From Sinomicrobium oceani (GTDB taxonomy: Bacteria > Bacteroidota > Bacteroidia > Flavobacteriales > Flavobacteriaceae), in the NCBI RefSeq assembly GCF_900119185.1, contig NZ_FPJE01000008.1, forward strand, positions 62,001 through 126,000: a stretch of DNA of 64,000 nucleotides. The letters are read 5' to 3'. A program made the translations under genes and the position numbers. The number at the start of each line of letters is the position of its first letter. Within the stretch, counting starts at the first letter, position 1. The notes under the pieces were generated by a model. It searched no databases. It had not been told where the DNA came from and was given only the letters and a program-made list of their open reading frames with translations. Positions 1-64,000 of this stretch are shown piece after piece.

Positions 1-462
1 GGAGTACGGGGGATTACCCTCGCCGATGATTCGGATGAAGTGGTCGGGATGATCACCATTGATAACCCGCAGGAGGAAAGTGTTCTTGTGGTTTCGGAGA
101 ATGGTTACGGAAAACGAACCTTTATCGATGACCCTGAAGACGGCAGCCCTATATACCGAATTACAAATCGTGGAGGAAAAGGTGTAAAAACCATTTCTAT
201 TACGGAAAAAACCGGTAAATTAGTAGCCATAAAAAGCGTATCGGACACGGACGACCTGATGATTATAAATAAATCGGGCATCGCTATTCGTTTGAAAGTG
301 AGTGATCTGCGCGTTATGGGCCGTGCCACCCAGGGAGTGAGACTTATCAGTATCAAAGGTAAGGATTCTATTGCTGCGGTAGCTAAAGTCATGCGTGAAG
401 AAGAAGCCGAAGATCTGGAACTTGACGGAACCGATACGGATATTACGGAGGCCGATGTGTAA
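1..462 (+). CDS. gyrA: DNA gyrase subunit A, C-terminal fragment (5' partial)
   Basis: The reading frame is open from base 1, so only the last 153 residues of gyrase A are present. The fragment carries the end of the DNA-wrapping C-terminal beta-pinwheel: repeated blade motifs such as NRGGKGVKTI and GRATQGVRLI are visible, followed by an acidic tail rich in E and D that is usual for GyrA. In the complete enzyme GyrA forms the A2B2 complex with GyrB and introduces negative supercoils at the expense of ATP. An internal ATG at 40 is not the real start. The TPR gene follows in the same direction after 108 bp. Identification is confident; the catalytic Tyr domain is outside the window. Confidence 0.95.
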   Translation, partial: GVRGITLADDSDEVVGMITIDNPQEESVLVVSENGYGKRTFIDDPEDGSPIYRITNRGGKGVKTISITEKTGKLVAIKSVSDTDDLMIINKSGIAIRLKVSDLRVMGRATQGVRLISIKGKDSIAAVAKVMREEEAEDLELDGTDTDITEADV

Positions 463-570
463 TTTTGTTAAAAAATTATATTAAGTTTACCGTAAATCAA
501 AAAATAAAACCTAATCTTGAGCCGTTTTAACGGATATAATTAAAAAGAAAACTATTTTAATTCAAGACCC

Positions 571-1845
571 ATGAAGAAAAAGATTTTTATTTTTTCTGCG
601 TTGTTAATTTCTTCTTTATCCATAGCACAGAAGAAAGAGTTGAGGGATGCGGAGAAAGCGTTGAAAAAGGGAAGTATAGCAGATGCCAGGACTGCATTGC
701 AAAGCGTGGAGAATTCCATTGACTCCGCTGATGAAAAATACCAAGCTCAGTATTATTTCCTGGAAGGAAAACTGAACTACGAGCAGGCTAAAAAAGGCGG
801 GGATGCCGATGAGTCTTACCAGAAAGCCGTAGAGGCATTCAAACAGCTTATCGAAGTTGAAAAAGAAAGCGGTAGTGAGAAATACACGGGTGAAGCTTCC
901 CAGCTTATACAGACTATTTCTGCCGACCTGGTAAATTCGGCGGTCGAAGACAACCAGAATCAGGACTATGCTGCAGCAGCGAAAAAGCTTTATATGGCAT
1001 ACCAGCTCGATACCAATAATCAGGATTATCTGTATTATGCAGCTTCCAGTGCGGTAAACGGAGAAGATTACGACACGGCACTGAAGTATTACGAAGAACT
1101 CAAAGAACTCGGATACACCGGTGAAGCGGTGAAGTACTACGCGACAAATAAAGAAAGCGGTGAGCGTGAAGAACTTTCCAAAGAACAGAGAGATCTTATG
1201 GTAAAGGCCGGAACTCACGAAAAACCGGAAGAAGAAAAGACAGAATCCAGATTTCCTGAAATCGTAAAGAATATCGCTCTGATCTACTCGCAAAAAGGTG
1301 ATAGCGAGAAGGCGATTGAAGCCGTACAGGAAGCACGGAAAGTAGATCCGGAAGATGTAAATCTTTTGATGACCGAGGCCAACCTCTATATCAAACTCGG
1401 ACAAAAAGATAAGTTTAAAGAGGTTATGGAGCAGGCTATCCAGAAAGATCCCAATAACCCGATGCTGTACTACAACCTCGGAGTTATTACGGGAGAGCAA
1501 GGCAATAAAGAACAAGCCCGTAAATATTACGAAAAAGCTATCGAGCTCGATCCTACATACGAGGCAAGTTATATGAACATGGCTTCACTTATCCTCGGAG
1601 AGGAAGTAGCTATAGTTGATGAAATGAACAGCCTGGGAACTTCAAAAGCCGACAACAAGCGTTATGACGAATTGAAGGCCAAGAGGGAAGGGCTTTACAA
1701 AGATGCGATACCTTACCTGGAAAAAATCCTGGAACTGAACCCCGAAAGTGTCGAAGCAACCAAAACTTTGATGAATATCTATGGTTCTATAGGTGAAGAC
1801 GCCAAATACAGTGAAATGAAAAGCAAGCTCGAAACGATGCAATAA
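571..1845 (+). CDS. secreted tetratricopeptide repeat protein
   Basis: A 424-residue protein with an N-terminal signal peptide (Lys-rich start, hydrophobic core, likely cut after about residue 19). It is followed by helical repeats: TPR-like units are clear near residues 225-335 (patterns such as YYNLGVITGEQGNKEQARKYYEKAIELDP) and again near 375-410. It should be a periplasmic or outer-membrane-associated scaffold, but the partner is unknown. A TPR gene downstream of gyrA is, from memory, a common flavobacterial arrangement; it may be cotranscribed, although the 108-bp gap is AT-rich and could hold its own promoter. A strong terminator follows at 1875-1909. Family assignment is confident and function is not known. 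Confidence 0.85.
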   Translation: MKKKIFIFSALLISSLSIAQKKELRDAEKALKKGSIADARTALQSVENSIDSADEKYQAQYYFLEGKLNYEQAKKGGDADESYQKAVEAFKQLIEVEKESGSEKYTGEASQLIQTISADLVNSAVEDNQNQDYAAAAKKLYMAYQLDTNNQDYLYYAASSAVNGEDYDTALKYYEELKELGYTGEAVKYYATNKESGEREELSKEQRDLMVKAGTHEKPEEEKTESRFPEIVKNIALIYSQKGDSEKAIEAVQEARKVDPEDVNLLMTEANLYIKLGQKDKFKEVMEQAIQKDPNNPMLYYNLGVITGEQGNKEQARKYYEKAIELDPTYEASYMNMASLILGEEVAIVDEMNSLGTSKADNKRYDELKAKREGLYKDAIPYLEKILELNPESVEATKTLMNIYGSIGEDAKYSEMKSKLETMQ

Positions 1846-1874
1846 GAGTTTGTCGTACATCATAGATAACATGC

Positions 1875-1909
1875 AAAAAGCGGGAATCTGACTGATTCCC
1901 GCTTTTTTT
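1875..1909 (+). terminator. intrinsic terminator after the TPR gene
   Basis: A 9-bp perfect stem (GCGGGAATC at 1880-1888, GATTCCCGC at 1894-1902) with a 5-nt loop is followed by seven T. A-rich sequence before the stem makes it usable on both strands, so it can also stop transcription arriving from the convergent clpB. Confidence 0.85.
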
Positions 1910-1946
1910 ATGTGTAAATGGTTTATTTAATTTTCCTGTAAATAAG

Positions 1947-1970
1947 AAGCAGGCCTGTAACGGCCTGCTT
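1947..1970 (-). terminator. hairpin downstream of clpB
   Basis: Perfect inverted repeat AAGCAGGCC / GGCCTGCTT with a 6-nt loop, 24 bp past the clpB stop. On the minus strand the stem is followed by a loosely T-rich stretch rather than a clean T run, so it is a plausible but weaker terminator. Confidence 0.55.
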
Positions 1971-1994
1971 CCATAGAATGCATGAGTTATAGCG

Positions 1995-4601
1995 TTATTC
2001 TCCGGCAGGTGTCTCCTGATTCCTGAATACGAGCTTATCGTCGAATTCATCCAGGAGTACTATGCTGTCGGTAGATACTTTACCGCTGAGAATTTCTTTG
2101 GAGAGCTCGTTGAGCACTTCGCGCTGGATAATTCTTTTCACCGGTCTTGCCCCGAATTGCGGATCGTATCCTTTTTTGGCCAGGTAAGCGATCGCTTCTT
2201 CCGTGGCATCCATGACAATATGCTGCCTGGCTATCATCTTGGTTACATTTTTGAGTTGTAACTGAACAATCTCCCTGATATTCGCTGCCGTGAGTGGTGT
2301 AAACATGATGATATCGTCTATCCTGTTAAGAAACTCCGGCCTGACCGTTTGTTTTAACAATCCTAAAATCTCTATCCTGGCAGATTCGGTAGCGCTTGTT
2401 ATATCTTTTGTCGCTTCGAATTTTTCCTGGATGATGTGGCTTCCGAGGTTACTGGTCATGATAATGATCGTATTCTTAAAATCGGCCAGGCGTCCTTTAT
2501 TATCCGTGAGACGTCCTTCGTCCAATACCTGTAAGAGAATATTAAAGGTGTCGGGGTGTGCTTTTTCGATCTCGTCCAGCAAAACCACAGAATAGGGTTT
2601 ACGACGGACTGCTTCGGTGAGTTGCCCGCCTTCATCGTAGCCTACATACCCGGGAGGTGCTCCTACCAGCCTGCTCACGGAATGACGCTCCTGATATTCA
2701 CTCATATCGATCCGGGTTATGGCCGACTCGTCGTCGAACAGGTATTCGGCCAGGGCTTTGGCCAATTCTGTTTTTCCTACCCCGGTAGTTCCGAGGAAGA
2801 GGAACGAACCAATAGGTCTTTTTTCATCCTGTAAACCGGCACGGCTTCTGCGAATAGCATCGGATACCGCCTGTATGGCTTCTTCCTGACCGACAACTCT
2901 GCGGTGAAGTTCTTCTTCGAGCCTGAGCAGTTTTTCACGGTCGCTCTGCAACATTTTGGTTACCGGGATTCCTGTCCACTTGGCCACCACCTCGGCGATG
3001 TCTTCATTGGTAACTTCTTCCTTGATCAACGAACTGCCTTTGGATTGCTGCTGGTCCATCTGCTCCTGCAATGTATCCAGTCGTTCCTGGGCTTCCTTGA
3101 TCTTTCCATAACGTATTTCGGCTACTTTTCCGTAATCACCGTCGCGTTCTGCCCGTTCTGCTTCGAGCTTGAAATTCTCGATTTCCTCCTTGGTATTCTG
3201 GATGCTATCCACAACTTCTTTTTCACTTTGCCATTTTGCATAGATCTCATTCCTGTCTTCTTTGAGGTTTGCGAGATCGGCATTGAGCGATTTCAGCTTA
3301 TCCTCATCATTTTCGCGTTTAATAGCCTCAATTTCAATTTCGAGTTGCATAATTTTACGATCCAGCACGTCCAGTTCCTCGGGTTTGGAATTGATTTCCA
3401 TACGGAGTTTGGAAGCTGCTTCGTCCATAAGGTCAATCGCCTTATCGGGTAAAAACCTGTTGGTAATATAACGCTGTGACAGCTCTACTGCGGCAATAAT
3501 GGCCTCGTCCTTGATCCTTACCTTGTGGTGAGTTTCATACTTTTCCTTGATACCCCGAAGTATGGATATAGCACTTTCTGTGTCCGGTTCATCAACCATA
3601 ACTTTTTGGAAACGCCTTTCGAGTGCTTTGTCCTTTTCGAAGTATTTCTGATACTCGTCGAGTGTAGTGGCTCCGATGGCCCTGAGTTCACCTCTGGCCA
3701 ATGCGGGTTTCAGTATATTTGCCGCATCCATGGCACCTTCACCGCCACCGGCACCTACCAGGGTATGGATCTCATCGATAAACATTACGATATTACCATC
3801 GGAAGACGTAACTTCTTTAATGACGGATTTCAGTCTTTCTTCGAATTCTCCTTTATATTTCGCTCCTGCGATCAGGGCACCCATATCCAGGGAGTAGATC
3901 TCTTTGTCTTTGAGGTTCTCCGGGATGTCCCCCTGTATGATCCGGTGTGCAATGCCTTCAGCAATAGCCGTTTTACCCACGCCGGGCTCCCCGACGAGCA
4001 TCGGGTTGTTCTTGGTGCGCCGGGAAAGGATCTGTAAGACCCTGCGTATTTCCTCATCGCGACCTATAACGGGATCCAGTTTGCCGTCGTTGGCAAGCTG
4101 ATTCAGGTTTTTCGCATATTTGTTCAGGGCATTGTAGGTTTCTTCTGCTCCGGCAGATGTTACTCTTTCTCCTTTGCGGAGTTCATCGATCGCTGCCTGA
4201 AGCCCTTTTTCCGTGACTCCCTGATCTTTGAGTATCTGGGCTATCTTGCTTTTGGATTTGAAAATAGCAAGGATGAGATGTTCTACAGATACGTATTCAT
4301 CATTCATTTTTTTGGCGATGATACCGGCTTCGTTCAACGTTGTTCCGGCTTCGCGCGAAAGCATTAACTGTCCGCCTTCTACTTTAGAAAAGCTTTGCAG
4401 GGTATTGTCCAGGATCTGCCTGAGCAGCGGCACATTGACCTGTAGCTTTTTCAGCAGGAAGGGGAGCACGTTTTCATCTACTTCAAAAATGGCTTTGAAG
4501 AGATGTTCGTTTTCAATTTGCTGATGACCATATCCCTGGGCGATCTGTTGCGCCTGCTGTATGGCCTCCTGTGATTTTATGGTAAAATTGTTAAGGTTCA
4601 T
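1995..4601 (-). CDS. clpB: ATP-dependent disaggregase ClpB
   Basis: 868 residues, the usual ClpB length. The order is an N-terminal Clp_N repeat domain (about 1-150), a first AAA+ module with Walker A GEPGVGKT near residue 205, a long coiled-coil middle domain (about 400-530, Glu/Lys rich) that distinguishes ClpB from ClpA and ClpC, a second AAA+ module with Walker A GTTGVGKT near 605, and the D2-small domain. It works with DnaK to pull apart aggregated proteins after heat stress in the cytoplasm. It is transcribed alone, divergent from ytxJ. The 215-bp upstream region holds two copies of an 11-bp palindrome, a likely heat or stress operator (see 4673-4715). Start: [14 protein letters not shown] is the standard ClpB beginning. 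Confidence 0.97.
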
Positions 4602-4672
4602 CTGTATTGTTTTAACTATGACTAATAGGTTCAGGCATGTACAGTCAATTCTTATTCCATGATGATATTGCA

Positions 4673-4715
4673 GACATTTTGTCTGTTATTTTTCGATTCG
4701 AGCAGACAAAATGTC
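4673..4715. promoter_or_regulatory. paired palindromes GACAnnnTGTC upstream of clpB
   Basis: GACATTTTGTC (4673-4683) and GACAAAATGTC (4705-4715) are each palindromic (GACA-3-TGTC) and are inverted copies of each other. Their centres are 32 bp apart, close to three helical turns. With flanking bases they form a 13-bp perfect inverted repeat with a 17-bp spacer. They sit 72-114 bp upstream of the clpB start and about 60 bp upstream of the ytxJ -7 box, so one bound regulator could serve both divergent genes. The site does not resemble CIRCE (HrcA). The regulator is unknown. Confidence 0.6.
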
Positions 4716-4773
4716 GCTTAGGTGATGGTCATGATAACTTCATCAGGCCCTCGGATAAATGGGAAGTATCATT

Positions 4774-4781
4774 TACCTTTG
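4774..4781 (+). promoter_or_regulatory. -7 box of the ytxJ promoter
   Basis: TACCTTTG matches the Bacteroidota sigma-ABfr -7 consensus TAnnTTTG and lies 35 bp before the ytxJ ATG. No convincing TTG -33 element is seen at the usual spacing. Confidence 0.55.
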
Positions 4782-4816
4782 CAGTGAACGCGTACTAAAA
4801 TAACAGATATAAAGTT

Positions 4817-5233
4817 ATGGGTTTTTTTGATACTATTTTCGGTAAAAAGGGATCAAATTCCGAAGAAAAGGAAGGGAATGAAAAAAAAGCATGGGCATGG
4901 GAACCGCTTATGACTGTAGAACAGCTCGAAGATGTTGTGCGGGAGAGCCATAGTGTACCCGTGGTGATTTTCAAGCACAGTACACGCTGTGGCATCAGCC
5001 GTATGGCTTACAGGAATTTTGAGAACGACATGAATGCGAATGGGATTGAGGTACGGTTTTACTATCTCGATCTGTTGTCGTACCGGGAGGTCTCTAATGC
5101 CGTGGCATCCCGGTTGGGAGTGGCTCACGAAAGTCCGCAACTACTCCTTTTGAAGGACGCAAAAGTGGTGTATCACGAATCTCACGGTAACATTTCGGCA
5201 CAACGGCTAAGGGAGCTTCTCGAGGAAGCCTGA
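4817..5233 (+). CDS. ytxJ: bacillithiol-system redox protein YtxJ
   Basis: 138 residues. After a charged, Lys/Glu-rich N-terminus (1-30) comes a thioredoxin-like fold of the YtxJ (DUF2847) family. The hallmark is HSTRCGIS at about residues 55-62, with a single redox Cys in the monothiol bacilliredoxin position, and a conserved ESPQLLLL segment with a cis-Pro context. Members of this family occur in bacillithiol-producing organisms and are thought to remove bacillithiol from mixed disulfides or to act as redox couplers in the cytoplasm. The gene stands alone, divergent from clpB, with a shared regulatory region that may link both to stress. No other bacillithiol genes are in the window. Family call is confident; the physiological substrate is not known. 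Confidence 0.88.
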   Translation: MGFFDTIFGKKGSNSEEKEGNEKKAWAWEPLMTVEQLEDVVRESHSVPVVIFKHSTRCGISRMAYRNFENDMNANGIEVRFYYLDLLSYREVSNAVASRLGVAHESPQLLLLKDAKVVYHESHGNISAQRLRELLEEA

Positions 5234-5428
5234 GAAAGTATATATAAGGATAAACGTTGAGGGTGGGGAGGGAGCCTGACTTATCTATTCTGATCAAAAA
5301 CATTTCATTTCCTACTTCGAAGACGACCAATTGAAATCTCGTTTGAGGAGCAAGAAAAGCCTGTGATAATCAATGAGTTTTCAAACATGTTCCCCGGTCT
5401 TTTTGGGAGGTTTATTACTAATCTGGTT

Positions 5429-6304
5429 TTAAGTAGTATACATCTGAGCCAATTGTTGCTGTAAATCGGTAGGTGTTTCATCCAACTTAGCTTTTACAAA
5501 TTTATTAAGTGCAGCAGGTGAATTAAACCCCAATTCAAAAGCGATCTCTTTATGGGAATAATTGGAGAGTAAGAGCAATTGTTTAATCTCGTTCATTATC
5601 CGGGTATGAATAGTTTCTATTGAAGTCAGCCCCGCAAGTTTCTTTGTGATCTCATTGAGTTTTTTGGGAGATATGTTAAGCTTTTCCGCATACCAACTTA
5701 CAGATCGCTCCGTCTTATAATTTCTTTCAAGCAGTTCGAGAAATCTTGCATAGATTTTCGATTTATCATTTACAGGAAGGCTTTCATCCCATTTTTTGTG
5801 AGCATATTCAACCAATTTCAGCAATAATATTTTGATATAAAATCGGGCCTGTTCTTTTTTGACCGATGTAAGATCGTGGTACAGCTTTTCTACCTGGCCC
5901 AAAAGCATCTTTATGTCGTCTCTTTCGGTTTCGGGGAGTTCCAGGTGGTTGAGCTTTTCCGATAAATTATAGTTGTATATTTTCAATTCATTTTTGAGAA
6001 TATCCGAACAGAACAATACCTCGTCAAAGAGCACCATGTACCCATGAAAGTCCTTGCTGATCTTTTCTTTCGAAGATAATTGTTCCGGAAATATCAGACA
6101 GATATTTCCTTCTCCAACAACATACCGACGATCTTCCACTTGCATATGCATTGTTCCCTGTTGCACAAAAATGAAACAAAAATGATCTTTAGAGTGCGGG
6201 TTTTTATATGGTTTCAGTCCTTCTTTGTCCATCTGAAAAATATGAAAGGGCGTAATAGCCCTTTCCGTACTACTCTGTATATCTTTTAAACGATGTGTGA
6301 TCAT
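5429..6304 (-). CDS. AraC-family transcriptional regulator (last gene of the RuMP operon)
   Basis: 291 residues. The N-terminal half looks like the cupin ligand-binding domain of AraC proteins (HFCFIFVQQGTMHMQV near 40-57). The C-terminal hundred residues are the double helix-turn-helix with typical LNISPKKLNEITKK and HKEIAFELGFNSPAALNKFVK segments. It begins only 26 bp after the pgl stop on the same strand, so it is probably the sixth gene of the hxlB-hxlA-gnd-zwf-pgl transcript and may autoregulate it. The effector is not evident; a metabolite of formaldehyde or hexulose-phosphate metabolism is a reasonable guess. The residues that would decide the ligand cannot be read from sequence alone. 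Confidence 0.88.
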   Translation of the reverse strand: MITHRLKDIQSSTERAITPFHIFQMDKEGLKPYKNPHSKDHFCFIFVQQGTMHMQVEDRRYVVGEGNICLIFPEQLSSKEKISKDFHGYMVLFDEVLFCSDILKNELKIYNYNLSEKLNHLELPETERDDIKMLLGQVEKLYHDLTSVKKEQARFYIKILLLKLVEYAHKKWDESLPVNDKSKIYARFLELLERNYKTERSVSWYAEKLNISPKKLNEITKKLAGLTSIETIHTRIMNEIKQLLLLSNYSHKEIAFELGFNSPAALNKFVKAKLDETPTDLQQQLAQMYTT

Positions 6305-6330
6305 AGCGGTTTATTTACGACAACTGCTAT

Positions 6331-7047
6331 TTATAAAAATTTTGCAGCTTTTTGATCGACCAGGTACAGAAGTTCTCCATTTACCGGATCTAATAATTGC
6401 GAGGGATATGTTGCCGGATCGTACTCGCCTTTTAATACCTGTTTTAATGCCGGGGCTTTGGCATCTCCAAAAGTGATTACAACGATGTTTTTAGCACGAT
6501 TTATAAATGGAGCTGTGAGTGTTATCCTGTACATTTCCTGACTATTCAGGTAGTATGCCGAAACCCACGCTTTCTCTTCATTCAAAACCTCTGTCTGCGG
6601 AAATAATGATGCCGTATGTCCGTCGTCTCCCATGCCCAGCAGCATTAAATCTATGGTAGCATCGTCGCCCAGTTTTTCTTTTAATTGAGTTTCATACGCT
6701 GCGGCGTAGACTTCCGGCTTTACACCCTCCTTGTACATGGGAAATATGTTTTCTTGTGGGATAGGGACGTGGTTCAAAAGAATTTCATACGCCATTTTGG
6801 TGTTACTCAATTCATGATCCAAAGGAACCCATCTCTCATCTCCCCAAAAAACCAGAATTTTACTCCAATCTATTTGTTTTTTATATTCATCAGTCGCTAA
6901 TAATTGATAAAGACCTTTCGGTGATGACCCTCCGGTTAATGAGACCGAGAAGTATCCCTTTTCTTTTATCGCGTCCTTGGCAGATTGACTGAAAATTTCG
7001 GCAGCTTTTCTTAAAATCTCTTCTTGTGAAGGAAATATCTTTAGCAT
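6331..7047 (-). CDS. pgl: 6-phosphogluconolactonase
   Basis: 238 residues of the DevB/SOL type, hydrolysing 6-phosphoglucono-1,5-lactone to 6-phosphogluconate in the cytoplasm. Diagnostic motifs: LTGGSSPKGLYQLL near the N-terminus, FWGDERWVP in the middle and LLGMGDDGHTASLFP in the second half. The frame is open upstream to 7134, but that extension lies inside zwf and is not protein-like. The ATG at 7047 (MLKIFPSQEEI), 11 bp after the zwf stop, is the sensible start. It sits between zwf and an AraC regulator on one transcript and supplies the middle step of glucose-6-phosphate oxidation. Confidence 0.95.
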   Translation of the reverse strand: MLKIFPSQEEILRKAAEIFSQSAKDAIKEKGYFSVSLTGGSSPKGLYQLLATDEYKKQIDWSKILVFWGDERWVPLDHELSNTKMAYEILLNHVPIPQENIFPMYKEGVKPEVYAAAYETQLKEKLGDDATIDLMLLGMGDDGHTASLFPQTEVLNEEKAWVSAYYLNSQEMYRITLTAPFINRAKNIVVITFGDAKAPALKQVLKGEYDPATYPSQLLDPVNGELLYLVDQKAAKFL

Positions 7048-7058
7048 ATCGTTCTTTT

Positions 7059-8585
7059 TTAGTTTATTTCGGAGTTTGAAATCCAGTAATGTCCCTGTCT
7101 TTTGAGAAGTTCGTCCGAAGCTTCCGGTCCCCAACTTCCTGCAGGGTAGGTCTGCATCTTTGCTATATCAAAACGTTCCCATGCTTCTTGTATATTTGAA
7201 ATAACATCCCATGCTTCCTCTACCTGATCAGATCGCATAAACAATGTAGGATCACCTTCCAGGACGTCAAGCAGGAGTGTTTCGTATGCTTCGGGGGTAT
7301 TGGGTGAACACTCGAAGAAATCGAATACCATATCTACAGGCTTAAGTTTCATATTCAGACCAGGTTTTTTGGCCATAAATGACAACTTTATATCCATTTC
7401 CGGCTGTATGTTGATCGTTAATTTGTTTGGAGATAACATGCTTTTATTATTACGAAAAGTATCATCAGGAACTTCTTTGAAACTGATGACGACCGAAGAT
7501 TGTTTTGCAGCCATACTTTTTCCGGTGCGCATATAGAAAGGAACGCCATTCCAGCGCTCGTTATCGATATAAAATTTCATGGCGACAAATGTTTCTGTTT
7601 TTGAACCCGGGTTTACACCGGGCTCCTCAAGGTACCCGACCTTATCATGACCGTCTATACGGCCCTGTGTATATTGTGCTCTTACCGTATAGTGCTCAAT
7701 ATCTTCCACATGTATTCTTCTGACGCTTTTTAATACGTCGGCTTTCTTATTTCTTATTTCGGAAGATTTGAAAACTGAGGGGGGCTCCATGGCAACCATA
7801 CATAGAATTTGCATGAGATGATTCTGTATCATATCGCGTAATGCACCTGCTCCGTCATAATAACTTCCACGCTCTTCTACACCAACTTTTTCAGCGACTG
7901 TAATTTGTATCGAATCGATATATTTGTTGTTCCACAAAGGTTCGAACATTATATTCGCAAAGCGAAACGCCAGGATGTTCTGGACCGTCTCTTTCCCCAG
8001 ATAATGATCGATTCTATAAATCTGATTTTCCTCGAAGTTATTGGACAATAAATTATTGAGATGTATAGCAGATGCTTTGTCATATCCAAAAGGTTTCTCG
8101 ATAATTATCCTGTCTTTTATGCGGTCCTTTACCAGCTCGTATTTTTTCAGGTTATTAGATACATTCTCGATAAAATTCGGAGCTATTGATAAATAAAAAA
8201 TTCTATCGGTCCTGTGAGCGATCTCCGAATCATATTCATCGAGTTCCTTTTTTAAGGAATAAAAAGATTGGTCATTTTTAATATCGAATGGCACATATCT
8301 TATCTTCTCCCGGAATTGGCTCCATTGGGCCTCGGAGAAGTCATGATTTCTTGAGAAATTATGGATGTTTTCTAAAATATATTCACCGAATGTTTCATCG
8401 GTATGCTCTTTTCTTCCCAAAGAAAAAATGGTAAAATCTTCCGGCATCCATCCTTCTAAGAATAAATTGAAAAATGCAGGGAATAATTTTCGCTTCGCCA
8501 GATCACCGGTAGCTCCGAAAACTACGATTGATGTTGGTGTTTGCTTATGTGATTTCATCTTGTCAGCTATTTTTTTCAATCCCAT
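7059..8585 (-). CDS. zwf: glucose-6-phosphate 1-dehydrogenase
   Basis: 508 residues. It oxidises glucose-6-phosphate to 6-phosphogluconolactone with NADP+. The nucleotide-binding start VVFGATGDLAKRKLF (about 22-36), the substrate site RIDHYLGKE and the IIEKPFG block are all present, and the length is normal. The first ATG (8585) overlaps the end of gnd by 10 bp. A second ATG at 8558 (MKSHKQTPTS) would remove the overlap, leave 17 bp after the gnd stop, and is an equally good start. The gene is third from last in the hxlB-to-araC operon, consistent with a cycle in which hexose phosphate made from formaldehyde is oxidised again. Function is certain; the start is not. Confidence 0.95.
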   Translation of the reverse strand: MGLKKIADKMKSHKQTPTSIVVFGATGDLAKRKLFPAFFNLFLEGWMPEDFTIFSLGRKEHTDETFGEYILENIHNFSRNHDFSEAQWSQFREKIRYVPFDIKNDQSFYSLKKELDEYDSEIAHRTDRIFYLSIAPNFIENVSNNLKKYELVKDRIKDRIIIEKPFGYDKASAIHLNNLLSNNFEENQIYRIDHYLGKETVQNILAFRFANIMFEPLWNNKYIDSIQITVAEKVGVEERGSYYDGAGALRDMIQNHLMQILCMVAMEPPSVFKSSEIRNKKADVLKSVRRIHVEDIEHYTVRAQYTQGRIDGHDKVGYLEEPGVNPGSKTETFVAMKFYIDNERWNGVPFYMRTGKSMAAKQSSVVISFKEVPDDTFRNNKSMLSPNKLTINIQPEMDIKLSFMAKKPGLNMKLKPVDMVFDFFECSPNTPEAYETLLLDVLEGDPTLFMRSDQVEEAWDVISNIQEAWERFDIAKMQTYPAGSWGPEASDELLKRQGHYWISNSEIN

Positions 8586-9970
8586 TTGGTGTGAAAAATC
8601 CCTTCTTTGTCAATTCTTTCATAGGTATGTGCACCAAAAAAGTCTCTTTGTGCCTGTATTATATTCGTGGGCAACTCTTTAGCGCGGTATGCATCGAAAT
8701 AAGCCAGTGCATTCATCCATGCTGCTGCCGGCACACCATTTTGAATGGCTTCTTTTATTATTGTGCGAATGCTGCTTTGCGAAGCGTTTAATTTATGGGC
8801 TATTTCCTGATCAAGCATTATATTTGATAATCCGGGATTGACTGAAAATGCTTTTCTGAAGTTTTCCAGCAGTTCGGCACGAATAATACATCCTCCCCGC
8901 CATATTTTACAAACGGTTTCTAATTGGAGATCGTAATGATACGTGTCTGATGCTACTTTGAGTTGTGCCAAACCCTGCGCATAAGTTACAATCATTGCAA
9001 AATAGAGCCCGTTTTTTAATTGATCTACATCCGGTTCGGAGTGTTCCTGATCATTATTCCAGTGCAATAACTGCGAAGCTTCGATTCTTTCCGGCTTAAA
9101 TTTGGAGATATCTCTCATGGATACCGCGGCATCAATAACCGGTATAGGGACTTGCAGGTCCATGGCATTCTGTGATGTCCATTTCCCCGTACCTTTAGAT
9201 TTTGCCCAATCTGATATGAGATCAACCAAGTGAATATCACCTTCTTTTTTCCGGAGAATTTGCGCAGTGATCTCGATGAGAAATGAGTTTAACTCTTCTT
9301 TATTCCATTGCTCAAATGTTTTTTGAATCGTTTCGGTATCCAGATGATATACTTTTTTCATCATATCACAGGTCTCTGCAATAAGCTGCATAATACCATA
9401 CTCTATACCATTATGAACCATTTTTACGTAATTACCTGCAGATCCGTTACCCAGAAATTCCACACAGGGTTCTGTACCTACTTTTGCAGCTATGGCTTCG
9501 AAAACAGGTCGTAAACGTTCATAAGCCACTTTGTCCCCACCGGGCATCATGCTTGGTCCTCTTCTGGCTCCGTTTTCTCCACCTGATATGCCCATGCCAA
9601 AGAAATGTATGCCTACATCTGATAATTCTTTGTATCTTCTCTCTGTATCTGTAAAATAGGTGTTTCCTCCATCTATCAGGATATCTCCTTTATTTAAAAA
9701 GGGTAATAGGCTTTTAATTGCACTATCTACCGGGTTCCCGGCAGGAACAAGTAGCATTATGGCCGTGGGTTTTTCAAGAGATCGTACAAATTCCTCCACC
9801 TGGGTAGTTGCCAGAATTTTATGATGATGCCGGGCTTCAGACTGTAAAGAAGCGACTTTTTCTGCATCCAGATCCAAACCCGCTACGGCATATCCATGAT
9901 CGGCCATATTAAGTAATAAGTTTCTACCCATTACTCCTAAACCCACTATTCCAAAATTGTAATGAATCAT
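8576..9970 (-). CDS. gnd: 6-phosphogluconate dehydrogenase, NADP-type (decarboxylating)
   Basis: 464 residues, the length of the long dimeric Gnd form. It converts 6-phosphogluconate to ribulose-5-phosphate plus CO2. GLGVMGRNLLLNMADHG at the N-terminus is the NADP Rossmann motif, GGENGARRGPSMMPGG the substrate loop, and GNGSAGNYVKMVHNGIEYG carries the catalytic Lys and His region. The long C-terminal helical tail is complete. It lies between hxlA (154 bp upstream) and zwf (overlap or near overlap). The gap to hxlA holds a 9-bp inverted repeat that may tune expression. In this cluster it regenerates the ribulose-5-phosphate acceptor for hexulose-phosphate synthase. Confidence 0.96.
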   Translation of the reverse strand: MIHYNFGIVGLGVMGRNLLLNMADHGYAVAGLDLDAEKVASLQSEARHHHKILATTQVEEFVRSLEKPTAIMLLVPAGNPVDSAIKSLLPFLNKGDILIDGGNTYFTDTERRYKELSDVGIHFFGMGISGGENGARRGPSMMPGGDKVAYERLRPVFEAIAAKVGTEPCVEFLGNGSAGNYVKMVHNGIEYGIMQLIAETCDMMKKVYHLDTETIQKTFEQWNKEELNSFLIEITAQILRKKEGDIHLVDLISDWAKSKGTGKWTSQNAMDLQVPIPVIDAAVSMRDISKFKPERIEASQLLHWNNDQEHSEPDVDQLKNGLYFAMIVTYAQGLAQLKVASDTYHYDLQLETVCKIWRGGCIIRAELLENFRKAFSVNPGLSNIMLDQEIAHKLNASQSSIRTIIKEAIQNGVPAAAWMNALAYFDAYRAKELPTNIIQAQRDFFGAHTYERIDKEGIFHTKWD

Positions 9971-10064
9971 TTTCTAATATTTATGAATATTCCTTTTGTG
10001 AATTTTAATTTGCTAATATCCGAAAATAATAGTTTATGAATAGAAACATATTGGATTTTCATAA

Positions 10065-10103
10065 CATCAAGGTCTTCCGTAATGAATTAAGAAAACCTTG
10101 ATG
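10065..10103 (-). other. stem-loop in the hxlA-gnd intergenic region
   Basis: CATCAAGGT (10065-10073) and ACCTTGATG (10095-10103) are a perfect 9-bp inverted repeat with a 21-nt loop, 22 bp past the hxlA stop. No T run follows on the minus strand, so it looks more like an mRNA end-protecting or processing hairpin than a full terminator. It could set a higher level of hxlBA relative to gnd-zwf-pgl. Confidence 0.5.
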
Positions 10104-10124
10104 ATGCGATGCTTCCCTAAAGAC

Positions 10125-10754
10125 CTATGCACCGATGGCTTCTTGCAAAGCTTTTGCAGCGGCTGCCGGATCTTTTGCTCCGTAGATACTTCCCCCGGCA
10201 ACGACAACAGTGGCACCGGCTGCAACAACGTCTTTTACGTTGTCGATGTTGACTCCGCCTGCAACTGAAAACGGCACCTGAGCTTCGATCCCTTCAGTAA
10301 TTAATTTTTGTATACTGTAGCCCGGCAGCGCCTGCTCGTCCAGTCCGGCATGGAGCTCTACAAATGCTACACCGAATGCAGAGACTTCCTTGGCACGTTG
10401 TACACGGTTTTGAACTCCTATGGTATCTACCACTACTTTTTTTTCCAATTTATGGGCAGCTTCTACAGCACCTTTGATCGTTGCGTCATCTACTGCCCCC
10501 ATAACCGTAACCAGATCAGCTCCGGCATTGAATGCCATTTCTGCTTCCAAAGCACCTGTGTCAGCGGTCTTCATATCTGCAAAAACGAGTTTGTCCGGAT
10601 GTGCAGATTTCATTTCCTTGATTACGTTAAGGCCTTCTGCCTTGATTAAAGGAGTCCCTAATTCGATAATATCTACATAAGGAGAAACTTTTGCAGCCAA
10701 TTCCAATGCTGCTTCAGTTGTTAATAAATCGATTGCTACTTGTAACTTAGCCAT
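10125..10754 (-). CDS. hxlA: 3-hexulose-6-phosphate synthase
   Basis: 209 residues of the OMP-decarboxylase superfamily. It condenses formaldehyde with ribulose-5-phosphate to D-arabino-3-hexulose-6-phosphate, the entry reaction of the ribulose monophosphate pathway. The metal and substrate motif D-M-K-T-A-D is at 60-65, ELHAGLDEQ at 133-141 is the region expected for the synthase, and VAGGVN near 164-169 is the phosphate loop. All expected residues are seen, and the next gene upstream is the partner isomerase hxlB (36 bp gap). Related proteins include keto-gulonate-6-phosphate decarboxylase, but the neighbouring isomerase and pentose-phosphate enzymes favour the synthase. Rare in Flavobacteria as far as I know. 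Confidence 0.9.
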   Translation of the reverse strand: MAKLQVAIDLLTTEAALELAAKVSPYVDIIELGTPLIKAEGLNVIKEMKSAHPDKLVFADMKTADTGALEAEMAFNAGADLVTVMGAVDDATIKGAVEAAHKLEKKVVVDTIGVQNRVQRAKEVSAFGVAFVELHAGLDEQALPGYSIQKLITEGIEAQVPFSVAGGVNIDNVKDVVAAGATVVVAGGSIYGAKDPAAAAKALQEAIGA

Positions 10755-10790
10755 AATACAAAAAATTAATGTTTATTTATTTCGTAATAA

Positions 10791-11357
10791 TTATTCAAGA
10801 TTGGCGTGTTTTGTCCAGAGATCCTCTTTTGTGAGTCCGGAATCTTTCCACAACTTCATAAATACAGCGTCCAGCATTATTAAGACGGACTGTTCGAACA
10901 AGCTTCCGGCATATTGTTCTGAAGCAGATTCTCCGAAATCGGTTTTTACGGCGGCTTTAATGATCAGTATATGGTCCGATATTCTCGCAATGGGGCTGTC
11001 TTTTGCCGTAGTGATAGCTACCACGGTTGCCTTTTGTCTTTTTGCTTTTTCTACAGCGGATACCAGTGTAGTCGTTGTTCCTGAGCCAGAGCCTACGATT
11101 AACATATCTCCTTCCAAAATTGCAGGGGTTGTGGTTTCGCCCATTATATGGACGTTGTAACCGAGATGCATAAAGCGCATGGCGGCCATTTTTAACGCTA
11201 ATCCGGTACGACCGGCTCCTGCGAAGAATATTCGTTTTACACTTTTTATACGGTCTTCCAGCAATGCTACGGAACGCCCTTCCATATGCGACAGCACAGC
11301 TTCATTTTCTGCTAATATGATCTTTAAATTTTTTATTGTAGTATTATCTTGTCTCAT
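10791..11357 (-). CDS. hxlB: 6-phospho-3-hexuloisomerase
   Basis: 188 residues forming a single SIS domain. It isomerises hexulose-6-phosphate to fructose-6-phosphate. GAGRTG at 47-52, the phosphosugar loop GSGSGTT at 89-95 and GSLFEQ at 151-156 are the family signatures, and the length fits. First gene of the operon hxlB-hxlA-gnd-zwf-pgl-araC. Upstream lies a 506-bp region with a -7 box at 11405-11412, so transcription should start near 11398. With hxlA it makes a formaldehyde-fixing module, as in methylotrophs and in formaldehyde detoxification of Bacillus subtilis (there regulated by HxlR, which is not the adjacent regulator here). Confidence 0.9.
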   Translation of the reverse strand: MRQDNTTIKNLKIILAENEAVLSHMEGRSVALLEDRIKSVKRIFFAGAGRTGLALKMAAMRFMHLGYNVHIMGETTTPAILEGDMLIVGSGSGTTTTLVSAVEKAKRQKATVVAITTAKDSPIARISDHILIIKAAVKTDFGESASEQYAGSLFEQSVLIMLDAVFMKLWKDSGLTKEDLWTKHANLE

Positions 11358-11404
11358 ATTCTCAATCTATAATTTCGGGATACCCCTCTCTTTTATTGAT
11401 ACTG

Positions 11405-11412
11405 CAAAATTA
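11405..11412 (-). promoter_or_regulatory. -7 box of the hxl operon promoter
   Basis: On the minus strand TAATTTTG fits TAnnTTTG and lies 48 bp before the hxlB ATG. A TTTG at 11443-11440 is too far upstream to be a standard -33 element, which would fit a promoter that depends on an activator. Confidence 0.45.
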
Positions 11413-11791
11413 TATGGTGAGGTCCTGATGCATATTATACAAATGATGTTATCTGATATACATTCACTCCTGTTTCGCCTTGTAAAGCGGCATGTGCCGT
11501 TTATGACCAATGACGGATAATAACAGAAAGGCAGAAGTATTTGAACCTTTGAAAAGCAAGCGGTCTATAGCTGGGAATAGCAGGTATGGTAGTACCGTTT
11601 CCTATAAGGGTAGCCGGAACTGTTGGCGGCTTTTAAAATTGCGGTTTGTTTGGAGCCGGGACAAAGGAAAAGGAGACCGGAAAATTATATGATCTATTTG
11701 CCTTTCGGGCAGAAGACTTCTGCTTTTTGGCAGCGGTTTTGAATGTAAAAGATATTAAGAAGACGTGGCTTAGAACTGATTTCCGTAAAAA

Positions 11792-11823
11792 CAAAAAACG
11801 CCCTGCGCGTGCAGAACGTTTTT
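11792..11823 (-). terminator. bidirectional terminator after fadE
   Basis: A-rich run, stem AACG..CTGC / GCAG..CGTT with small internal loops around GCGT, and T run on the far side. It lies 41 bp past the fadE stop and separates the fatty-acid genes from the hxl operon. Confidence 0.65.
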
Positions 11824-11863
11824 ATAACCAACCAAAACCTTCCCGATGTTGTAACGCCGGGAA

Positions 11864-13672
11864 TTAGAAACAATATTCGTTTTCTGCAATAACCTTGTCT
11901 GCAATTTTCTCTCGGAGCGCAACGACATTCGGCAGATTTGTATATTTTGTGAAGCGTTTAAGTCCCATGAGCATCATGCGTTGTTCGTCGCCTTCGGCAA
12001 AGGAAGCAATACCTTCTTTTCCTTTTTGTGTAATAATATCCACAGCATTATAAAGATATAGTCTGGCCATGGCGATCTGAGTGTCGGCTTTATCTTCTCC
12101 ATCTCTCTTAGCGAGTTTTTCGGTTCTCAGGATAACAGATTCGGCCATATAGATCTCGATAAGTATATCTGCGGCTGCCATAAGCAACTGCTGATGTTCT
12201 TCGAGGGCAGGTCCGTATTTTTGTACGGCAGACCCCGCAACCATGAGAAATACCTTTTTCAATTTACCGATCATTTCCTTTTCTTCGGAGAAGAGCTGGG
12301 AATAATCGGGAGTATCAAAAGAAGGAATACCCATCAGTTCATCCGCTACATTTTTGGCAGGGGTGAGCAGGTCTACATGTCCTTTCATGGCTTTTTTAAC
12401 CAGCATGCCTACCGTAAGCATACGGTTTATTTCGTTTGTTCCTTCGTAGATACGGGATATTCTCGCATCTCTCCATGCGGCTTCCATAGGGGTGTCTTCC
12501 GAGAACCCCATACCTCCGAAAATCTGAATTCCTTCATCCGTACAATGCTGGATATCTTCGGAAACAGCTACTTTGAGTATAGAACATTCGATAGCGTATT
12601 CTTCTACGCCTTTCAGTTCGGCTTCCTGGTGCGTATTACCCTGTGACTGTCTTATGGCAATACGGTCTTCTATGTTTTTGGCAGCCCTGTACGATGCAGA
12701 CTCTCCGGCATACATCGTTGCAGCCATTTCTGCGAGTTTGGATTTAATAGCTCCGAACTGTGCAATAGGAGTTTTAAACTGTACACGCTCATTGGCGTAT
12801 TTTACCGAATTGGTAATTACCCTTCGCTGAGCATCGAGACATGCCGCAGCGAGCTTTATACGGCCTATATTGAGGGCATTCATGGCAATCTTGAAACCAT
12901 CACCTCTTTCGGAAAGCACGTTCTCCACCGGAACTTTGGTATCGTTAAAGAATACCTGCCGGGTAGAGGAGGCCCTGATCCCCAGTTTATGCTCTTCTTC
13001 ACCGAGCGTAATACCGTTATCCGGATCGTACTCTACGATAAAGCCGGTGATATATTTATCGTCTTCTATCCGGGCAAAAACAATCATCAGGTTGCAGAAC
13101 CCCGCATTGGATATCCACATTTTCTGACCGGAGATCAGGTAGTGTTTCCCATCTTCACTGAGTACAGCTTTTGTTTTACCACTGTTGGCATCGCTCCCGG
13201 CTCCCGGTTCGGTAAGGCAGTACGAACCAAACCATTCTCCCGATGCCAGGCGAGGTACGTATTTCTTCTTTTGTTCTTCGGTTCCGTAAAGGAGTATAGG
13301 CATGGTACCGATACCGGTATGTGCACCGAAAGCGGTAGCCAGCGAACCTGTTGCCCCGGAGATATAGTCACAAACCAGCATGGTGGACACAAAACCCATT
13401 CCCATACCGCCCAATTCCTCCGGTACCGCTATACTGAGAAGACCGAGCTCTCCTGCCTTGCGCATGATCTCCTCGGTAAAGGCGTAATCCTTCTTCTCAA
13501 ACTTTTCTTTATTCGGCCATACTTCACGGTCTATAAAATCTTTTACCGTGTCCCGCATCATTTTCTGTTCTTCCGAAAAATCTTCAGGAGTAAAAATATC
13601 CTCGCATGCGGTTTCCTTAATGAGAAACTGTCCGCCACGGAGTATATTGTCTTGTTCTGCTTGTGTTTCCAT
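11864..13672 (-). CDS. fadE: acyl-CoA dehydrogenase (FadE type, with C-terminal extension)
   Basis: 602 residues. An FAD enzyme catalysing the first, alpha-beta dehydrogenation step of fatty-acid beta-oxidation. The N-terminal helical, middle beta and C-terminal helical ACAD domains are in order: [16 protein letters not shown] near 150-165 and WISNAGFC near 185 are the flavin and substrate blocks, and [21 protein letters not shown] with RIYEGTNEI is the C-terminal ACAD signature. About 150 further residues follow the core, as in Bacillus FadE (similar total length). Last gene of a marR-fadN-fadA-fadE row, 32 bp after fadA. The order fadN-fadA-fadE is that of the Bacillus fadNAE operon. Confidence 0.92.
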
Positions 13673-13704
13673 AACCCTTTTTATTATTTTGTTTTCTCAG
13701 TGTC

Positions 13705-14886
13705 TTATAACAATTCGTATATACCGGCTGCACCTTGTCCGGTACCCACACACATGGTTACCATTCCGTATTTATTTCCGCGCCGTTTCATTTCATCAAA
13801 CAATTGTACGGAGAGTTTGGCCCCGGTGCATCCCAGGGGATGCCCCAAAGCAATCGCTCCGCCATTGACATTGACGATATCGGGATTCATACCGAGTTCC
13901 CGGATCACAGCAAGAGATTGCGAGGCAAAGGCTTCGTTGAGCTCTACAAGCTCGATATCTTTCAATTGCATTCCGGCTTGTTGCAAAGCCTTCGGGATCG
14001 CTTTTACAGGGCCGATCCCCATAATCCTGGGCTCGACACCGGCGGCGGCATAGCTGACCAACCGCGCTATGGGTTCCAGGTTGAGTTCTTTAACCATCTC
14101 TTCACTCATCACCATAACAAAAGCGGCTCCGTCACTCATCTGCGAAGAGTTTCCGGCAGTAACACTTCCGTTATTGGCAAAGACGGGGCGTAATTTGGCA
14201 AGCACTTCAAGGGAAGTATCGGCACGAGGGCCTTCGTCTTTGCTTACGGTATAATTTTTTGTTGCTTTTTTTCCTGAACTATCCACATAAGTCTGTTCTA
14301 TGGGAATAGGAATGATCTGCCGGTCGAATTTTCCTTCCGCCTGGGCTTTTAGGGCTTTTTGATGTGAGTTGAAAGCAAATTCGTCCTGATCTTCTCTTGT
14401 GACCTTGAATTTTTCGGCCACGGCTTCTGCAGTGAGTCCCATACCCCAGTAATAATTTTCATGGCCTGCCTTGGCCAGAGCATAATCGGGTACAGGCTTG
14501 TAGCCTCCCATGGGAATATAACTCATACTTTCCGCACCACCCGCGATGATACAACCGGCCATTCCAGATTGTATTTTTGCAGTGGCCATACCTATGGTCT
14601 CTATACCGGAAGCGCAGTACCGATTGACCGTAACTCCGGGGACATCGACGATATCGAGTCCCATCAGGGAGATGAGCCTTGCCATATTCAATCCCTGTTC
14701 GGCTTCGGGCATGGCATTACCCACCATCACATCGTCGATCCGTTTTTTATCGAGTTGCGGGAGTTCTTTGATGATATGCTGTATTGTTTCTGCCGCGAGC
14801 TCATCCGGTCTTTTAAACCGGAAGGTGCCTCTCGGGGCTTTGCCTACGGCAGTACGGTATGCTTTTACTATATATGCTGTTTTCAT
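13705..14886 (-). CDS. fadA: acetyl-CoA C-acyltransferase (3-ketoacyl-CoA thiolase)
   Basis: 393 residues, typical thiolase length. It cleaves 3-ketoacyl-CoA with CoA to acetyl-CoA and a shortened acyl-CoA. The nucleophile Cys91 is in [31 protein letters not shown] carries the active-site His, and the C-terminal [16 protein letters not shown] has the second Cys. It lies between fadN (283-bp gap upstream) and fadE (32 bp downstream), all on the minus strand. Function is confident. The long upstream gap could contain an extra promoter or a repeat insertion, see 14887-15169. Confidence 0.95.
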
Positions 14887-15169
14887 TTTTTAGATGTTAG
14901 ATGTTAGTATTGAGATGTTAGATTTTTGATTTGAACGAATAAAACATCTTCTGAATTTCTTCCTGCTTCTTCCGCTATATTGGAAGGAACGGAAACAGAA
15001 CTTCTCTTGATTTGAGAACTAATTCCGAATTTCTCATTATCCGGGATTTTAGAATAGCGTATATAAATTTCTTTGGCTCATGGTATCGATTTTTTCCAAA
15101 CAATTAAATCCTCTGCTTTATACATGTTATAAAAATCTAAATTCTAAAATCTCATTACTCCATGCTTTA
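14887..15169. other. 283-bp gap between fadN and fadA with short direct repeats
   Basis: Low-complexity AT-rich spacer inside an otherwise tight operon. TAGATGTTAG / ATGTTAG / GAGATGTTAGA repeat at 14891-14921, and at the other end (about 15130-15152) stands CTAAATTCTAAAATCTC. Such ATCTAACATC-like spacers are, as I recall, scattered in flavobacterial genomes. No gene is seen. Confidence 0.45.
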
Positions 15170-17575
15170 TTAATTCCTCAACGGTTTCCCCGTCTTCAAC
15201 ATGTGTTGTATCCTTTCGAGCGTTTTGCGTTCAGTGCATAAGGAGAGGAACGCTTCCCGTTCGAGATCCAGCAGGTACTGTTCGCTGACATGGGAGGCTT
15301 CGGAAAGATCTCCGCCTGCCATGACATAAGCCAGTTTGTTGGCTATTTTCTTATCGTGTTCGGATATATATTTACCCGCATACATGCTGTCCGTACCAAC
15401 GAGGAAGGCGCCGAGGGCCTGTTTTCCCAGTACTTTGATATCTTTTCTCTTTACCGGTTGGGTGTATCCGGCATCGGCCAGTAATACCGCATGCTTTTTG
15501 GCTTCGGCGATCTGGCGGTCCTTGTTAACCACAATGATATCCTTGCCTTTTTGCAGAATACCGAGGTCATAGGCTTCATAGGCAGATGTAGATACTTTTG
15601 CCGTTCCTATAGTGAGGAAGTATTCTCTTAGCGCATTCAACTCCACATCGTCTTTTTTAAAGGTATCCGATGCCCTCAGTGTCATTTCTTTGGAGCCTCC
15701 CCCTCCCGGGATTACCCCGACACCGAATTCAACCAGGCCGATATAGGTTTCGGCTGCGGCCACTACCTTGTCGGCGTGCATGCTCATTTCACACCCGCCT
15801 CCGAGTGTCATTCCGTGAGGAGCTACAACTACCGGAATAGAAGAGTATCGCACCCGCATCATGGTATCCTGGAACATCTTTATGGCCATATTAAGTTCGT
15901 CGTATTCCTGTTCCACAGCCATCATAAAGATCATCCCTATATTCGCTCCGACCGAAAAATTGGCAGCCTGGTTACCGATAACCAGTCCGTCATACTCCTT
16001 TTCGGCGATATCTATCGCCTTATTGATCCCCTGTAATACTTCTCCGCCTATCGTGTTCATTTTGGAGCGGAATTCTACATTGAGGATACCGTCTCCCAGA
16101 TCTTCAACGATGGTGTCGCTATTGCTCCAGACTTTTTTACTTTCACGGATATTGTTGAGGATGATAAAGGCGTCCTGTCCCGGGACCTTCACCTGGGAAC
16201 GGGAAGAAACATCGTAATAATAGGTATTTCCATCCTTGATGGTATAAAAAGAATCGTTTCCGGAACCGAGCATTTCCTCTACCCAGGCGGCAGGTTTTTC
16301 ACCCTCGGCTTTCATAATCTCAAGTCCGTCTTTTATGCCTATCGCATCCCATATTTCAAACGGTCCGTTCTCCCATCCGAATCCCGCTTTCATGGCATCG
16401 TCTATTTTATAAAGATCATCGGTGATTTCGGAAATACGATGTGAAACATAGGCAAACATGGCAGCAAAATTCTTTCTGTAGAAGTCGCCAGCTTTATCTT
16501 TTCCGCCGACCAGTACTTTAAAACGGTCGATAGGACGATCTATGGTTTTGGTGAGCTCGAGCGTGGCAAAAGATGCTTTTTTACCGGGGCGGTATTCCAG
16601 AGTATCCAGATCGAGGGAAAGTATTTCACTCTTTCCGTCATCGTTCTTAACCTTTTTATAGAACCCTTGCCCTGTTTTACTACCCAGCCATTTGTTTTCC
16701 ATCATGGTATTGATGAAGCCCGGCAGTTTAAAGAGTTCATGGGCTTCGTCTTCCGGACAATTTTCATAAAGCCCGTTAGCCACATGTACCAGGGTATCGA
16801 GCCCCACCACATCTACGGTACGGAAGGTAGCCGATTTCGGGCGCCCGATGACCGGGCCGGTGAGTTTGTCTACTTCTTCTATGGTCAGTCCCATTTCTTT
16901 CACCTGGTGAAAAAGGCTCATAATCCCGAAAATCCCTACGCGGTTCCCGATAAAAGCAGGAGTGTCTTTAGCAACTACCGATGTTTTTCCGAGGAATTTA
17001 TCACCGTAAACATTCAGAAAACCGAGAACTTCTTCCGAAGTCTTCGGTCCGGGAATAATTTCAAAAAGCTTGAGATATCGTGCGGGATTGAAGAAGTGTG
17101 TGCCGCAAAAGTGCCTCTGGAAATCTTCGCTGCGGCCTTCGCTCATAAAATGAATCGGAATTCCGGAAGTATTCGAAGTAATCAGCGTGCCGGGAGTGCG
17201 GTATTGTTCTATCTGCTCGAAAACCTTTTTCTTGATGTCGAGTCTTTCCACGACGACTTCGATCACCCAGTCTACCCCGGAAATCTTACTGAGGTCATCC
17301 TCGAGATTTCCCGTCGTAATGCGGTCCGCAAATTTTTTGTGATAGATAGGAGAGGGGTTCGACTTCAATGCCGCAGTCAGGTTGTCGTTGGCGATACGAT
17401 TTCGGACCACCTTATCATTCAGGCTCAGTCCCTTTTGCTGTTCTTTATCGGTAAGCTCCCGGGGAACGATATCGAGAAGCAGTACTTCTACGCCGATATT
17501 GGCAAAATGACAGGCAATGCCACTTCCCATAATTCCGGAGCCGATAACTGCTACTTTCTTAATGTTTCGTTTCAT
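15170..17575 (-). CDS. fadN: 3-hydroxyacyl-CoA dehydrogenase / enoyl-CoA hydratase fusion (FadN type)
   Basis: 801 residues carrying two beta-oxidation activities. The N-terminal NAD-binding 3-hydroxyacyl-CoA dehydrogenase starts with VAVIGSGIMGSGIA (about 8-21) and has SNTSGIPIHFM and GTHFFNPARYLKLFEII. The C-terminal crotonase-fold hydratase (about 480-690) has VVVAPHGMTLGGGCEMSMHAD. This dehydrogenase-first order is that of Bacillus FadN; FadB of E. coli has the hydratase first. It follows marR by 52 bp and should be driven by the palindrome-controlled promoter at 18084-18120. Cytoplasmic, acting on acyl-CoA made by the nearby FadD. Confident on both domains. Confidence 0.94.
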   Translation of the reverse strand: MKRNIKKVAVIGSGIMGSGIACHFANIGVEVLLLDIVPRELTDKEQQKGLSLNDKVVRNRIANDNLTAALKSNPSPIYHKKFADRITTGNLEDDLSKISGVDWVIEVVVERLDIKKKVFEQIEQYRTPGTLITSNTSGIPIHFMSEGRSEDFQRHFCGTHFFNPARYLKLFEIIPGPKTSEEVLGFLNVYGDKFLGKTSVVAKDTPAFIGNRVGIFGIMSLFHQVKEMGLTIEEVDKLTGPVIGRPKSATFRTVDVVGLDTLVHVANGLYENCPEDEAHELFKLPGFINTMMENKWLGSKTGQGFYKKVKNDDGKSEILSLDLDTLEYRPGKKASFATLELTKTIDRPIDRFKVLVGGKDKAGDFYRKNFAAMFAYVSHRISEITDDLYKIDDAMKAGFGWENGPFEIWDAIGIKDGLEIMKAEGEKPAAWVEEMLGSGNDSFYTIKDGNTYYYDVSSRSQVKVPGQDAFIILNNIRESKKVWSNSDTIVEDLGDGILNVEFRSKMNTIGGEVLQGINKAIDIAEKEYDGLVIGNQAANFSVGANIGMIFMMAVEQEYDELNMAIKMFQDTMMRVRYSSIPVVVAPHGMTLGGGCEMSMHADKVVAAAETYIGLVEFGVGVIPGGGGSKEMTLRASDTFKKDDVELNALREYFLTIGTAKVSTSAYEAYDLGILQKGKDIIVVNKDRQIAEAKKHAVLLADAGYTQPVKRKDIKVLGKQALGAFLVGTDSMYAGKYISEHDKKIANKLAYVMAGGDLSEASHVSEQYLLDLEREAFLSLCTERKTLERIQHMLKTGKPLRN

Positions 17576-17627
17576 GTGTTTTGTTGTGGTTTTTCGTTAT
17601 GGTGATAGCACCGTAAAAACGGGCGTA

Positions 17628-18065
17628 TTATGATTTATATATTTTCTTTTCGACGATGAGATTGTTTATAATCTCAACAACCTCAAAAAATGATTTAAGC
17701 TTTTCTTCGGATACCTGGTCTTTAATGACTTCATTGAATCGTAAGACAACAGCCTTGGAAAGTTCCCTTTTTTCCCGTCCGAGCTCGGTAAGGCAAATCA
17801 GGACACTCCTGCCGTCATCGGGATTGGGTTTCCTTTCGATCAGGCCCTTTGCCTGCATGTTTTTGAGAATGCGGGATAAACTGGTGGCTTCCATACCCAT
17901 TTTAGGGCCAAGTGAAGTGGAAGGTGTACCCTTTTCTTTATCTATACTCAATAAAGTAAATCCTGTTGCCATAGTAGTGTCGTATTTTCCGGCTTCTTCA
18001 TTGTACATCCTCGCAATAGCCTGCCAGGTAGCTCGCAATGCGTAATCTATGGTTTTGTCTTTCAT
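17628..18065 (-). CDS. MarR-family regulator of the fatty-acid operon
   Basis: 145 residues with a winged helix in the centre: MGMEATSLSRILKNMQAKGLIERKPNPDDGRSVLI contains the recognition helix and the beta wing with the conserved D-x-R. First gene of marR-fadN-fadA-fadE. The frame is open to 18086, but the -7 box at 18084-18091 places the transcript start near 18077, so ATG 18065 (MKDKTIDYALRA) is the start. A perfect 24-bp palindrome fills the space between the -33 and -7 positions, the expected place for a repressor site, so autorepression relieved by an acyl-CoA is likely. The ligand is inferred from the neighbours only. Confidence 0.9.
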   Translation of the reverse strand: MKDKTIDYALRATWQAIARMYNEEAGKYDTTMATGFTLLSIDKEKGTPSTSLGPKMGMEATSLSRILKNMQAKGLIERKPNPDDGRSVLICLTELGREKRELSKAVVLRFNEVIKDQVSEEKLKSFFEVVEIINNLIVEKKIYKS

Positions 18066-18083
18066 CTGAATCGGTCTGAAAAC

Positions 18084-18120
18084 CAAATATACAAAAATTT
18101 ACTATGCACGCATAGTAAAT
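18084..18120 (-). promoter_or_regulatory. marR-fad promoter with 24-bp palindromic operator
   Basis: The minus-strand -7 box TATATTTG is at 18084-18091. Immediately upstream, ATTTACTATGC (18097-18107), AC, GCATAGTAAAT (18110-18120) is a perfect 11-bp inverted repeat. It covers the -10 to -35 region, so a bound MarR dimer would block polymerase. Confidence 0.75.
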
Positions 18121-18336
18121 AGGTGTTAATTTTTATGATGTTCAAAACCAAGCTTTAATTTATGACAATTCTTTAATAAAACCTAAAATTGGGATAGGGT
18201 TTTAACCATAATTTAATGGTTTCGATGATCGATCTGACCGGATGTACTATGGGATGCCTAAAAGCTGGGGAAAACAACAACTGGCCCTGATTATAGCTAT
18301 GGTGTAAGCAATACACCTGTTATTTCACAGAATATG

Positions 18337-18344
18337 TATATTTG
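18337..18344 (+). promoter_or_regulatory. -7 box upstream of the fucosidase gene
   Basis: TATATTTG matches TAnnTTTG 28 bp before the ATG at 18373. There is no good -33 element. The rest of the 18121-18372 gap shows nothing else. Confidence 0.5.
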
Positions 18345-18372
18345 TTATCGAACACGTTAATGAAATTTCAGT

Positions 18373-19743
18373 ATGACAAAATATGGTTTATTCGGGTTAT
18401 CGGTGCTGTTCTGTATCGTATCTTCTCCTGCGCAAGGCAACGAGAAGTTAGCCGAAGAAGTTGATGCGCAAAAAATGGAGTGGTTTGCCGATGCAAAACT
18501 CGGAATTTTCATTCATTGGGGGATATATGCCGTAAACGGTGTAGACGAATCCTGGTCTTTCTATAATGGTAAAATAAGCCATAAAGATTATATGGATCAG
18601 CTGCGGGGCTTTACCGCTCAAAAGTACGATCCAGAATACTGGGCCGGACTGATCAGGGAGAGCGGTGCTCAATACGCGGTAATCACTTCCAGGCATCACG
18701 ATGGGATAGCCCTATGGGATACCCGGCAGGGAGGGTATACAACGGTTAAGGACACTCCTGCCCGTAGAGACCTGATCACTCCTTTTGTACAAGCACTCCG
18801 TAAAGAGGCTCTGAAGGTAGGTATATACTATTCGCTCTCTAACTGGTCGCATCCGGATTATAACGAATTTACCAGGGAAGAGAAACGCTATACACTGAAG
18901 GAGCAACCGGAGCGTTGGAAACGTTACCTGAACTACATGGACGGACAGATCGAAGAACTCGCGGCTTCTTATAACCCGGATCTCTGGTGGTTTGACGGTG
19001 ACTGGGAACACGCTGCAGAGGAGTGGGATGCCCCCGGAATCCGAAAGATGTTGTTGAACAAAAATCCGGAGACGATCATCAATTCCCGTTTACAGGGGTA
19101 TGGCGATTACAGCACTCCGGAACAGGGAGTTCCCGTATTCGGCCCTCCGGCTACCTACTGGGAGTTATGCCTTACGATGAACGGTAGCTGGGGCTATCAA
19201 CCCCTCGACACTACATATAAAACACCATACGAGGTGATCCGTATTTTTTCGGATATGATCAGTATGGGAGGAAATCTTCTGCTGGATATCGGCCCGAAAG
19301 CCAACGGGGAAATTCCGGAAGAGCAGGTTCATATCCTCAAAGAACTGGGGAGGTGGACACATAAATACGGTGAAGCCATTTACGGTACGCGAAAAGGAAT
19401 AGATCTGCATTATTTCTATGGGCCTACAACCTTGTCAAAGGATCGTAAAACTATTTTTCTTTTCGTACCGGGCCAATCACAACAAGATATCGTGCTCAAA
19501 GGTATCAAGAACAAGATAGATCGTATTACCATAGCAGGGAGCGGGGAGGAGCTGGAATATCACACCAAAGGGGCTATTGACTGGGCACATTACCCGGGAA
19601 TAACCTATATCAATCTTCCGGAAGCATTGACGGATGTGTATATGACCGTTTTGAAAGTAACACTCGACAGTCCCCTGGAGTTGTTTAACAAGTACGGTCC
19701 TCAACCCGATAAAAAAGAGGACGGATCCGCAGAGCAGGAGTGA
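18373..19743 (+). CDS. secreted alpha-L-fucosidase, GH29
   Basis: 456 residues with a signal peptide (hydrophobic 5-19, likely cleaved near SPAQG). The GH29 catalytic barrel is clear: WFADAKLGIFIHWGIYAV near 37-54, SRHHDG at 106-111 and NPDLWWFDGDW at 201-211 with the nucleophile Asp208. It releases L-fucose (or related 6-deoxy-galactose residues) from glycans in the periplasm or outside. It stands alone between the marR-fad and fadD genes and has no SusCD pair or sulfatase beside it, unlike a polysaccharide utilisation locus. The acid/base residue cannot be assigned with confidence. A long inverted repeat follows downstream. Confidence 0.92.
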   Translation: MTKYGLFGLSVLFCIVSSPAQGNEKLAEEVDAQKMEWFADAKLGIFIHWGIYAVNGVDESWSFYNGKISHKDYMDQLRGFTAQKYDPEYWAGLIRESGAQYAVITSRHHDGIALWDTRQGGYTTVKDTPARRDLITPFVQALRKEALKVGIYYSLSNWSHPDYNEFTREEKRYTLKEQPERWKRYLNYMDGQIEELAASYNPDLWWFDGDWEHAAEEWDAPGIRKMLLNKNPETIINSRLQGYGDYSTPEQGVPVFGPPATYWELCLTMNGSWGYQPLDTTYKTPYEVIRIFSDMISMGGNLLLDIGPKANGEIPEEQVHILKELGRWTHKYGEAIYGTRKGIDLHYFYGPTTLSKDRKTIFLFVPGQSQQDIVLKGIKNKIDRITIAGSGEELEYHTKGAIDWAHYPGITYINLPEALTDVYMTVLKVTLDSPLELFNKYGPQPDKKEDGSAEQE

Positions 19744-19756
19744 GGTATATAAAACA

Positions 19757-19900
19757 AAAGTCCTTAAAACTTTTGACAACTATCTCCGGTTTCGGTGCCA
19801 GGGGGTGATTTTGATTACGAAAAAACAACACTTATATCAGGAACATAACACCCTCCTGTTTCCGGCTGGGCAAATAGCATTTCAAATTTTTAAGGACTTT
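19757..19900. repeat. 144-bp element with terminal inverted repeats between convergent genes
   Basis: AAAGTCCTTAAAA (19757-19769) and TTTTAAGGACTTT (19888-19900) are 13-bp perfect inverted termini. The similarity continues imperfectly inward for roughly 50 bp (for example GGGGGTG on the left against CACCCTC on the right). It lies between the fucosidase and fadD stops. It may be a large bidirectional terminator or a MITE-like element. No target-site duplication is evident. Confidence 0.5.
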
Positions 19901-19920
19901 CTTTTTTGGAAGACAGACTT

Positions 19921-21711
19921 TTATTTTTCACTGTCCTGCTGGCGGTAGATCTTATCGTACAGCGCCTTGTATTTTTCTTTAATAATCTTTCTTTTCAGTT
20001 TGAGAGTAGGTGTTAATTCACCACCTTCTATAGACCATTCATCGGGTGTCAGTTCGAATTTTTTGATCTGTTCCCAGTGACCGAATTTTTCGTTATATCC
20101 TGCAATTTCTTCTTTAAATCTCGCTATAACATCCGGATTACCTGTGATCTCCTCATTGGTTTTGCCAATGTTCAGTCGTTTTCTGGAAGCCCATTCCCTG
20201 ACAAAATCGAAATTGGGCTGGATAAGCGCGGCAGGGAGTTTTTCACCTTCTCCGATGACCATAATGTGTTCTATAAAACGCGACTGCTTCATTTCATTTT
20301 CAATAATCTGGGGAGCAATGTATTTTCCGCCGGACGTTTTGAACATTTCCTTTTTGCGGTCGGTAATCTTCAGGAAACCTTCTGCGTCGACCTCTCCGAT
20401 ATCTCCGGTATGAAAATATCCGTCGGTCATAGTTGCTTCTGTTTTTTCCGGGTCTTTGTAGTATCCGATCATTACATTGGGACCTTTGCAAAGAATTTCA
20501 CCATCTCCGGCTATTTTAACTTCCACCCCCGGGATCATTTTACCTACCGTGCCAATTTTCCACCCCCGGTTTTTCTGACAATTCACCGCAATAACGGGTG
20601 ATGTTTCGGTGAGTCCGTAGCCTTCCATTACCGGAATATCCGCTGCTGCGAATATACGGCTCAGGCGGGGCTGTAGGGCTGCACTTCCGGATACCATAAC
20701 ATTCAGTTGTCCGCCAAGACCTTCCTGCCATTTACTGAATATTAGTTTTCGGGCCATACCGAGCTGAAATTCATACCACCAGCCGTTGGCTCCGTAGGGT
20801 TCGAATTTTTCACCGAGCTCCAGGGCCCAGAAGAACAGTTTTTTCTTGATCCCCGTGAGTTCAGCTCCTTTGGCGTAAATCTTATCATAAACCTTTTCAA
20901 GGAGTCTGGGCACCACGGTCATAACATTCGGTTTTACCTCTTTCAGGTTATCACTCATCTTATCGATAGACTCTGCAAAAAAGATGGATATTCCATAATA
21001 TTGATAGAGGTAAACGACCATTCTTTCGAAGATATGGCAAATGGGCAGAAAGCTCAGTGCCCTGGAGTCGCCTGCATTCAGCGGAACACGTTCTGCGCTT
21101 CCCAATACGTTCGATACGATATTATGATGGGATAGCATCACCCCTTTAGGTCTGCCTGTGGTTCCGGAGGTATAAATCAGTGTAGCAAGATCATCTGCTT
21201 TTATGGCCTGTTTCCTACGGTCTACTTCCTGCTGATTGGTCTGGTCTTTTCCGGCTTCGAGAATTTCTGTCCAGTGTTTTACCCCTTCGAGCCGGTCAAA
21301 GGAATATATTTCGACCAATGACGGGACTTTGGCTTTTATGGCGTTGACTTTGGCCAGGACTTCCGCATCCGATACAAAACAGTACCTGGATTCGGAGTGA
21401 TTAAGCACATACTCATAATCTTCCTCTGAAATCGTAGGATATATCGGAACGGTCTGTGCACCGGTCTGTAAAACGCCGATATCCATGATATGCCATTCTG
21501 TTCTGTTGGATGAGGATATAATAGCTACTTTGTCATTGATCTGAATTCCCGAACGCAATAATCCCCTGCTTATGGCATTGGCCCGGTCTACATATGTCTT
21601 ACTTGACGTTTCCTGCCAGACTCCGTCCTGCTTGGTAACCAGGGCATCTTTGAGGTTGTATTTCTCAAGTTGGTAATACGGTATATCAAATATACGTTTA
21701 ACATCTGTCAT
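19921..21711 (-). CDS. fadD: long-chain fatty acid-CoA ligase
   Basis: 596 residues of the AMP-binding superfamily. It activates fatty acids with ATP and CoA. The P-loop TLIYTSGTTGRPKGVMLSH (near 180-198), EGYGLTETSP and YFHTGDIGEVDAEGFLKITDRKKEMFKTSGGKYIAP, with the Asp, Arg and Lys of the adenylation site, are all present. The form resembles the peripheral-membrane long-chain ligases of the FAA1/ACSL type. It is on the same strand as the fad operon but separated from it by the fucosidase, so it is a separate transcript. It should feed acyl-CoA to fadE-fadN-fadA. Confidence 0.94.
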   Translation of the reverse strand: MTDVKRIFDIPYYQLEKYNLKDALVTKQDGVWQETSSKTYVDRANAISRGLLRSGIQINDKVAIISSSNRTEWHIMDIGVLQTGAQTVPIYPTISEEDYEYVLNHSESRYCFVSDAEVLAKVNAIKAKVPSLVEIYSFDRLEGVKHWTEILEAGKDQTNQQEVDRRKQAIKADDLATLIYTSGTTGRPKGVMLSHHNIVSNVLGSAERVPLNAGDSRALSFLPICHIFERMVVYLYQYYGISIFFAESIDKMSDNLKEVKPNVMTVVPRLLEKVYDKIYAKGAELTGIKKKLFFWALELGEKFEPYGANGWWYEFQLGMARKLIFSKWQEGLGGQLNVMVSGSAALQPRLSRIFAAADIPVMEGYGLTETSPVIAVNCQKNRGWKIGTVGKMIPGVEVKIAGDGEILCKGPNVMIGYYKDPEKTEATMTDGYFHTGDIGEVDAEGFLKITDRKKEMFKTSGGKYIAPQIIENEMKQSRFIEHIMVIGEGEKLPAALIQPNFDFVREWASRKRLNIGKTNEEITGNPDVIARFKEEIAGYNEKFGHWEQIKKFELTPDEWSIEGGELTPTLKLKRKIIKEKYKALYDKIYRQQDSEK

Positions 21712-21899
21712 CTTCTGTGGTTTTAGTGTCCCGTCTTATCTTAAAAATAAATAAAATTATAGACATAATGAATGCAAAATAGGAAAATTGTCGATATAAA
21801 TCAATGAGGTTGCTAAAAAAAAGTACGGATCATTATCAACTTTATAACACCCTGTTTCCAGATTACTGAAGGCTAATTCTCAGACCGGATCTTTTTCAG

Positions 21900-21907
21900 T
21901 AAATTTG
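21900..21907 (+). promoter_or_regulatory. -7 box of the D-TA family gene
   Basis: TAAATTTG, 20 bp before the ATG at 21928, matches TAnnTTTG. The transcript would have a very short leader. The -33 element is unclear. Confidence 0.5.
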
Positions 21908-21927
21908 GGATTCTAAAACGGTATTGT

Positions 21928-23040
21928 ATGCAAGCAGACTGGTACTCCGTAGCCGGTATCGATCACATAGACTCTCCGGGTGTTGTATTGTATACCGATC
22001 GGATGGAGCATAATCTCGAGGAAATGATCCGAATGGTCGGGGGTGATGTGCGTAGATTACGTCCTCATCTCAAAACAAACAAAATGCCCGGGGTCGTAAA
22101 GAGAATGATAGGGAAGGGGCTCAGCAATTTTAAAACGTCGACCATAGCCGAGGCCGAAATGGCGGCGGCCTCGGGTGCGGGAAGTGTCCTGATTGCCCAT
22201 CAGCTTACGGGACCTAAAATCGCTCGCTTCTCCGCGTTGTCTTCCCGTTTTCCGGAAACGTCGTTTTATACGATTATCGATAACGAACATACCTTACGGC
22301 TGTGGGAACAGGAGGCCGTGAGAAACCGAAGTAATATCGCAGTATATATCGATGTCAATAACGGCATGAATCGTTCCGGTATAGAGCCCGGCCCGGAACT
22401 GGAGTTATTGGCCCGGAAAGTGTTACAGTCGGGAGTATTGGAATTAAAAGGGTTGCATGTCTATGACGGGCACCACCGTGATGCGGATTACGAGCGGCGA
22501 AAGAAGAAACTCGAAGCCGGGTTTTCCCCGCTTGAAGCAACTATCCATACACTGAAGAAAGATTGCCCGCAACTCGAAATCATTTCCGGAGGAACTCCGG
22601 CTTTTACCACACATGCACTTCATAAAGACCGGGTATGCAGTCCGGGAACCTGTGTGTTCTGGGATTGGGGATACGGCGAAAAACTGCCGGAACAAAAATT
22701 CAAACATGCCGTACTCCTGGTCACCCGGGTCATTTCCAAGCCTGCAAAAGGTCTGGTCACCATAGATCTCGGTCATAAAGCAGTGGCTTCGGAAAATCCC
22801 GTAGACCAACGGATAAAATTCCTGAACCTGGACCGTTACGAATTGCTTTCACAAAGTGAAGAACACGGGGTATTGCGTGTCGACGATCCGGAGAGGCTCC
22901 AAATAGGAGATGTATTATACGGGGTGCCTTATCATATATGCCCTACCATAAACCTGTATGATGAAATCACTGTCACGGAGGAAGGGGAAAAAACGGAGGT
23001 ATGGGAAATCACAGCCAGGAAACGTCGTATAACGGTCTGA
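21928..23040 (+). CDS. D-TA family PLP enzyme (D-threonine aldolase / D-serine dehydratase-like)
   Basis: 370 residues with an alanine-racemase-like N-terminal barrel: SPGVVLYTDRMEHNL opens the domain, and RPHLKTNK places the PLP Lys at residue 49. VYIDVNNGMNRSGI and GLHVYDGHHRD follow. The C-terminal D-serine dehydratase-like beta domain includes VTIDLGHKAVASENP, where the family binds a divalent metal. Members cleave D-threonine or D-allo-threonine to glycine and acetaldehyde, or dehydrate D-serine or 3-hydroxy-D-aspartate. The exact substrate cannot be told from sequence. Single gene with its own promoter. Confidence 0.85.
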   Translation: MQADWYSVAGIDHIDSPGVVLYTDRMEHNLEEMIRMVGGDVRRLRPHLKTNKMPGVVKRMIGKGLSNFKTSTIAEAEMAAASGAGSVLIAHQLTGPKIARFSALSSRFPETSFYTIIDNEHTLRLWEQEAVRNRSNIAVYIDVNNGMNRSGIEPGPELELLARKVLQSGVLELKGLHVYDGHHRDADYERRKKKLEAGFSPLEATIHTLKKDCPQLEIISGGTPAFTTHALHKDRVCSPGTCVFWDWGYGEKLPEQKFKHAVLLVTRVISKPAKGLVTIDLGHKAVASENPVDQRIKFLNLDRYELLSQSEEHGVLRVDDPERLQIGDVLYGVPYHICPTINLYDEITVTEEGEKTEVWEITARKRRITV

Positions 23041-23106
23041 TTTTTCCAAAATCATTTCCCGGAGGTGAAATATGATCAAAATCAGGAAATTATCGGGGAT
23101 TTTCCC

Positions 23107-23135
23107 TTGGAGAAACTTCAGAAATATTACCTTTG
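23107..23135 (+). promoter_or_regulatory. promoter of the FKBP gene
   Basis: TTG at 23107-23109 and TACCTTTG at 23128-23135, 21 bp start to start, form a good sigma-ABfr promoter 36 bp before the ATG at 23171. Confidence 0.65.
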
Positions 23136-23170
23136 TAGTTAAATGATTATAAATCAGATATATTTTATTT

Positions 23171-23602
23171 ATGAGTAAAGTAAAAGCAAACGACACGGTA
23201 CGAGTGCATTACACGGGAAAACTGAACGACGGACAGGTATTCGACAGCTCTCTGGAGCGGGAACCCCTCGAAGTAGAACTCGGTCAGGGTAGTCTTATTC
23301 CCGGTTTTGAGAAAGGCCTGATAGATATGGAAGTGAGCGAGAAGAAAACAGTGACTATTCCCAAGGAAGAAGCTTATGGCGAAGTACGTGAAGAACTTTT
23401 TCATGCTATAAAGAAGGAAGAACTTCCTCCGAATATTACTCCTGAAGTAGGGATGGGACTCGTTGCTAAAAATCCTGACGGCTCCGAATACCAGCTTCGT
23501 GTAGCCCAAGTAGAAGATGATCATGTCGTACTCGACGGAAATCATCCGCTCGCAGGACAGGATCTTACTTTTGATCTTGAATTGGTTGAGATAAAGTCAT
23601 AA
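23171..23602 (+). CDS. FKBP-type peptidyl-prolyl isomerase (SlyD-like)
   Basis: 143 residues without a signal peptide. VRVHYTGKLNDGQVFDSS is the classical FKBP start, GSLIPGFEKGLIDMEVSEKKTVTIPKEEAYGE the core. An insert-in-flap domain (about 70-120) and the return strand LTFDLELVEI show the SlyD architecture of a cytoplasmic folding isomerase and chaperone. The His-rich metal-binding tail of E. coli SlyD is absent. Own promoter and a strong terminator after it indicate a single-gene unit. Confidence 0.92.
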   Translation: MSKVKANDTVRVHYTGKLNDGQVFDSSLEREPLEVELGQGSLIPGFEKGLIDMEVSEKKTVTIPKEEAYGEVREELFHAIKKEELPPNITPEVGMGLVAKNPDGSEYQLRVAQVEDDHVVLDGNHPLAGQDLTFDLELVEIKS

Positions 23603-23657
23603 TTTTAAACATAATACAGGTGTTTTTCTAAACAAATACTTTAGTGTGAAATGTATT

Positions 23658-23695
23658 AAAAATCCCCCGTATCTTTATGATTCCGGGGGATTTTT
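23658..23695. terminator. bidirectional terminator between FKBP and the small DUF4249-linked gene
   Basis: Perfect stem AAAAATCCCCCG / CGGGGGATTTTT with a 14-nt loop. The A and T runs at the two sides make it work for both the FKBP gene and the convergent minus-strand locus ending at 23703. Confidence 0.9.
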
Positions 23696-23702
23696 AATTG
23701 GG

Positions 23703-23972
23703 TTAACCTTCCAGCAACTCACAATATATCCCGAGATCTTTTACTATTTCGGTAATTTTGAGCACATCTACATCCCGGGCTTCGATACGGAGGATACGGT
23801 CCTGGTCTTCCAGGTCGAAATTGATAGATGCATTCGGGAAATACTCAGACAGCACCAGTACACAAATATCCGCAGGTACGGTATTGGTGATATCGGTCCG
23901 GAAGATTTCTACATGCGATGAAAAACTACTATTCGGAATCATGGGGTTTATGGTGTTGTCATACCTTGTCAT
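23703..23972 (-). CDS. small conserved protein, function unknown
   Basis: 89 residues, no signal peptide or membrane segment. The body has the pattern VEIFRTDITNT...FPNASINFDLEDQDRILRIEA and ends LGIYCELLEG. I recall similar 70-90-residue flavobacterial proteins with the INFDLED-DRILR core, which look like a ferredoxin-like/HMA fold without the metal-binding CxxC. The ATG shares an ATGA overlap with the stop of the DUF4249 gene, so it is translationally coupled. An inner start at MIPNSSFSSH would give 79 residues. The gene ends 8 bp from the shared terminator. Real gene likely; function unknown. Confidence 0.65.
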   Translation of the reverse strand: MTRYDNTINPMIPNSSFSSHVEIFRTDITNTVPADICVLVLSEYFPNASINFDLEDQDRILRIEARDVDVLKITEIVKDLGIYCELLEG

Positions 23973-24778
23973 TCTATGGTCACGGATATGATTTCTGCCT
24001 GTGACAGCCGAAAAAATCCGTAAGGATAATCCTGTTCGTCTGCCTGGTTACGGATATTCCCCCTGATATTGGCTGCGGGCACGGAAAACGAATTGCCATC
24101 CGAAGCGTCAATAACCAGGGACATATAATTATAAAAACGTTCGGATATTCCGGAAAACCTGATGTTTACCACATCGCCGGTTTTCATGTCTTCATGACTG
24201 AAATTTTCGAACATCCGGTTTCCCTGTGTAAAAGAGTCATCACTTACATCATATTCCGAAGTAGCGAGAAAACTGACATCAAACCGGGTCAGGTAATAAT
24301 TATCTGCTTCGGGATCGTCCTGGTAGTAGAATTTCACCTCCTTTTCGTCTCCCAGAAAACCACCTTCTTCATTCTGCTCTACGGAAGATATCTCCGGAAC
24401 ACTTATCATACGTTCAGTGGCCTCGTACGTTATTCCGTCTGCAATAACGGTAAGTCTGTACTCTTCACCTATTACGGGAATAAAGTTGTTGCAGACATAA
24501 TTTCCCGTGCCTGGAGTTTCTACAAAATCAAAAACCTGTTCTTCCCCGTTGGTCATATATACCGTAGCACCTGATACCACAGGAATTTCCGTATCGTAAT
24601 AACCGGTGGTCGTGCTGAGTTTTATAACCTGTTCACTACCCGAAGTTCCTTTTACCCATGTTATCCCGGCATCTATGACCAATCGGGGATCTGCCGTGTC
24701 GAGATCGGCCTTGATCGTGTCTTCGCAAGACATTAACAGTATGGAAATTATAAGTATGGAAAATAAAAAACGTTTCAT
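23969..24778 (-). CDS. DUF4249 surface lipoprotein
   Basis: 269 residues. A lipoprotein signal peptide ends in LLMSCED, with the lipidated Cys18. The body, a beta-rich DUF4249 domain, includes a DTADPRLVIDAGITW opening. In Bacteroidota these proteins are coded directly after TonB receptors, in the position that SusD has in SusCD pairs, and are taken to be cell-surface ligand partners. Here it begins 4 bp after the receptor stop and overlaps the next small gene by 4 bp. Ligand unknown. Confidence 0.85.
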   Translation of the reverse strand: MKRFLFSILIISILLMSCEDTIKADLDTADPRLVIDAGITWVKGTSGSEQVIKLSTTTGYYDTEIPVVSGATVYMTNGEEQVFDFVETPGTGNYVCNNFIPVIGEEYRLTVIADGITYEATERMISVPEISSVEQNEEGGFLGDEKEVKFYYQDDPEADNYYLTRFDVSFLATSEYDVSDDSFTQGNRMFENFSHEDMKTGDVVNIRFSGISERFYNYMSLVIDASDGNSFSVPAANIRGNIRNQADEQDYPYGFFRLSQAEIISVTIE

Positions 24779-24782
24779 CTTC

Positions 24783-27410
24783 TTAAAATTTAAAATTATA
24801 AGTTACACTGGGAATAATGCCGAAAATAGAAAGTCTGATCGCTTCATTTGCTCCCGTATCTTCATTGCTTCTGAAACTGATAGACGCGGCGTTTTTACGG
24901 CTGTAGAGGTTATAGATACCAAATACCCATTCGCCCTGCCATCCTTTTTTCTTATAGGGCTTAGGGACGTATGTAGCTGAAACATCGAGGTGGTGATAAG
25001 CCGGTAACCGGTCTTCATTACGGGAGACGTAATTCGGGACACTGATACCGTCTATTTCATATCGCCCTTTGGGAAAGGTTACAGGCTGCCCGGTCTGATA
25101 GGTGAAATTGGCTCCGAAAGACCATTTTTTGTTCAGTTCATAGCCCCCGGTTATGGTGAGGTTATGCAGTTTATCATAGGCAGAAAGGTACCAGTCTCCG
25201 TTATTGATCCCCGTTTCTTCCGGGGTCCTGCCCGGCGTTTGCTGTTCGGCCCGCGAAAGGGTGTAAGCTATCCACCCTGTAAGTTTTCCGGTATTTTTCC
25301 GGAGGAGGAATTCAAGCCCGTAAGAGCGGGCCTTTCCATTGAGTATTTCCCTTTCGATATTATTGTTTCCGATAAGATCGGCATTATCGATATAATCAAT
25401 ACGGTTTTTTACTTTTTTATAGAAAACTTCTGTTTCGATGGTATAGGCGTTGTCTTTAAAGTTCCGGAAATATCCCAGGGCTACCTGGTCCAGTATCTGC
25501 GGCTTGATATAAGGTCCGCTCGGAGTCCATACATTAACCGGTGTAGGGGACTGGGTGTTGGACAACAGGTGCAGGTACTGCGACATCCTGTTGTAGCTCG
25601 CTTTCACCGAGCTATTATCATTAATAGCGTAAGAAAGCCCTGCCCGGGGCTCCAAATTGTCAAAGCCCGAAATTTTATCACCACTGCCATAGGTCCTGCT
25701 TCCTGTTTGTTTTCCTTCTTCATAAATACCGAAATCGGGATTGTAGACCAACGGCAGCCCGTTTTCATATATACTGATTTCTTCCTTGCCATAACGCTGG
25801 AACATACTGTAACGCAATCCGTAAGTAAGTGCCAGTTTATCTGATAATGTATGTTCTGCGTCGATATAAAAAGAAGGCTCTATGGCATATTTTCTGTCCA
25901 GTTGCCTGTAGTTGAAACTGGAGCTTTCCGCATTAGGGCTCAGTGTTCCCGGGTTAAAGTCGTAATATATGGCATTGGCCCCGTATTGCAGGGTAAAACG
26001 GTCGGAAACATAATATTTCATATCGTATTTAAGGCTGTAGGTTTCAATATTACTGTTCCATTCGAAGTCAAAGAAAGACAGGTCCAGACCAAAACGATAA
26101 TCGCTGTATATGACCGACAGGTCGGAAAGGAGGTTTTCCGAAAACCGATGGTTCCACCGCAGATTGAACATGGCATTGCCATACGAACTGGAAAAGCTGT
26201 TGCTGATATCAAAGACATCCCGGCCGAAATACCCGGACAGGAAAATGGAATTATTATCGTTGAGGCGATAGCTGATTTTGGTATTCAGATCATAAAAATA
26301 TCCGGAGTTATCATTGTCGGACAGCTTGAGGAACAAATGGGCATACGAACTTCTTCCTGCTACGATAAAAGACCCTTTTCCGTTGGCAAAAGGCCCTTCG
26401 GCCATCAGGCGGCTCGAAATAGCCCCGATGCCTCCGTTCATGTGAAATTCTTCGGAATTACCGGTTTTTTGATGTACGTCGAGAACGGACGATACCCTGC
26501 CACCGAACCTGGCGGGAATACCGCCCTTGTACAATTCCATATCCTGTACGACATCGGGATTAAAAACAGAGAAGAAACCAAAAAGATGGGAATCCCCGAA
26601 TACAGGAGAACCATCGAGCAGGATAAGGTTCTGATCGGCAGCCCCACCTCTTACATTAAAGCCCGAAGAGGCTTCTCCGGCATTGGTAATACCGGGGAGC
26701 TGCATAAGCGATTTCAGCGGATCGCTTTCACCGAGTACTACGGGAATACGTTTTATCTCTTCGGAACTCAGGCGACTGACACTCATCTGTGGTTTTTTGA
26801 TTTCCGCAATATTCCTGTTTCGGGTAACGACAACCTCATCGAGTAATGCCGTGTTGGGATCGAGGGTTACGGACAAAACACTTCCGTCTGCCAGGATATT
26901 ACGGGTAATATAACCGAGATAAGACACCGAAATAACGGCATCCGGCCGGGAAGGTATCAGCGTAAAATAACCATCGAAATCACTTACAACTCCATTGTTT
27001 GTCCCTTTTTCGATAATGTTGGCCTGTGGCAGGGGATCGCCGTTTTCATCGAGTACCTGTCCGCGGATTTCAGGCAGCGTATCCCGTTTCTGTTGTTTAC
27101 GGACATAAATAACACCGTTTTTGTCCTGAAAATAAAGATGGTGTTTCTTCTGAAGTAATCTTAGTAAACCCGAAAGCGTATATTCTCCCTGGGTTATACC
27201 GGTTTGCCGGATATGATCGATATCGTCGTTATTATACGCAAACGAATACGATGTTTGTTCCTGTACCTGTTGAAGTACGGCTTTTAGGCTCCCCGGAGAT
27301 AACGTTATTTTCGTATCCGGGAAACGGGTGGAATGCTGGGCTGTCAGAAGGTTTATACCACAGCAGGCCATGATCAAAAAGTAAATGACTTGTCTGGAAA
27401 TCAGATTCAT
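24783..27410 (-). CDS. TonB-dependent outer-membrane receptor with STN signalling domain
   Basis: 875 residues. Signal peptide (1-24), then an STN (secretin/TonB short) domain about 30-105 (LKAVLQQVQEQTSYSFAYNNDDI), a carboxypeptidase-like regulatory beta-sandwich about 115-195 (IRGQVLDENGDPLPQANIIEKGTNNGVVSDFDGYF), the plug about 210-330 (GGAADQNLILLDGSPVF) and a beta-barrel ending in YNFKF, a usual C-terminal aromatic end. The STN domain is the part that touches FecR in surface signalling, and sigma and FecR genes lie upstream in the same direction. It imports an unknown substrate with a DUF4249 partner; a siderophore, peptide or glycan are all possible. Confidence 0.93.
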   Translation of the reverse strand: MNLISRQVIYFLIMACCGINLLTAQHSTRFPDTKITLSPGSLKAVLQQVQEQTSYSFAYNNDDIDHIRQTGITQGEYTLSGLLRLLQKKHHLYFQDKNGVIYVRKQQKRDTLPEIRGQVLDENGDPLPQANIIEKGTNNGVVSDFDGYFTLIPSRPDAVISVSYLGYITRNILADGSVLSVTLDPNTALLDEVVVTRNRNIAEIKKPQMSVSRLSSEEIKRIPVVLGESDPLKSLMQLPGITNAGEASSGFNVRGGAADQNLILLDGSPVFGDSHLFGFFSVFNPDVVQDMELYKGGIPARFGGRVSSVLDVHQKTGNSEEFHMNGGIGAISSRLMAEGPFANGKGSFIVAGRSSYAHLFLKLSDNDNSGYFYDLNTKISYRLNDNNSIFLSGYFGRDVFDISNSFSSSYGNAMFNLRWNHRFSENLLSDLSVIYSDYRFGLDLSFFDFEWNSNIETYSLKYDMKYYVSDRFTLQYGANAIYYDFNPGTLSPNAESSSFNYRQLDRKYAIEPSFYIDAEHTLSDKLALTYGLRYSMFQRYGKEEISIYENGLPLVYNPDFGIYEEGKQTGSRTYGSGDKISGFDNLEPRAGLSYAINDNSSVKASYNRMSQYLHLLSNTQSPTPVNVWTPSGPYIKPQILDQVALGYFRNFKDNAYTIETEVFYKKVKNRIDYIDNADLIGNNNIEREILNGKARSYGLEFLLRKNTGKLTGWIAYTLSRAEQQTPGRTPEETGINNGDWYLSAYDKLHNLTITGGYELNKKWSFGANFTYQTGQPVTFPKGRYEIDGISVPNYVSRNEDRLPAYHHLDVSATYVPKPYKKKGWQGEWVFGIYNLYSRKNAASISFRSNEDTGANEAIRLSIFGIIPSVTYNFKF

Positions 27411-27451
27411 AAACAGATCTGTTTTAATATTAATATTTAAGTGGGATGATA

Positions 27452-28420
27452 TTAGTGTTTAAGTATTACCGTATGAGTATCCGGAAATACATATTTCAGG
27501 TCCAGGAGTATAGCCAGACCTTCGATAACGTCTTCAAAGGAAGTCCCGGCAGGATAGGTTATAGTTATCCTTTTCCGTGTGATAGCATCGGGTAAAGCAT
27601 CGGCATGAACAGTGACGTCATAGCGGTCTTCCAGCATACGAAGTGCTTCTCCGAACGGAATATTATTAAACCGGAGCGAATCCCCGCGCCAGGAGTCTAC
27701 ATTGATCTGATCATTAAGCACAGCAATCCCGGTTCGGTTGTCGATTATAAGATTATTGTCTTTTACAAGGCTGACACTGTCCGACGGGTAGAATACCTTT
27801 ACACTTCCATCTTTAACGCCTACCGTAGACGTCATTTCATCCTCGTACGATTTGATACCAAAACGTGTTCCCGTTACCAGCAGGTGGTTATTGCCGAAAG
27901 ACACCCGGAACGGATGCTGTTTGTCGTGGGCCACCTCAAAGTATGCTTCTCCGTTGAGCCGGACGTCCCTGTCATTTTTAAAATCGGGATGGTAAGAAAG
28001 TACCGTAGCCGAATTGAGCCAAACTACCGTGCTGTCGGGAAGCATAAAATTGCGCGCAGGTTCTCCGGCAGTAACTTTAAGCGTTATATAACGTTCGTCT
28101 CCCGGCATTACTGTTGCCATCCATATTCCCAGTGTAAACAACAGTAAAACAGCGGCAGCAACAGCATAGCGGAACCTGTAACGTCGCGGGGCAGGAGGGT
28201 CTTGCCGGAAGCCGAGTTCCTTCCTTATTTTCCGAAGTAGTTTTTTATTTTCATGCGATCCGGACATTGCCGCCGGGGCATCGTTCCACTCCATTTCGAG
28301 CAGGCGCTCGGTCAGAAAACGATTCTCATCCTTCTCCAGAGCCTGGAGTAATTGTAATTTTCCCCGGGGTGTAAGGGTCCCCTGCAGGTATTTTTGCCAT
28401 AATGTATTCAAAGGTTCCAT
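27452..28420 (-). CDS. FecR-family anti-sigma factor
   Basis: 322 residues with an N-terminal cytoplasmic segment (1-84), one membrane helix (about 85-106) and a periplasmic FecR domain (GEPARNFMLPDSTVVWLNSATVLSYHPDF, then FEVAHDKQHPFRV), followed by a C-terminal STN-like region (FNNIPFGEALRMLEDRYDVTV). It should hold the adjacent ECF sigma factor until the receptor STN domain signals ligand binding. It lies 89 bp after the sigma gene and 41 bp before the receptor gene. Confidence 0.93.
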   Translation of the reverse strand: MEPLNTLWQKYLQGTLTPRGKLQLLQALEKDENRFLTERLLEMEWNDAPAAMSGSHENKKLLRKIRKELGFRQDPPAPRRYRFRYAVAAAVLLLFTLGIWMATVMPGDERYITLKVTAGEPARNFMLPDSTVVWLNSATVLSYHPDFKNDRDVRLNGEAYFEVAHDKQHPFRVSFGNNHLLVTGTRFGIKSYEDEMTSTVGVKDGSVKVFYPSDSVSLVKDNNLIIDNRTGIAVLNDQINVDSWRGDSLRFNNIPFGEALRMLEDRYDVTVHADALPDAITRKRITITYPAGTSFEDVIEGLAILLDLKYVFPDTHTVILKH

Positions 28421-28509
28421 AAATAGCGGGCTTCTTTGTGTTTGTTAACCGGTATATCCGGAAAAACACAAAAACACCTAAGCAAAAAATGTTAAATAAT
28501 GTTAAAGGT

Positions 28510-29076
28510 TCAGGAAAAGCAGATTTCGAGTAAAAGCACACCAACGGCAGAAAATCCGGAGAGTTCTTCTTTGAGCACAGCCAGGGCACGGTTCATGTGG
28601 TTTTCTACCGTACTTTTGCTAATACCCAGTTCCAGGGCTATCTCTTCTGTAGAACGTCCCTTGATCCTTTTGAGAATAAGTACTTGTCTGGGACGTTCCG
28701 GCAGCTTCTCTATAGACGCCTCCAGTGCACGGTAAAAAGTTTCCCGTATCCTGAAACTTTCCTCATCCTCCGTATCAAAGGAGATATCACTCTCTGAAAT
28801 GGAAGTGTAAAGCTCCTGCTTTAAAGATTTCAGGGCGAGATTGCGGGAGATCGTAAAAAGGTATGCGCTGAAGTTTAGAGAAGCGTCGATCTCTTTCCTT
28901 TTTCTCCAGACGGTAATAAATGTCTCCTGGATAATATCGTCCGTATGAAAATCCAGACGAAGTTTTGCTAAAAAATTCCTGATCTTGTCTGTATACCTGT
29001 AATACAGTGCCGTAAATGCTTTTTCATCGCTCTCGGAGAGTCGTTTTACCAGTACTGAATCCGGGATGTGGGCCAT
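28510..29076 (-). CDS. ECF RNA polymerase sigma-70 factor (FecI-like)
   Basis: 188 residues: sigma region 2 (DEKAFTALYYRYTDKIRNFLAKLRLDFHTDDIIQETFITVWRKR) and region 4 (LPERPRQVLILKRIKGRSTEEIALELGISKSTVENHMNRALAVLKEEL) are complete. First gene of the sigma-fecR-receptor-DUF4249-small protein row, all on the minus strand. This is the common Bacteroidota cell-surface signalling locus. A small palindrome GGATC-4-GATCC lies 27-40 bp upstream of the start. No TAnnTTTG box is evident there. Confidence 0.94.
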   Translation of the reverse strand: MAHIPDSVLVKRLSESDEKAFTALYYRYTDKIRNFLAKLRLDFHTDDIIQETFITVWRKRKEIDASLNFSAYLFTISRNLALKSLKQELYTSISESDISFDTEDEESFRIRETFYRALEASIEKLPERPRQVLILKRIKGRSTEEIALELGISKSTVENHMNRALAVLKEELSGFSAVGVLLLEICFS

Positions 29077-29188
29077 GAAGATGAAAAGCTTTTGAATGTT
29101 CTGGATCGGATGATCCTGTATTGTATTGCGAATGTAAAACTAATTACGTCATGGAATGTTAAAATATAGTGAAAATTATTTTCTCCTT

Positions 29189-29230
29189 GTAAAACAAGCC
29201 TGTTCACAGAAAGTAGCTCTGAAAACAGGC
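29189..29230 (-). terminator. terminator of the amidase-cassette operon
   Basis: GCCTGTT (29198-29204) pairs with AACAGGC (29224-29230), with inner pairing CAGA/TCTG. Read on the minus strand the stem is followed by TTGTTTT. It lies about 50 bp past the stop of the last gene and before the sigma gene. Confidence 0.65.
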
Positions 29231-29278
29231 ATGAATATACGGGCTGACCGGAATTTTCAAAACCGGCGTGTACGGTGT

Positions 29279-31036
29279 TCAGAGATAGTCGGCACCGCGG
29301 ATAGGAGTAGGGAAATTATCCGTGATCCTGGTGACTACACCTATCAGTTGAAACCCTTTTGACGCCACTGTTGCCGTGGGCTTTACTTCTTTTTGCAAAA
29401 ATACATTTTTTGTAAATACCTGTCCGGTCAGAAGTGATGCGGGTGTAAACGTTATACGTTGTGATACGTATCCGGGAACTTTAACCTCCATGACCAATTC
29501 GGCATTCCTGTTAAAACTCCCCTCTAATATATGTCCAGAAGTATTGATCAGTGTAATATTTGCAGGTTTGCCCTCCGTGGTGAAGAGAAGATGCTGCGGC
29601 AAAACCGCAACGGCAGCCTGATTATCCCGATCCTTAAAAGAAAATATTCCCTTGACATTCAGAAGAAATTTGATATGAGGAGACATTTTAGTAAACTTCA
29701 TTTTAGGTTCCATGGCGATACGGGGAGTTACACGGGCTTTGTTTACCTTTTTCACGGTGACGGTATCCGTTTGTAAGCGCGGTGCCAGCGTTACGAATTG
29801 CTGTTGTTTTTTACTGATGAGCGTACGCATACTCTGGACATCCTGCTTGTTTTTTTTCTCCAGTCCGGAAGATACGTTCAGAATAGTTTTCCGGTTAATA
29901 TTCAGTGCGGTATTTACCGAGTTGAGGTTGAGTTTCTGACCGGTACGCAATTGTGCCGTATTGATGATAAAAGGACCGAGATTCTGAATCTGGTCGGTTC
30001 GGAGGAGTTTTTTGTTTTTATCGGAGTGTTCGGGTAGTTCTATACGTACGTTACGTACAAAAATAAATTCGGTAGTCACTTCCGGAATATCAATATCCTC
30101 CCGGTTGAGGACATACATGTTCCAGAAAGGAGAACGAAGCAGGGATTCGTCAAACCACGGACGGGTAATTTTGGCAAAGAGCAGTTCGAACTCAATTTTT
30201 TCGATATCGATATCAGCCATGTCAGAGTTGCCGAAAATACTGCCGTATTCCTCTTCCCGGACCAGGCCGGAAAGCGTGTCCAGTTCCGGTTTCCGGATCT
30301 CTATTTTTTTCCATTCCGCACTATTTCCTTTATACAGGTTATTGGGGGTACAACTGGTATAATAAAAAGTATCTTCCACATGGGTCCGCACGGCACTTTC
30401 AAAAGCACCTTTGGTCGCTATAAACCTCCGCATAAAACGTTTGAATTCGTCTTTAACCACATTAAGAATAACAGCTTCCACCTTCTGTCGGTTTCCGGAA
30501 GCTTCCCATGTCGTTTCCAGTTTTTCGAGACTTTCTTTTTTCAAATCTATTTCCAACACGTTATCCGGGGCATTTTCGGTAAGTGCTGTAATTTCATTAC
30601 CCAGTTTTTTTATCAGGGAGTCATAAGAACGATATTCGTCAAAATCATCACCCTGGAGAAGATTAAGCACTTTGAGAAAAACAGGGTGTCCGGAAATCAT
30701 TTTTATGGTCAGCGTGTCGGGGTCCATAAGTTTCAGTCCCCGGAGGATCTCTCCGTAAGCACTGTAAAGATAGTCTTTGCGATCGCCGGATACACTCCAG
30801 AAGTTACCTCCGCGACAAATCGTATTGGCCATCTGGGAAAACTCATAGAGCTCATCGTAATATTTATGGGCTTCTTCTGCGGCTTTATTGGTATCCAGAA
30901 AGAGAAAATCTTCATAATCGAAACCGGTGGAGAACGGAGAAAACAGCAACCTGTATTTTTCCTTGTCCTCTTCAGCCAGGTGATTATTTACAAAGTCATC
31001 TTTTATCTTCCTGAAAATCGTGGCTAATTGTGACAT
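29279..31036 (-). CDS. large protein of unknown function, paralogue of the next gene (cassette protein B)
   Basis: 585 residues, no signal peptide and no clear membrane helix. I do not recognise a named domain. The first 220 residues look helical and charged. Then come short motifs also found in the upstream neighbour: FYYTS-x2-P (224-230), a Trp at 242, I-x-RPW...L-x-S-x2-W (290-305), TTEFIFVRN (321-329) and, at the end, FQLIGV (562-567) followed by a Pro-containing tail. Between about 480 and 550 lies a beta-sandwich-like stretch (LINTSGHILEGSF...VPGYVSQRITF) that could be a PEGA/CARDB-like fold. Third and last gene after the CHAP amidase and protein A. Function unknown. Confidence 0.75.
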   Translation of the reverse strand: MSQLATIFRKIKDDFVNNHLAEEDKEKYRLLFSPFSTGFDYEDFLFLDTNKAAEEAHKYYDELYEFSQMANTICRGGNFWSVSGDRKDYLYSAYGEILRGLKLMDPDTLTIKMISGHPVFLKVLNLLQGDDFDEYRSYDSLIKKLGNEITALTENAPDNVLEIDLKKESLEKLETTWEASGNRQKVEAVILNVVKDEFKRFMRRFIATKGAFESAVRTHVEDTFYYTSCTPNNLYKGNSAEWKKIEIRKPELDTLSGLVREEEYGSIFGNSDMADIDIEKIEFELLFAKITRPWFDESLLRSPFWNMYVLNREDIDIPEVTTEFIFVRNVRIELPEHSDKNKKLLRTDQIQNLGPFIINTAQLRTGQKLNLNSVNTALNINRKTILNVSSGLEKKNKQDVQSMRTLISKKQQQFVTLAPRLQTDTVTVKKVNKARVTPRIAMEPKMKFTKMSPHIKFLLNVKGIFSFKDRDNQAAVAVLPQHLLFTTEGKPANITLINTSGHILEGSFNRNAELVMEVKVPGYVSQRITFTPASLLTGQVFTKNVFLQKEVKPTATVASKGFQLIGVVTRITDNFPTPIRGADYL

Positions 31037-31052
31037 GATTATAATCGTTTTT

Positions 31053-31120
31053 ACTCGGTAACCGAGAGTTAAAGAACTATTTAAGTTAAGCCTCGCGGTA
31101 CTCCCGCGAGGTTCTTAACT
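31053..31120 (-). other. palindrome and hairpin between cassette proteins A and B
   Basis: CTCGGT-A-ACCGAG (31054-31066) is a perfect palindrome 18 bp before the start of protein B. A stronger hairpin, CCTCGCGG / CCGCGAGG (31091-31111), is extended on the outside by AAGTTAAG / CTTAACTT and lies just after the protein A stop. There is no T run, so the pair may cause partial termination or processing, or be an operator. Confidence 0.5.
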
Positions 31121-31131
31121 TCTCTATGTGG

Positions 31132-32646
31132 TTATACCCACTCCTTAACATCCGGTTTGGCATCCGGAGATTTCGGGAGCATATGACATTTAAAACCGAT
31201 GAGCTGCATTCCCTGTATTTTTATACCCTGAGAGTCACTGCTCGAGCTCATATCGCGTTCCTGGCTGTTCGATTCGTATTTTCCCCCGGCGTGAAACGGT
31301 CCCCAGGACACAAATCCGCCACCACTTGCCTTGGTCATTTCGCTGGTGATTTCTGCATGCTGTTTCCCGAAGTAGAGATTGAGGTCTTTGACAAAGATGG
31401 CTGTTGTGGTATAGGCCGGGATCATCCCGGAGGGTGGTACCTGCCCGTCCGAAACCATATTATCTTTGAATTCACCGTTGTTCTGGTCAAACCTCCAGTA
31501 TTTACTGGTGAGAAAATTAAAATTGCACCAGCTCCTCGATATGGGCGCCTGGCATATCTTAAAACTGAGACGGAACTGTGAGGCATCTATTTTTCGCGTA
31601 CTTTTGGTCTTTTCATAACTACCTTTTCCACCGACATTAAAGAACCCAAGGGAAAGTCCGCCGCCGCCGCCGCCTTTTTTGGAGTCGAACTTATAGTTGG
31701 ACTGATAATCGGAGCTCCGGAAGGTGAATTCGGTCCACCCGCTATCGCTTTCCGCAAAACCGCCGGGGAGCAGTGAAGTATAGTAAAAATCGGAACCGGA
31801 AGACAGGCCGGTAAGCCGGGCTTTCTCCATGTCGTCGATATACTGCTGTTTCAGTGTCAGCATGCTCCTTCCTTCAACCTGGGCTATAAATGCGGCAATC
31901 TGATCATATTCTTCTTTATAGCCGTTTGTGATCCAGTCGTTTTTTGCAGCCATGACCTTATTCCGGAGTATACCGGCATTCATCGCCCAGAAATGGATAG
32001 CCGCAGGATCTTTGCCGGAAAGTGCGTTTACCCTGTGGGTATTGTATTCCAGCGCAGCACTCATGTATTGCTGCATCTTTTCGTTGTATAGTTTTACAAG
32101 CGGTGTTTCCTGTAATACTTCTTCTTCCTCTTCGGTAACGATATTCTTTTTGATCTTTTTTTCCTGAAGTAATCCCCGCAGCCTCGCAATTTTGGCCTTG
32201 GTTTTCTCATCCGGTTCGAAATTGGCTACCTGGCTGAATTTCAGAATATGATTGTACGCCTGCGAAAGCGTGTTTTCCGGATTCCATACATTCATGGTAA
32301 CATCGCCGGTAACCCCGCTGGTATCCGGGATCATATCGCAAAGTCTTGCGAGGTTTTCTGCCTGCATATACTTCCTGCTGACGTCCTGAGCCAGGAGCTG
32401 GTTGATTTCTTCCGGTGTTTTTTCCACAGGTTTTTCACCGTTGCTGTTTTCCGGCTGGCGGATTACACCGGTAAGCCCTGTAGACAAAAATTCCAGTTCG
32501 TCTTTGGGGTAGGGCATGCCTACAGAAAGCCAGGCGAGGTAGTTGTCATCCGATTTAGGGACCACATCATCTCCGTTGGTAAGTACGTCGTATAACTTAC
32601 CCAAAACAGAATTCATTAATTGTTCCGGTAATACTTCTTTTGCCAT
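31132..32646 (-). CDS. large glycine-rich protein of unknown function (cassette protein A)
   Basis: 504 residues, no signal peptide. The N-terminal half (1-280) is helical and charged with an acidic run (TEEEEEV near 171). The C-terminal half is beta- and glycine-rich. A six-Gly run opens GGGGGGLSLGFFNVGGKGSYEK (325-346), and a second unit, SGGGFVSWGPFHAGGKYESN (441-460), has the same pattern, so this half has an internal repeat. Motifs FYYTS-x2-P (287-293), IS-RSW...L-x-S-x2-W (369-384), TTTAIFVKD (413-421) and MQLIGF (480-485) recur in the downstream gene. I do not know a named family. Alternating small and aromatic residues would suit a membrane-inserting hairpin, but that is inference. 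It starts 28 bp after the amidase. Confidence 0.75.
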   Translation of the reverse strand: MAKEVLPEQLMNSVLGKLYDVLTNGDDVVPKSDDNYLAWLSVGMPYPKDELEFLSTGLTGVIRQPENSNGEKPVEKTPEEINQLLAQDVSRKYMQAENLARLCDMIPDTSGVTGDVTMNVWNPENTLSQAYNHILKFSQVANFEPDEKTKAKIARLRGLLQEKKIKKNIVTEEEEEVLQETPLVKLYNEKMQQYMSAALEYNTHRVNALSGKDPAAIHFWAMNAGILRNKVMAAKNDWITNGYKEEYDQIAAFIAQVEGRSMLTLKQQYIDDMEKARLTGLSSGSDFYYTSLLPGGFAESDSGWTEFTFRSSDYQSNYKFDSKKGGGGGGLSLGFFNVGGKGSYEKTKSTRKIDASQFRLSFKICQAPISRSWCNFNFLTSKYWRFDQNNGEFKDNMVSDGQVPPSGMIPAYTTTAIFVKDLNLYFGKQHAEITSEMTKASGGGFVSWGPFHAGGKYESNSQERDMSSSSDSQGIKIQGMQLIGFKCHMLPKSPDAKPDVKEWV

Positions 32647-32674
32647 GATCGTTGATTTAAGATTAATACTTGTT

Positions 32675-33340
32675 TTATTGGTTTAAAAGTTTGGTAAGCA
32701 GTTCTCTTGTCGGTTTGTCAAAGACTCCGTTAATAGCTAAGGTGAGATCCGAAGCCTGGAAATCTTTTAATGCCTGCTCTGTTTTCGGTCCGAAAATACC
32801 ATCGGAGGTTCCGGGGTTATAGCCCAGCTGTTTTAAAGCATCCTGAAGACTTACCACTTCGGTGCCGGTATGTCCCTTTTTGAGGGTTTTTCCGGAGAAG
32901 ATCGTTTTTCCTGCCGCTCTCAATCTTCGGAAACCGAGCAGGTATTCGGTACTCCTTCCGCTGATGGAAACCTGGTTTCCCTGGTTTCCGCCGAGGCAGT
33001 AAATTCTTTTGCCATCCGAAGAAAATCCCAGAAAAATGCCTACATGTCCTTCCCAGGACTCCCTGCTTACCCGCCAGAAGACTACAACATCTCCAGGTTC
33101 GGGAATACTGACGGAAAATCCCTTGTTCAGCCAGGATCTGGCGGCAAGGCTTCCCGATTTTTCCAACCCGGCTTCCTGGGCTACCCAGTTCATGAACAAA
33201 CTACACCAGGCCGATTCGTCTGATGTATAGCCGGGGAAACCCGCTTCTTTGGCATAGTGCAATATTTGCGGGTTGGCTTCTTTTCCCGGAACTTCCTTAA
33301 CGCCGAGTTCCTGCATTGCGATTTGAAGTAAAGTTTTCAT
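32675..33340 (-). CDS. CHAP-type peptidoglycan amidase/peptidase with C-terminal peptidoglycan-binding domain (TIGR02594-like)
   Basis: 221 residues. Residues 1-145 are a CHAP/NlpC-P60-like papain fold of the TIGR02594 type: catalytic Cys46 in AWCSLFMNW, His99 in EGHVGIFLG and a polar third residue at Asn119 in GGNQGNQV. Residues about 152-218 are a PG_binding_1 three-helix domain (LQDALKQLGYNPGTSDGIFGPKTEQALKDFQ). It would cut peptide bonds in peptidoglycan. There is no signal peptide, so it must be delivered by another route, released by lysis, or act on incoming material. It leads a three-gene transcript with two unknown proteins and has its own promoter (33406-33436). Confidence 0.88.
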   Translation of the reverse strand: MKTLLQIAMQELGVKEVPGKEANPQILHYAKEAGFPGYTSDESAWCSLFMNWVAQEAGLEKSGSLAARSWLNKGFSVSIPEPGDVVVFWRVSRESWEGHVGIFLGFSSDGKRIYCLGGNQGNQVSISGRSTEYLLGFRRLRAAGKTIFSGKTLKKGHTGTEVVSLQDALKQLGYNPGTSDGIFGPKTEQALKDFQASDLTLAINGVFDKPTRELLTKLLNQ

Positions 33341-33371
33341 AATAGATAAGGATTAAAGTTTGTAGTGGTGC

Positions 33372-33392
33372 CGGAGCTTCCCGGGGGCTCCG
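33372..33392 (-). other. hairpin in the leader of the amidase cassette
   Basis: CGGAGC (33372-33377) pairs with GCTCCG (33387-33392) around a C/G-rich loop. It would lie in the 5' untranslated region between the predicted start near 33399 and the ATG at 33340, where it could affect translation or mRNA stability. Confidence 0.45.
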
Positions 33393-33405
33393 TATTTGTT
33401 TTGGT

Positions 33406-33436
33406 CAAAGGTATCCGGATGAGGAAACCGGCACAA
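33406..33436 (-). promoter_or_regulatory. promoter of the amidase cassette
   Basis: On the minus strand, TTG at 33436-33434 and TACCTTTG at 33413-33406 (23 bp start to start) fit the Bacteroidota consensus. Predicted leader about 60 nt. Confidence 0.6.
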
Positions 33437-33458
33437 GGGGCTTTTTCCTTGATTTCCA

Positions 33459-33498
33459 GGGGTGTTTACCCCGGGATGAAAGGGGATTTTTCCCCTTT
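33459..33498. other. two tandem hairpins in the divergent region
   Basis: GGGGT-gttt-ACCCC (33459-33472) and AAAGGGGA-tttt-TCCCCTTT (33479-33498) lie between the amidase promoter and the lipoprotein gene. The second is terminator-like but no gene precedes it on either strand; it may insulate the two divergent units or belong to a small RNA. Confidence 0.45.
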
Positions 33499-33566
33499 TG
33501 CTCATCGTGTTGTCCGGTTTTAAGCTTTTTATCTATACTTTTATCCAAACCATTAAACCACATATT

Positions 33567-34124
33567 ATGAAAACTAACTTTACCGGAAAGGCTATTTCAG
33601 CCGTAATGCTTATTCTTGTCCTGCTTTGTCTGTCTTGTACGGAACACCAGCCTGAAAAAGTCAATAAGCCCAAAAATACCATAGATGTAAAACGAGCTTC
33701 AAAACTCAGCAGCAGGTTTGTAAAGGAACTCGACAACCTGATGCAGGGCGTAAAAATGCGACAGGATACTGCAAAAGGATTTATACCCGTACACCAGCCC
33801 GCTTTCGAGTATACGAGCCATACCTATTACAGTCTGGATGAGCTTGAGCATTATTTTGCATGGGCAAAACAGGAGGCTAAGGCAAAAGGTTATACGCTTG
33901 AAGGCTTCCGTTTTTATTTCGGGGTTTATCCGGAAACAGAAGAATCAGGAGAAAAACAAAATGTCATGACCCTGTTTATTTCGCCGGCAGGGAAAAAAGC
34001 ACGTAAACAGGAAAGTGCATTCGTAAACATGCCTTTGATGTATAATGATGTCCCCGATAAAATAATGGATATCGACCCGTACAACTACGGTGGCGCTGGA
34101 GACCCGCCTAAAGCTTCTTATTAG
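33567..34124 (+). CDS. lipoprotein of unknown function
   Basis: 185 residues from ATG 33567 (MKTNFTGKAIS); the frame is open 69 bases further upstream but that part is not signal-like. The signal peptide ends in LLCLSCTEH, Cys24 being the lipidation site. The mature part has an alpha/beta character with aromatic-rich YTSHTYYSLDELEHYFAWAKQEAKAKG and FRFYFGVYPE. The C-terminal stretch YNYGGAGDPPKASY is flexible. I recall flavobacterial lipoproteins with this YYSLDEL...FGVY pattern but no function. Divergent from the amidase cassette; no close partner on its own strand. Confidence 0.75.
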   Translation: MKTNFTGKAISAVMLILVLLCLSCTEHQPEKVNKPKNTIDVKRASKLSSRFVKELDNLMQGVKMRQDTAKGFIPVHQPAFEYTSHTYYSLDELEHYFAWAKQEAKAKGYTLEGFRFYFGVYPETEESGEKQNVMTLFISPAGKKARKQESAFVNMPLMYNDVPDKIMDIDPYNYGGAGDPPKASY

Positions 34125-34247
34125 GATATTTGTATCGGGTTATCGGGTTAACCGGAGGAAATCAGCGCTTGATATTCCGGTACTCCATAACCCGATTTCC
34201 CTTTGGAGCATACAGATTTTCGAACATGATAAAACGGTAACAGGTAT

Positions 34248-34895
34248 TTGGAAACACTGACCATAAGCATACGGTATATCGCACTCTTGTCTGCCATCAT
34301 AGCTACACTGGCCTACGGACGCTATCGCCAGGGAAAGGGCAGGTATTTTGTGTATTCCATCTGGTTTACGGCAATCACTGAGTTTTCCTATAAGATCGTG
34401 TATTACCAGGTACTCGATGCCAGGTATCCCATACATTTTATCGTAAACACCTATACTGTTATACAGTTTCTTTTTTATTTCCTGTGGTACAGGTCATTGA
34501 TTACGAGCATAACGTACAGGAACAGGATACTGTTTATGGCCACCTTATTCCTTGCTTTTGGCATTTACAATAGTTTAGGGCTACAGGATTTTATTTATGA
34601 AAGACAGACCTATACCTATATTATCGGGACGATCTTTGTAATTATTACCATTTACCTTTATTTCGTAGAAGTCTTTAAGGACGATTTTATATTACATTTT
34701 CAACGATCTGTCTATTTCTGGTTCAGCCTCGGAATATTATTGTTTTTTATACCGTTCCTTCCGTTTATGATCGCATCCGAGTTTTTTCATTACGGAGGAG
34801 ATTTGTATTCTTTGGTTATCTTTATACTCAACGTGGTCATGCACAGTTGTTTTATCACAGGAGTTTTATGGAGCAGGAAGAGATACAATTACTGA
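34248..34895 (+). CDS. multi-pass membrane protein, likely sensor partner of the following kinase
   Basis: 215 residues from a TTG start (no in-frame ATG fits; an ATG at 34226 is in another frame and closes after four codons). About seven hydrophobic segments (near 8-24, 34-50, 62-82, 90-112, 118-138, 150-175, 182-205) fill almost the whole chain, separated by short charged loops. The last 28 bp overlap the histidine kinase gene, so the two are translated together. It resembles no transporter that I know. An integral sensor or regulator of the kinase is the natural guess. Confidence 0.7.
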   Translation: METLTISIRYIALLSAIIATLAYGRYRQGKGRYFVYSIWFTAITEFSYKIVYYQVLDARYPIHFIVNTYTVIQFLFYFLWYRSLITSITYRNRILFMATLFLAFGIYNSLGLQDFIYERQTYTYIIGTIFVIITIYLYFVEVFKDDFILHFQRSVYFWFSLGILLFFIPFLPFMIASEFFHYGGDLYSLVIFILNVVMHSCFITGVLWSRKRYNY

Positions 34896-35668
34896 TTCTG
34901 GCTTCTTCGGTGGTCCTGCTTTTATTGCTGGTAGCCGTAGTTTCTATTTTCTCTGTTTTCTACCGGAGAAAAACCAAACTGCTTATGCAGAAAGCCGAAG
35001 ACAAAAAACGTTTTGAGGAAGAGCTGGCGAAGGCCCAGACCGAAATCCAGGAACAAACCCTCAAAAATGTCAGTTGGGAACTTCACGATAATATCGGACA
35101 GTTGCTTTCCGTAGCCAAAATGCAGCTCAATATGCTCGAACGTGTGGTGGGGGAGCAGCAGAAGTCCCAGTTCAGAGAAGCTACCGATATTCTCGGAAAA
35201 GGAGTTCGTGAAATACGGCAGTTATCGCATTCTCTCAATGCAGATTTCATTCTGAACGTGGGTCTCGAAGAAGCTTTGAGGGCAGAAGTAAGCCGTTTCG
35301 AACGTCTTAATTTTCTGGAAACGGAATTCCACACCGAAGGTACTCCGGTTTGTATGGAGAAAAAAGACGAAGTGATCATTTTCCGGATCCTGCAGGAGTG
35401 CTTTGCCAATTGTATCAAACACTCCAGGGCAACCTTTTTATCGGTATGTATCCGCTATACGCCCCGGGAGATCATAATTTGTGTACGGGACAACGGAATT
35501 GGATTCATCCCCGAAAAGGTACGGAAAGGAGTCGGAATGATCAATATAAACCGCAGGGCGGCCATGATAGGAGCGAAAATACAATTGGAAGCGCAAAAAA
35601 ATGCGGGAGTTTCCATAACTTTGACATATCCCTTGAAACCAACCAAATACCACGATGAAACGCAGTAG
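34868..35668 (+). CDS. sensor histidine kinase, NarL/LuxR-partner type
   Basis: 266 residues from ATG 34868 (MEQEEIQLLILASS). One membrane helix (about 8-32) and a short coiled coil (40-65) precede the HisKA_3 dimerisation box ELHDNIGQLLSVAKMQL, with the phospho-accepting His73. The HATPase_c domain has ILQECFANCIKHS (N box) and VRDNGIGF (G1). There is no extracellular sensor domain, so input probably comes from the preceding membrane protein, which it overlaps by 28 bp. It overlaps the response regulator gene by 14 bp. Confidence 0.92.
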   Translation: MEQEEIQLLILASSVVLLLLLVAVVSIFSVFYRRKTKLLMQKAEDKKRFEEELAKAQTEIQEQTLKNVSWELHDNIGQLLSVAKMQLNMLERVVGEQQKSQFREATDILGKGVREIRQLSHSLNADFILNVGLEEALRAEVSRFERLNFLETEFHTEGTPVCMEKKDEVIIFRILQECFANCIKHSRATFLSVCIRYTPREIIICVRDNGIGFIPEKVRKGVGMININRRAAMIGAKIQLEAQKNAGVSITLTYPLKPTKYHDETQ

Positions 35669-36299
35669 CATTGCTATAGTTGATGATCATTTGCTTTTTG
35701 CGCAATCACTTACTTCCCTGATTGTTGCACTGGATAAATACGATGTGCTTTTTCACGCCTATAACGGGCAGGACTTCATAGTACAGATGCAACGTATTGC
35801 AAATGCTCCGGATCTCGTTTTACTGGATATCAATATGCCGGTCATGGACGGACTGGAAACGATGAGCTGGATCCGGGAACACGCTCCGGGTCTGAAAGTT
35901 CTTGCGCTTTCTATGGATGACAGGGAAGAAACCATTATCCGAATGCTCCGATTGGGGGCCAGGGGATACCTGTTAAAGGATATTCATCCCGATGGTTTCG
36001 AAAAGGCTTTGGACGATACCCTTTCCAAAGGGTTTTACTTTTCGGATCGGATCACCAATACCATCCTCGAGTCCATAGATAAAAAAGAAATATCCGCAGG
36101 AATGTGCCTCAAAGAAAGAGAAGTGGAATTCCTGAAACTGGCCTGTACCGAAAGGACATACAAAGAAATCGCAGAAGATATGTTCCTGTCGCCGAAAACC
36201 ATTGATGGTTACCGGGAGGTCCTTTTTGAAAAACTGGACGTCAAAAGCCGTATAGGACTGGTACTCTATGCAATAAAAAATAAACTGATAGAGATCTGA
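35655..36299 (+). CDS. DNA-binding response regulator, LuxR/NarL type
   Basis: 214 residues. The receiver domain (1-125) has the acidic pair DD at 10-11, the phospho-acceptor Asp58 in VLLDINMPVMDG and the Lys of LLKDIHPDG. The C-terminal LuxR helix-turn-helix (about 150-210) reads LKEREVEFLKLACTERTYKEIAEDMFLSPKTIDGYRE. It ends a coupled three-gene signalling unit. Targets unknown. Stop codon 3 bp from the convergent smpB. Confidence 0.94.
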   Translation: MKRSSIAIVDDHLLFAQSLTSLIVALDKYDVLFHAYNGQDFIVQMQRIANAPDLVLLDINMPVMDGLETMSWIREHAPGLKVLALSMDDREETIIRMLRLGARGYLLKDIHPDGFEKALDDTLSKGFYFSDRITNTILESIDKKEISAGMCLKEREVEFLKLACTERTYKEIAEDMFLSPKTIDGYREVLFEKLDVKSRIGLVLYAIKNKLIEI

Positions 36300-36302
36300 T
36301 TC

Positions 36303-36761
36303 TTATTTGTAAGCTTTCTTGATCCGGTCCAGGTTTCGTTTGTTATCCCGGTCCTTGATCGTTTCCCGTTTGTCATACATCTTTTTACCCTTGGCCAGGG
36401 CAATTTCCATTTTGGCCAGTCCCCGGTCATTGATAAACAGACGCAACGGAACGATGGTAAGCCCTACGTTTTTCACCTCCTTGTTCAGTTTGCGAAGCTC
36501 GTTTTTGTTCAGCAGAAGCTTACGTTCGCTACGGGGTTTATGGTTGTAATGCGTACCGTGCGCATATTCTTCGATATACATATTGATAACGAATAATTCT
36601 CCCCGTTCGTTAAATTCGCAAAAACTCTCGGCAATAGAAGCTTTGCTCAGACGGATAGACTTTATCTCCGTTCCCGTAAGTACGATTCCCGCTACGTATT
36701 TGTCGAGCAGTTCAAATTCGAAACGCGCACGTTTATTCTGTATGTTGATCTTTTTTTGCAT
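36303..36761 (-). CDS. smpB: SsrA-binding protein SmpB
   Basis: 152 residues from ATG 36761 ([18 protein letters not shown]), the normal SmpB length; the frame is open to 37016 but the extra part lies in the deoD gene and is not protein-like. SmpB binds tmRNA and brings it to stalled ribosomes. The conserved [38 protein letters not shown] and the basic tail [19 protein letters not shown] are present. It follows deoD by 53 bp on the same strand. The tmRNA gene ssrA is not in the window. Confidence 0.96.
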
Positions 36762-36814
36762 AAGGATTGCAAAAGTACTAACTATTTTATAATTCAACGG
36801 GGTGAAGGCACCCT

Positions 36815-37522
36815 TTACCGGTTTATCGCGGTTTCCAGGGCCAGGTTCACCATGTTTTTTAATGATTTTTCCCGGGCGACAGCATCTATACTTTCCCCCG
36901 TAACCACATGATCGGTAATGGTAAGTATAGCCAGTGCACGTACCCCGAAACGCGCTGCAATGGTATATAGCGCAGCAGCTTCCATTTCTACACAAAGCAC
37001 ACCGTATTCCGCCCACCTTTTATAATAGTCCGGATCCGCGTCATAAAATATATCACTGGTCAGAACGTTCCCTGCTTTCAGCGGAATATCCAGCAATCCG
37101 GCTTTACTTACGGCCCGGGTAAAAAGTTCGAAATCAGCTACAGGAGCAAAGCTGTCCTGGTTAAAATGTATCCGGTTTATATTGCTGTTGGTGGATGCTG
37201 CCATGGCCAGTACGATATCCCGGACTTTAATGTCCTTTTGGTACGCTCCTGCGCTGCCCACACGGATCAGTTGTTTTACACCGTAATCGTTGATCAGTTC
37301 ATGGGCGTAAATGCTTATGGAAGGTACTCCCATTCCCGTACCCTGTACGGAGATCGGTGTTCCTTTGTACGTACCGGTAAAACCGTACATGCCGCGAACA
37401 TTATTGTATTGCACGGCATTGTCCAGAAAATTTTCGGCAATCCAGCGTGCTCTCAACGGATCGCCCGGAAGCAGTACCGTTTCGGCAATATCGCCTTGCT
37501 GTGCTTGTATGTGTACACTCAT
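36815..37522 (-). CDS. deoD: purine-nucleoside phosphorylase, DeoD type
   Basis: 235 residues of the hexameric NP-I family. It splits purine (deoxy)nucleosides with phosphate. ILPGDP-like [43 protein letters not shown] and [12 protein letters not shown] (purine and ribose site), plus [10 protein letters not shown] with the catalytic Asp, fit DeoD. It starts 1 bp after the deoC stop and forms a deoxynucleoside salvage pair with deoC. Confidence 0.95.
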
Positions 37523-37523
37523 A

Positions 37524-38189
37524 TCAGTAAGATTCGTTGGACGTATAACCTTCTACAATGGCGATACCACTGGAGGTTCCTATACGGGTTACGCCCAAAT
37601 CTATATATTTTTTTGCAACTTCAAAACTTTTTATACCTCCGGAGGCCTTGAGACGCGCCCTTCCGTTTACGGCACGGGACATCAGTTCGATATCGTGAAA
37701 CGTAGCCCCGCCGTTGCCGAAGCCCGTAGAAGTTTTTACATAATCAGCCCCCGCGTCTGCAGCCAGGGTACTGGCCAGTATTTTCTCGTCGTCATGGAGA
37801 TAGCAGGTTTCAATAATCACTTTGAGAACCCGGGTACCTATGGCCTTTTTTATGGCATGGATATCCTGAAGAACCTTTCCGGTATCACCGGATTTCAGCC
37901 ATCCGAGATTGATCACCATATCAATTTCGTCGGCGCCATCGACAACAGCATGTTCGGCTTCGTAGCATTTGGCTTTACTGCTCATGGCTCCCAACGGAAA
38001 CCCTACCACCGAACATACCCGGATATCCGGGGCTTCCATAAGCAATTCTTTGGCACGAAGAACGTGACAACTATTTAGACAAACGGAGAAAAACCGGTAT
38101 TCCAGCGCCTCCTTACAAAGTTTCTCTATATCCCTGTATGTCGCCGTAGGCCTGAGCAGGGTATGATCTATATACTGATTTATGAGCAT
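37524..38189 (-). CDS. deoC: deoxyribose-phosphate aldolase
   Basis: 221 residues. A class I aldolase barrel that cleaves 2-deoxyribose-5-phosphate to glyceraldehyde-3-phosphate and acetaldehyde. YIDHTLLRPTAT at the N-terminus, VCSVVGFPLGAM, EIDMVINLGWLKSGD, VLKVIIETCYL (Schiff-base Lys) and DYVKTSTGFGNGGAT (second Lys) are seen. It starts 29 bp after the thioesterase stop, so the thioesterase, deoC, deoD and perhaps smpB may share one transcript. Confidence 0.96.
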   Translation of the reverse strand: MLINQYIDHTLLRPTATYRDIEKLCKEALEYRFFSVCLNSCHVLRAKELLMEAPDIRVCSVVGFPLGAMSSKAKCYEAEHAVVDGADEIDMVINLGWLKSGDTGKVLQDIHAIKKAIGTRVLKVIIETCYLHDDEKILASTLAADAGADYVKTSTGFGNGGATFHDIELMSRAVNGRARLKASGGIKSFEVAKKYIDLGVTRIGTSSGIAIVEGYTSNESY

Positions 38190-38218
38190 ATATACAGTTT
38201 AGGATCTCGTTGACATGA

Positions 38219-38722
38219 TTACGGAGTTCCGTAGCCCTTTACGCTGCGCGGGCGTAACTCGGAATGCCGTTCTTCAAAGGTAGTGTTTTTTAATGGTAGA
38301 ACGATCGCTCTGAAAAGTTCGAGGAATGTTTCTCCGTGTTTTTCCGCATGGCCTGTACGAAGGTTGTAATGAACAAAACTCAGCCATGCAAAGGCCTTCA
38401 AATGCGTCTTGTCACTGTTCCACATCCGCACTTCCACTAACAGCTGCCTGTCCGAATAGTGGAGGAGCTGTGTTTCTATAACCACTTCTTCCATGGTCAT
38501 AGCCGGGCGGAGGTAGGCCACCTGACTGCTGCTTACCACCCAGCTGAGTCCCTGCTCGCGGATTATACGGAATATGTCAAACCCGTAGTACTCCAGCAGG
38601 TGATCTTCCCGGGCGTTGATAAAGTAATCCATATACCTCGCATTATTGAGGTGATTAAAAGGGTCACAGTCCTGAAACCTTATTTTGGTCCTGCTTTCTA
38701 AAATACGTGGTTTTGTTTCCAT
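38219..38722 (-). CDS. acyl-CoA thioesterase, hot-dog fold
   Basis: 167 residues of the 4-hydroxybenzoyl-CoA thioesterase/YbgC class: TKIRFQDCDPFNHLNNARYMDYFINAREDHL has the conserved Asp in the D-x-D-x-x-N-H-x-N-N element, followed by WVVSSSQVAYLRPAMTMEEVVIETQL. It hydrolyses an acyl-CoA of unknown chain. A palindromic operator lies 14-29 bp upstream of the start and a TetR gene follows upstream, so substrate-inducible control is likely. Confidence 0.85.
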   Translation of the reverse strand: METKPRILESRTKIRFQDCDPFNHLNNARYMDYFINAREDHLLEYYGFDIFRIIREQGLSWVVSSSQVAYLRPAMTMEEVVIETQLLHYSDRQLLVEVRMWNSDKTHLKAFAWLSFVHYNLRTGHAEKHGETFLELFRAIVLPLKNTTFEERHSELRPRSVKGYGTP

Positions 38723-38735
38723 AATTATTATTTTT

Positions 38736-38751
38736 TATACCAAACGGTATA
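38736..38751 (-). promoter_or_regulatory. TetR-type operator over the thioesterase promoter
   Basis: TATACC-AAAC-GGTATA is a perfect 6-bp inverted repeat with a 4-bp spacer. On the minus strand it includes TACCGTTTG, a -7-like element with one extra base, so a bound repressor would cover the promoter. The adjacent tetR product is the obvious candidate. Confidence 0.65.
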
Positions 38752-38759
38752 TTATAAAA

Positions 38760-38793
38760 TAAAAATAAAGAGCTGCCTGTATGGTTACGCAGC
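38760..38793 (-). terminator. terminator of the tetR gene
   Basis: On the minus strand, stem GCTGC / GCAGC begins at the last codons of tetR and is followed by TCTTTATTTTTATTTT. This would make tetR and the thioesterase separate transcripts. Confidence 0.55.
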
Positions 38794-39381
38794 CCACTTG
38801 GTTTGTATAATATGTTTAAGGATCTCCATCGTATCCCGGATATACATATTGTCGTCCATAGTCAGGCTCATAAAAATGGCACCCTCTATCATACTGAACA
38901 TCTGGCGTGCGCTTTTCGCGGAGTCCAGGCTCTTTCTGAGTTCACCGTTGTTTTTACCTTCATCGAGAATATCGATAAGGCTTTTTTCTATTTTGGTGAT
39001 GATCCCGCGTACCCGCAACAGCAATTTTTCATTCTGGTGGTTGGCATCCACACCGATGCTCAGTATCGGACAGCCTCCCATATTCTTTGAAAAATCGGAA
39101 TACCTGCTGTAAAAGTCCACGATAAGCAAAAGCTTCTGCAACGGAGTATCCCCCTGGTCCTGATGATCTTTGATCTGCCGTAATACGTGTTTTACATTAA
39201 ATCGAAATGCTTCTATGGCTAATTCTTCCTTGTTTTTGAAATTACCGTAAATAGCACCCTTGGTAAGTCCTGTTGCCCCGGTGATGGTAGTCATACTCGT
39301 AGCGGCATAGCCGTTCCGGTTAAAAATAGGTGCAGTCGTAGCAATGATAAATCTTGAAGTTCTTTCCGATTTCGTCAACAT
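38785..39381 (-). CDS. TetR/AcrR-family transcriptional regulator
   Basis: 198 residues. The N-terminal helix-turn-helix (about 10-55) includes ATTAPIFNRNGYAATSMTTITGATGLTKGAIYGNFKNKEELAIEAF, a standard TetR DNA-binding domain. The helical C-terminal domain binds an unknown ligand. It probably controls the downstream thioesterase through the palindrome at 38736-38751. A -7 box (TATATTTG, 39403-39410 on the minus strand) lies 22 bp before its ATG. Confidence 0.92.
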   Translation of the reverse strand: MLTKSERTSRFIIATTAPIFNRNGYAATSMTTITGATGLTKGAIYGNFKNKEELAIEAFRFNVKHVLRQIKDHQDQGDTPLQKLLLIVDFYSRYSDFSKNMGGCPILSIGVDANHQNEKLLLRVRGIITKIEKSLIDILDEGKNNGELRKSLDSAKSARQMFSMIEGAIFMSLTMDDNMYIRDTMEILKHIIQTKWAA

Positions 39382-39402
39382 AATAAGAGCAGATGGTTAC
39401 AG

Positions 39403-39410
39403 CAAATATA
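39403..39410 (-). promoter_or_regulatory. -7 box of the tetR gene
   Basis: TATATTTG on the minus strand, 22 bp before the ATG. No good -33 element is visible. Confidence 0.5.
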
Positions 39411-39477
39411 AGAAAATATGTCTTTGGATATTCGGAGTATTCCCAATTTGGTAACACAGGAGAGAAATACACATCCA

Positions 39478-39505
39478 TTGGTTCCCGCTTTTTTACGTAA
39501 ATTTG
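39478..39505 (+). promoter_or_regulatory. promoter of the Sua5-type gene
   Basis: TTG at 39478-39480 and TAAATTTG at 39498-39505, 20 bp start to start. Predicted leader about 37 nt. Confidence 0.6.
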
Positions 39506-39548
39506 TAAAGCATTTTTATATGCTGTTCATCTTCAAAAACCGACAATC

Positions 39549-40172
39549 ATGGCCGAGCTTATACGAATTTATGAAGAAAATCCCAATGCCAGGGAAATAC
39601 AGAAAGTAGTGAAGGTACTCAGGCAAGGGGGGCTGATTATTTATCCTACCGATACTGTTTACGGCCTTGGCTGTGATATAACAAACTCCAAAGCCCTGGA
39701 ACGCATTGCGCGGATTAAAGGTGTTAAACTGGAAAAAGCTAACTTTTCTTTTATATGTGCGGATCTCAGCAATTTGTCGGACTACGTAAAACAGATTGAT
39801 AACAGCACCTTTAAACTACTGAAAAGAGCCTTACCCGGACCTTTTACCTTTATTCTTTCGGGTAACAACAGTCTTCCCAAGGATTTTAAGAAAAAGAAAA
39901 CCGTGGGTATCCGGGTACCGGGAAATAATATTGCCCAGGCCCTGGTCCGGGAGCTTGGCAACCCTATCGTATCGACATCCATACACGATGAAGACGAATT
40001 ACTGGAATACACCACAGACCCCGAACTCATTTATGAAAAATGGGAAAACCTCGTGGATATTGTCATTGATGGCGGTTACGGGGACAACATAGCTTCTACG
40101 GTCGTCGACCTTACCGGTCCGGAACCCGAAGTCGTACGACAGGGAAAAGGGCAGCTGGACGAAATACTGTAA
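39549..40172 (+). CDS. L-threonylcarbamoyladenylate synthase (Sua5/YciO/YrdC/YwlC family)
   Basis: 207 residues. YrdC-like fold: GGLIIYPTDTVYGLGCDITNSKALERIARIKG is the canonical opening. Then KRALPGPFTFILSGN, VGIRVPGNNIAQALVRELGNPIVSTSIH and TVVDLTG...VVRQGKG follow. It makes the threonylcarbamoyl-AMP used for t6A37 of tRNA. The length is that of the short YrdC/YciO form without the Sua5 C-terminal domain, so a YciO-type paralogue is possible. Single gene with its own promoter; the convergent nucleoside phosphorylase stops 12 bp away. Confidence 0.9.
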   Translation: MAELIRIYEENPNAREIQKVVKVLRQGGLIIYPTDTVYGLGCDITNSKALERIARIKGVKLEKANFSFICADLSNLSDYVKQIDNSTFKLLKRALPGPFTFILSGNNSLPKDFKKKKTVGIRVPGNNIAQALVRELGNPIVSTSIHDEDELLEYTTDPELIYEKWENLVDIVIDGGYGDNIASTVVDLTGPEPEVVRQGKGQLDEIL

Positions 40173-40184
40173 AAAAAACGGCAC

Positions 40185-41063
40185 TCAGAGTTTCGTTATG
40201 CGTTCGAGCGTGTACCTGATGAGGTCTTCCACAAGTTTTTTGGGATCTTTAGCAAAAGTACCGTTGGCCCTGTTGGCTATTATGGCATTGAGCGATACGG
40301 CCTGGTGCCCGAGCAGCCCGCAAAGGCCATATATAGCAGAAGTCTCCATTTCCAGGTTGGTCACCTTCAGGCCGAGGTGACTGAAACTGTCTATCTTCAT
40401 ATTCAGCTTAGGATCCTGTAGTGACAGCCGCAATACCCTGCCCTGAGGCCCATAGAACCCACCGGCTGTGGCCGTAAAACCTCTGTGCATATCATTTCCG
40501 CCGAAGTGTTCCAGCAATTTTTTATCTGCTGCGATAACCAGAGGCTGCGATTTGTAAATACTCCATCCCGTATGCTCTATAAAGGCTTCCTGGATTTCCG
40601 GATGGACTATACTATCGATACGGTAAGCATGCAGCATGCCGTTGAGATCCAGCCCATACGCACTGGCCAGGAATGATCCTACGGGAATACCGGTCTGGAG
40701 AGAACCCGAGGTGCCCACCCGGATGATCCGGAGCGATCGAAGATTTTCCTTTATCATACGTGTTTCCAGGTCTATATTAACAAGGGCATCGAGCTCGTTG
40801 AGTACAATATCTATATTATCCGGCCCTATCCCGGTAGACATAACCGTGAGTCGTTTTCCGCGATATGTACCGGTCTGGGTCTTGAACTCTCTTTTCTGAG
40901 TCGTAAACTCTACGGTATCAAAATGCCTTGTTATTTTTTCCACCCGGTCCTGGTCACCTACGAATATAACGGTATCCGCGATATGTTCGGGTTTGAGGTT
41001 CAGGTGATATACACTACCATCCGGGTTGAGTATAAGTTCGGATTCTGCTATGCGCTTGCTCAT
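40185..41063 (-). CDS. nucleoside phosphorylase, uridine-phosphorylase-like
   Basis: 292 residues of the NP-I family. DTVIFVGDQDRVEKI replaces the usual VxxPGDPxR start, followed by RLTVMSTGIGPDNIDIVLNELDAL, IIRVGTSGSLQ and NLEMETSAIYGLCGLLGHQAVSLNAIIANR. The 30-residue extension and the M-E-T-S pattern suit the uridine phosphorylase side of the family more than DeoD. It may act on uridine or on another nucleoside. It ends 12 bp from the convergent Sua5-type gene. Confidence 0.88.
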   Translation of the reverse strand: MSKRIAESELILNPDGSVYHLNLKPEHIADTVIFVGDQDRVEKITRHFDTVEFTTQKREFKTQTGTYRGKRLTVMSTGIGPDNIDIVLNELDALVNIDLETRMIKENLRSLRIIRVGTSGSLQTGIPVGSFLASAYGLDLNGMLHAYRIDSIVHPEIQEAFIEHTGWSIYKSQPLVIAADKKLLEHFGGNDMHRGFTATAGGFYGPQGRVLRLSLQDPKLNMKIDSFSHLGLKVTNLEMETSAIYGLCGLLGHQAVSLNAIIANRANGTFAKDPKKLVEDLIRYTLERITKL

Positions 41064-41196
41064 GGTATAAAGATAGAAAACAAAAAGAAGGACGACAAGG
41101 CCCTTCTCTCTGTTTTAGCACACTACATGATATTTGTAGTGTTTTCTTTACCGCTTCCGTGCGCATGTCACGAAACGCTATCTGCTTTATGGGAAG

Positions 41197-42123
41197 TTAC
41201 AGCTTCAAAAGCTTTCCGCTATCCTCGTGATATAGAAAACTGTATTTGCGTGTTCCCCCGAGGAAAATATCATCCTGTTTTATAAAAGGGTAGTAGTTTT
41301 TTACCTTATCAAGGACTTCTTTTCCGGTTGCACTTAGTTTTACCGGATGAAACGAATGGAAAAGGGGTTTCATTGTATCAATGAGCCTGTAATACTGAAG
41401 ATCGCCGAAACCGTAATCGCTTTCTTTTTTGATAAGGGCTTCCACCAGCTTTTCCTTGGAATTGATTCTTTTGCTGTTAGCCAGGGCAAGGACTTCGTTT
41501 TCGAGTTGGTTCAATCCGTTCTTCACGGTAGGAAAGCGGTGGAGGTGAAGGGCTATGGCGTCGGTGAGGTAAGGAAACTGGGAAGCGTTGAATTTAGAAA
41601 AAGTCTCGAGGCGCAGGGGGGTGTCACTACAGTACAACTGCCAGATGTAATCTGCATATTCTATATCGTCCTGTTTGAGGTTTACCCGGGACCCGTATAG
41701 TTTCAGGATTTGTTCTTCACTTAAGCGGGTGAGTATAAAAGGCTTGTCCTTTTTCTGTTTTTTACATACCAGGGAAACCTGTGCTTCCTTACGGTGCTTT
41801 TTAAGCCAGCTGATCACCGCGATCATATTGATCTGGCAGAACAGGTCCTCGTCGAACCAGAGCACGATCTCTTCCTGTGTTTTCTGGTTACAAAGGCGCC
41901 TGTATTCTTTGAGTGTTGCCTCTATAAAGTTGGTCTTACTGACCTTGTAATTCTTATTCAGAAATTCAAAGCGGGTTTTCCAGAAAGACTCACTTCCCAC
42001 TTCGGTGGTCGTCTTTCCTTCGCAGAGCATTTCCCGCCAGGTAATAATCTCTCCTTCCAGCTTTAAGTTCTTAAGTACCGAAGTAAAGCCATCCCCGTTG
42101 GTAATGTGTAAGGTTGTAGTCAT
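41197..42123 (-). CDS. DUF1835-domain protein
   Basis: 308 residues. The start, LHITNGDGFTSVLKNLKLEGEIITWREMLCEG, is the DUF1835 signature, followed by IVLWFDEDLFCQINMIAVISWL and a C-terminal region (about 180-305) with DAIALHLHRFPTVKNGLNQLENEVL. No signal peptide. Proteins of this type are widespread in Bacteroidota and Firmicutes and their function is not known. It stands alone between two unrelated genes. Confidence 0.85.
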   Translation of the reverse strand: MTTTLHITNGDGFTSVLKNLKLEGEIITWREMLCEGKTTTEVGSESFWKTRFEFLNKNYKVSKTNFIEATLKEYRRLCNQKTQEEIVLWFDEDLFCQINMIAVISWLKKHRKEAQVSLVCKKQKKDKPFILTRLSEEQILKLYGSRVNLKQDDIEYADYIWQLYCSDTPLRLETFSKFNASQFPYLTDAIALHLHRFPTVKNGLNQLENEVLALANSKRINSKEKLVEALIKKESDYGFGDLQYYRLIDTMKPLFHSFHPVKLSATGKEVLDKVKNYYPFIKQDDIFLGGTRKYSFLYHEDSGKLLKL

Positions 42124-42269
42124 TTTAAGGTTTGTTTTTGTTTGCCAAAAATATTTTCAATAAGCTGTCTAAAACCACTTTTGTATTCTTGAGAATAACG
42201 ACTGCCTTTCGCTATTTTTTAACCTTTGATATGATGTATAACAACATGCCATAACGCAGCAGGACCGTA

Positions 42270-42617
42270 TTATCCTCCGACACGTTTTACGTTGTATCCT
42301 TCTTCCTGTAAGAGTTTCATGATCTTATCCCTGTAATTGCCCTGTATGATGATCTCCCCGTCTTTGACAGAACCGCCCACGCCGCATTTTGTTTTCAGAA
42401 ATTTACCGAGTTCCCTCAGGTCTTCTTCCGGCCCTTCAAACCCTTTGATAACCGTTACGGTTTTTCCGCCCCGGCCTTTATTGCTGAAATGAGCTTCAAG
42501 GTATTGCTCACCTGGCGAAAGCTGTGGTGTTTCCTCCGTTTCGAATGTTGGTTCTTTCCCGGTTGAAAAGACAAAACTTCCAAGATCTTCAAGGCTGCTT
42601 AATTTATTGTTGCCCAT
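42270..42617 (-). CDS. yciH: translation initiation factor SUI1/YciH family
   Basis: 115 residues. The C-terminal SUI1 domain (about 45-115) has [39 protein letters not shown] and the VKRVGG end. The family is related to eIF1 and may influence start-codon choice. The N-terminal 45 residues are less conserved and polar. Single gene. Confidence 0.92.
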
Positions 42618-42791
42618 TTTTCTCCCTTTTTTTTGACAACTCTATTTTAATGTAAACGTATAAAAATAAATTTACGTATATACTTTAACATTAATTATTT
42701 AGACTGCGACAAAACCAAGGTTTCTTTTCCCTTTTTCAGGTACTTTAAGCTTACGGTTTTGTAGCAGGCTTACGCGGAGTTGCCGATGTTT

Positions 42792-43742
42792 TTATGCTTT
42801 TATAAGTCCCAGTTCTATGAGACGCTCATGAAGAAACTCACCTGCGGTAATGTCTTCGTATAGTTTCGGATGCTTCTCGTCGATACAGTTCTCCAGGCAG
42901 TCCAGGGGCATTTCGCTTACCGGGTGCATAAAGAACGGTATGGAATATCTGGACGTTCCCCAAAGTTCTCTCGGCGGGTTAACCACTTGATGTATGGTAG
43001 ATTTCAGACGGTTATTGGTATGCCGCGAAAGCATATCACCGACATTGATCATCAATTCGTCCGGTTGTGCTATGGCATCGATCCATTCTCCTTTATGATT
43101 TTGCACCTGTAGTCCTTTACCGTGTGCTCCCATCAACAGGGTAATAAGGTTGATATCCCCGTGCGCTGCCGCACGGATCGCATTTTCCGGTTCGCTCGTA
43201 ATAGGTGGATAGTGGATAGGCCTTAATATAGAATTTCCGTTTTTGATCCACTTGTCGAAATACTGCTCCTCCAGTTCCAGATGAAGGGCCAGTGCGCGTA
43301 GTACATAACGAGCGGTTTTTTCGAGCATCCTATACGTTTCCTTGCCCACTTCATTAAAACGGGGAAGCTCTTCCACCATAACATTCGGCGGATATTGAGC
43401 CTCTAATACCGGATTGTCCTCTACATACTGGCCAAAATGCCAGAATTCTTTGAGATCACCCTCTTTACGGCCTTTGGCGTGCTCTTTTCCGAACGAAGTA
43501 TATCCCCGTTGTCCGCCTATACCTTCGATCTCATACTTTTTCTTTACGGCTTCCGGAAGGGCAAAAAATTTCTTGATTTCCGCATAGAGGTCTTCTACCA
43601 GCTGCTCGGACAGGAAATGCCCTTTCAGGGCTACAAAGCCTATCTCCTCGTAGGCATCCCCGATTTCGCGTATAAATTTCTTCTTTTTACCGTGATCCTC
43701 CGAAAGAAATTCCCTGAGGTCCACACTGGGTATTGTATTCAT
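42792..43742 (-). CDS. 2-oxoglutarate/Fe(II) oxygenase, isopenicillin N synthase-like
   Basis: 316 residues. N-terminal DIOX_N (IPSVDLREFLSED...EEIGFVALKGHFLS) and C-terminal 2OG-FeII_Oxy domains. The iron ligands are His194 and Asp196 in AAAHGDINLITLL and His251 in STIHQVVNPP; the 2OG-binding R-x-S is Arg265-Tyr-Ser267. All catalytic residues are present. The substrate is not known; related enzymes hydroxylate or desaturate small molecules. A -7 box (43798-43805) lies 55 bp upstream, divergent from the E1 gene. Confidence 0.9.
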   Translation of the reverse strand: MNTIPSVDLREFLSEDHGKKKKFIREIGDAYEEIGFVALKGHFLSEQLVEDLYAEIKKFFALPEAVKKKYEIEGIGGQRGYTSFGKEHAKGRKEGDLKEFWHFGQYVEDNPVLEAQYPPNVMVEELPRFNEVGKETYRMLEKTARYVLRALALHLELEEQYFDKWIKNGNSILRPIHYPPITSEPENAIRAAAHGDINLITLLMGAHGKGLQVQNHKGEWIDAIAQPDELMINVGDMLSRHTNNRLKSTIHQVVNPPRELWGTSRYSIPFFMHPVSEMPLDCLENCIDEKHPKLYEDITAGEFLHERLIELGLIKA

Positions 43743-43797
43743 CTGTTCTCATGATTTGACCCCGTGAATGTTACGGAGTGTTTTTCGCTTTCTTAAA

Positions 43798-43805
43798 CAA
43801 AGTTA
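43798..43805 (-). promoter_or_regulatory. -7 box of the 2OG-oxygenase gene
   Basis: TAACTTTG on the minus strand, 56 bp before the ATG. No clear -33 element. Confidence 0.45.
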
Positions 43806-43889
43806 GACAATTAACCACCGAAATAAAAAAGATAGTTGTTAACAATGGTAAAAAATATCACAGGTGTCGTGCCTCCTGTTATTTTTCCC

Positions 43890-43897
43890 TACTTTTG
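43890..43897 (+). promoter_or_regulatory. -7 box of the 2-oxoacid dehydrogenase E1 gene
   Basis: TACTTTTG fits TAnnTTTG, so transcription should begin near 43904. This decides that translation cannot begin at the upstream ATG 43864 and supports 43924. Confidence 0.55.
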
Positions 43898-43923
43898 ATT
43901 GTACGAATAAAAGTTTTTCGCTT

Positions 43924-45930
43924 ATGCATTCAGCTACATCCCGAAGAGAAGCCATGGAGTTCGACACCAAACATCTGACCCATGAAGAACTCCTTTTGTT
44001 GTATAAAAATCTGGTACTTCCGCGAATGATCGAGGAAAAGATGCTGGTACTATTACGGCAGGGGAAAATCTCCAAATGGTTTAGCGGTATCGGGCAGGAA
44101 GCCATTTCGGTAGGAGTGACCATGGCCTTGAGAAAGGACGAATACATCTTGCCCATGCACCGTAATCTCGGGGTCTTTACCTCCAGGAATATCCCGCTTC
44201 ACCGCCTGTTTTCTCAATGGCAGGGAAAGGCAGGAGGTTTTACCAAAGGACGTGACCGCAGTTTTCATTTCGGTTCGCAGGAATTTCACCTGGTGGGGAT
44301 GATATCGCATCTCGGGCCGCAACTGGGGGTTGCCGACGGCATTGCGCTTGCTCACAAGATCCGCGGCGAAAAGAAAGTTACCGCAGTATTTACCGGAGAA
44401 GGGGGGACCAGCGAGGGCGATTTTCACGAAGCCCTGAATATAGCATCCGTATGGGACCTCCCCGTATTGTTCTGTATAGAGAACAACGGTTACGGATTGT
44501 CCACCCCCGTATCCGAACAGTATCGCTGTGACCACCTTTCGGATCGTGGAATCGGTTATGGTATGGAAGCTCACAGGATAGACGGCAATAACATCCTTGA
44601 GGTTTACTTAAAAATATCCGAACTCACGGAGAGTATGAGAGAAAACCCGCGTCCTGTATTGGTAGAGTTTATGACCTTTCGTATGCGCGGGCATGAAGAA
44701 GCGAGCGGCACCAAATACGTTCCGGAAGACCTGTTGGCGTTGTGGGAACTTCGGGACCCTCTGGCCAATTACAGGGACTTTCTGCATCGGAGAGGGGTGC
44801 TCGGTGAAAGCGAAGATATGACCATCCGACGGCAAATTACATCACAGATACAGCAAGGACTGCAGACCGCATTTGCCGAACCTTCCGTTACTTTCCATGT
44901 GGAGCGGGAGCTTGCGGATGTGTATAAGGATTTTTCGTTTACAGCGGTGCCTCCGGAAGAGCACAGCAGGCATATCCGTTTCGTCGATGCCGTTTCCGAC
45001 GGTCTGCAACATGCTATGGACCGGTTTGACAACCTTATTGTCATGGGACAGGATATCGCTGCTTATGGCGGAGTGTTTAAAGTTACCGAAGGTTTTGCTA
45101 TACGTTATGGTACCGACAGGATCCGTAATACCCCGATATGTGAGTCCGGGGTGATCTCGGCGGCCATGGGGCTCGCGATCAACAATATGAAAGCCGTTGT
45201 GGAAATGCAGTTTTCCGATTTTATTTCCAGTGGTTTCAATCCCGTGGTCAACTACCTGGCCAAAGTACATTACCGCTGGGGACAGCATGCCGATGTGGTT
45301 ATCCGGATGCCTTGCGGCGGCGGGGTCGGGGCCGGGCCTTTCCACTCCCAGACCAACGAAGCCTGGTTTACCAAAACCCCGGGACTGAAAGTCGTTTATC
45401 CCGCATTTCCGTACGATGCCAAGGGCTTGCTGGTCACGGCCATCGAAGACCCTAACCCCGTCCTGTTTTTTGAACACAAAGGGTTGTACAGAAGTGTGTA
45501 CGGGGATGTACCCGAAGGTTACTACAACCTCCCGTTCGGAAAAGCCGCACTGCTATCGGAAGGTGAAGATATTACCATAATAACCTATGGTATGGGTGTT
45601 CACTGGGCTCTTGACCTGCTCGGCAGGGAAACAGAACTCTCCGCAGATATCATCGATCTGCGCACCTTACAGCCCCTGGACACCGAAACCATATTCCGGT
45701 CCGTACGAAAAACAGGAAAAGCAATTATCTTGCAGGAAGACACCCTGTTTGGCGGTGTGGCCAGTGACATTTCGGCACTGATCATTGAACACTGTTTCGA
45801 ATACCTTGACGGTCCCGTACAACGGGTAGGAAGTCTGGACACTCCTGTGCCTTTTGCGCCGGACCTCGAAAACGGTTTTTTACCGATTGAACGGTTCAAA
45901 CTTGCCATACACCGATTATTAGCATACTGA
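43924..45930 (+). CDS. branched-chain 2-oxoacid dehydrogenase E1, fused alpha and beta subunits
   Basis: 668 residues from ATG 43924; ATG 43954 (MEFDTKHL) is a second possibility. The first half (to about 330) is E1-alpha: the thiamine-diphosphate motif runs from GEGGTSEGDFHEALN to ENNGYGLSTP. The second half (345-668) is E1-beta: MGQDIAAYGGVFKVTEGFA, RMPCGGGVGAGPFHSQ and LREDTL-like ILQEDTLFGGVASD. It decarboxylates branched-chain 2-oxo acids and passes the acyl group to lipoyl-E2. Single-chain E1 is common in Bacteroidota. E2 and E3 are not in the window. Functional call is confident at the level of the branched-chain/acetoin E1 family. Confidence 0.9.
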   Translation: MHSATSRREAMEFDTKHLTHEELLLLYKNLVLPRMIEEKMLVLLRQGKISKWFSGIGQEAISVGVTMALRKDEYILPMHRNLGVFTSRNIPLHRLFSQWQGKAGGFTKGRDRSFHFGSQEFHLVGMISHLGPQLGVADGIALAHKIRGEKKVTAVFTGEGGTSEGDFHEALNIASVWDLPVLFCIENNGYGLSTPVSEQYRCDHLSDRGIGYGMEAHRIDGNNILEVYLKISELTESMRENPRPVLVEFMTFRMRGHEEASGTKYVPEDLLALWELRDPLANYRDFLHRRGVLGESEDMTIRRQITSQIQQGLQTAFAEPSVTFHVERELADVYKDFSFTAVPPEEHSRHIRFVDAVSDGLQHAMDRFDNLIVMGQDIAAYGGVFKVTEGFAIRYGTDRIRNTPICESGVISAAMGLAINNMKAVVEMQFSDFISSGFNPVVNYLAKVHYRWGQHADVVIRMPCGGGVGAGPFHSQTNEAWFTKTPGLKVVYPAFPYDAKGLLVTAIEDPNPVLFFEHKGLYRSVYGDVPEGYYNLPFGKAALLSEGEDITIITYGMGVHWALDLLGRETELSADIIDLRTLQPLDTETIFRSVRKTGKAIILQEDTLFGGVASDISALIIEHCFEYLDGPVQRVGSLDTPVPFAPDLENGFLPIERFKLAIHRLLAY

Positions 45931-46024
45931 TATCGATTAATACGTTTATACTTACAAAATGACGTGTGAATTATAATAAATTTAATTTTTTTACGTATTT
46001 TTAAACATACAAAATACATAAATT

Positions 46025-46510
46025 ATGACAAAAAATCGTGTAACCCTCATCTTATTGATTGTCTTATTAGCCTCTTCCTGTTCGCTTTCGAAAGCGAATA
46101 AAGGATATCGTGGAGCTATTGTCGGTAACTGGATTTTGAACGATGTAACCTATAAAGGGAACAGCGGTAATTTCAAATCCGTACTTTTCAACGATGTTAC
46201 CGATGCCTGCTTCAAGGGCAGTCAATGGTTTTTCAGAAACAGTAACAGTACCGGTTCTTATACCATTAATCCCGGTGGAGAATGTATGGAAGGAACGCGG
46301 AACATCCGATGGTCTGTTAATGAAAAAGGAGATGGTGTAAACCAGCTTCAGTTTAAATTTATCGATGAAAAGAGAAATGATGTCAGCGGCGGATACGGGT
46401 ACAGACTCGATATTGTCACCCTCAACGAGCAGCAAATGACATTGCAGACCAATACATCGGTAGAAGGCGAGCCTATTACCGTGGTGTACAATTTTTCAAG
46501 ATCTTATTAA
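46025..46510 (+). CDS. lipocalin-like lipoprotein
   Basis: 161 residues. The signal peptide ends LASSCSLSK with Cys19 lipidated. The mature part begins with a lipocalin-type IVGNWILNDVTYKG, then strands with FKGSQWFFRNSNSTGSYTINPG and ends in VVYNFSRSY. It should be anchored in the outer or inner membrane; ligand unknown. It forms a pair with the OmpA-like lipoprotein 26 bp downstream, which I recall as a recurrent flavobacterial arrangement. Confidence 0.82.
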   Translation: MTKNRVTLILLIVLLASSCSLSKANKGYRGAIVGNWILNDVTYKGNSGNFKSVLFNDVTDACFKGSQWFFRNSNSTGSYTINPGGECMEGTRNIRWSVNEKGDGVNQLQFKFIDEKRNDVSGGYGYRLDIVTLNEQQMTLQTNTSVEGEPITVVYNFSRSY

Positions 46511-46535
46511 AAATCATAAAAAACAGAAAACTGTT

Positions 46536-47234
46536 ATGTTCAGATATTCATTAAATACATTAGGAGCAGGTCTGATAGCCCTGGCTCTTTTTACTACAGG
46601 GTGTGATACCATCAAGAATGCCGGAAACAAAGAAAAAGGTGCCGTTATCGGTGCAGCCAGTGGTGCTGTCATCGGGGGTGTCATCGGCAATAATGTCGGT
46701 AATAAGAAGAACTCCGCTCTTGGCGCTATTATAGGAGGTGTTGTCGGAGGTGCGGCCGGTACCTATATCGGGGACCGTATGGACCGCCAGGCCGAACGTA
46801 TTGAAGAAGAGATCCCGGGTGCTGAAGTCACCAGGGTAGGAGAAGGGATCAACGTGACTTTCGATGAAAGCAGCGGCGTATATTTTGCTACCAACAAATA
46901 TAATATCAACTCGGAATCTTCCGCAACGCTCCATAAGCTGGCAGGTATCTTCAAAGAATATCCCAACACCCTCGTACTTGTAGAAGGACATACCGATAAT
47001 ACCGGTAGCGCCGAATACAATATGGGGCTTTCACAGCGCAGGGCAGAATCCGTAACCAATTATCTGGTGGGACAGGGGATTTCTTCCGGCAGGTTTACGA
47101 CCAAATGGTTCGGAGAGACTCAACCGAAGTACGATAATAGTACCGCAGAAGGAAGAGCTAAAAACCGACGTGTGGAAATTGCTATTGTTGCAGACGAACA
47201 ATTAAAAGAAGAAGCGCGTAAACAAGCGCAATAA
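46536..47234 (+). CDS. OmpA-family lipoprotein with glycine zipper
   Basis: 232 residues. Lipoprotein signal with Cys23 (FTTGCDTIKN). Residues about 35-85 are a glycine zipper (GAVIGAASGAVIGGVIGNNVG and AIIGGVVGGAAGTYIGDRMD), likely membrane-embedded. The C-terminal OmpA domain (about 115-220) has VEGHTDNTGSAEYNMGLSQRRAESV and AKNRRVEIAI, which bind peptidoglycan. It should tie the outer membrane to the wall. It is cotranscribed with the lipocalin-like gene and followed by a terminator. Confidence 0.92.
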   Translation: MFRYSLNTLGAGLIALALFTTGCDTIKNAGNKEKGAVIGAASGAVIGGVIGNNVGNKKNSALGAIIGGVVGGAAGTYIGDRMDRQAERIEEEIPGAEVTRVGEGINVTFDESSGVYFATNKYNINSESSATLHKLAGIFKEYPNTLVLVEGHTDNTGSAEYNMGLSQRRAESVTNYLVGQGISSGRFTTKWFGETQPKYDNSTAEGRAKNRRVEIAIVADEQLKEEARKQAQ

Positions 47235-47296
47235 TAACATTGCTTTTTGGGAGTAGACGTCTTTTTGAGAACACTTCCCGAAAACTATGATCACAG

Positions 47297-47332
47297 GAAA
47301 AGAGGCTGTCCCAATGAGGCAGTCTCTTTTTT
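47297..47332 (+). terminator. terminator after the OmpA-like gene
   Basis: AAAAGAG-g-CTG pairs with CAG-t-CTCTTTT (one mismatch) around an 11-nt loop and is followed by T. It lies 63 bp past the stop codon. Confidence 0.65.
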
Positions 47333-47492
47333 ATTTTGTCCGTTTTTCTCCCCGTAATAGCAGTCATTTTTATAGTGATGTGGTAGTGCACTTTACCCGG
47401 GTGTTTTTTTGATTGTTTTAACGATACGGATAACGGGGGTTTCCATTTTTTTCGTACCTTTTGATAGTGTAACTGTAAAACTTCATACGACT

Positions 47493-48344
47493 ATGTATCG
47501 TGTACTGATACCCACAGATTTCTCGGATAATGCATGGAATGCCATACATTATGCCACATCCCTTTACAAAGGCGAAGAAACTATTTTTTACCTGCTCAAT
47601 TCATATTCTCCCAATACGATCAGCCCCGGAGAAGTTATGGCTTCTTCTGCGGCGACCAAGACCCTTTTCGATGCCGTAAAATCGGCTTCGCTGGAAGGGC
47701 TGGACAAATCTATCGAAGAGATCATGGCGGCTCGGCCCGATCCGGGGCATGCTTTCAGGGCGGTTTCGAGGTTTGATTACTTTGTCAATGCAGTTGTCGA
47801 TGTCTGCGAAGAAGAAAAGATAGATATGGTTGTTATGGGGACCATGGGCGCCAGCGGACTCAAGGAGGCACTTATAGGAAGTAATACGGCCAGCCTGATC
47901 GGGAAAATCAAGGTTCCGCTGCTCGCTATTCCGGAAGATGTGAAATTCAGAGTGCCCGAAAACATCGCGTTTGCCACAGATTACGGTACGGAATACCGGG
48001 AAAAGAACCTGCAGGTTTTTTTTCATCTCGCCGACAAGTTCGACGCCGGTATTCAGGTATATCACGTCATGCAGAAAAAAGAAGAGCTGTCGGAGTCGCA
48101 CAAAGCGGCCAAAGCGAAAATGGAAGAACGGTTTGCCGGACATCGCGGGGAGTTTTATCTTCTTTCCGAGACCTCGCTGAGTACGGCTACCAGGGTTTTC
48201 GTGCAGAGCCGGAACATAGATATGCTCTGTATGGTGGCAAAAAAACATAGTTTTTTACATCACCTCTTCGGGCTCAGTCACACCAAAGACATGTGCTATC
48301 ATATCGATATTCCCTTGCTTATCCTGCAGAATGATGCCGGGTAA
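47493..48344 (+). CDS. universal stress protein, tandem-domain type (first copy)
   Basis: 283 residues from ATG 47493 (MYRVLIPTDFSDNA); the frame is open to 47409 but the extra part is not conserved. Two UspA-like domains. The first has the complete ATP loop G-2-G-9-G-S in VVMGTMGASGLKEALIGSNTASLI, and the second lacks it. Likely a stress-response or survival factor in the cytoplasm. An imperfect -7 box (TACCTTTTG, 47455-47463) lies upstream. The neighbour downstream is a paralogue. Confidence 0.9.
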   Translation: MYRVLIPTDFSDNAWNAIHYATSLYKGEETIFYLLNSYSPNTISPGEVMASSAATKTLFDAVKSASLEGLDKSIEEIMAARPDPGHAFRAVSRFDYFVNAVVDVCEEEKIDMVVMGTMGASGLKEALIGSNTASLIGKIKVPLLAIPEDVKFRVPENIAFATDYGTEYREKNLQVFFHLADKFDAGIQVYHVMQKKEELSESHKAAKAKMEERFAGHRGEFYLLSETSLSTATRVFVQSRNIDMLCMVAKKHSFLHHLFGLSHTKDMCYHIDIPLLILQNDAG

Positions 48345-48423
48345 GGATTACAGATAACTATTTTTAAATCACAATTACAAATAAAAACCGGTGATAATTA
48401 CCGGTAAAAAAAGTAGATTACTC

Positions 48424-49260
48424 ATGCAAAAAATTCTTCTGCCTACCGATTTCTCCGAAAATGCCAGAAATGCTATCTCCTATGCTTTAAAACTCTTTGC
48501 GGACAGCGACTGTATATTTTACTTTCTCCATGTACTGCCACCAACACTGGGCGAACGCCGTACCGTACCTACGAGTGTGACCAATGAAATGCTCGGTGAA
48601 GCGGAGGCCAAAACACGCGAGCAGCTCAAGACCCTGATATCGGAAGTCACCTCGGGAAATGAAAAGACCGAGATCTTGGTGAAATTCGATCTCTTTACCG
48701 ATGCCGTAGCGCATATTGCAGAAGACAAAAACATTGATGTTGTGGTTATGGGGTCGCACGGAGCAGGAGGAGTGAGGGAATTTTTTATAGGCAGCAGTAC
48801 TTCCAACCTTATCGGTCATATTCAATGCCCTATACTGGCCATCCCTAAAGATCTCGAATTTGAACCTGTAAATGAAATAGGTTTTGCTACCGATTATTCT
48901 TTTGTCTACAGCCGTAAAGGCCTTGAGCCCATCTTTCGCATCGCAGAAAAATTCTCTTCGCATATTCGCTTCTATCATGTCGAAGAGGGAAGGGACGAGT
49001 GGAATGATGAAAAGGAAAAAATCCGGAAGGAGATCAAAAAAGCCTGTGAAGGATATGATGCATCCTTCTATCTGCTTACCGATGCCCCGCTGAGTACAGC
49101 AACGCGCCTTTTTGTAGAGAGCAGGGAAATCGATCTGTTATGCATGGCTGCGGAAAAACGTAACTTTATGGATAACCTGCTCGGAAAATCCCCCGTAAAG
49201 GATATGAGCTATCACGCGACAACCCCGTTGCTTGTTCTGCATAAAAATACGCTCAAATAA
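48424..49260 (+). CDS. universal stress protein, tandem-domain type (second copy)
   Basis: 278 residues from ATG 48424 (MQKILLPTDFSENARNAI). It follows the first copy by 79 bp with clear similarity along the whole length (PTDFSxNAxNAI, VVMGSHGAGGVREFFIGSSTSNLIGHIQCPILAIP, DAPLSTATRLFVESREIDLLCMAAEKRNF), so the pair is a tandem duplication that has diverged. The ATP loop is complete in the N-terminal domain only. A terminator follows. Confidence 0.9.
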   Translation: MQKILLPTDFSENARNAISYALKLFADSDCIFYFLHVLPPTLGERRTVPTSVTNEMLGEAEAKTREQLKTLISEVTSGNEKTEILVKFDLFTDAVAHIAEDKNIDVVVMGSHGAGGVREFFIGSSTSNLIGHIQCPILAIPKDLEFEPVNEIGFATDYSFVYSRKGLEPIFRIAEKFSSHIRFYHVEEGRDEWNDEKEKIRKEIKKACEGYDASFYLLTDAPLSTATRLFVESREIDLLCMAAEKRNFMDNLLGKSPVKDMSYHATTPLLVLHKNTLK

Positions 49261-49282
49261 TACCGGGTAACCAGGGCCTAAC

Positions 49283-49325
49283 AACACCCTGTCTATCCGC
49301 GACAAACGGAAGGACAGGGTGTTTT
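49283..49325. terminator. terminator after the second universal stress gene
   Basis: AACACCCTGTC (49283-49293) and GACAGGGTGTT (49313-49323) form an 11-bp perfect stem followed by TT. The opposite strand has A-rich flanks, so it is mainly a plus-strand terminator. The GNAT start codon lies only 13 bp beyond. Confidence 0.75.
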
Positions 49326-49337
49326 AATAGTTGTCAA

Positions 49338-49811
49338 ATGGATAGTATAATGCTTAGAAAAGCCGTTGAAGAAGACCTGAAATTCCTGTTGCGGTTTGAA
49401 CAGGGGATTATAGAAGCCGAACGCCCTTTTGATCCGACCCTGAAGGAAGGAAATATACACTACTATGACCTCAGCGCATTTATCAGGGATGTCGATACCG
49501 AAGTGGTGGTTGCGGAACACAACGGAAAACTTATCGGGTCGGGATATGCTCGGATCAGGGCTGCAGAGAAATTCCTGAAACACAAAAAATACGCCTACCT
49601 GGGGTTTATGTATGTCTCCCCTGAATTCCGCGGACAGGGCATAAACGGAAAAATCATTGCCTCGCTGACCCGATGGATCCGGACTCGGGGAATCTGTGAA
49701 ATACGTCTCCATGTGTACGATGGCAATGTCTCTGCAATCAAGGCTTACGAACAGGCCGGGTTCCGGCGGCACATGACAACCATGCGCATGGATCTTGACG
49801 AGACTCCTTAG
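49338..49811 (+). CDS. GNAT-family N-acetyltransferase
   Basis: 157 residues. LRKAVEEDLKFLLRFEQ is the usual GNAT N-terminus, and YLGFMYVSPEFRGQGINGKIIASLTRWIR contains the acetyl-CoA loop (R/Q-x-x-G-x-G/A). IRLHVYDGNVSAIKAYEQAGFRRHMTTM is the C-terminal part. It acetylates an unknown amine substrate. Its start (ATG 49338, MDSIMLRKA) follows the terminator closely, so it probably has a promoter within the hairpin region. A long antisense frame over the same bases is not a gene. Confidence 0.88.
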   Translation: MDSIMLRKAVEEDLKFLLRFEQGIIEAERPFDPTLKEGNIHYYDLSAFIRDVDTEVVVAEHNGKLIGSGYARIRAAEKFLKHKKYAYLGFMYVSPEFRGQGINGKIIASLTRWIRTRGICEIRLHVYDGNVSAIKAYEQAGFRRHMTTMRMDLDETP

Positions 49812-49908
49812 CGGGAGCATATACATGGTTTTTATATCCTATTCGCTATGAAAATTTTGTTTTAGCGGTTCTTATTGTATAGTTTCGCTCCGAAATTATA
49901 ACAAAACC

Positions 49909-50238
49909 ATGATGCCATTTTCAACACGGGAAACTTCCGAAAAAACGAATGTCAAGCCCGTATCGGTACTTTTCGACCTGCTCGGACGCAGCAGGGCCGT
50001 AGACATCCTGTGGTATCTTTCGTCCGGTACCAGAACATTCCGTAAACTCCGGGATCATTGCAGTCCGGTATCTCCGACAACACTCGACAAGCGACTCAAG
50101 GAACTGATCCAGGGCTGCCTGATCGAAAAAATCCCCGAAGGTTACGCCCTTACTACGCAGGGAAAAGACATCCTGGAAATACTGAAGCCGTTGGAACCCT
50201 GGGCAACGCAGTGGGCATCAATGTTTGAAAAGCCGTAA
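49909..50238 (+). CDS. HxlR-family winged-helix regulator
   Basis: 109 residues. The core LLGRSRAVDILWYLSSGTRTFRKLRDHCSPVSPTTLDKRLKELIQGCLIEKIPEGYALTTQGKDI is a typical HxlR winged helix, with the conserved LxGKWxxxIL region modified. HxlR proteins often sense redox or electrophile stress through a Cys; Cys residues are found here at about positions 50 and 70. The family is named after the Bacillus activator of hxlAB, but this gene is 38 kb from the hxl operon here, so no link is implied. A weak hairpin with T run follows at about 50255-50277. Confidence 0.85.
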   Translation: MMPFSTRETSEKTNVKPVSVLFDLLGRSRAVDILWYLSSGTRTFRKLRDHCSPVSPTTLDKRLKELIQGCLIEKIPEGYALTTQGKDILEILKPLEPWATQWASMFEKP

Positions 50239-50473
50239 TCCCCGTCACACCCCTCCCGAAGTCCGGGTAATTTTTTTGCTTACCACCTGTGTTTTCATCG
50301 CTATACAGTCGGAGAAAACGATATTATTTTCCATAAAAGTACGGGGATTCCGATAATTTATGAATAAAAACAGCATTCCGTAAAATATTTTTCCCGCTTG
50401 TCCGACTGCTATAGTATAAGGATAGGATCGTCCCGAAAAGAGACATAGCCTTCGATCACAAAAAAGAAAAGCG

Positions 50474-51094
50474 ATGAAAAGTACAACTCCGGCCCGTTAT
50501 GCCGTCAGACCAATCCATAGCCCTCGCAATACGCCGGTAGTAGGGGAAGGGACCATTATTATCCCGGATATAAGCGGTTTTACCTCCTTTGTGCATGAGA
50601 CCGATGCCGATACCGGAAAATACATCACCCGGGAATTATTATCGGCCATTGTGGACAGCAATGTGCTTAACCTGAAAATTTCCGAAATAGAAGGGGATGC
50701 CGTGTTGTTTTACGGTTACGGTATTCCGGCAAACCTACAATCTGTTGTGGAACAATACGAGATTATGTTGCAGAATTTCAACCGTAAGCTCGCGCAACTG
50801 GAAGCTTTTATAGGGCATAAAATAAATCTTTCCCTCAAACTCGTAGCGCATTACGGCCAGGTTTCCGAATACAATATCGGACGGTTCCGGAAACTTTACG
50901 GAAAGGCCGTCGTACAAGCCCATCAATTGCTTAAAAATTCGATCCGAAGTAAAACATATATCCTGCTTACCGAAAGCCTGTTACATGCTATACCTTCTGT
51001 TTTCGGAAATGTTGCAAACCGTGGTATTCCGGGTTCTTCCGATGACATAGCTTACACCTATTACAATTACGAACCTTTGCTTATCGAAGCCTGA
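50474..51094 (+). CDS. DUF2652 protein (nucleotide-cyclase-like fold)
   Basis: 206 residues. The core IIPDISGFTSFVHETDADTGKYITRELLSAIVDSNVLNLKISEIEGDAVLFYGYG is the DUF2652 signature, whose layout recalls class III adenylate/guanylate cyclases (I-x-D-I-x-G-F and the E-x-x-G-D-A element). Metal-binding Asp residues are at about 34 and 79. Whether it cyclises nucleotides is unknown. The C-terminal part is less conserved. An inverted repeat at 51142-51184 follows. Confidence 0.82.
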   Translation: MKSTTPARYAVRPIHSPRNTPVVGEGTIIIPDISGFTSFVHETDADTGKYITRELLSAIVDSNVLNLKISEIEGDAVLFYGYGIPANLQSVVEQYEIMLQNFNRKLAQLEAFIGHKINLSLKLVAHYGQVSEYNIGRFRKLYGKAVVQAHQLLKNSIRSKTYILLTESLLHAIPSVFGNVANRGIPGSSDDIAYTYYNYEPLLIEA

Positions 51095-51141
51095 CACCGG
51101 TGTCGTGTTAAATAGGGGTTAATACTCCCCGATATATTTTT

Positions 51142-51184
51142 AAAAGCCCCCTGATTTTCTTAAATTTGAGAGAACAGGGGCTTT
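51142..51184 (+). promoter_or_regulatory. inverted repeat around the -7 box upstream of aconitase
   Basis: AAAGCCCC(C)TG (51143-51153) and CAGGGGCTTT (51175-51184) pair with one extra C. The loop holds TAAATTTG (51161-51168), a -7 box for the aconitase gene starting at 51264. As RNA from the preceding DUF2652 gene it would act as a terminator; as DNA it could be an operator. Confidence 0.45.
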
Positions 51185-51263
51185 CTTACCTGATCGCGGC
51201 GCAGCCGGCCGTATTGTTTTTCAGCTCCCGTTACTATAATCAGAAAACCAAATTACATAGTAT

Positions 51264-53234
51264 ATGTCAGCACTTAATGTTACGCAAAAGCTAATTCAGT
51301 CACACCTTATCGACGGGAAACTTATTCCGGGAACCGAGATCGGTTTGAAGATAGATCAGGCACTGATGCAGGATGCAACGGGGACCCTTGTACAACTGGA
51401 ACTGGAGGCGATGAAGCTGGATCGTGCCCGCACCGAGGTAGCTGTGCAATATGTAGACCACAACCTGTTACAAACCGATTTCAAGAATGCAGATGATCAT
51501 CTTTTTCTGCACTCCGCGGCACAGAAATTCGGTTTGTGGTTCAGCCGTCCCGGTAATGGTGTTAGCCATCCCGTACACATGGAACGCTTCGGAAAACCGG
51601 GGAAGACCCTGGTGGGGTCCGACAGTCATACCTGTGCAGGCGGATCGCTGGGGATGCTCGCGATAGGTACGGGCGGACTGGATGTTGCCGCTGCTATAGC
51701 AGGACAACCGTATTATGTAAAGATGCCAAAAGTTATGGGCGTGAAGCTCACCGGGGAACTGCCACCCTGGGTGAGTGCCAAAGATGTGATCCTCGAAATG
51801 CTGCGCAGACACGACGTCAAGGGTGGTGTGGGCAAGGTCATAGAGTACTACGGAGAAGGATTGAAGCACCTTGGGGCCATGGATCGTCATGTCATAGCCA
51901 ATATGGGAGCGGAACTCGGAGCGACAACGACGGTTTTTCCAAGCGACGAAGAAACCAAACGTTTTCTTAAATCCCAGGGCAGGGAAGAAGACTGGACACT
52001 GCTGGTTGCTGATGAAAGTGCTACATACGATCTGCATGATGAAATTGTCCTGGATGAGCTGGTTCCTTTAATGGCGTTACCCACCAGCCCGGGTAATGTG
52101 GTTCCGGTACGGGAAGTAGCAGGGAAGCCCATTAGCCAGGTAGTCATAGGATCGTCTGCCAATCCCGGATTACGTGATTTCTGGATTGCAGCAGAGATCG
52201 TCAAAGATAAATTTGTCAGCGAAGAGGTATCGTTCGATATCAACCCCACGTCCCGGCAAACTATAGAAAACATGATCGATAACCGGGCCTTTGCGAATCT
52301 GATCAAGGCCGGCGCACGGTTTCACCAGTCCGGATGTATGGGCTGTATCGGAATGGGACAGGCCCCGGCATCCGGAACCATCAGTCTTCGTACCATGCCA
52401 CGGAATTTTCCGGATCGTTCCGGTACCAAGGATGATCAGGTGCATCTGTGTAGTCCCGAAACAGCCGCAGCCTCTGCACTTACCGGGAAAATTACCGACC
52501 CGAGGGATCTCGAAAAATTATATGGCATGACCTATCCCGTATTTCAGGCTCCTGAAAAAGAGATCATCAATACCGATATGCTGGTAGCCCCACCCGAAAG
52601 CAGTGAAGGGATAAGCCTGAAAAAAGGACCTAATATCAAATCACTTCCGCATATTGCACCACTGCTGGACCACTATGAAGTGCCCGTACTCCTGAAAATG
52701 GGAGATAACATCTCTACGGATGAAATATTAAAAGCCGGGGCCGAAGTACTCCCTTTCCGGAGTAATCTGCCGGAGATCAGCAAATATTCTTATATAGTTA
52801 TCGATGAGACATTTTATGACCGGGCCATGAAAAGCAAAGATCAGTACGGCGGACATATCGTTGTCGCCGCAGACAACTATGCCCAGGGGTCCAGTCGGGA
52901 ACATGCCGCCATCGCCCCGAAATATCTCGGTCAGATCGCCGTAGTCGCCAAGAGCTATGCCCGTATTGCCTGGCAGAACCTCGTGAATTTTGGTATTCTC
53001 CCGCTCGAATTTCAGGAGCTTTCCGATTACGATAACATCGCACAGGGGGATATCATACAATTCGAAAATCTGATAGGTAAAGTTAAAAACCGGGAAGAAA
53101 TCATGCTGAAGATCAAAAAGGAAAACGGCATGAATATCAGCATCCCGGTGAAACATTCCATGAGCGACCGCCAGATAAGAGTATTGCTCAAGGGAGGGAT
53201 TATCAACGATTTCAAGGAAAAGCTGACAACATAA
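51264..53234 (+). CDS. aconitate hydratase, Aquifex type (single-chain, about 655 residues)
   Basis: 656 residues. The Fe-S ligands are Cys124 (SDSHTCAGGS), Cys358 and Cys361 (QSGCMGCIGMG). The swivel domain comes last, with NYAQGSSREHAAIAPKYL. It isomerises citrate to isocitrate through cis-aconitate in the TCA cycle; the short form is nearer to LeuC/LeuD-type enzymes and to the Aquifex-type aconitase family than to the usual 750-900-residue AcnA/AcnB. An alternative role such as a homoaconitase or 2-methyl-aconitase cannot be excluded. The Crp/Fnr gene converges on its 3' end, 8 bp away. Confidence 0.86.
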   Translation: MSALNVTQKLIQSHLIDGKLIPGTEIGLKIDQALMQDATGTLVQLELEAMKLDRARTEVAVQYVDHNLLQTDFKNADDHLFLHSAAQKFGLWFSRPGNGVSHPVHMERFGKPGKTLVGSDSHTCAGGSLGMLAIGTGGLDVAAAIAGQPYYVKMPKVMGVKLTGELPPWVSAKDVILEMLRRHDVKGGVGKVIEYYGEGLKHLGAMDRHVIANMGAELGATTTVFPSDEETKRFLKSQGREEDWTLLVADESATYDLHDEIVLDELVPLMALPTSPGNVVPVREVAGKPISQVVIGSSANPGLRDFWIAAEIVKDKFVSEEVSFDINPTSRQTIENMIDNRAFANLIKAGARFHQSGCMGCIGMGQAPASGTISLRTMPRNFPDRSGTKDDQVHLCSPETAAASALTGKITDPRDLEKLYGMTYPVFQAPEKEIINTDMLVAPPESSEGISLKKGPNIKSLPHIAPLLDHYEVPVLLKMGDNISTDEILKAGAEVLPFRSNLPEISKYSYIVIDETFYDRAMKSKDQYGGHIVVAADNYAQGSSREHAAIAPKYLGQIAVVAKSYARIAWQNLVNFGILPLEFQELSDYDNIAQGDIIQFENLIGKVKNREEIMLKIKKENGMNISIPVKHSMSDRQIRVLLKGGIINDFKEKLTT

Positions 53235-53242
53235 CCGTCCCG

Positions 53243-53812
53243 TTAAAATTTCTCTTTCCCCGACTCCGATAGTACCCGGTTGAGACTTCTGAGGGTTACA
53301 CCGAGGTAATTGGCAATATCCTTTTTCGGGATCACTTCCAGGAGCCGGGGAAATTGTTTTTGAAGTCGTTGTACGTTCTCCTCGATAGCATGGAGCTGAT
53401 TGTGGGCGTGGCGAAGCGCTTTATAGCGTACTTTTCCTGCAATAGCATTCATAATAAAACGATTAAACACCTTGTCTTCATCTAAAAGTTTCAAAAAATC
53501 CGTTCGTGGTATTTGGTAAACTTCCGTGTCTGTCAGGGCTGTTACCGCACAGAAACTCAATTTGTCATTCAGGGCTTCGATCTCTCCGAAGACTTCACCT
53601 TCTCCGAAAAATTCCTGTATGAAGTCCTTGCCGTTTTCCTCGGTAAGAAAGCATTTGGCCACACCTTTTTTAACGATATACACAAAAGATAACCGCTTTT
53701 GCTGTTCGACAATCCGGGTCCCCTCCGGGAAGTTATAGCAGGAGATCGCCTCCCTGTTGTCCCGGCGGATACCGGAAATATAATCGAGTAATGCTGTGTT
53801 GGTACGTATCAT
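53243..53812 (-). CDS. Crp/Fnr-family transcriptional regulator
   Basis: 189 residues. The cyclic-nucleotide-binding-type beta roll (about 20-115) contains KGVAKCFLTEENGKDFIQEFFGEGEVFGEIEALND. The long dimer helix (120-150) is followed by a short winged helix with DIANYLGVTLRSLNRVLSESG. The R/S residues of a strict cAMP pocket are not clear, so the effector is open. Divergent from the MFS gene, it may control that transporter. Confidence 0.9.
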   Translation of the reverse strand: MIRTNTALLDYISGIRRDNREAISCYNFPEGTRIVEQQKRLSFVYIVKKGVAKCFLTEENGKDFIQEFFGEGEVFGEIEALNDKLSFCAVTALTDTEVYQIPRTDFLKLLDEDKVFNRFIMNAIAGKVRYKALRHAHNQLHAIEENVQRLQKQFPRLLEVIPKKDIANYLGVTLRSLNRVLSESGKEKF

Positions 53813-53996
53813 GTTTTTCTGAGATATCGGGACAAATGTCCTTTAGGATCAAAAAAAGTAGCCTTTACTTTGCGGCTGCTTTCAAAAATACTAAGAAAAC
53901 CGTCCTGTTCCCGATCCGTAGTATAAAAATATGAGAGTACAGGTGGTATCTATAAGAAGATATCCCGGTTATTAATATTTCACACGACTTTAAATA

Positions 53997-55211
53997 GTGT
54001 TGTATATGATACTTAAAAACAATAAAATAATTGCAGGAAAAGACCCGGTGTACAACCTGCATTTCGGACTGGTATGTCTCAGTTCGCTGTTGTTTTCCTC
54101 CAGTTACAATATGCTTATCCCTGAGCTCCCGGCCTACCTGAGCAGCCTGGGCGGAGCGGGGTACAAGGGGCTCATCATATCGCTGTTTACGCTTACCGCC
54201 GGAATATCACGTCCGTTCAGTGGCAGGCTTACGGATACCATAGGCAGAATCCCGGTAATGATCACGGGGAGTGTGGTATGTATAGTCTGCGGACTATTTT
54301 ATCCGCTGCTTGGAAACGTAGCCGGATTTTTATTGCTCCGCCTGGTGCATGGTTTTTCGACGGGTTTTACACCTACCGCCAAATCGGCCTATGTAGCCGA
54401 TATCATTCCCGCATCCCGATGGGGAGAAGCCATGGGGCTACAGGGACTTTGTTACAGTCTTGGATTTGCATTGGGTCCGGCCACGGGGAGTTACCTTCGG
54501 ATGTATTATTCTTTCGATATATTGTTTTATACCTCGTCCTTCTTCGCACTGCTTTCTGTCCTGGTCATTCTGGGAATGAAGGAAACGCTCGAACACAGGG
54601 AAAAATTCGGTTTTAACAAACTTCGTATCTCCCGAAAAGACATTATAGCTCCGGAGGTATTAACTCCAGCCATTGTAGTAATGCTGTCTTACAGTGCGTT
54701 TGGCGCTATACTTACCCTGATCCCCGACTGGAGTATCCATCTGGGTATAGCTTCTACGGGGAGCTTTTTTATTTTCTATACCTTGTCGTCCCTGCTGGTA
54801 CGTATCGTTGCCGGAAAATTTTCCGATCGCTACGGCAGGATACCCGTGGTTCGTACCGGATTGGGAATACTGGCTGTAGCGCTGGTACTCATAGCGCTTG
54901 CCTCCTCCTTTTTCTCTCTGATGTCTGCCGCTTTTGTATACGGGATGTCCATGGGGGTCCTTTCTCCCGCATTAAGTGCATGGACCATAGATCAAAGCAA
55001 GACAGGGCATCGGGGAAAGGCCGTGGCAACCATGTATATTGCCCTCGAAGCCGGTATAGGTCTCGGGGCCCTGTTTTCCGGGACCTATTATGGGAATGTT
55101 CCGGGAAAGATCCCCGCAATCATGCTCTTCGGAGCCTTTTTAATCCTGGTTACACTGTTTTACACCCTGACCCTGAGGAATAAAAAGAGTTTTGCGGGTA
55201 AACAGGGGTAA
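53997..55211 (+). CDS. MFS transporter
   Basis: 404 residues with twelve predicted membrane helices. The loop 2-3 motif GRLTDTIGRIPVMITG and the second-half version GKFSDRYGRIPVVRTG are MFS signatures, and LVHGFSTGFTPTAKSAYVADIIPASRWGEAMG is motif C-like. Exporter (drug, sugar or metabolite efflux) is more likely than uptake from the pattern. The start may be ATG 53997 or ATG 54006. Divergent from the Crp/Fnr gene; a TTTACTTTGCGG -7-like sequence lies near 53862-53870. Confidence 0.9.
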   Translation: MLYMILKNNKIIAGKDPVYNLHFGLVCLSSLLFSSSYNMLIPELPAYLSSLGGAGYKGLIISLFTLTAGISRPFSGRLTDTIGRIPVMITGSVVCIVCGLFYPLLGNVAGFLLLRLVHGFSTGFTPTAKSAYVADIIPASRWGEAMGLQGLCYSLGFALGPATGSYLRMYYSFDILFYTSSFFALLSVLVILGMKETLEHREKFGFNKLRISRKDIIAPEVLTPAIVVMLSYSAFGAILTLIPDWSIHLGIASTGSFFIFYTLSSLLVRIVAGKFSDRYGRIPVVRTGLGILAVALVLIALASSFFSLMSAAFVYGMSMGVLSPALSAWTIDQSKTGHRGKAVATMYIALEAGIGLGALFSGTYYGNVPGKIPAIMLFGAFLILVTLFYTLTLRNKKSFAGKQG

Positions 55212-55277
55212 TAAACCACCTACAGTCAAAGTGCAAATAAATTACAGGTAAAACTTTATCAAACAAATTGTTTACTC

Positions 55278-55285
55278 TAAATTTG
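55278..55285 (+). promoter_or_regulatory. -7 box of the tamB-tamL operon
   Basis: TAAATTTG, 21 bp before the TTG start at 55306. With this promoter the transcript leader would be only about 15 nt. No -33 TTG at the usual spacing. Confidence 0.45.
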
Positions 55286-55305
55286 GCATTCAGTTTGCGA
55301 ATGAT

Positions 55306-58300
55306 TTGAAAAAAGAGAAGAAAAAGCAAGGGAAATTTTTAAGGATTACAGCAAGAATATTGCTGGGTATTTTTATTTTTCTCGTGCTGCTGCTACTTTT
55401 CATCCGCAGTCCCTGGGGGCAGAATATCATCGTCGGGAAAGCCGTGTCTTATGTTTCGGAAAAGACCAATACCCGGGTAGCCATAGACAAACTGTATATA
55501 ACCTTTTCCGGTGGTGTGACACTCGAAGGGCTTTTTCTGGAAGACAAGGCCGGGGATACGCTTGTCTATTCGCGTTCCCTGAATGCCGAAGTGCCGCTCG
55601 GTCCGCTGATTTTTCGCAATAATGTAGTCATTAACCGCCTGGATTGGGAAGGATTAAAGGCCAGGGTGTCGCGAAAAGATTCCGTAACCGGTTTCAATTT
55701 CGATTTTCTCATCGATGCGTTTGCATCCGGGGATACGACCCCCGTAGAGACCCCGGACACCACATCTGCTCCTCCTGCTGTAGAACTCAACAATATTCGT
55801 TTCCGGGATTTCGATCTTACTTACAAAGACGATGTTACCGGGATGGATACACAGCTGAAACTCGGCGAGCTTTTGCTGCAAATGAAAGAAACCGACCTGG
55901 AACACATGCGTTTTCAGGTAGCAAATGCTGCTATTCGTCAGACGGAAGCCCGCTATCTGCAGACATTGCCTTTTTCCGAAGACCCGGCTGACGAACCCGA
56001 AAACGAAAGTCCTCTGCCCTATATCGCAGTGGACAATTTTGATATAGAGGACCTTTCTGCCGCTTATAATTCCGCTCCGGACGGGCTTGAAGCCCTTATT
56101 AATATCGGGATGTTCAACCTGAAGCTGCCGGAAGCCGATCTGGCCAGAAACCTTATCGATGTTTACCAGTTGCGACTCGGAGATTCGGATATCGGTATCC
56201 GCATGCAGCAAAGTAGTACGGCGGTTGCCGATAGTTTACAGCAGGACACTACAGCAAGCAGTTTCTCCTGGCCGGACTGGAAGATCAATGTGAAAAAAAT
56301 AGCCCTCGAAAGCACTGATTTTAGCTATATTGTAAACGAATCATCACCGCAACCGGGTGTTTTCAATGCCGATGCTATTGCTATAAAAGATCTGGATTTT
56401 CTGGCCGAATCCATATTCCTGGAAAACCGCTCGGCAGGAGCAGACCTGGAGACTTTCCGATTTCGTGAAGCTTCCGGGTTAGACCTCAAAGCATTGACTT
56501 TCAAAGTCAGGGCCGATGACAACGGAATGAATCTTTCCGGGTTGCAGTTACTTCTCAATGAAAACCGTATTACGGGCGACGCGGATATTCGTTATAAAAG
56601 CCTTGAGTCCTGGCTCGAAAAACCCGAAAACGCGACCATCGATCTCAACCTCCCCGATTTTATACTGGTTAGTGGAGATGCCTTTTATTTTCAGCCAGAC
56701 CTCCGGGATAACGAATATATAAAAGCCCTGACCCAAAACAGGATAACAGGCACGATCAAAGCCGATGGCAGTCTTAAAAATCTGAATATTCCCCTGACAC
56801 ATATCACATGGGGGAAAAACACCGATATTACCGTTCGCGGTACCGTACGGCATACTATGACTCCGGACAGTCTGCGGTTCGATCTTCCTTCCATACGGTT
56901 CCGTACCGTTAAAAATGATATTGCTGCCTTTGTCAGCGAACAGGATTCCGGTGTCGTATTTCCCGATACGCTAAGCCTTACGGGAAAAGCCCGGGGAGGA
57001 ACAGATGCGGCAGAGGCTGTTCTGGACCTGCAGACTTCAGACGGTAACGTGCAGCTCGACGGTAACTTTTCCAATACCGGGGACAAACCTTTTAAAGCAG
57101 CTGTCAAAGCAGACAGGATTCATCTCGAAAAACTATTGCAAAACCCGAAGTTGGGACCATTGAGTTTAACTGTTACTTCAAGTGGAAACCTGAAGGATGT
57201 GTACCGTATGGATGCGGTGCTTGAAGCCCGTATTACCAAGTTCGAGATGAAAGATTACATCATTGAAGACCTTCCGCTGAAGGCAGATCTCAAAAACGGT
57301 AAAGGACGTGTATCTTCGGTTTATAAAGATAAAAATATAGATGTCGTACTCGATTCAGACATCGAGCTGGATTCCGTTTCTCCGCGTTTTGTCGTTGACC
57401 TCGACCTCAAAGGAGCAGACCTGCAAGCCTTAGGGCTTATGGACAAACCCGTACGTGGCGCTCTGAAACTTCAGGCTGATTTTGAGGGAAATGCCGACCG
57501 TTTTACACTGATTTCGGATATAAAGGACGGTATGGCGGTCTACGACAACAATTCTTACCCGCTCGGCGATTTATCACTCAATGCCCATGCCGATAAAGAT
57601 ACTACTTCCCTGGAACTGCATAACAAAATGATCGATCTGGACCTGTATTCCAATACCAGTCCGGAAGGTTTCGGAAAGGCGATGCAACGGCACTTCCGGA
57701 CCCTGATCTCCAGGAGCTCGGACACGAGCGGAATTGCGGTAGACACCACCACACGTGTAACTGTATCACCCCTTGCCGATACCAAACTGAAAATGAAGGC
57801 CAGGATTACCAGTTCTCCGATCCTCAGCGATATTTTCCTTACGGGACTCAAGGAACTTGACACGATAAAAGCCGATGTCGATTTCCGGGAAGCGGAGCGC
57901 TATTTTATAGCCGATATACACATGCCGCATATCAATTACAGCGATAATGAGATAGACAGCCTGGTGCTCCGCCTCGATTCCGGTGACGGACAATTAACCG
58001 GACATTTCGGTTTTAAGGATCTGAAGGCCGGACCTCTGGCTATACAAAACACCTCGCTCGACGGCCGGGTAGCCGACAGAAAATTATATCTCGATTTTAA
58101 CGCTTTTCACGAAGAAGAGAAACTGGTGGCGGTTCATACGCAGATCACCAGAGATAAAGACTCCATCATCGTGCATACCGATCCGGAAGAACTCGTACTC
58201 AACAAGAATCCCTGGGATATTCCTGCGTCCAATGCCATCATCCTGTCACCGAAAAGAATGCAGTTCCGTGATTTCAGTATAGCACGTAACGGTCAGCGTA

Positions 58301-60423
58301 TGGAAATTCGGAGTGAAACGGGGGGAGAAGACGGAAAGGACAATATAGCCCTTGATTTTGACAATTTCAGACTATCGTCATTTCTAAGCTACCTGAATCC
58401 GGACGAATCGTTGGCCAACGGTACGCTAAACGGTAATATCGTAGCCGAAGATCCTTTCGGTAAACCAGGATTTCTCGCAGACCTGCAGATGAAAGATCTG
58501 GAGGTTATGAAAGCTCCTCTCGGCACCCTGTCTCTCGATGCCAAATCGCCGCAGGGGGAAAATTACGATTTCAACCTGGCCCTCAAGGGTGGGAATGTAG
58601 ACCTTGATATGTCAGGAGATTACGAGACCGGAGAAACCGGAAGCATCGGTCTGAAACTCGACCTGAATTCGCTAAAGACTTCCGTTGTACAAGCCTTTAC
58701 GCAGGATATGATTTCCGAACCCGGCGGATATGTTTCCGGTAATGTCGAAGTCAGTGGCACGGTAGCCGATCCTGTTTACGAAGGTACATTCACTTTTAAT
58801 GACGTGAGTTTCCGCGTGGCTATGCTTAATACTCTTTTTCGCTTGCCCGGAGAGAAGCTCAACATCGACAACGACGGACTTTTCCTCGACAACTTTACTA
58901 TTGCGGACGAAAACGACAACAAGTTTACCATCGATGGTGACATCAAAACGGAAAAGCTTCTGAACCCTTCATTCGACCTGAAACTGGACGCCAAAAATTT
59001 CAGGGCGCTACACTCCAAAAGAGAGGATAATGACCTTTTTTACGGTAAGGCCTTCTTTGATATCGATGCTACCATCAAAGGAAATCTGCGTATGCCCAAG
59101 ATCGATATGAAACTGCATGTCAATTCCGATACGGATATTACTTATATTATTCCGGAATCCGAACTGGATATCGTAGAAAGGGACGGTGTCGTTATTTTTG
59201 TCAACCGGGAGGATCCGGATGATATTCTTACCAAGACCAGGGAAGAGTCGGTAACGGTTTCCGGATTCGAGCTCAATTCCCTGATTACGGTGGACGACAA
59301 TGCCGTTTTTAATGTTATTATCAACGAAAAGACCAACGACAACCTGCGTGTTGCGGGGGGAGCCGAACTCAATTTCAATCTTTACCCCAATGGCAGGACA
59401 ACACTGTCCGGGAAATATACGCTGAAAGAAGGACATTACGAATTGAATCTTTACAACCTGGTCAAACGAAAATTCAACATCATACAGGGAAGTACCGTAA
59501 CCTGGGCAGGTGACCCGCTGGATGCCGACCTGGACATCAAGGCGATGTACGAGATTAAAGCTTCCGCATCCGCACTGATGGCTTCACAAACTACGAGTAT
59601 GAGTTCTTCCGAAAGCAGCAGGTTCAGGCAGCAGTTACCTTTTATGGTATATCTCAATATTGCCGGGGAACTGATGACACCAGAACTCAGCTTTAATCTC
59701 GATATGCCCGAAGACAGCCAGGGTTCTGTCGGAGGGCAGGTATACAGCAGGGTGCAACAGCTCAATCAGCAGGAAGACGAACTCAACAAGCAAGTGTTTT
59801 CATTATTGGTATTTAACCGTTTCTTCCCCGAATCGGGTAGTGACGGAAGTAGTGGAGGGGCCGTGGCCGTAGCCCGGGACAACCTGAATCAGGCTTTGTC
59901 CGGACAACTTAATGCGCTTTCCGATAAGCTGCTGGGCGAATCGGGCGTGGAACTGGATTTCGGACTGGACAGCTATACGGACTACCAGGGCACAAGTCCG
60001 CAGGACCGGACACAACTGGATATCACAGCACGTAAAAAACTGTTCGACGACCGGGTTATTATCAGTGTGGGGAGTGAAGTGGACATCCAGGGAACGAACC
60101 AGGAGCCCGGGCAGGAAAATCCGCTTATCGGTAATGTAAGTATCGAATACCTCCTCACCGAAGATGGCAGGTACAGGCTCAAAGGGTTCCGGAAAAACGA
60201 ATACCAGAATATCATAGACGGACAGCTTATCGTTAATGGTATTGCACTGATCTTTACCCGGGAATTTAATAAGTATGGCGAACTTTTCAAAAAGACCCTG
60301 AAAGAAAAACAGGAAGAAGCCGAAGCCAAAGCGAGGAAAGAACAGGAAAAAGAAAACCAGGAAAAGGAAAAGAAACGGGAAGAGGGTAAAAAGGAGGCGG
60401 AAAAAGAATCCGGGAAGAAGTAA
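55306..60423 (+). CDS. tamB: TamB/AsmA-like translocation and assembly protein
   Basis: 1705 residues. The chain starts with a TTG codon (no in-frame ATG upstream before the promoter; the ATG at 55301 opens a three-codon frame ATG ATT TGA that overlaps it). A basic N-terminus and a single membrane helix (about 15-36) anchor it in the inner membrane. The rest is a very long repetitive beta-taco with AsmA-like repeats (SGNVEVSGTVADPVYEGTFTF and similar). It ends in the DUF490/TamB domain (INGIALIFTREFNKYGELF about 1640-1670). The tail is a charged Lys/Glu coiled region. It bridges the periplasm and probably carries lipids or helps outer-membrane insertion with TamL. Confidence 0.92.
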   Translation: MKKEKKKQGKFLRITARILLGIFIFLVLLLLFIRSPWGQNIIVGKAVSYVSEKTNTRVAIDKLYITFSGGVTLEGLFLEDKAGDTLVYSRSLNAEVPLGPLIFRNNVVINRLDWEGLKARVSRKDSVTGFNFDFLIDAFASGDTTPVETPDTTSAPPAVELNNIRFRDFDLTYKDDVTGMDTQLKLGELLLQMKETDLEHMRFQVANAAIRQTEARYLQTLPFSEDPADEPENESPLPYIAVDNFDIEDLSAAYNSAPDGLEALINIGMFNLKLPEADLARNLIDVYQLRLGDSDIGIRMQQSSTAVADSLQQDTTASSFSWPDWKINVKKIALESTDFSYIVNESSPQPGVFNADAIAIKDLDFLAESIFLENRSAGADLETFRFREASGLDLKALTFKVRADDNGMNLSGLQLLLNENRITGDADIRYKSLESWLEKPENATIDLNLPDFILVSGDAFYFQPDLRDNEYIKALTQNRITGTIKADGSLKNLNIPLTHITWGKNTDITVRGTVRHTMTPDSLRFDLPSIRFRTVKNDIAAFVSEQDSGVVFPDTLSLTGKARGGTDAAEAVLDLQTSDGNVQLDGNFSNTGDKPFKAAVKADRIHLEKLLQNPKLGPLSLTVTSSGNLKDVYRMDAVLEARITKFEMKDYIIEDLPLKADLKNGKGRVSSVYKDKNIDVVLDSDIELDSVSPRFVVDLDLKGADLQALGLMDKPVRGALKLQADFEGNADRFTLISDIKDGMAVYDNNSYPLGDLSLNAHADKDTTSLELHNKMIDLDLYSNTSPEGFGKAMQRHFRTLISRSSDTSGIAVDTTTRVTVSPLADTKLKMKARITSSPILSDIFLTGLKELDTIKADVDFREAERYFIADIHMPHINYSDNEIDSLVLRLDSGDGQLTGHFGFKDLKAGPLAIQNTSLDGRVADRKLYLDFNAFHEEEKLVAVHTQITRDKDSIIVHTDPEELVLNKNPWDIPASNAIILSPKRMQFRDFSIARNGQRMEIRSETGGEDGKDNIALDFDNFRLSSFLSYLNPDESLANGTLNGNIVAEDPFGKPGFLADLQMKDLEVMKAPLGTLSLDAKSPQGENYDFNLALKGGNVDLDMSGDYETGETGSIGLKLDLNSLKTSVVQAFTQDMISEPGGYVSGNVEVSGTVADPVYEGTFTFNDVSFRVAMLNTLFRLPGEKLNIDNDGLFLDNFTIADENDNKFTIDGDIKTEKLLNPSFDLKLDAKNFRALHSKREDNDLFYGKAFFDIDATIKGNLRMPKIDMKLHVNSDTDITYIIPESELDIVERDGVVIFVNREDPDDILTKTREESVTVSGFELNSLITVDDNAVFNVIINEKTNDNLRVAGGAELNFNLYPNGRTTLSGKYTLKEGHYELNLYNLVKRKFNIIQGSTVTWAGDPLDADLDIKAMYEIKASASALMASQTTSMSSSESSRFRQQLPFMVYLNIAGELMTPELSFNLDMPEDSQGSVGGQVYSRVQQLNQQEDELNKQVFSLLVFNRFFPESGSDGSSGGAVAVARDNLNQALSGQLNALSDKLLGESGVELDFGLDSYTDYQGTSPQDRTQLDITARKKLFDDRVIISVGSEVDIQGTNQEPGQENPLIGNVSIEYLLTEDGRYRLKGFRKNEYQNIIDGQLIVNGIALIFTREFNKYGELFKKTLKEKQEEAEAKARKEQEKENQEKEKKREEGKKEAEKESGKK

Positions 60424-60446
60424 GTTCCGGACCTTGTTAAACTTAG

Positions 60447-62783
60447 TTGGATATGATGCGAAAAAAGGTATTGGAAAGGTATAAAGTTCCCCGGAAAACT
60501 TTCGGGAAAAATCTTCTTGCGGCATTTTCCCTGCTCATATTTTCTACCTGTAGCGTCAAAAAGTATCTCCCCGAAGACGAATTGCTGTACACCGGAGCCG
60601 AACTGGAGATCAATGTGCCCGACTCTCTCAAAGATAAGATCAAAGATCTCAGTAACCTTCGCAGTGAACTGGAAGAAGTGCTTCGCCCGGAGCCCAACAG
60701 CAAATTTCTCGGCGTATACTGGGGGCTGAGAGCACATTATAAGGCGCAGAAGGAAAAACCGGGATTCATCAATCGCTTCCTCAATAAAAAAATAGGGGAA
60801 GAGCCTGTTTACACGTCCAAAGTAGATATTTCGCGGACCGAAGATATCATCCGGAACCGGCTCGAAAACCGTGGGTTCTTTTACAGTGACGTAGATTCCA
60901 GACTGGAAGAGCACGACAAAAAAAAGAAGGCAGAAGCCTTTTATACCGTCAATATCCCGCAACCTTACACCATGGAGAAGTATGTTGTGGATGATGATTC
61001 GGTACCCGTGATCGATGAGATCAAAAAGAATATCCGGAAATGGATCATTAAACCCGGTATGCGATTCGATCTCGATGCCATGAAAGCAGAAAGGGAGCGC
61101 CTGGACCGGGTGGTCAAGAATAAAGGATATTACAATTTCAGCCCCGATTTCCTTATTTTCGAAGCCGATACCAATCAGTACGACAATAAAAAATTCGATC
61201 TTTTCCTGAGGCTCAAGAAAGACGTTCCGGAAAAATCTACGGTTCCTTACCAGATCCGCGAAGTTACGGTATATCCCAACTACAGGGTGTCCAGCGATAC
61301 TATTGCTTCAGACACTTTAGTGCTTAACGATAAGAATTACGTACAACCCGGAGAGGATTTCTTCAAGGCAAGAAGACTCGATCCGTTTATCAAGATCGGC
61401 AAAGGACAGTATTACAGCCCGGAAGTTTCCCGAAATACGAGTCGGAGACTTACCTCCATAGGAACCTATAAATTTGTCAATATCCGGTATGATGAGATCG
61501 ACTCTCTGGCCACGGATACCACCCGGGCGCTTGCGGCGAGTATTTTTCTGTCGCCGATGAACAAAAGATCGCTCCGGGCAGAACTTCAGGCGGTGGCCAA
61601 ATCCAATAATTTTATCGGGCCTAACCTGGCGACCACATTGACCAACCGAAACCTTTTTAAAGGTGGAGAAATTGTAAACATCACCGCGAGTGTAGGGTAT
61701 GAGATGCAGTTTGCCAGCGGTAATAATACCGGACTCAACAGTTTACAACTCGGCCTGAAGACCGATCTTATTTTCCCGAGGGTTCTTTCGCCCATCCGCA
61801 TTAAAGAAAACTGGTTCGAATATGCCATACCGAAAACCAAGGTAAGCATGGGGATCGATTACCTGCGCCGGAGCGAGCTGTACAGCCTGGTAACGGCATC
61901 GTCCTCATTCGGGTATATATGGGATGCCAACCGTTATATTACTCACGAGTACAACCCCATTTCGCTCAATTATGTCAACCTGGCCAATACCACCCCCGCA
62001 TTCGAAGATATTCTCAATCAGAACCCGTTTCTGAGGAATAGTTTTAACCAGCAGTTTATTGCCGGTTTCACCTATTCCTTTACCTATAACGGTATGGTAG
62101 ACCAATATAAAAAACACCAGTTGTTTATCAACTCTACCCTGGATGTTGCGGGAAACACCCTCGACCTTTTCAGTGCATCGGGCAACGAACGTCCCCGTAC
62201 TTTTCTGGGGCTGGAATATTCCCAGTACGCCAAACTGGACCTCGATATCCGATACCATCTGCGTCTCGGCAGGGACAAAAAACTGGCCACAAGACTTTTT
62301 GCTGGACTCGGTGTGCCTTACGGCAATTCGGATATCATGCCCTACAGCAAACTCTTCTTTTCCGGGGGGCCATACAGTGTCAGGGCGTTTCGTATCCGCT
62401 CGCTCGGTCCAGGTACATTCAACCCCGAAAACGACACCAACCAGACGACGTTTTTCGATCAGACCGGTAACCTCAGGCTCGAATTTAATATGGAATATCG
62501 TTTCCCGATCTTTTCATACGTTAAGGGCGCCCTGTTTGCCGATGCCGGAAACGTATGGAATACTACGGATAACGAGGCACTACCCGGGGGAAAATTCAGC
62601 GGGAATTTCATGAAAGAACTCGGTATAGGAGGCGGGGCAGGATTACGTGTGGATATCCAGGGATTCGTTGTTCGTCTCGACCTGGCTGCACCATGGCACA
62701 CACCCTGGTTACCCGAAGGTGAACGTTGGAACTTTGGCTTTAAGGACCCTATACTGAATTTTGCTATCGGGTATCCTTTTTAA
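60447..62783 (+). CDS. tamL: lipidated TamA homologue (TamL), BamA/Omp85 superfamily
   Basis: 778 residues. The signal segment ends in IFSTCSVKKYLP with Cys35 as the lipidation site, the feature of Bacteroidota TamL. Then come POTRA domains (about 60-400; YTGAELEINVP, RGFFYSDVDSRLEEH, KGYYNFSPDFLIFE) and a 16-stranded Omp85 barrel (about 430-778) with the conserved lid-lock SGGPYSVRAFRIRSLGPG and C-terminal PILNFAIGYPF. It follows tamB by 23 bp and forms with it the envelope assembly pair. Start ATG 60447, with 60453 and 60456 as near alternatives. Confidence 0.93.
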   Translation: MDMMRKKVLERYKVPRKTFGKNLLAAFSLLIFSTCSVKKYLPEDELLYTGAELEINVPDSLKDKIKDLSNLRSELEEVLRPEPNSKFLGVYWGLRAHYKAQKEKPGFINRFLNKKIGEEPVYTSKVDISRTEDIIRNRLENRGFFYSDVDSRLEEHDKKKKAEAFYTVNIPQPYTMEKYVVDDDSVPVIDEIKKNIRKWIIKPGMRFDLDAMKAERERLDRVVKNKGYYNFSPDFLIFEADTNQYDNKKFDLFLRLKKDVPEKSTVPYQIREVTVYPNYRVSSDTIASDTLVLNDKNYVQPGEDFFKARRLDPFIKIGKGQYYSPEVSRNTSRRLTSIGTYKFVNIRYDEIDSLATDTTRALAASIFLSPMNKRSLRAELQAVAKSNNFIGPNLATTLTNRNLFKGGEIVNITASVGYEMQFASGNNTGLNSLQLGLKTDLIFPRVLSPIRIKENWFEYAIPKTKVSMGIDYLRRSELYSLVTASSSFGYIWDANRYITHEYNPISLNYVNLANTTPAFEDILNQNPFLRNSFNQQFIAGFTYSFTYNGMVDQYKKHQLFINSTLDVAGNTLDLFSASGNERPRTFLGLEYSQYAKLDLDIRYHLRLGRDKKLATRLFAGLGVPYGNSDIMPYSKLFFSGGPYSVRAFRIRSLGPGTFNPENDTNQTTFFDQTGNLRLEFNMEYRFPIFSYVKGALFADAGNVWNTTDNEALPGGKFSGNFMKELGIGGGAGLRVDIQGFVVRLDLAAPWHTPWLPEGERWNFGFKDPILNFAIGYPF

Positions 62784-62831
62784 AGCATTTCCCGGGGCAG
62801 ATGAACGTAATAACCGATACATTGCCAGAGC

Positions 62832-64000
62832 ATGAGAGAAATAATCACATCAGAACAACTCCGGAGAACAACATTGAAGGCCCAGGGACTTTTACACACT
62901 TCACCGTTCGGAAAGGGGAAAAATGCGGTGCTACAGGCACTGGAGCATCTGGGGTATATACAAATCGACACACTGTCCGTTGTAGAACGCGCCCATCACC
63001 ATACACTTTGGACAAGAATCCCCGATTATAAGACCGAACATCTGAACGCATTGGTAAAAGAGCGGAAGGTTTTTGAATATTGGTTTCACGCGGCGTCCTA
63101 TCTCCCTATGAAAGATTTTCGTTTTGCCTTGCCCCGCATGTCCGAAATCAGGCAAAACAGGTCGGATCTTTATCGTGCCGATCCGAAAATAATGCAGTAT
63201 GTGACCGATGTCATCCGTGGGGAAGGACCTAAGAGGGCAACCGATTTTGAAAGCGAATACAAAAGGAAAGGAAGCTGGTGGAACTGGAAGCCCGCAAAAA
63301 TGGCACTTGAAAGGCTTTTTATGCAGGGAGACCTGATGATACATCAGCGTAACGGCATGGAAAAACTTTTCGATCTTACGGAGCGGGTACTACCCGGAAA
63401 TATCAACACTACAGCGCCTACCCCGATGGAATTCGCAGAATACCTGGTAAAAACATATCTCCGGGCCTACGGATTTACAACGGTAAAGCAAATTACACAT
63501 CTTAAAGCAGGTAATACGATACGAAAAAATGTCCATGAAGTTTTGGCAGCCATGCAGGAGGATGGCGTTATCCGAAAGATAAATATCGATGGTATGCCTG
63601 ATGTTTTTATGGCAGGGCAGTCCGAAGAAAAAAAAATCCGAAAACCCAGACCGGAAATCCGGCTGTTATCGCCATTTGATAATTCCGTTATCCACCGCGA
63701 TCGTGTAAAACAGCTTTTTGATTTTGATTTTCGTCTGGAGTGTTATACCCCGAAAGCAAAAAGAACATACGGTTACTTTTGTCTGCCGGTCTTATTCGGG
63801 GATACATTCATAGGCAGGGCAGACTGTAAAGCCCATAGGAAGGAAAAGCAATTTGAATTGATACATCTCCATATAGAAAATACGGATACCGACATTGCGC
63901 TATGGATAAAGCCTTTTATAAAATCGATACGGCGTTTTGCCGATTTCAATAACTGTACCGCATTAAAGATCGGCAAAGTTACTCCCCCGGAATTGAAAGA
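62832..64000 (+). CDS. AlkZ/YcaQ-type DNA glycosylase (3' partial)
   Basis: At least 389 residues, running off the right edge without a stop codon. Translation from ATG 62832 gives an HTH_42/YcaQ protein. The N-terminal helix-turn-helix contains the catalytic Q-x-D as QID in GYIQIDTLSVVERAHHHTLWTR (about residues 46-67). Then come EYWFHAASYLP, RGPTA-like segments, GSWWNWKPAKMALERLF and LLSPFDNSVIHRDRVKQLFDFDFRLECY. The family unhooks interstrand cross-links and removes alkylated bases. It follows tamL by 48 bp on the same strand. The final C-terminal residues are missing from the window. Confidence 0.9.
   Translation, partial: MREIITSEQLRRTTLKAQGLLHTSPFGKGKNAVLQALEHLGYIQIDTLSVVERAHHHTLWTRIPDYKTEHLNALVKERKVFEYWFHAASYLPMKDFRFALPRMSEIRQNRSDLYRADPKIMQYVTDVIRGEGPKRATDFESEYKRKGSWWNWKPAKMALERLFMQGDLMIHQRNGMEKLFDLTERVLPGNINTTAPTPMEFAEYLVKTYLRAYGFTTVKQITHLKAGNTIRKNVHEVLAAMQEDGVIRKINIDGMPDVFMAGQSEEKKIRKPRPEIRLLSPFDNSVIHRDRVKQLFDFDFRLECYTPKAKRTYGYFCLPVLFGDTFIGRADCKAHRKEKQFELIHLHIENTDTDIALWIKPFIKSIRRFADFNNCTALKIGKVTPPELK

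What the first reader, a model, noticed from the sequence alone, without database searches (positions are those of the whole stretch)
5429..11357. A near-complete formaldehyde-oxidising (dissimilatory RuMP) cycle in one operon with its own AraC regulator
hxlB-hxlA-gnd-zwf-pgl-araC run on one strand with small gaps, so formaldehyde fixation (HxlA/HxlB) is joined to hexose-phosphate oxidation (Zwf/Pgl/Gnd). That closes a cycle giving CO2 and two NADPH per formaldehyde if a glucose-6-phosphate isomerase is present elsewhere. The order and the regulator as last gene are not the well-known Bacillus hxlR-hxlAB arrangement. In a flavobacterium the likely formaldehyde source would be demethylation of methylated sugars or other methyl compounds; that part is inference.
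Basis: partly seen in the sequence, partly recalled or inferred. Interest (0 to 1): 0.82.

Follow-up and report, generated by a model that had tools for sequence, protein, structure and literature searches.

The report
Transferable formaldehyde-oxidising operon in flavobacteria
A block of six neighbouring genes looks like a self-regulated kit for turning toxic formaldehyde into CO2 and reducing power; this bacterium seems to have received it whole from another flavobacterium, and with it the only copy found of a central sugar-oxidising gene.

Summary
In detail: hxlB, hxlA, gnd, zwf, pgl and araC lie on the minus strand (11357-5429) and the five enzymes pass curated cut-offs. Pgi is elsewhere in the genome, so all parts of a cyclic (dissimilatory RuMP) formaldehyde oxidation are encoded. 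(2) Four other Bacteroidota loci share the six-gene order; hxlA-gnd-zwf occurs in 21 of 80; three of the four carry pgi next. (3) A 30-bp operator-like element, starting 51-52 nt before a TAnnTTTG box, precedes the operon here and in 29 of 31 close-clade loci. Corrections: Gnd is predicted to use NAD+; no P450 was found; a hairpin after hxlA qualifies 'one transcript'. Activity, inducer and formaldehyde source are inference. Table 2 of PMC5023230 already shows hps-hpi beside zwf-gnd in methylotrophic Arthrobacter, so: new variant of a known kind.

The parts
11435..11464 (-). operator-like element AATGTATATCAGATAACATCATTTGTATAA (two similar half-sites about 21 nt apart), probable AraC site
   Evidence: (one site in the 5.02-Mb genome at up to 3 mismatches; reversed-pattern control 0)
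11405..11412 (-). TAATTTTG, match to TAnnTTTG, the Bacteroidota -7 promoter box (consensus recalled)
   Evidence: box begins 51 or 52 nt from the operator's start in the window and in 29 of 29 operator-bearing loci printed
10791..11357 (-). hxlB, 6-phospho-3-hexuloisomerase
   Evidence: RuMP_HxlB 233.5 bits (cut-off 160); best PDB match 1m3s (yckF)
10125..10754 (-). hxlA, 3-hexulose-6-phosphate synthase
   Evidence: RuMP_HxlA 252.8 bits (cut-off 200); best PDB match 3ajx, 262.6 bits over residues 3-207
10065..10103 (-). hairpin in the hxlA-gnd gap (14-bp stem, no T run)
   Evidence: best 60-nt window -19.0 kcal/mol; 40 mononucleotide shuffles mean -10.1, minimum -15.1
8576..9970 (-). gnd, 6-phosphogluconate dehydrogenase, predicted NAD+-preferring
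   Evidence: gnd 588.5 bits (cut-off 426.7); (GLDLD where solved relatives have YNRx)
7059..8585 (-). zwf, glucose-6-phosphate dehydrogenase, the only copy found in the genome
   Evidence: zwf 612.1 bits (cut-off 400.6)
6331..7047 (-). pgl, 6-phosphogluconolactonase
   Evidence: pgl 207.1 bits (cut-off 124.45); start read
5429..6304 (-). araC-family regulator, last gene
   Evidence: HTH_18 and AraC_binding; (27 aligned rows including the window; Cys99 invariant)
5234..11792 (.). block absent from the same site in both same-genus genomes examined (edges approximate)
   Evidence: ytxJ and the acyl-CoA dehydrogenase gene are neighbours in L144 and L145; composition

Best explanation
A horizontally acquired, self-regulated cassette for cyclic formaldehyde oxidation. 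HxlA joins formaldehyde to ribulose 5-phosphate; HxlB makes fructose 6-phosphate; the chromosomal Pgi makes glucose 6-phosphate; Zwf, Pgl and Gnd oxidise it, release CO2 and regenerate ribulose 5-phosphate. Net: formaldehyde to CO2 with one NADPH (Zwf) and one NADH (Gnd). AraC probably activates the operon from the element before hxlB and, being the last gene, its own synthesis. Shown: genes, order, shared operator-like element, empty site, a single zwf found in the genome. Inferred: activities, direction of flux, coenzymes, inducer, AraC binding, cotranscription, physiological role (detoxification with energy gain).
For: All five enzymes above curated cut-offs and Pgi in the genome. hxlA-gnd-zwf in 21 of 80 kept loci, six-gene order in four; three of those four have pgi as the next gene. 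Operator plus TAnnTTTG at fixed distance in the window and 29 of 31 close-clade loci (clade). One operator site in the genome. Empty site in 2 of 2 same-genus genomes, which also lack zwf. GC3 34.8-40.7% in the six genes against 45.6-52.1% in five neighbours. Gnd and Zwf of the window group with the four araC-last loci at SH-aLRT 100. Linking a ribulose-5-phosphate generator to HPS makes sense for formaldehyde fixation, not for the reverse (inference).
Against: No activity or expression data. No formaldehyde-generating enzyme identified in G000 in the families searched. A hairpin or terminator between hxlA and gnd in the 22 operons folded. 53 of the 80 kept loci show no gnd/zwf hit with hxlA, and 6 actinobacterial ones show them in another layout, so the link is not general. 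The HxlA, HxlB and AraC trees do not give the araC-last set strong support, and the window's Zwf is flagged as a long branch. Loss in the two relatives instead of gain is not excluded.
Confidence: 0.78

Rival explanations
1. Mainly capture or assimilation: gnd-zwf-pgl only supply ribulose 5-phosphate so that HxlAB can trap formaldehyde, and the fructose 6-phosphate goes to glycolysis instead of round the cycle.
For: The same genes serve both; for Bacillus subtilis the review PMC8879981 says that the fate of fructose 6-phosphate differs from that in methylotrophs (section 2.2 read); pgi is not in the window's cassette.
Against: pgi follows araC in L056, L058 and L059, which points to a cycle.
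Confidence: 0.25
2. Reverse direction: HxlB/HxlA split fructose 6-phosphate to make ribulose 5-phosphate for nucleotide synthesis, as in archaea lacking the oxidative pentose pathway (recalled).
For: Same two enzymes.
Against: The adjacent genes already make ribulose 5-phosphate; the two same-genus genomes live without HxlA above cut-off and without zwf.
Confidence: 0.03
3. The block is an ordinary oxidative pentose phosphate operon (NADPH supply) that happens to stand beside hxlBA.
For: gnd, zwf and pgl lie together, without hxlBA in the stretch held, in 7 of 7 zwf loci of related genomes; the hairpin after hxlA separates the two halves.
Against: Both halves are absent together from the relatives' site; the window's gnd and zwf are closest to those of other hxl operons; no TAnnTTTG box stands in the window's hxlA-gnd gap.
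Confidence: 0.12

Closest known systems
C1 gene islands of methylotrophic Arthrobacter (PMC5023230; passages with part of Table 2, section 3.4 read; Figure 2 not held)
   Same: By the gene numbers of Table 2, Hpi, Hps, Zwf, OpcA and Gnd are near neighbours in strain 35W (3587, 3588, 3590, 3591, 3592) and in MA-N2 (1686, 1687, 1690, 1691, 1692); lateral transfer of such clusters is proposed there.
   Different: Those strains use methylamines and carry primary C1 oxidation genes; OpcA stands beside Zwf there. The present block has pgl and an AraC gene, is in Bacteroidota, and its host shows no methanol-oxidising enzyme above cut-off.
Cyclic (dissimilatory) RuMP oxidation in Methylobacillus flagellatus, Bacillus methanolicus and others
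   Same: Same enzyme set; an NAD+-dependent 6-phosphogluconate dehydrogenase (GndA) is known in M. flagellatus (PMC5574463, passages).
   Different: Review PMC8879981 section 2.1 (passages) says that to its authors' knowledge the cycle was only found active in RuMP methylotrophs; but its section 2.2 (read) lists the cyclic pathway also in the non-methylotrophs Burkholderia cepacia TM1 (formaldehyde from vanillate) and B. subtilis. A one-locus cassette in Bacteroidota is not mentioned in what I saw; the word Bacteroidetes does not occur in that review.
hxlR-hxlAB of Bacillus subtilis
   Same: HPS and PHI pair for formaldehyde.
   Different: Regulator here is AraC-type, not HxlR; hxlB precedes hxlA; gnd-zwf-pgl are linked. 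'AraC' does not occur in review PMC8879981.
RuMP genes of Zobellia galactanivorans, reported up-regulated on porphyran (Brott et al. 2022, PMC9400963, not held; seen only through PMC10033563 passages)
   Same: Flavobacterial RuMP detoxification already proposed.
   Different: Gene order there not seen by me; in seven related genomes here hxlBA has a divergent araC and zwf lies elsewhere.

Membership tests
Cyclic (dissimilatory) RuMP pathway | 3-hexulose-6-phosphate synthase and 6-phospho-3-hexuloisomerase | tested here: met
   (by sequence)
Cyclic (dissimilatory) RuMP pathway | Pgi, Zwf, Pgl and Gnd to close the cycle | tested here: met
   (by sequence); Pgi is on another contig
Cyclic (dissimilatory) RuMP pathway | flux of formaldehyde carbon to CO2 | not testable with these tools
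   needs 13C labelling or enzyme assays
RuMP methylotroph | primary oxidation of methanol or methylamines to formaldehyde | tested here: inconclusive
   no PQQ alcohol dehydrogenase above cut-off, one contig-edge fragment; no FAO_M; other methanol and methylamine routes not searched
Bacillus hxlR-hxlAB system | HxlR-type regulator beside hxlAB | tested here: not met
   the adjacent regulator is AraC-type
3-keto-L-gulonate-6-phosphate decarboxylase (UlaD/SgbH) | score above the family cut-off | tested here: not met
   NF009831 95.2 of 294 bits, NF009832 124.2 of 250 bits
NADP-dependent 6-phosphogluconate dehydrogenase | Asn-Arg at the 2'-phosphate site (role of the motif recalled; NR seen in the solved relatives aligned) | tested here: not met
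   the family models named NADP-dependent still score above cut-off
AraC/XylS regulators | HTH_18 with AraC-type effector domain | tested here: met

The most novel reading that the evidence does not exclude
A transferable, self-amplifying formaldehyde-oxidation cassette in non-methylotrophic Bacteroidota, switched on by an AraC-type formaldehyde sensor (candidate residue Cys99) acting at a dedicated operator, with a wider regulon that in some species takes in pgi and an iron alcohol dehydrogenase. In the window's species it brings the only glucose-6-phosphate dehydrogenase, so the oxidative pentose phosphate pathway would run only when formaldehyde is present.
Probability: 0.4. Interest if true: 0.63.

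Novelty: new variant of a known kind. Interest (0 to 1): 0.45.

Why it matters
Formaldehyde fixation by Hps/Phi in non-methylotrophs is known, but a compact, regulated and apparently transferable set that also carries the oxidative branch, spread through flavobacteria, would mean that formaldehyde is a regular hazard or a supplementary energy source for them. It offers a natural gene set, a candidate formaldehyde-inducible Bacteroidota promoter and a possible new class of formaldehyde-responsive regulator, and a clean test: in this species one deletion would remove both formaldehyde tolerance and the only Zwf.

Tried and rejected
P450 demethylation as source in this genome: 0 matches in G000, although 7 of the 7 other strong hxlA carriers searched have P450s. 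PQQ alcohol dehydrogenase: 0 of 10 genomes over cut-off; G000 has two partial matches (70.7 and 46.3 bits, cut-off 480.05) at the start of a contig. FAO_M: 0 of 10. Class III formaldehyde dehydrogenase: 0 of 10 over cut-off, G000 best 73.1 of 543.95 bits. Further operator sites in G000: none at up to 3 mismatches. A class-wide search for half-sites plus box matched 3 of 395 genomes, one being G000; the other two sites were not followed and may be chance, since the control also matched in one genome. A close Fe-ADH in G000: best 30% identity. A second promoter before gnd: no TAnnTTTG in the window's gap; 6 of 22 gaps have a match (L053, L072, L074, L076, L077, L121). Rfam: no match in the window. 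AraC: Cys99 is invariant in 27 of 27 rows, but so are 9 of the 10 residues 98-107, so it is a lead only. Papers on this gene order in Bacteroidota: the listed parts of the searches (no paper) showed none that I recognised; several lists were capped (for example 15 of 385) and most subscription papers are not held.
Full report
What is there. The minus strand of the window carries hxlB (11357-10791), hxlA (10754-10125), gnd (9970-8576), zwf (8585-7059), pgl (about 7047-6331) and an araC-family gene (6304-5429). The five enzymes exceed the curated NCBIfam cut-offs of their families and the regulator has an AraC effector domain and HTH. HxlA's best solved relative is 3ajx, a 3-hexulose-6-phosphate synthase (262.6 bits over residues 3-207); HxlB's is yckF, 1m3s, which I recall to be the Bacillus PHI. 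HxlA scores far under the cut-offs of the 3-keto-L-gulonate-6-phosphate decarboxylase models (95.2 of 294; 124.2 of 250). The remaining enzyme of the cycle, Pgi, is encoded on another contig (739.8 bits). The genome (5.02 Mb, 57 contigs, 99.98% complete by the tool's figure) is unnamed.

One unit, probably acquired as one. In the two same-genus genomes among those searched (2 of 2) the flanking genes ytxJ and acyl-CoA dehydrogenase are direct neighbours and the six genes are absent. Neither genome has a zwf match, while the window's genome has exactly one, in this operon; neither has HxlA above the cut-off. The window's genome has a second gnd, in an open frame of 644 residues whose first part reads like a gluconokinase and which stands beside a permease-like frame (my reading of the letters). 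GC3 of the six genes is 34.8-40.7%, of five neighbouring genes 45.6-52.1%. In the Zwf and Gnd trees the window groups with the four loci that have the same six-gene order, SH-aLRT 100 in both; the window's Zwf is flagged there as a long branch. In the HxlA tree it falls in a clade of 32 rows (SH-aLRT 97) with Flavobacterium, Chryseobacterium, Sphingobacterium and others, while the HxlA of seven other genomes of its own family fall in a second clade; its exact place inside the first clade is weakly resolved. The AraC and HxlB trees support only the larger set of araC-last plus Sphingobacterium loci (100 and 96). Gain by transfer fits best; loss in the two relatives is not excluded.

How common. 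Of 299 genomes of the same family, 9 have HxlA above the cut-off, one of them (G018) barely, at 200.3 bits. In the seven other strong carriers araC is divergent from hxlBA (7 of 7) and the zwf match lies elsewhere (7 of 7). A scan of GTDB species gave 273 confirmed HxlA relatives, of which the tool kept the best 80, so counts lean towards close relatives. Among those 80: hxlA followed on the same strand by gnd and zwf in 21 (pgl seen in 20 of them); of the 21, araC is last in 4 (L056 Chryseobacterium sp. ZHDP1, L058 Flavobacterium erciyesense, L059 Chryseobacterium sp. FP211-J200, L083 Epilithonimonas hispanica), first on the same strand in 15, divergent in 1 (L121), not visible at a contig edge in 1 (L052). 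Six Sphingobacterium loci have hxlB-hxlA-araC without the other three. Six actinobacterial loci (L096, L103, L111, L113, L115, L120) have zwf and a gnd in another layout. The other 53 of 80 (the Sphingobacterium six included) show no gnd or zwf hit. L082 has no hxlB hit. The order is therefore unlike Bacillus but shared.

The cycle closed in relatives. In L056, L058 and L059 the gene after araC is pgi (NCBIfam confirms L056 and L058, 850.8 and 845.5 bits, cut-off 492; L059 matches L056 at 81%), followed by an alcohol dehydrogenase of the iron-containing family (Pfam for L056) that no NCBIfam model claims at its cut-off (L056 and L058). In L083 only the first 100 of 548 residues of pgi match; in L059 the alcohol dehydrogenase is split in two frames. 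Two Rhodococcus koreensis loci (L113, L120) also have a full-length pgi match near hxlBA.

Regulation. Aligning upstream regions of the window and ten araC-last or Sphingobacterium loci exposed a 30-bp element with two similar half-sites about 21 nt apart. Eighty-seven loci were scanned for it with up to 5 substitutions: 35 gave a match. Of these, 29 are first-clade loci (29 of 31; L055 and L060 lack it) with the element upstream of hxlB (in L073 an Fe-ADH-like remnant lies between; in L082, without an hxlB hit, it precedes hxlA); 19 of the 29 were not used to derive the pattern. The other 6 are second-clade loci with 5 substitutions each, three of them (L101, L108, L109) shortly before hxlB. 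Eighty mononucleotide-shuffled loci gave 2 matches. In the window and the 29, a TAnnTTTG box (Bacteroidota -7 element, recalled) begins 51 or 52 nt from the element's start. The window's genome has a single site at up to 3 mismatches and none for the reversed pattern. A similar element stands before the alcohol dehydrogenase of L056 (3 substitutions) and L058 (5) with a TAnnTTTG box at, by my count, 51 nt; in L059 it is recognisable by eye only and without the box. This suggests, without proof, that the alcohol dehydrogenase is in the same regulon in those species. When araC is last, it would be under the promoter that it controls. Cys99 of AraC is invariant in 27 of 27 rows, but it lies in a stretch in which 9 of 10 residues are invariant; HxlR of Bacillus senses formaldehyde by a Cys-Lys crosslink (review PMC8879981, passages), so Cys99 is a lead.

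Corrections. Gnd: where the solved enzymes aligned (NADP-dependent, as I recall) have Asn-Arg, the window has Asp-Leu. Asp stands there in the window and in 21 of 21 operon Gnds, and also in 7 of 7 Gnds beside stand-alone zwf genes of the family, while the second Gnd of this genome has Asn-Arg; so the trait is not peculiar to hxl operons. Asp at this place is expected to favour NAD+ (recalled). Zwf keeps an Arg in the corresponding motif, so the predicted yield is one NADPH and one NADH. M. flagellatus has an NAD+-dependent GndA (PMC5574463, passages). Transcript: the hxlA-gnd gap holds a hairpin in the window and the 21 operon loci folded; its energy is below every one of 40 mononucleotide shuffles in 18 of the 22, and not in L058, L071, L082 and L121 (the shuffles were scanned with a coarser step, which favours the real sequences slightly); in several Flavobacterium loci a run of T follows, as in an intrinsic terminator, whereas the window's hairpin has none. 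Partial read-through is likely.

Source of formaldehyde. No P450 in the window's genome, no FAO_M domain, no class III formaldehyde dehydrogenase above cut-off, and only a contig-edge fragment resembling PQQ dehydrogenases. The source may be external, or a route not searched.

Against what is known. The review PMC8879981 says in section 2.1 (passages) that to its authors' knowledge the cyclic dissimilation was found active only in RuMP methylotrophs, but in section 2.2 (read) it lists the cyclic pathway in the non-methylotrophs Burkholderia cepacia TM1, where Hps and Phi rise on vanillate, and B. subtilis. So use by a non-methylotroph is not new in itself. Table 2 of PMC5023230 (part seen) gives consecutive or nearly consecutive gene numbers to Hpi, Hps, Zwf, OpcA and Gnd in two methylamine-using Arthrobacter strains, so linkage of the fixing and oxidising halves is not new either; that paper also proposes lateral transfer of such clusters (section 3.4). 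RuMP genes in Zobellia were reported as up-regulated on porphyran (Brott et al. 2022, seen through PMC10033563), and Maribacter halichondriae was noted to carry hxlA (PMC10942906, passages). What I did not find described (search; capped listings; open-licence library only) is the Bacteroidota operon with its AraC gene, its conserved operator, and its presence as a whole cassette bringing the only zwf. I call it a new variant of a known kind.

Noticed in passing
G227, G001, G286, G236 (places): A P450 match and a zinc alcohol dehydrogenase (214-226 bits to the class III model, under cut-off) lie about 1.7 kb apart in all four genomes, which also carry second-clade hxlBA; this resembles the porphyran 6-O-methyl-galactose demethylation genes of Zobellia and Formosa (PMC10033563).
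   Followed up: no
window 14952-15125 (minus); L144 12799-13149; L145 3724-4095 and 5414-5764: 23S rRNA-intervening-sequence-type proteins (Pfam 23S_rRNA_IVP for the L144 one) lie between the fatty-acid genes of the two same-genus genomes; the window has a stop-broken remnant between thiolase and fadB.
   Followed up: partly
L146, open frame from 1714 (G000:C9): Second gnd of the genome in one 644-residue open frame with a kinase-like N-terminal part, beside a permease-like frame; NADP-type motif YNRH.
   Followed up: partly
L061 14711: A perfect second copy of the operator element followed by a short stretch that reads like the end of hxlA, as if left by a duplication (my reading).
   Followed up: partly
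L073 7288-7836: Between the operator and hxlB lies a 182-residue frame that matches the Fe-ADH at 65% over 136 residues; much shorter than the 383-residue enzyme, so apparently a remnant.
   Followed up: partly
hxlA-gnd gap of Flavobacterium loci such as L062 and L074-L078: Stem of 12-17 bp with a long T run, like an intrinsic terminator, directly after hxlA, although gnd-zwf-pgl follow.
   Followed up: partly
L010-L022 (13 of 14 matches of 139-149 bits): A second HxlA-like family in this bacterial family, below the HxlA cut-off; one member (L010) is closest to 9lj9, a 3-hexulose-6-phosphate synthase. Function not determined.
   Followed up: partly
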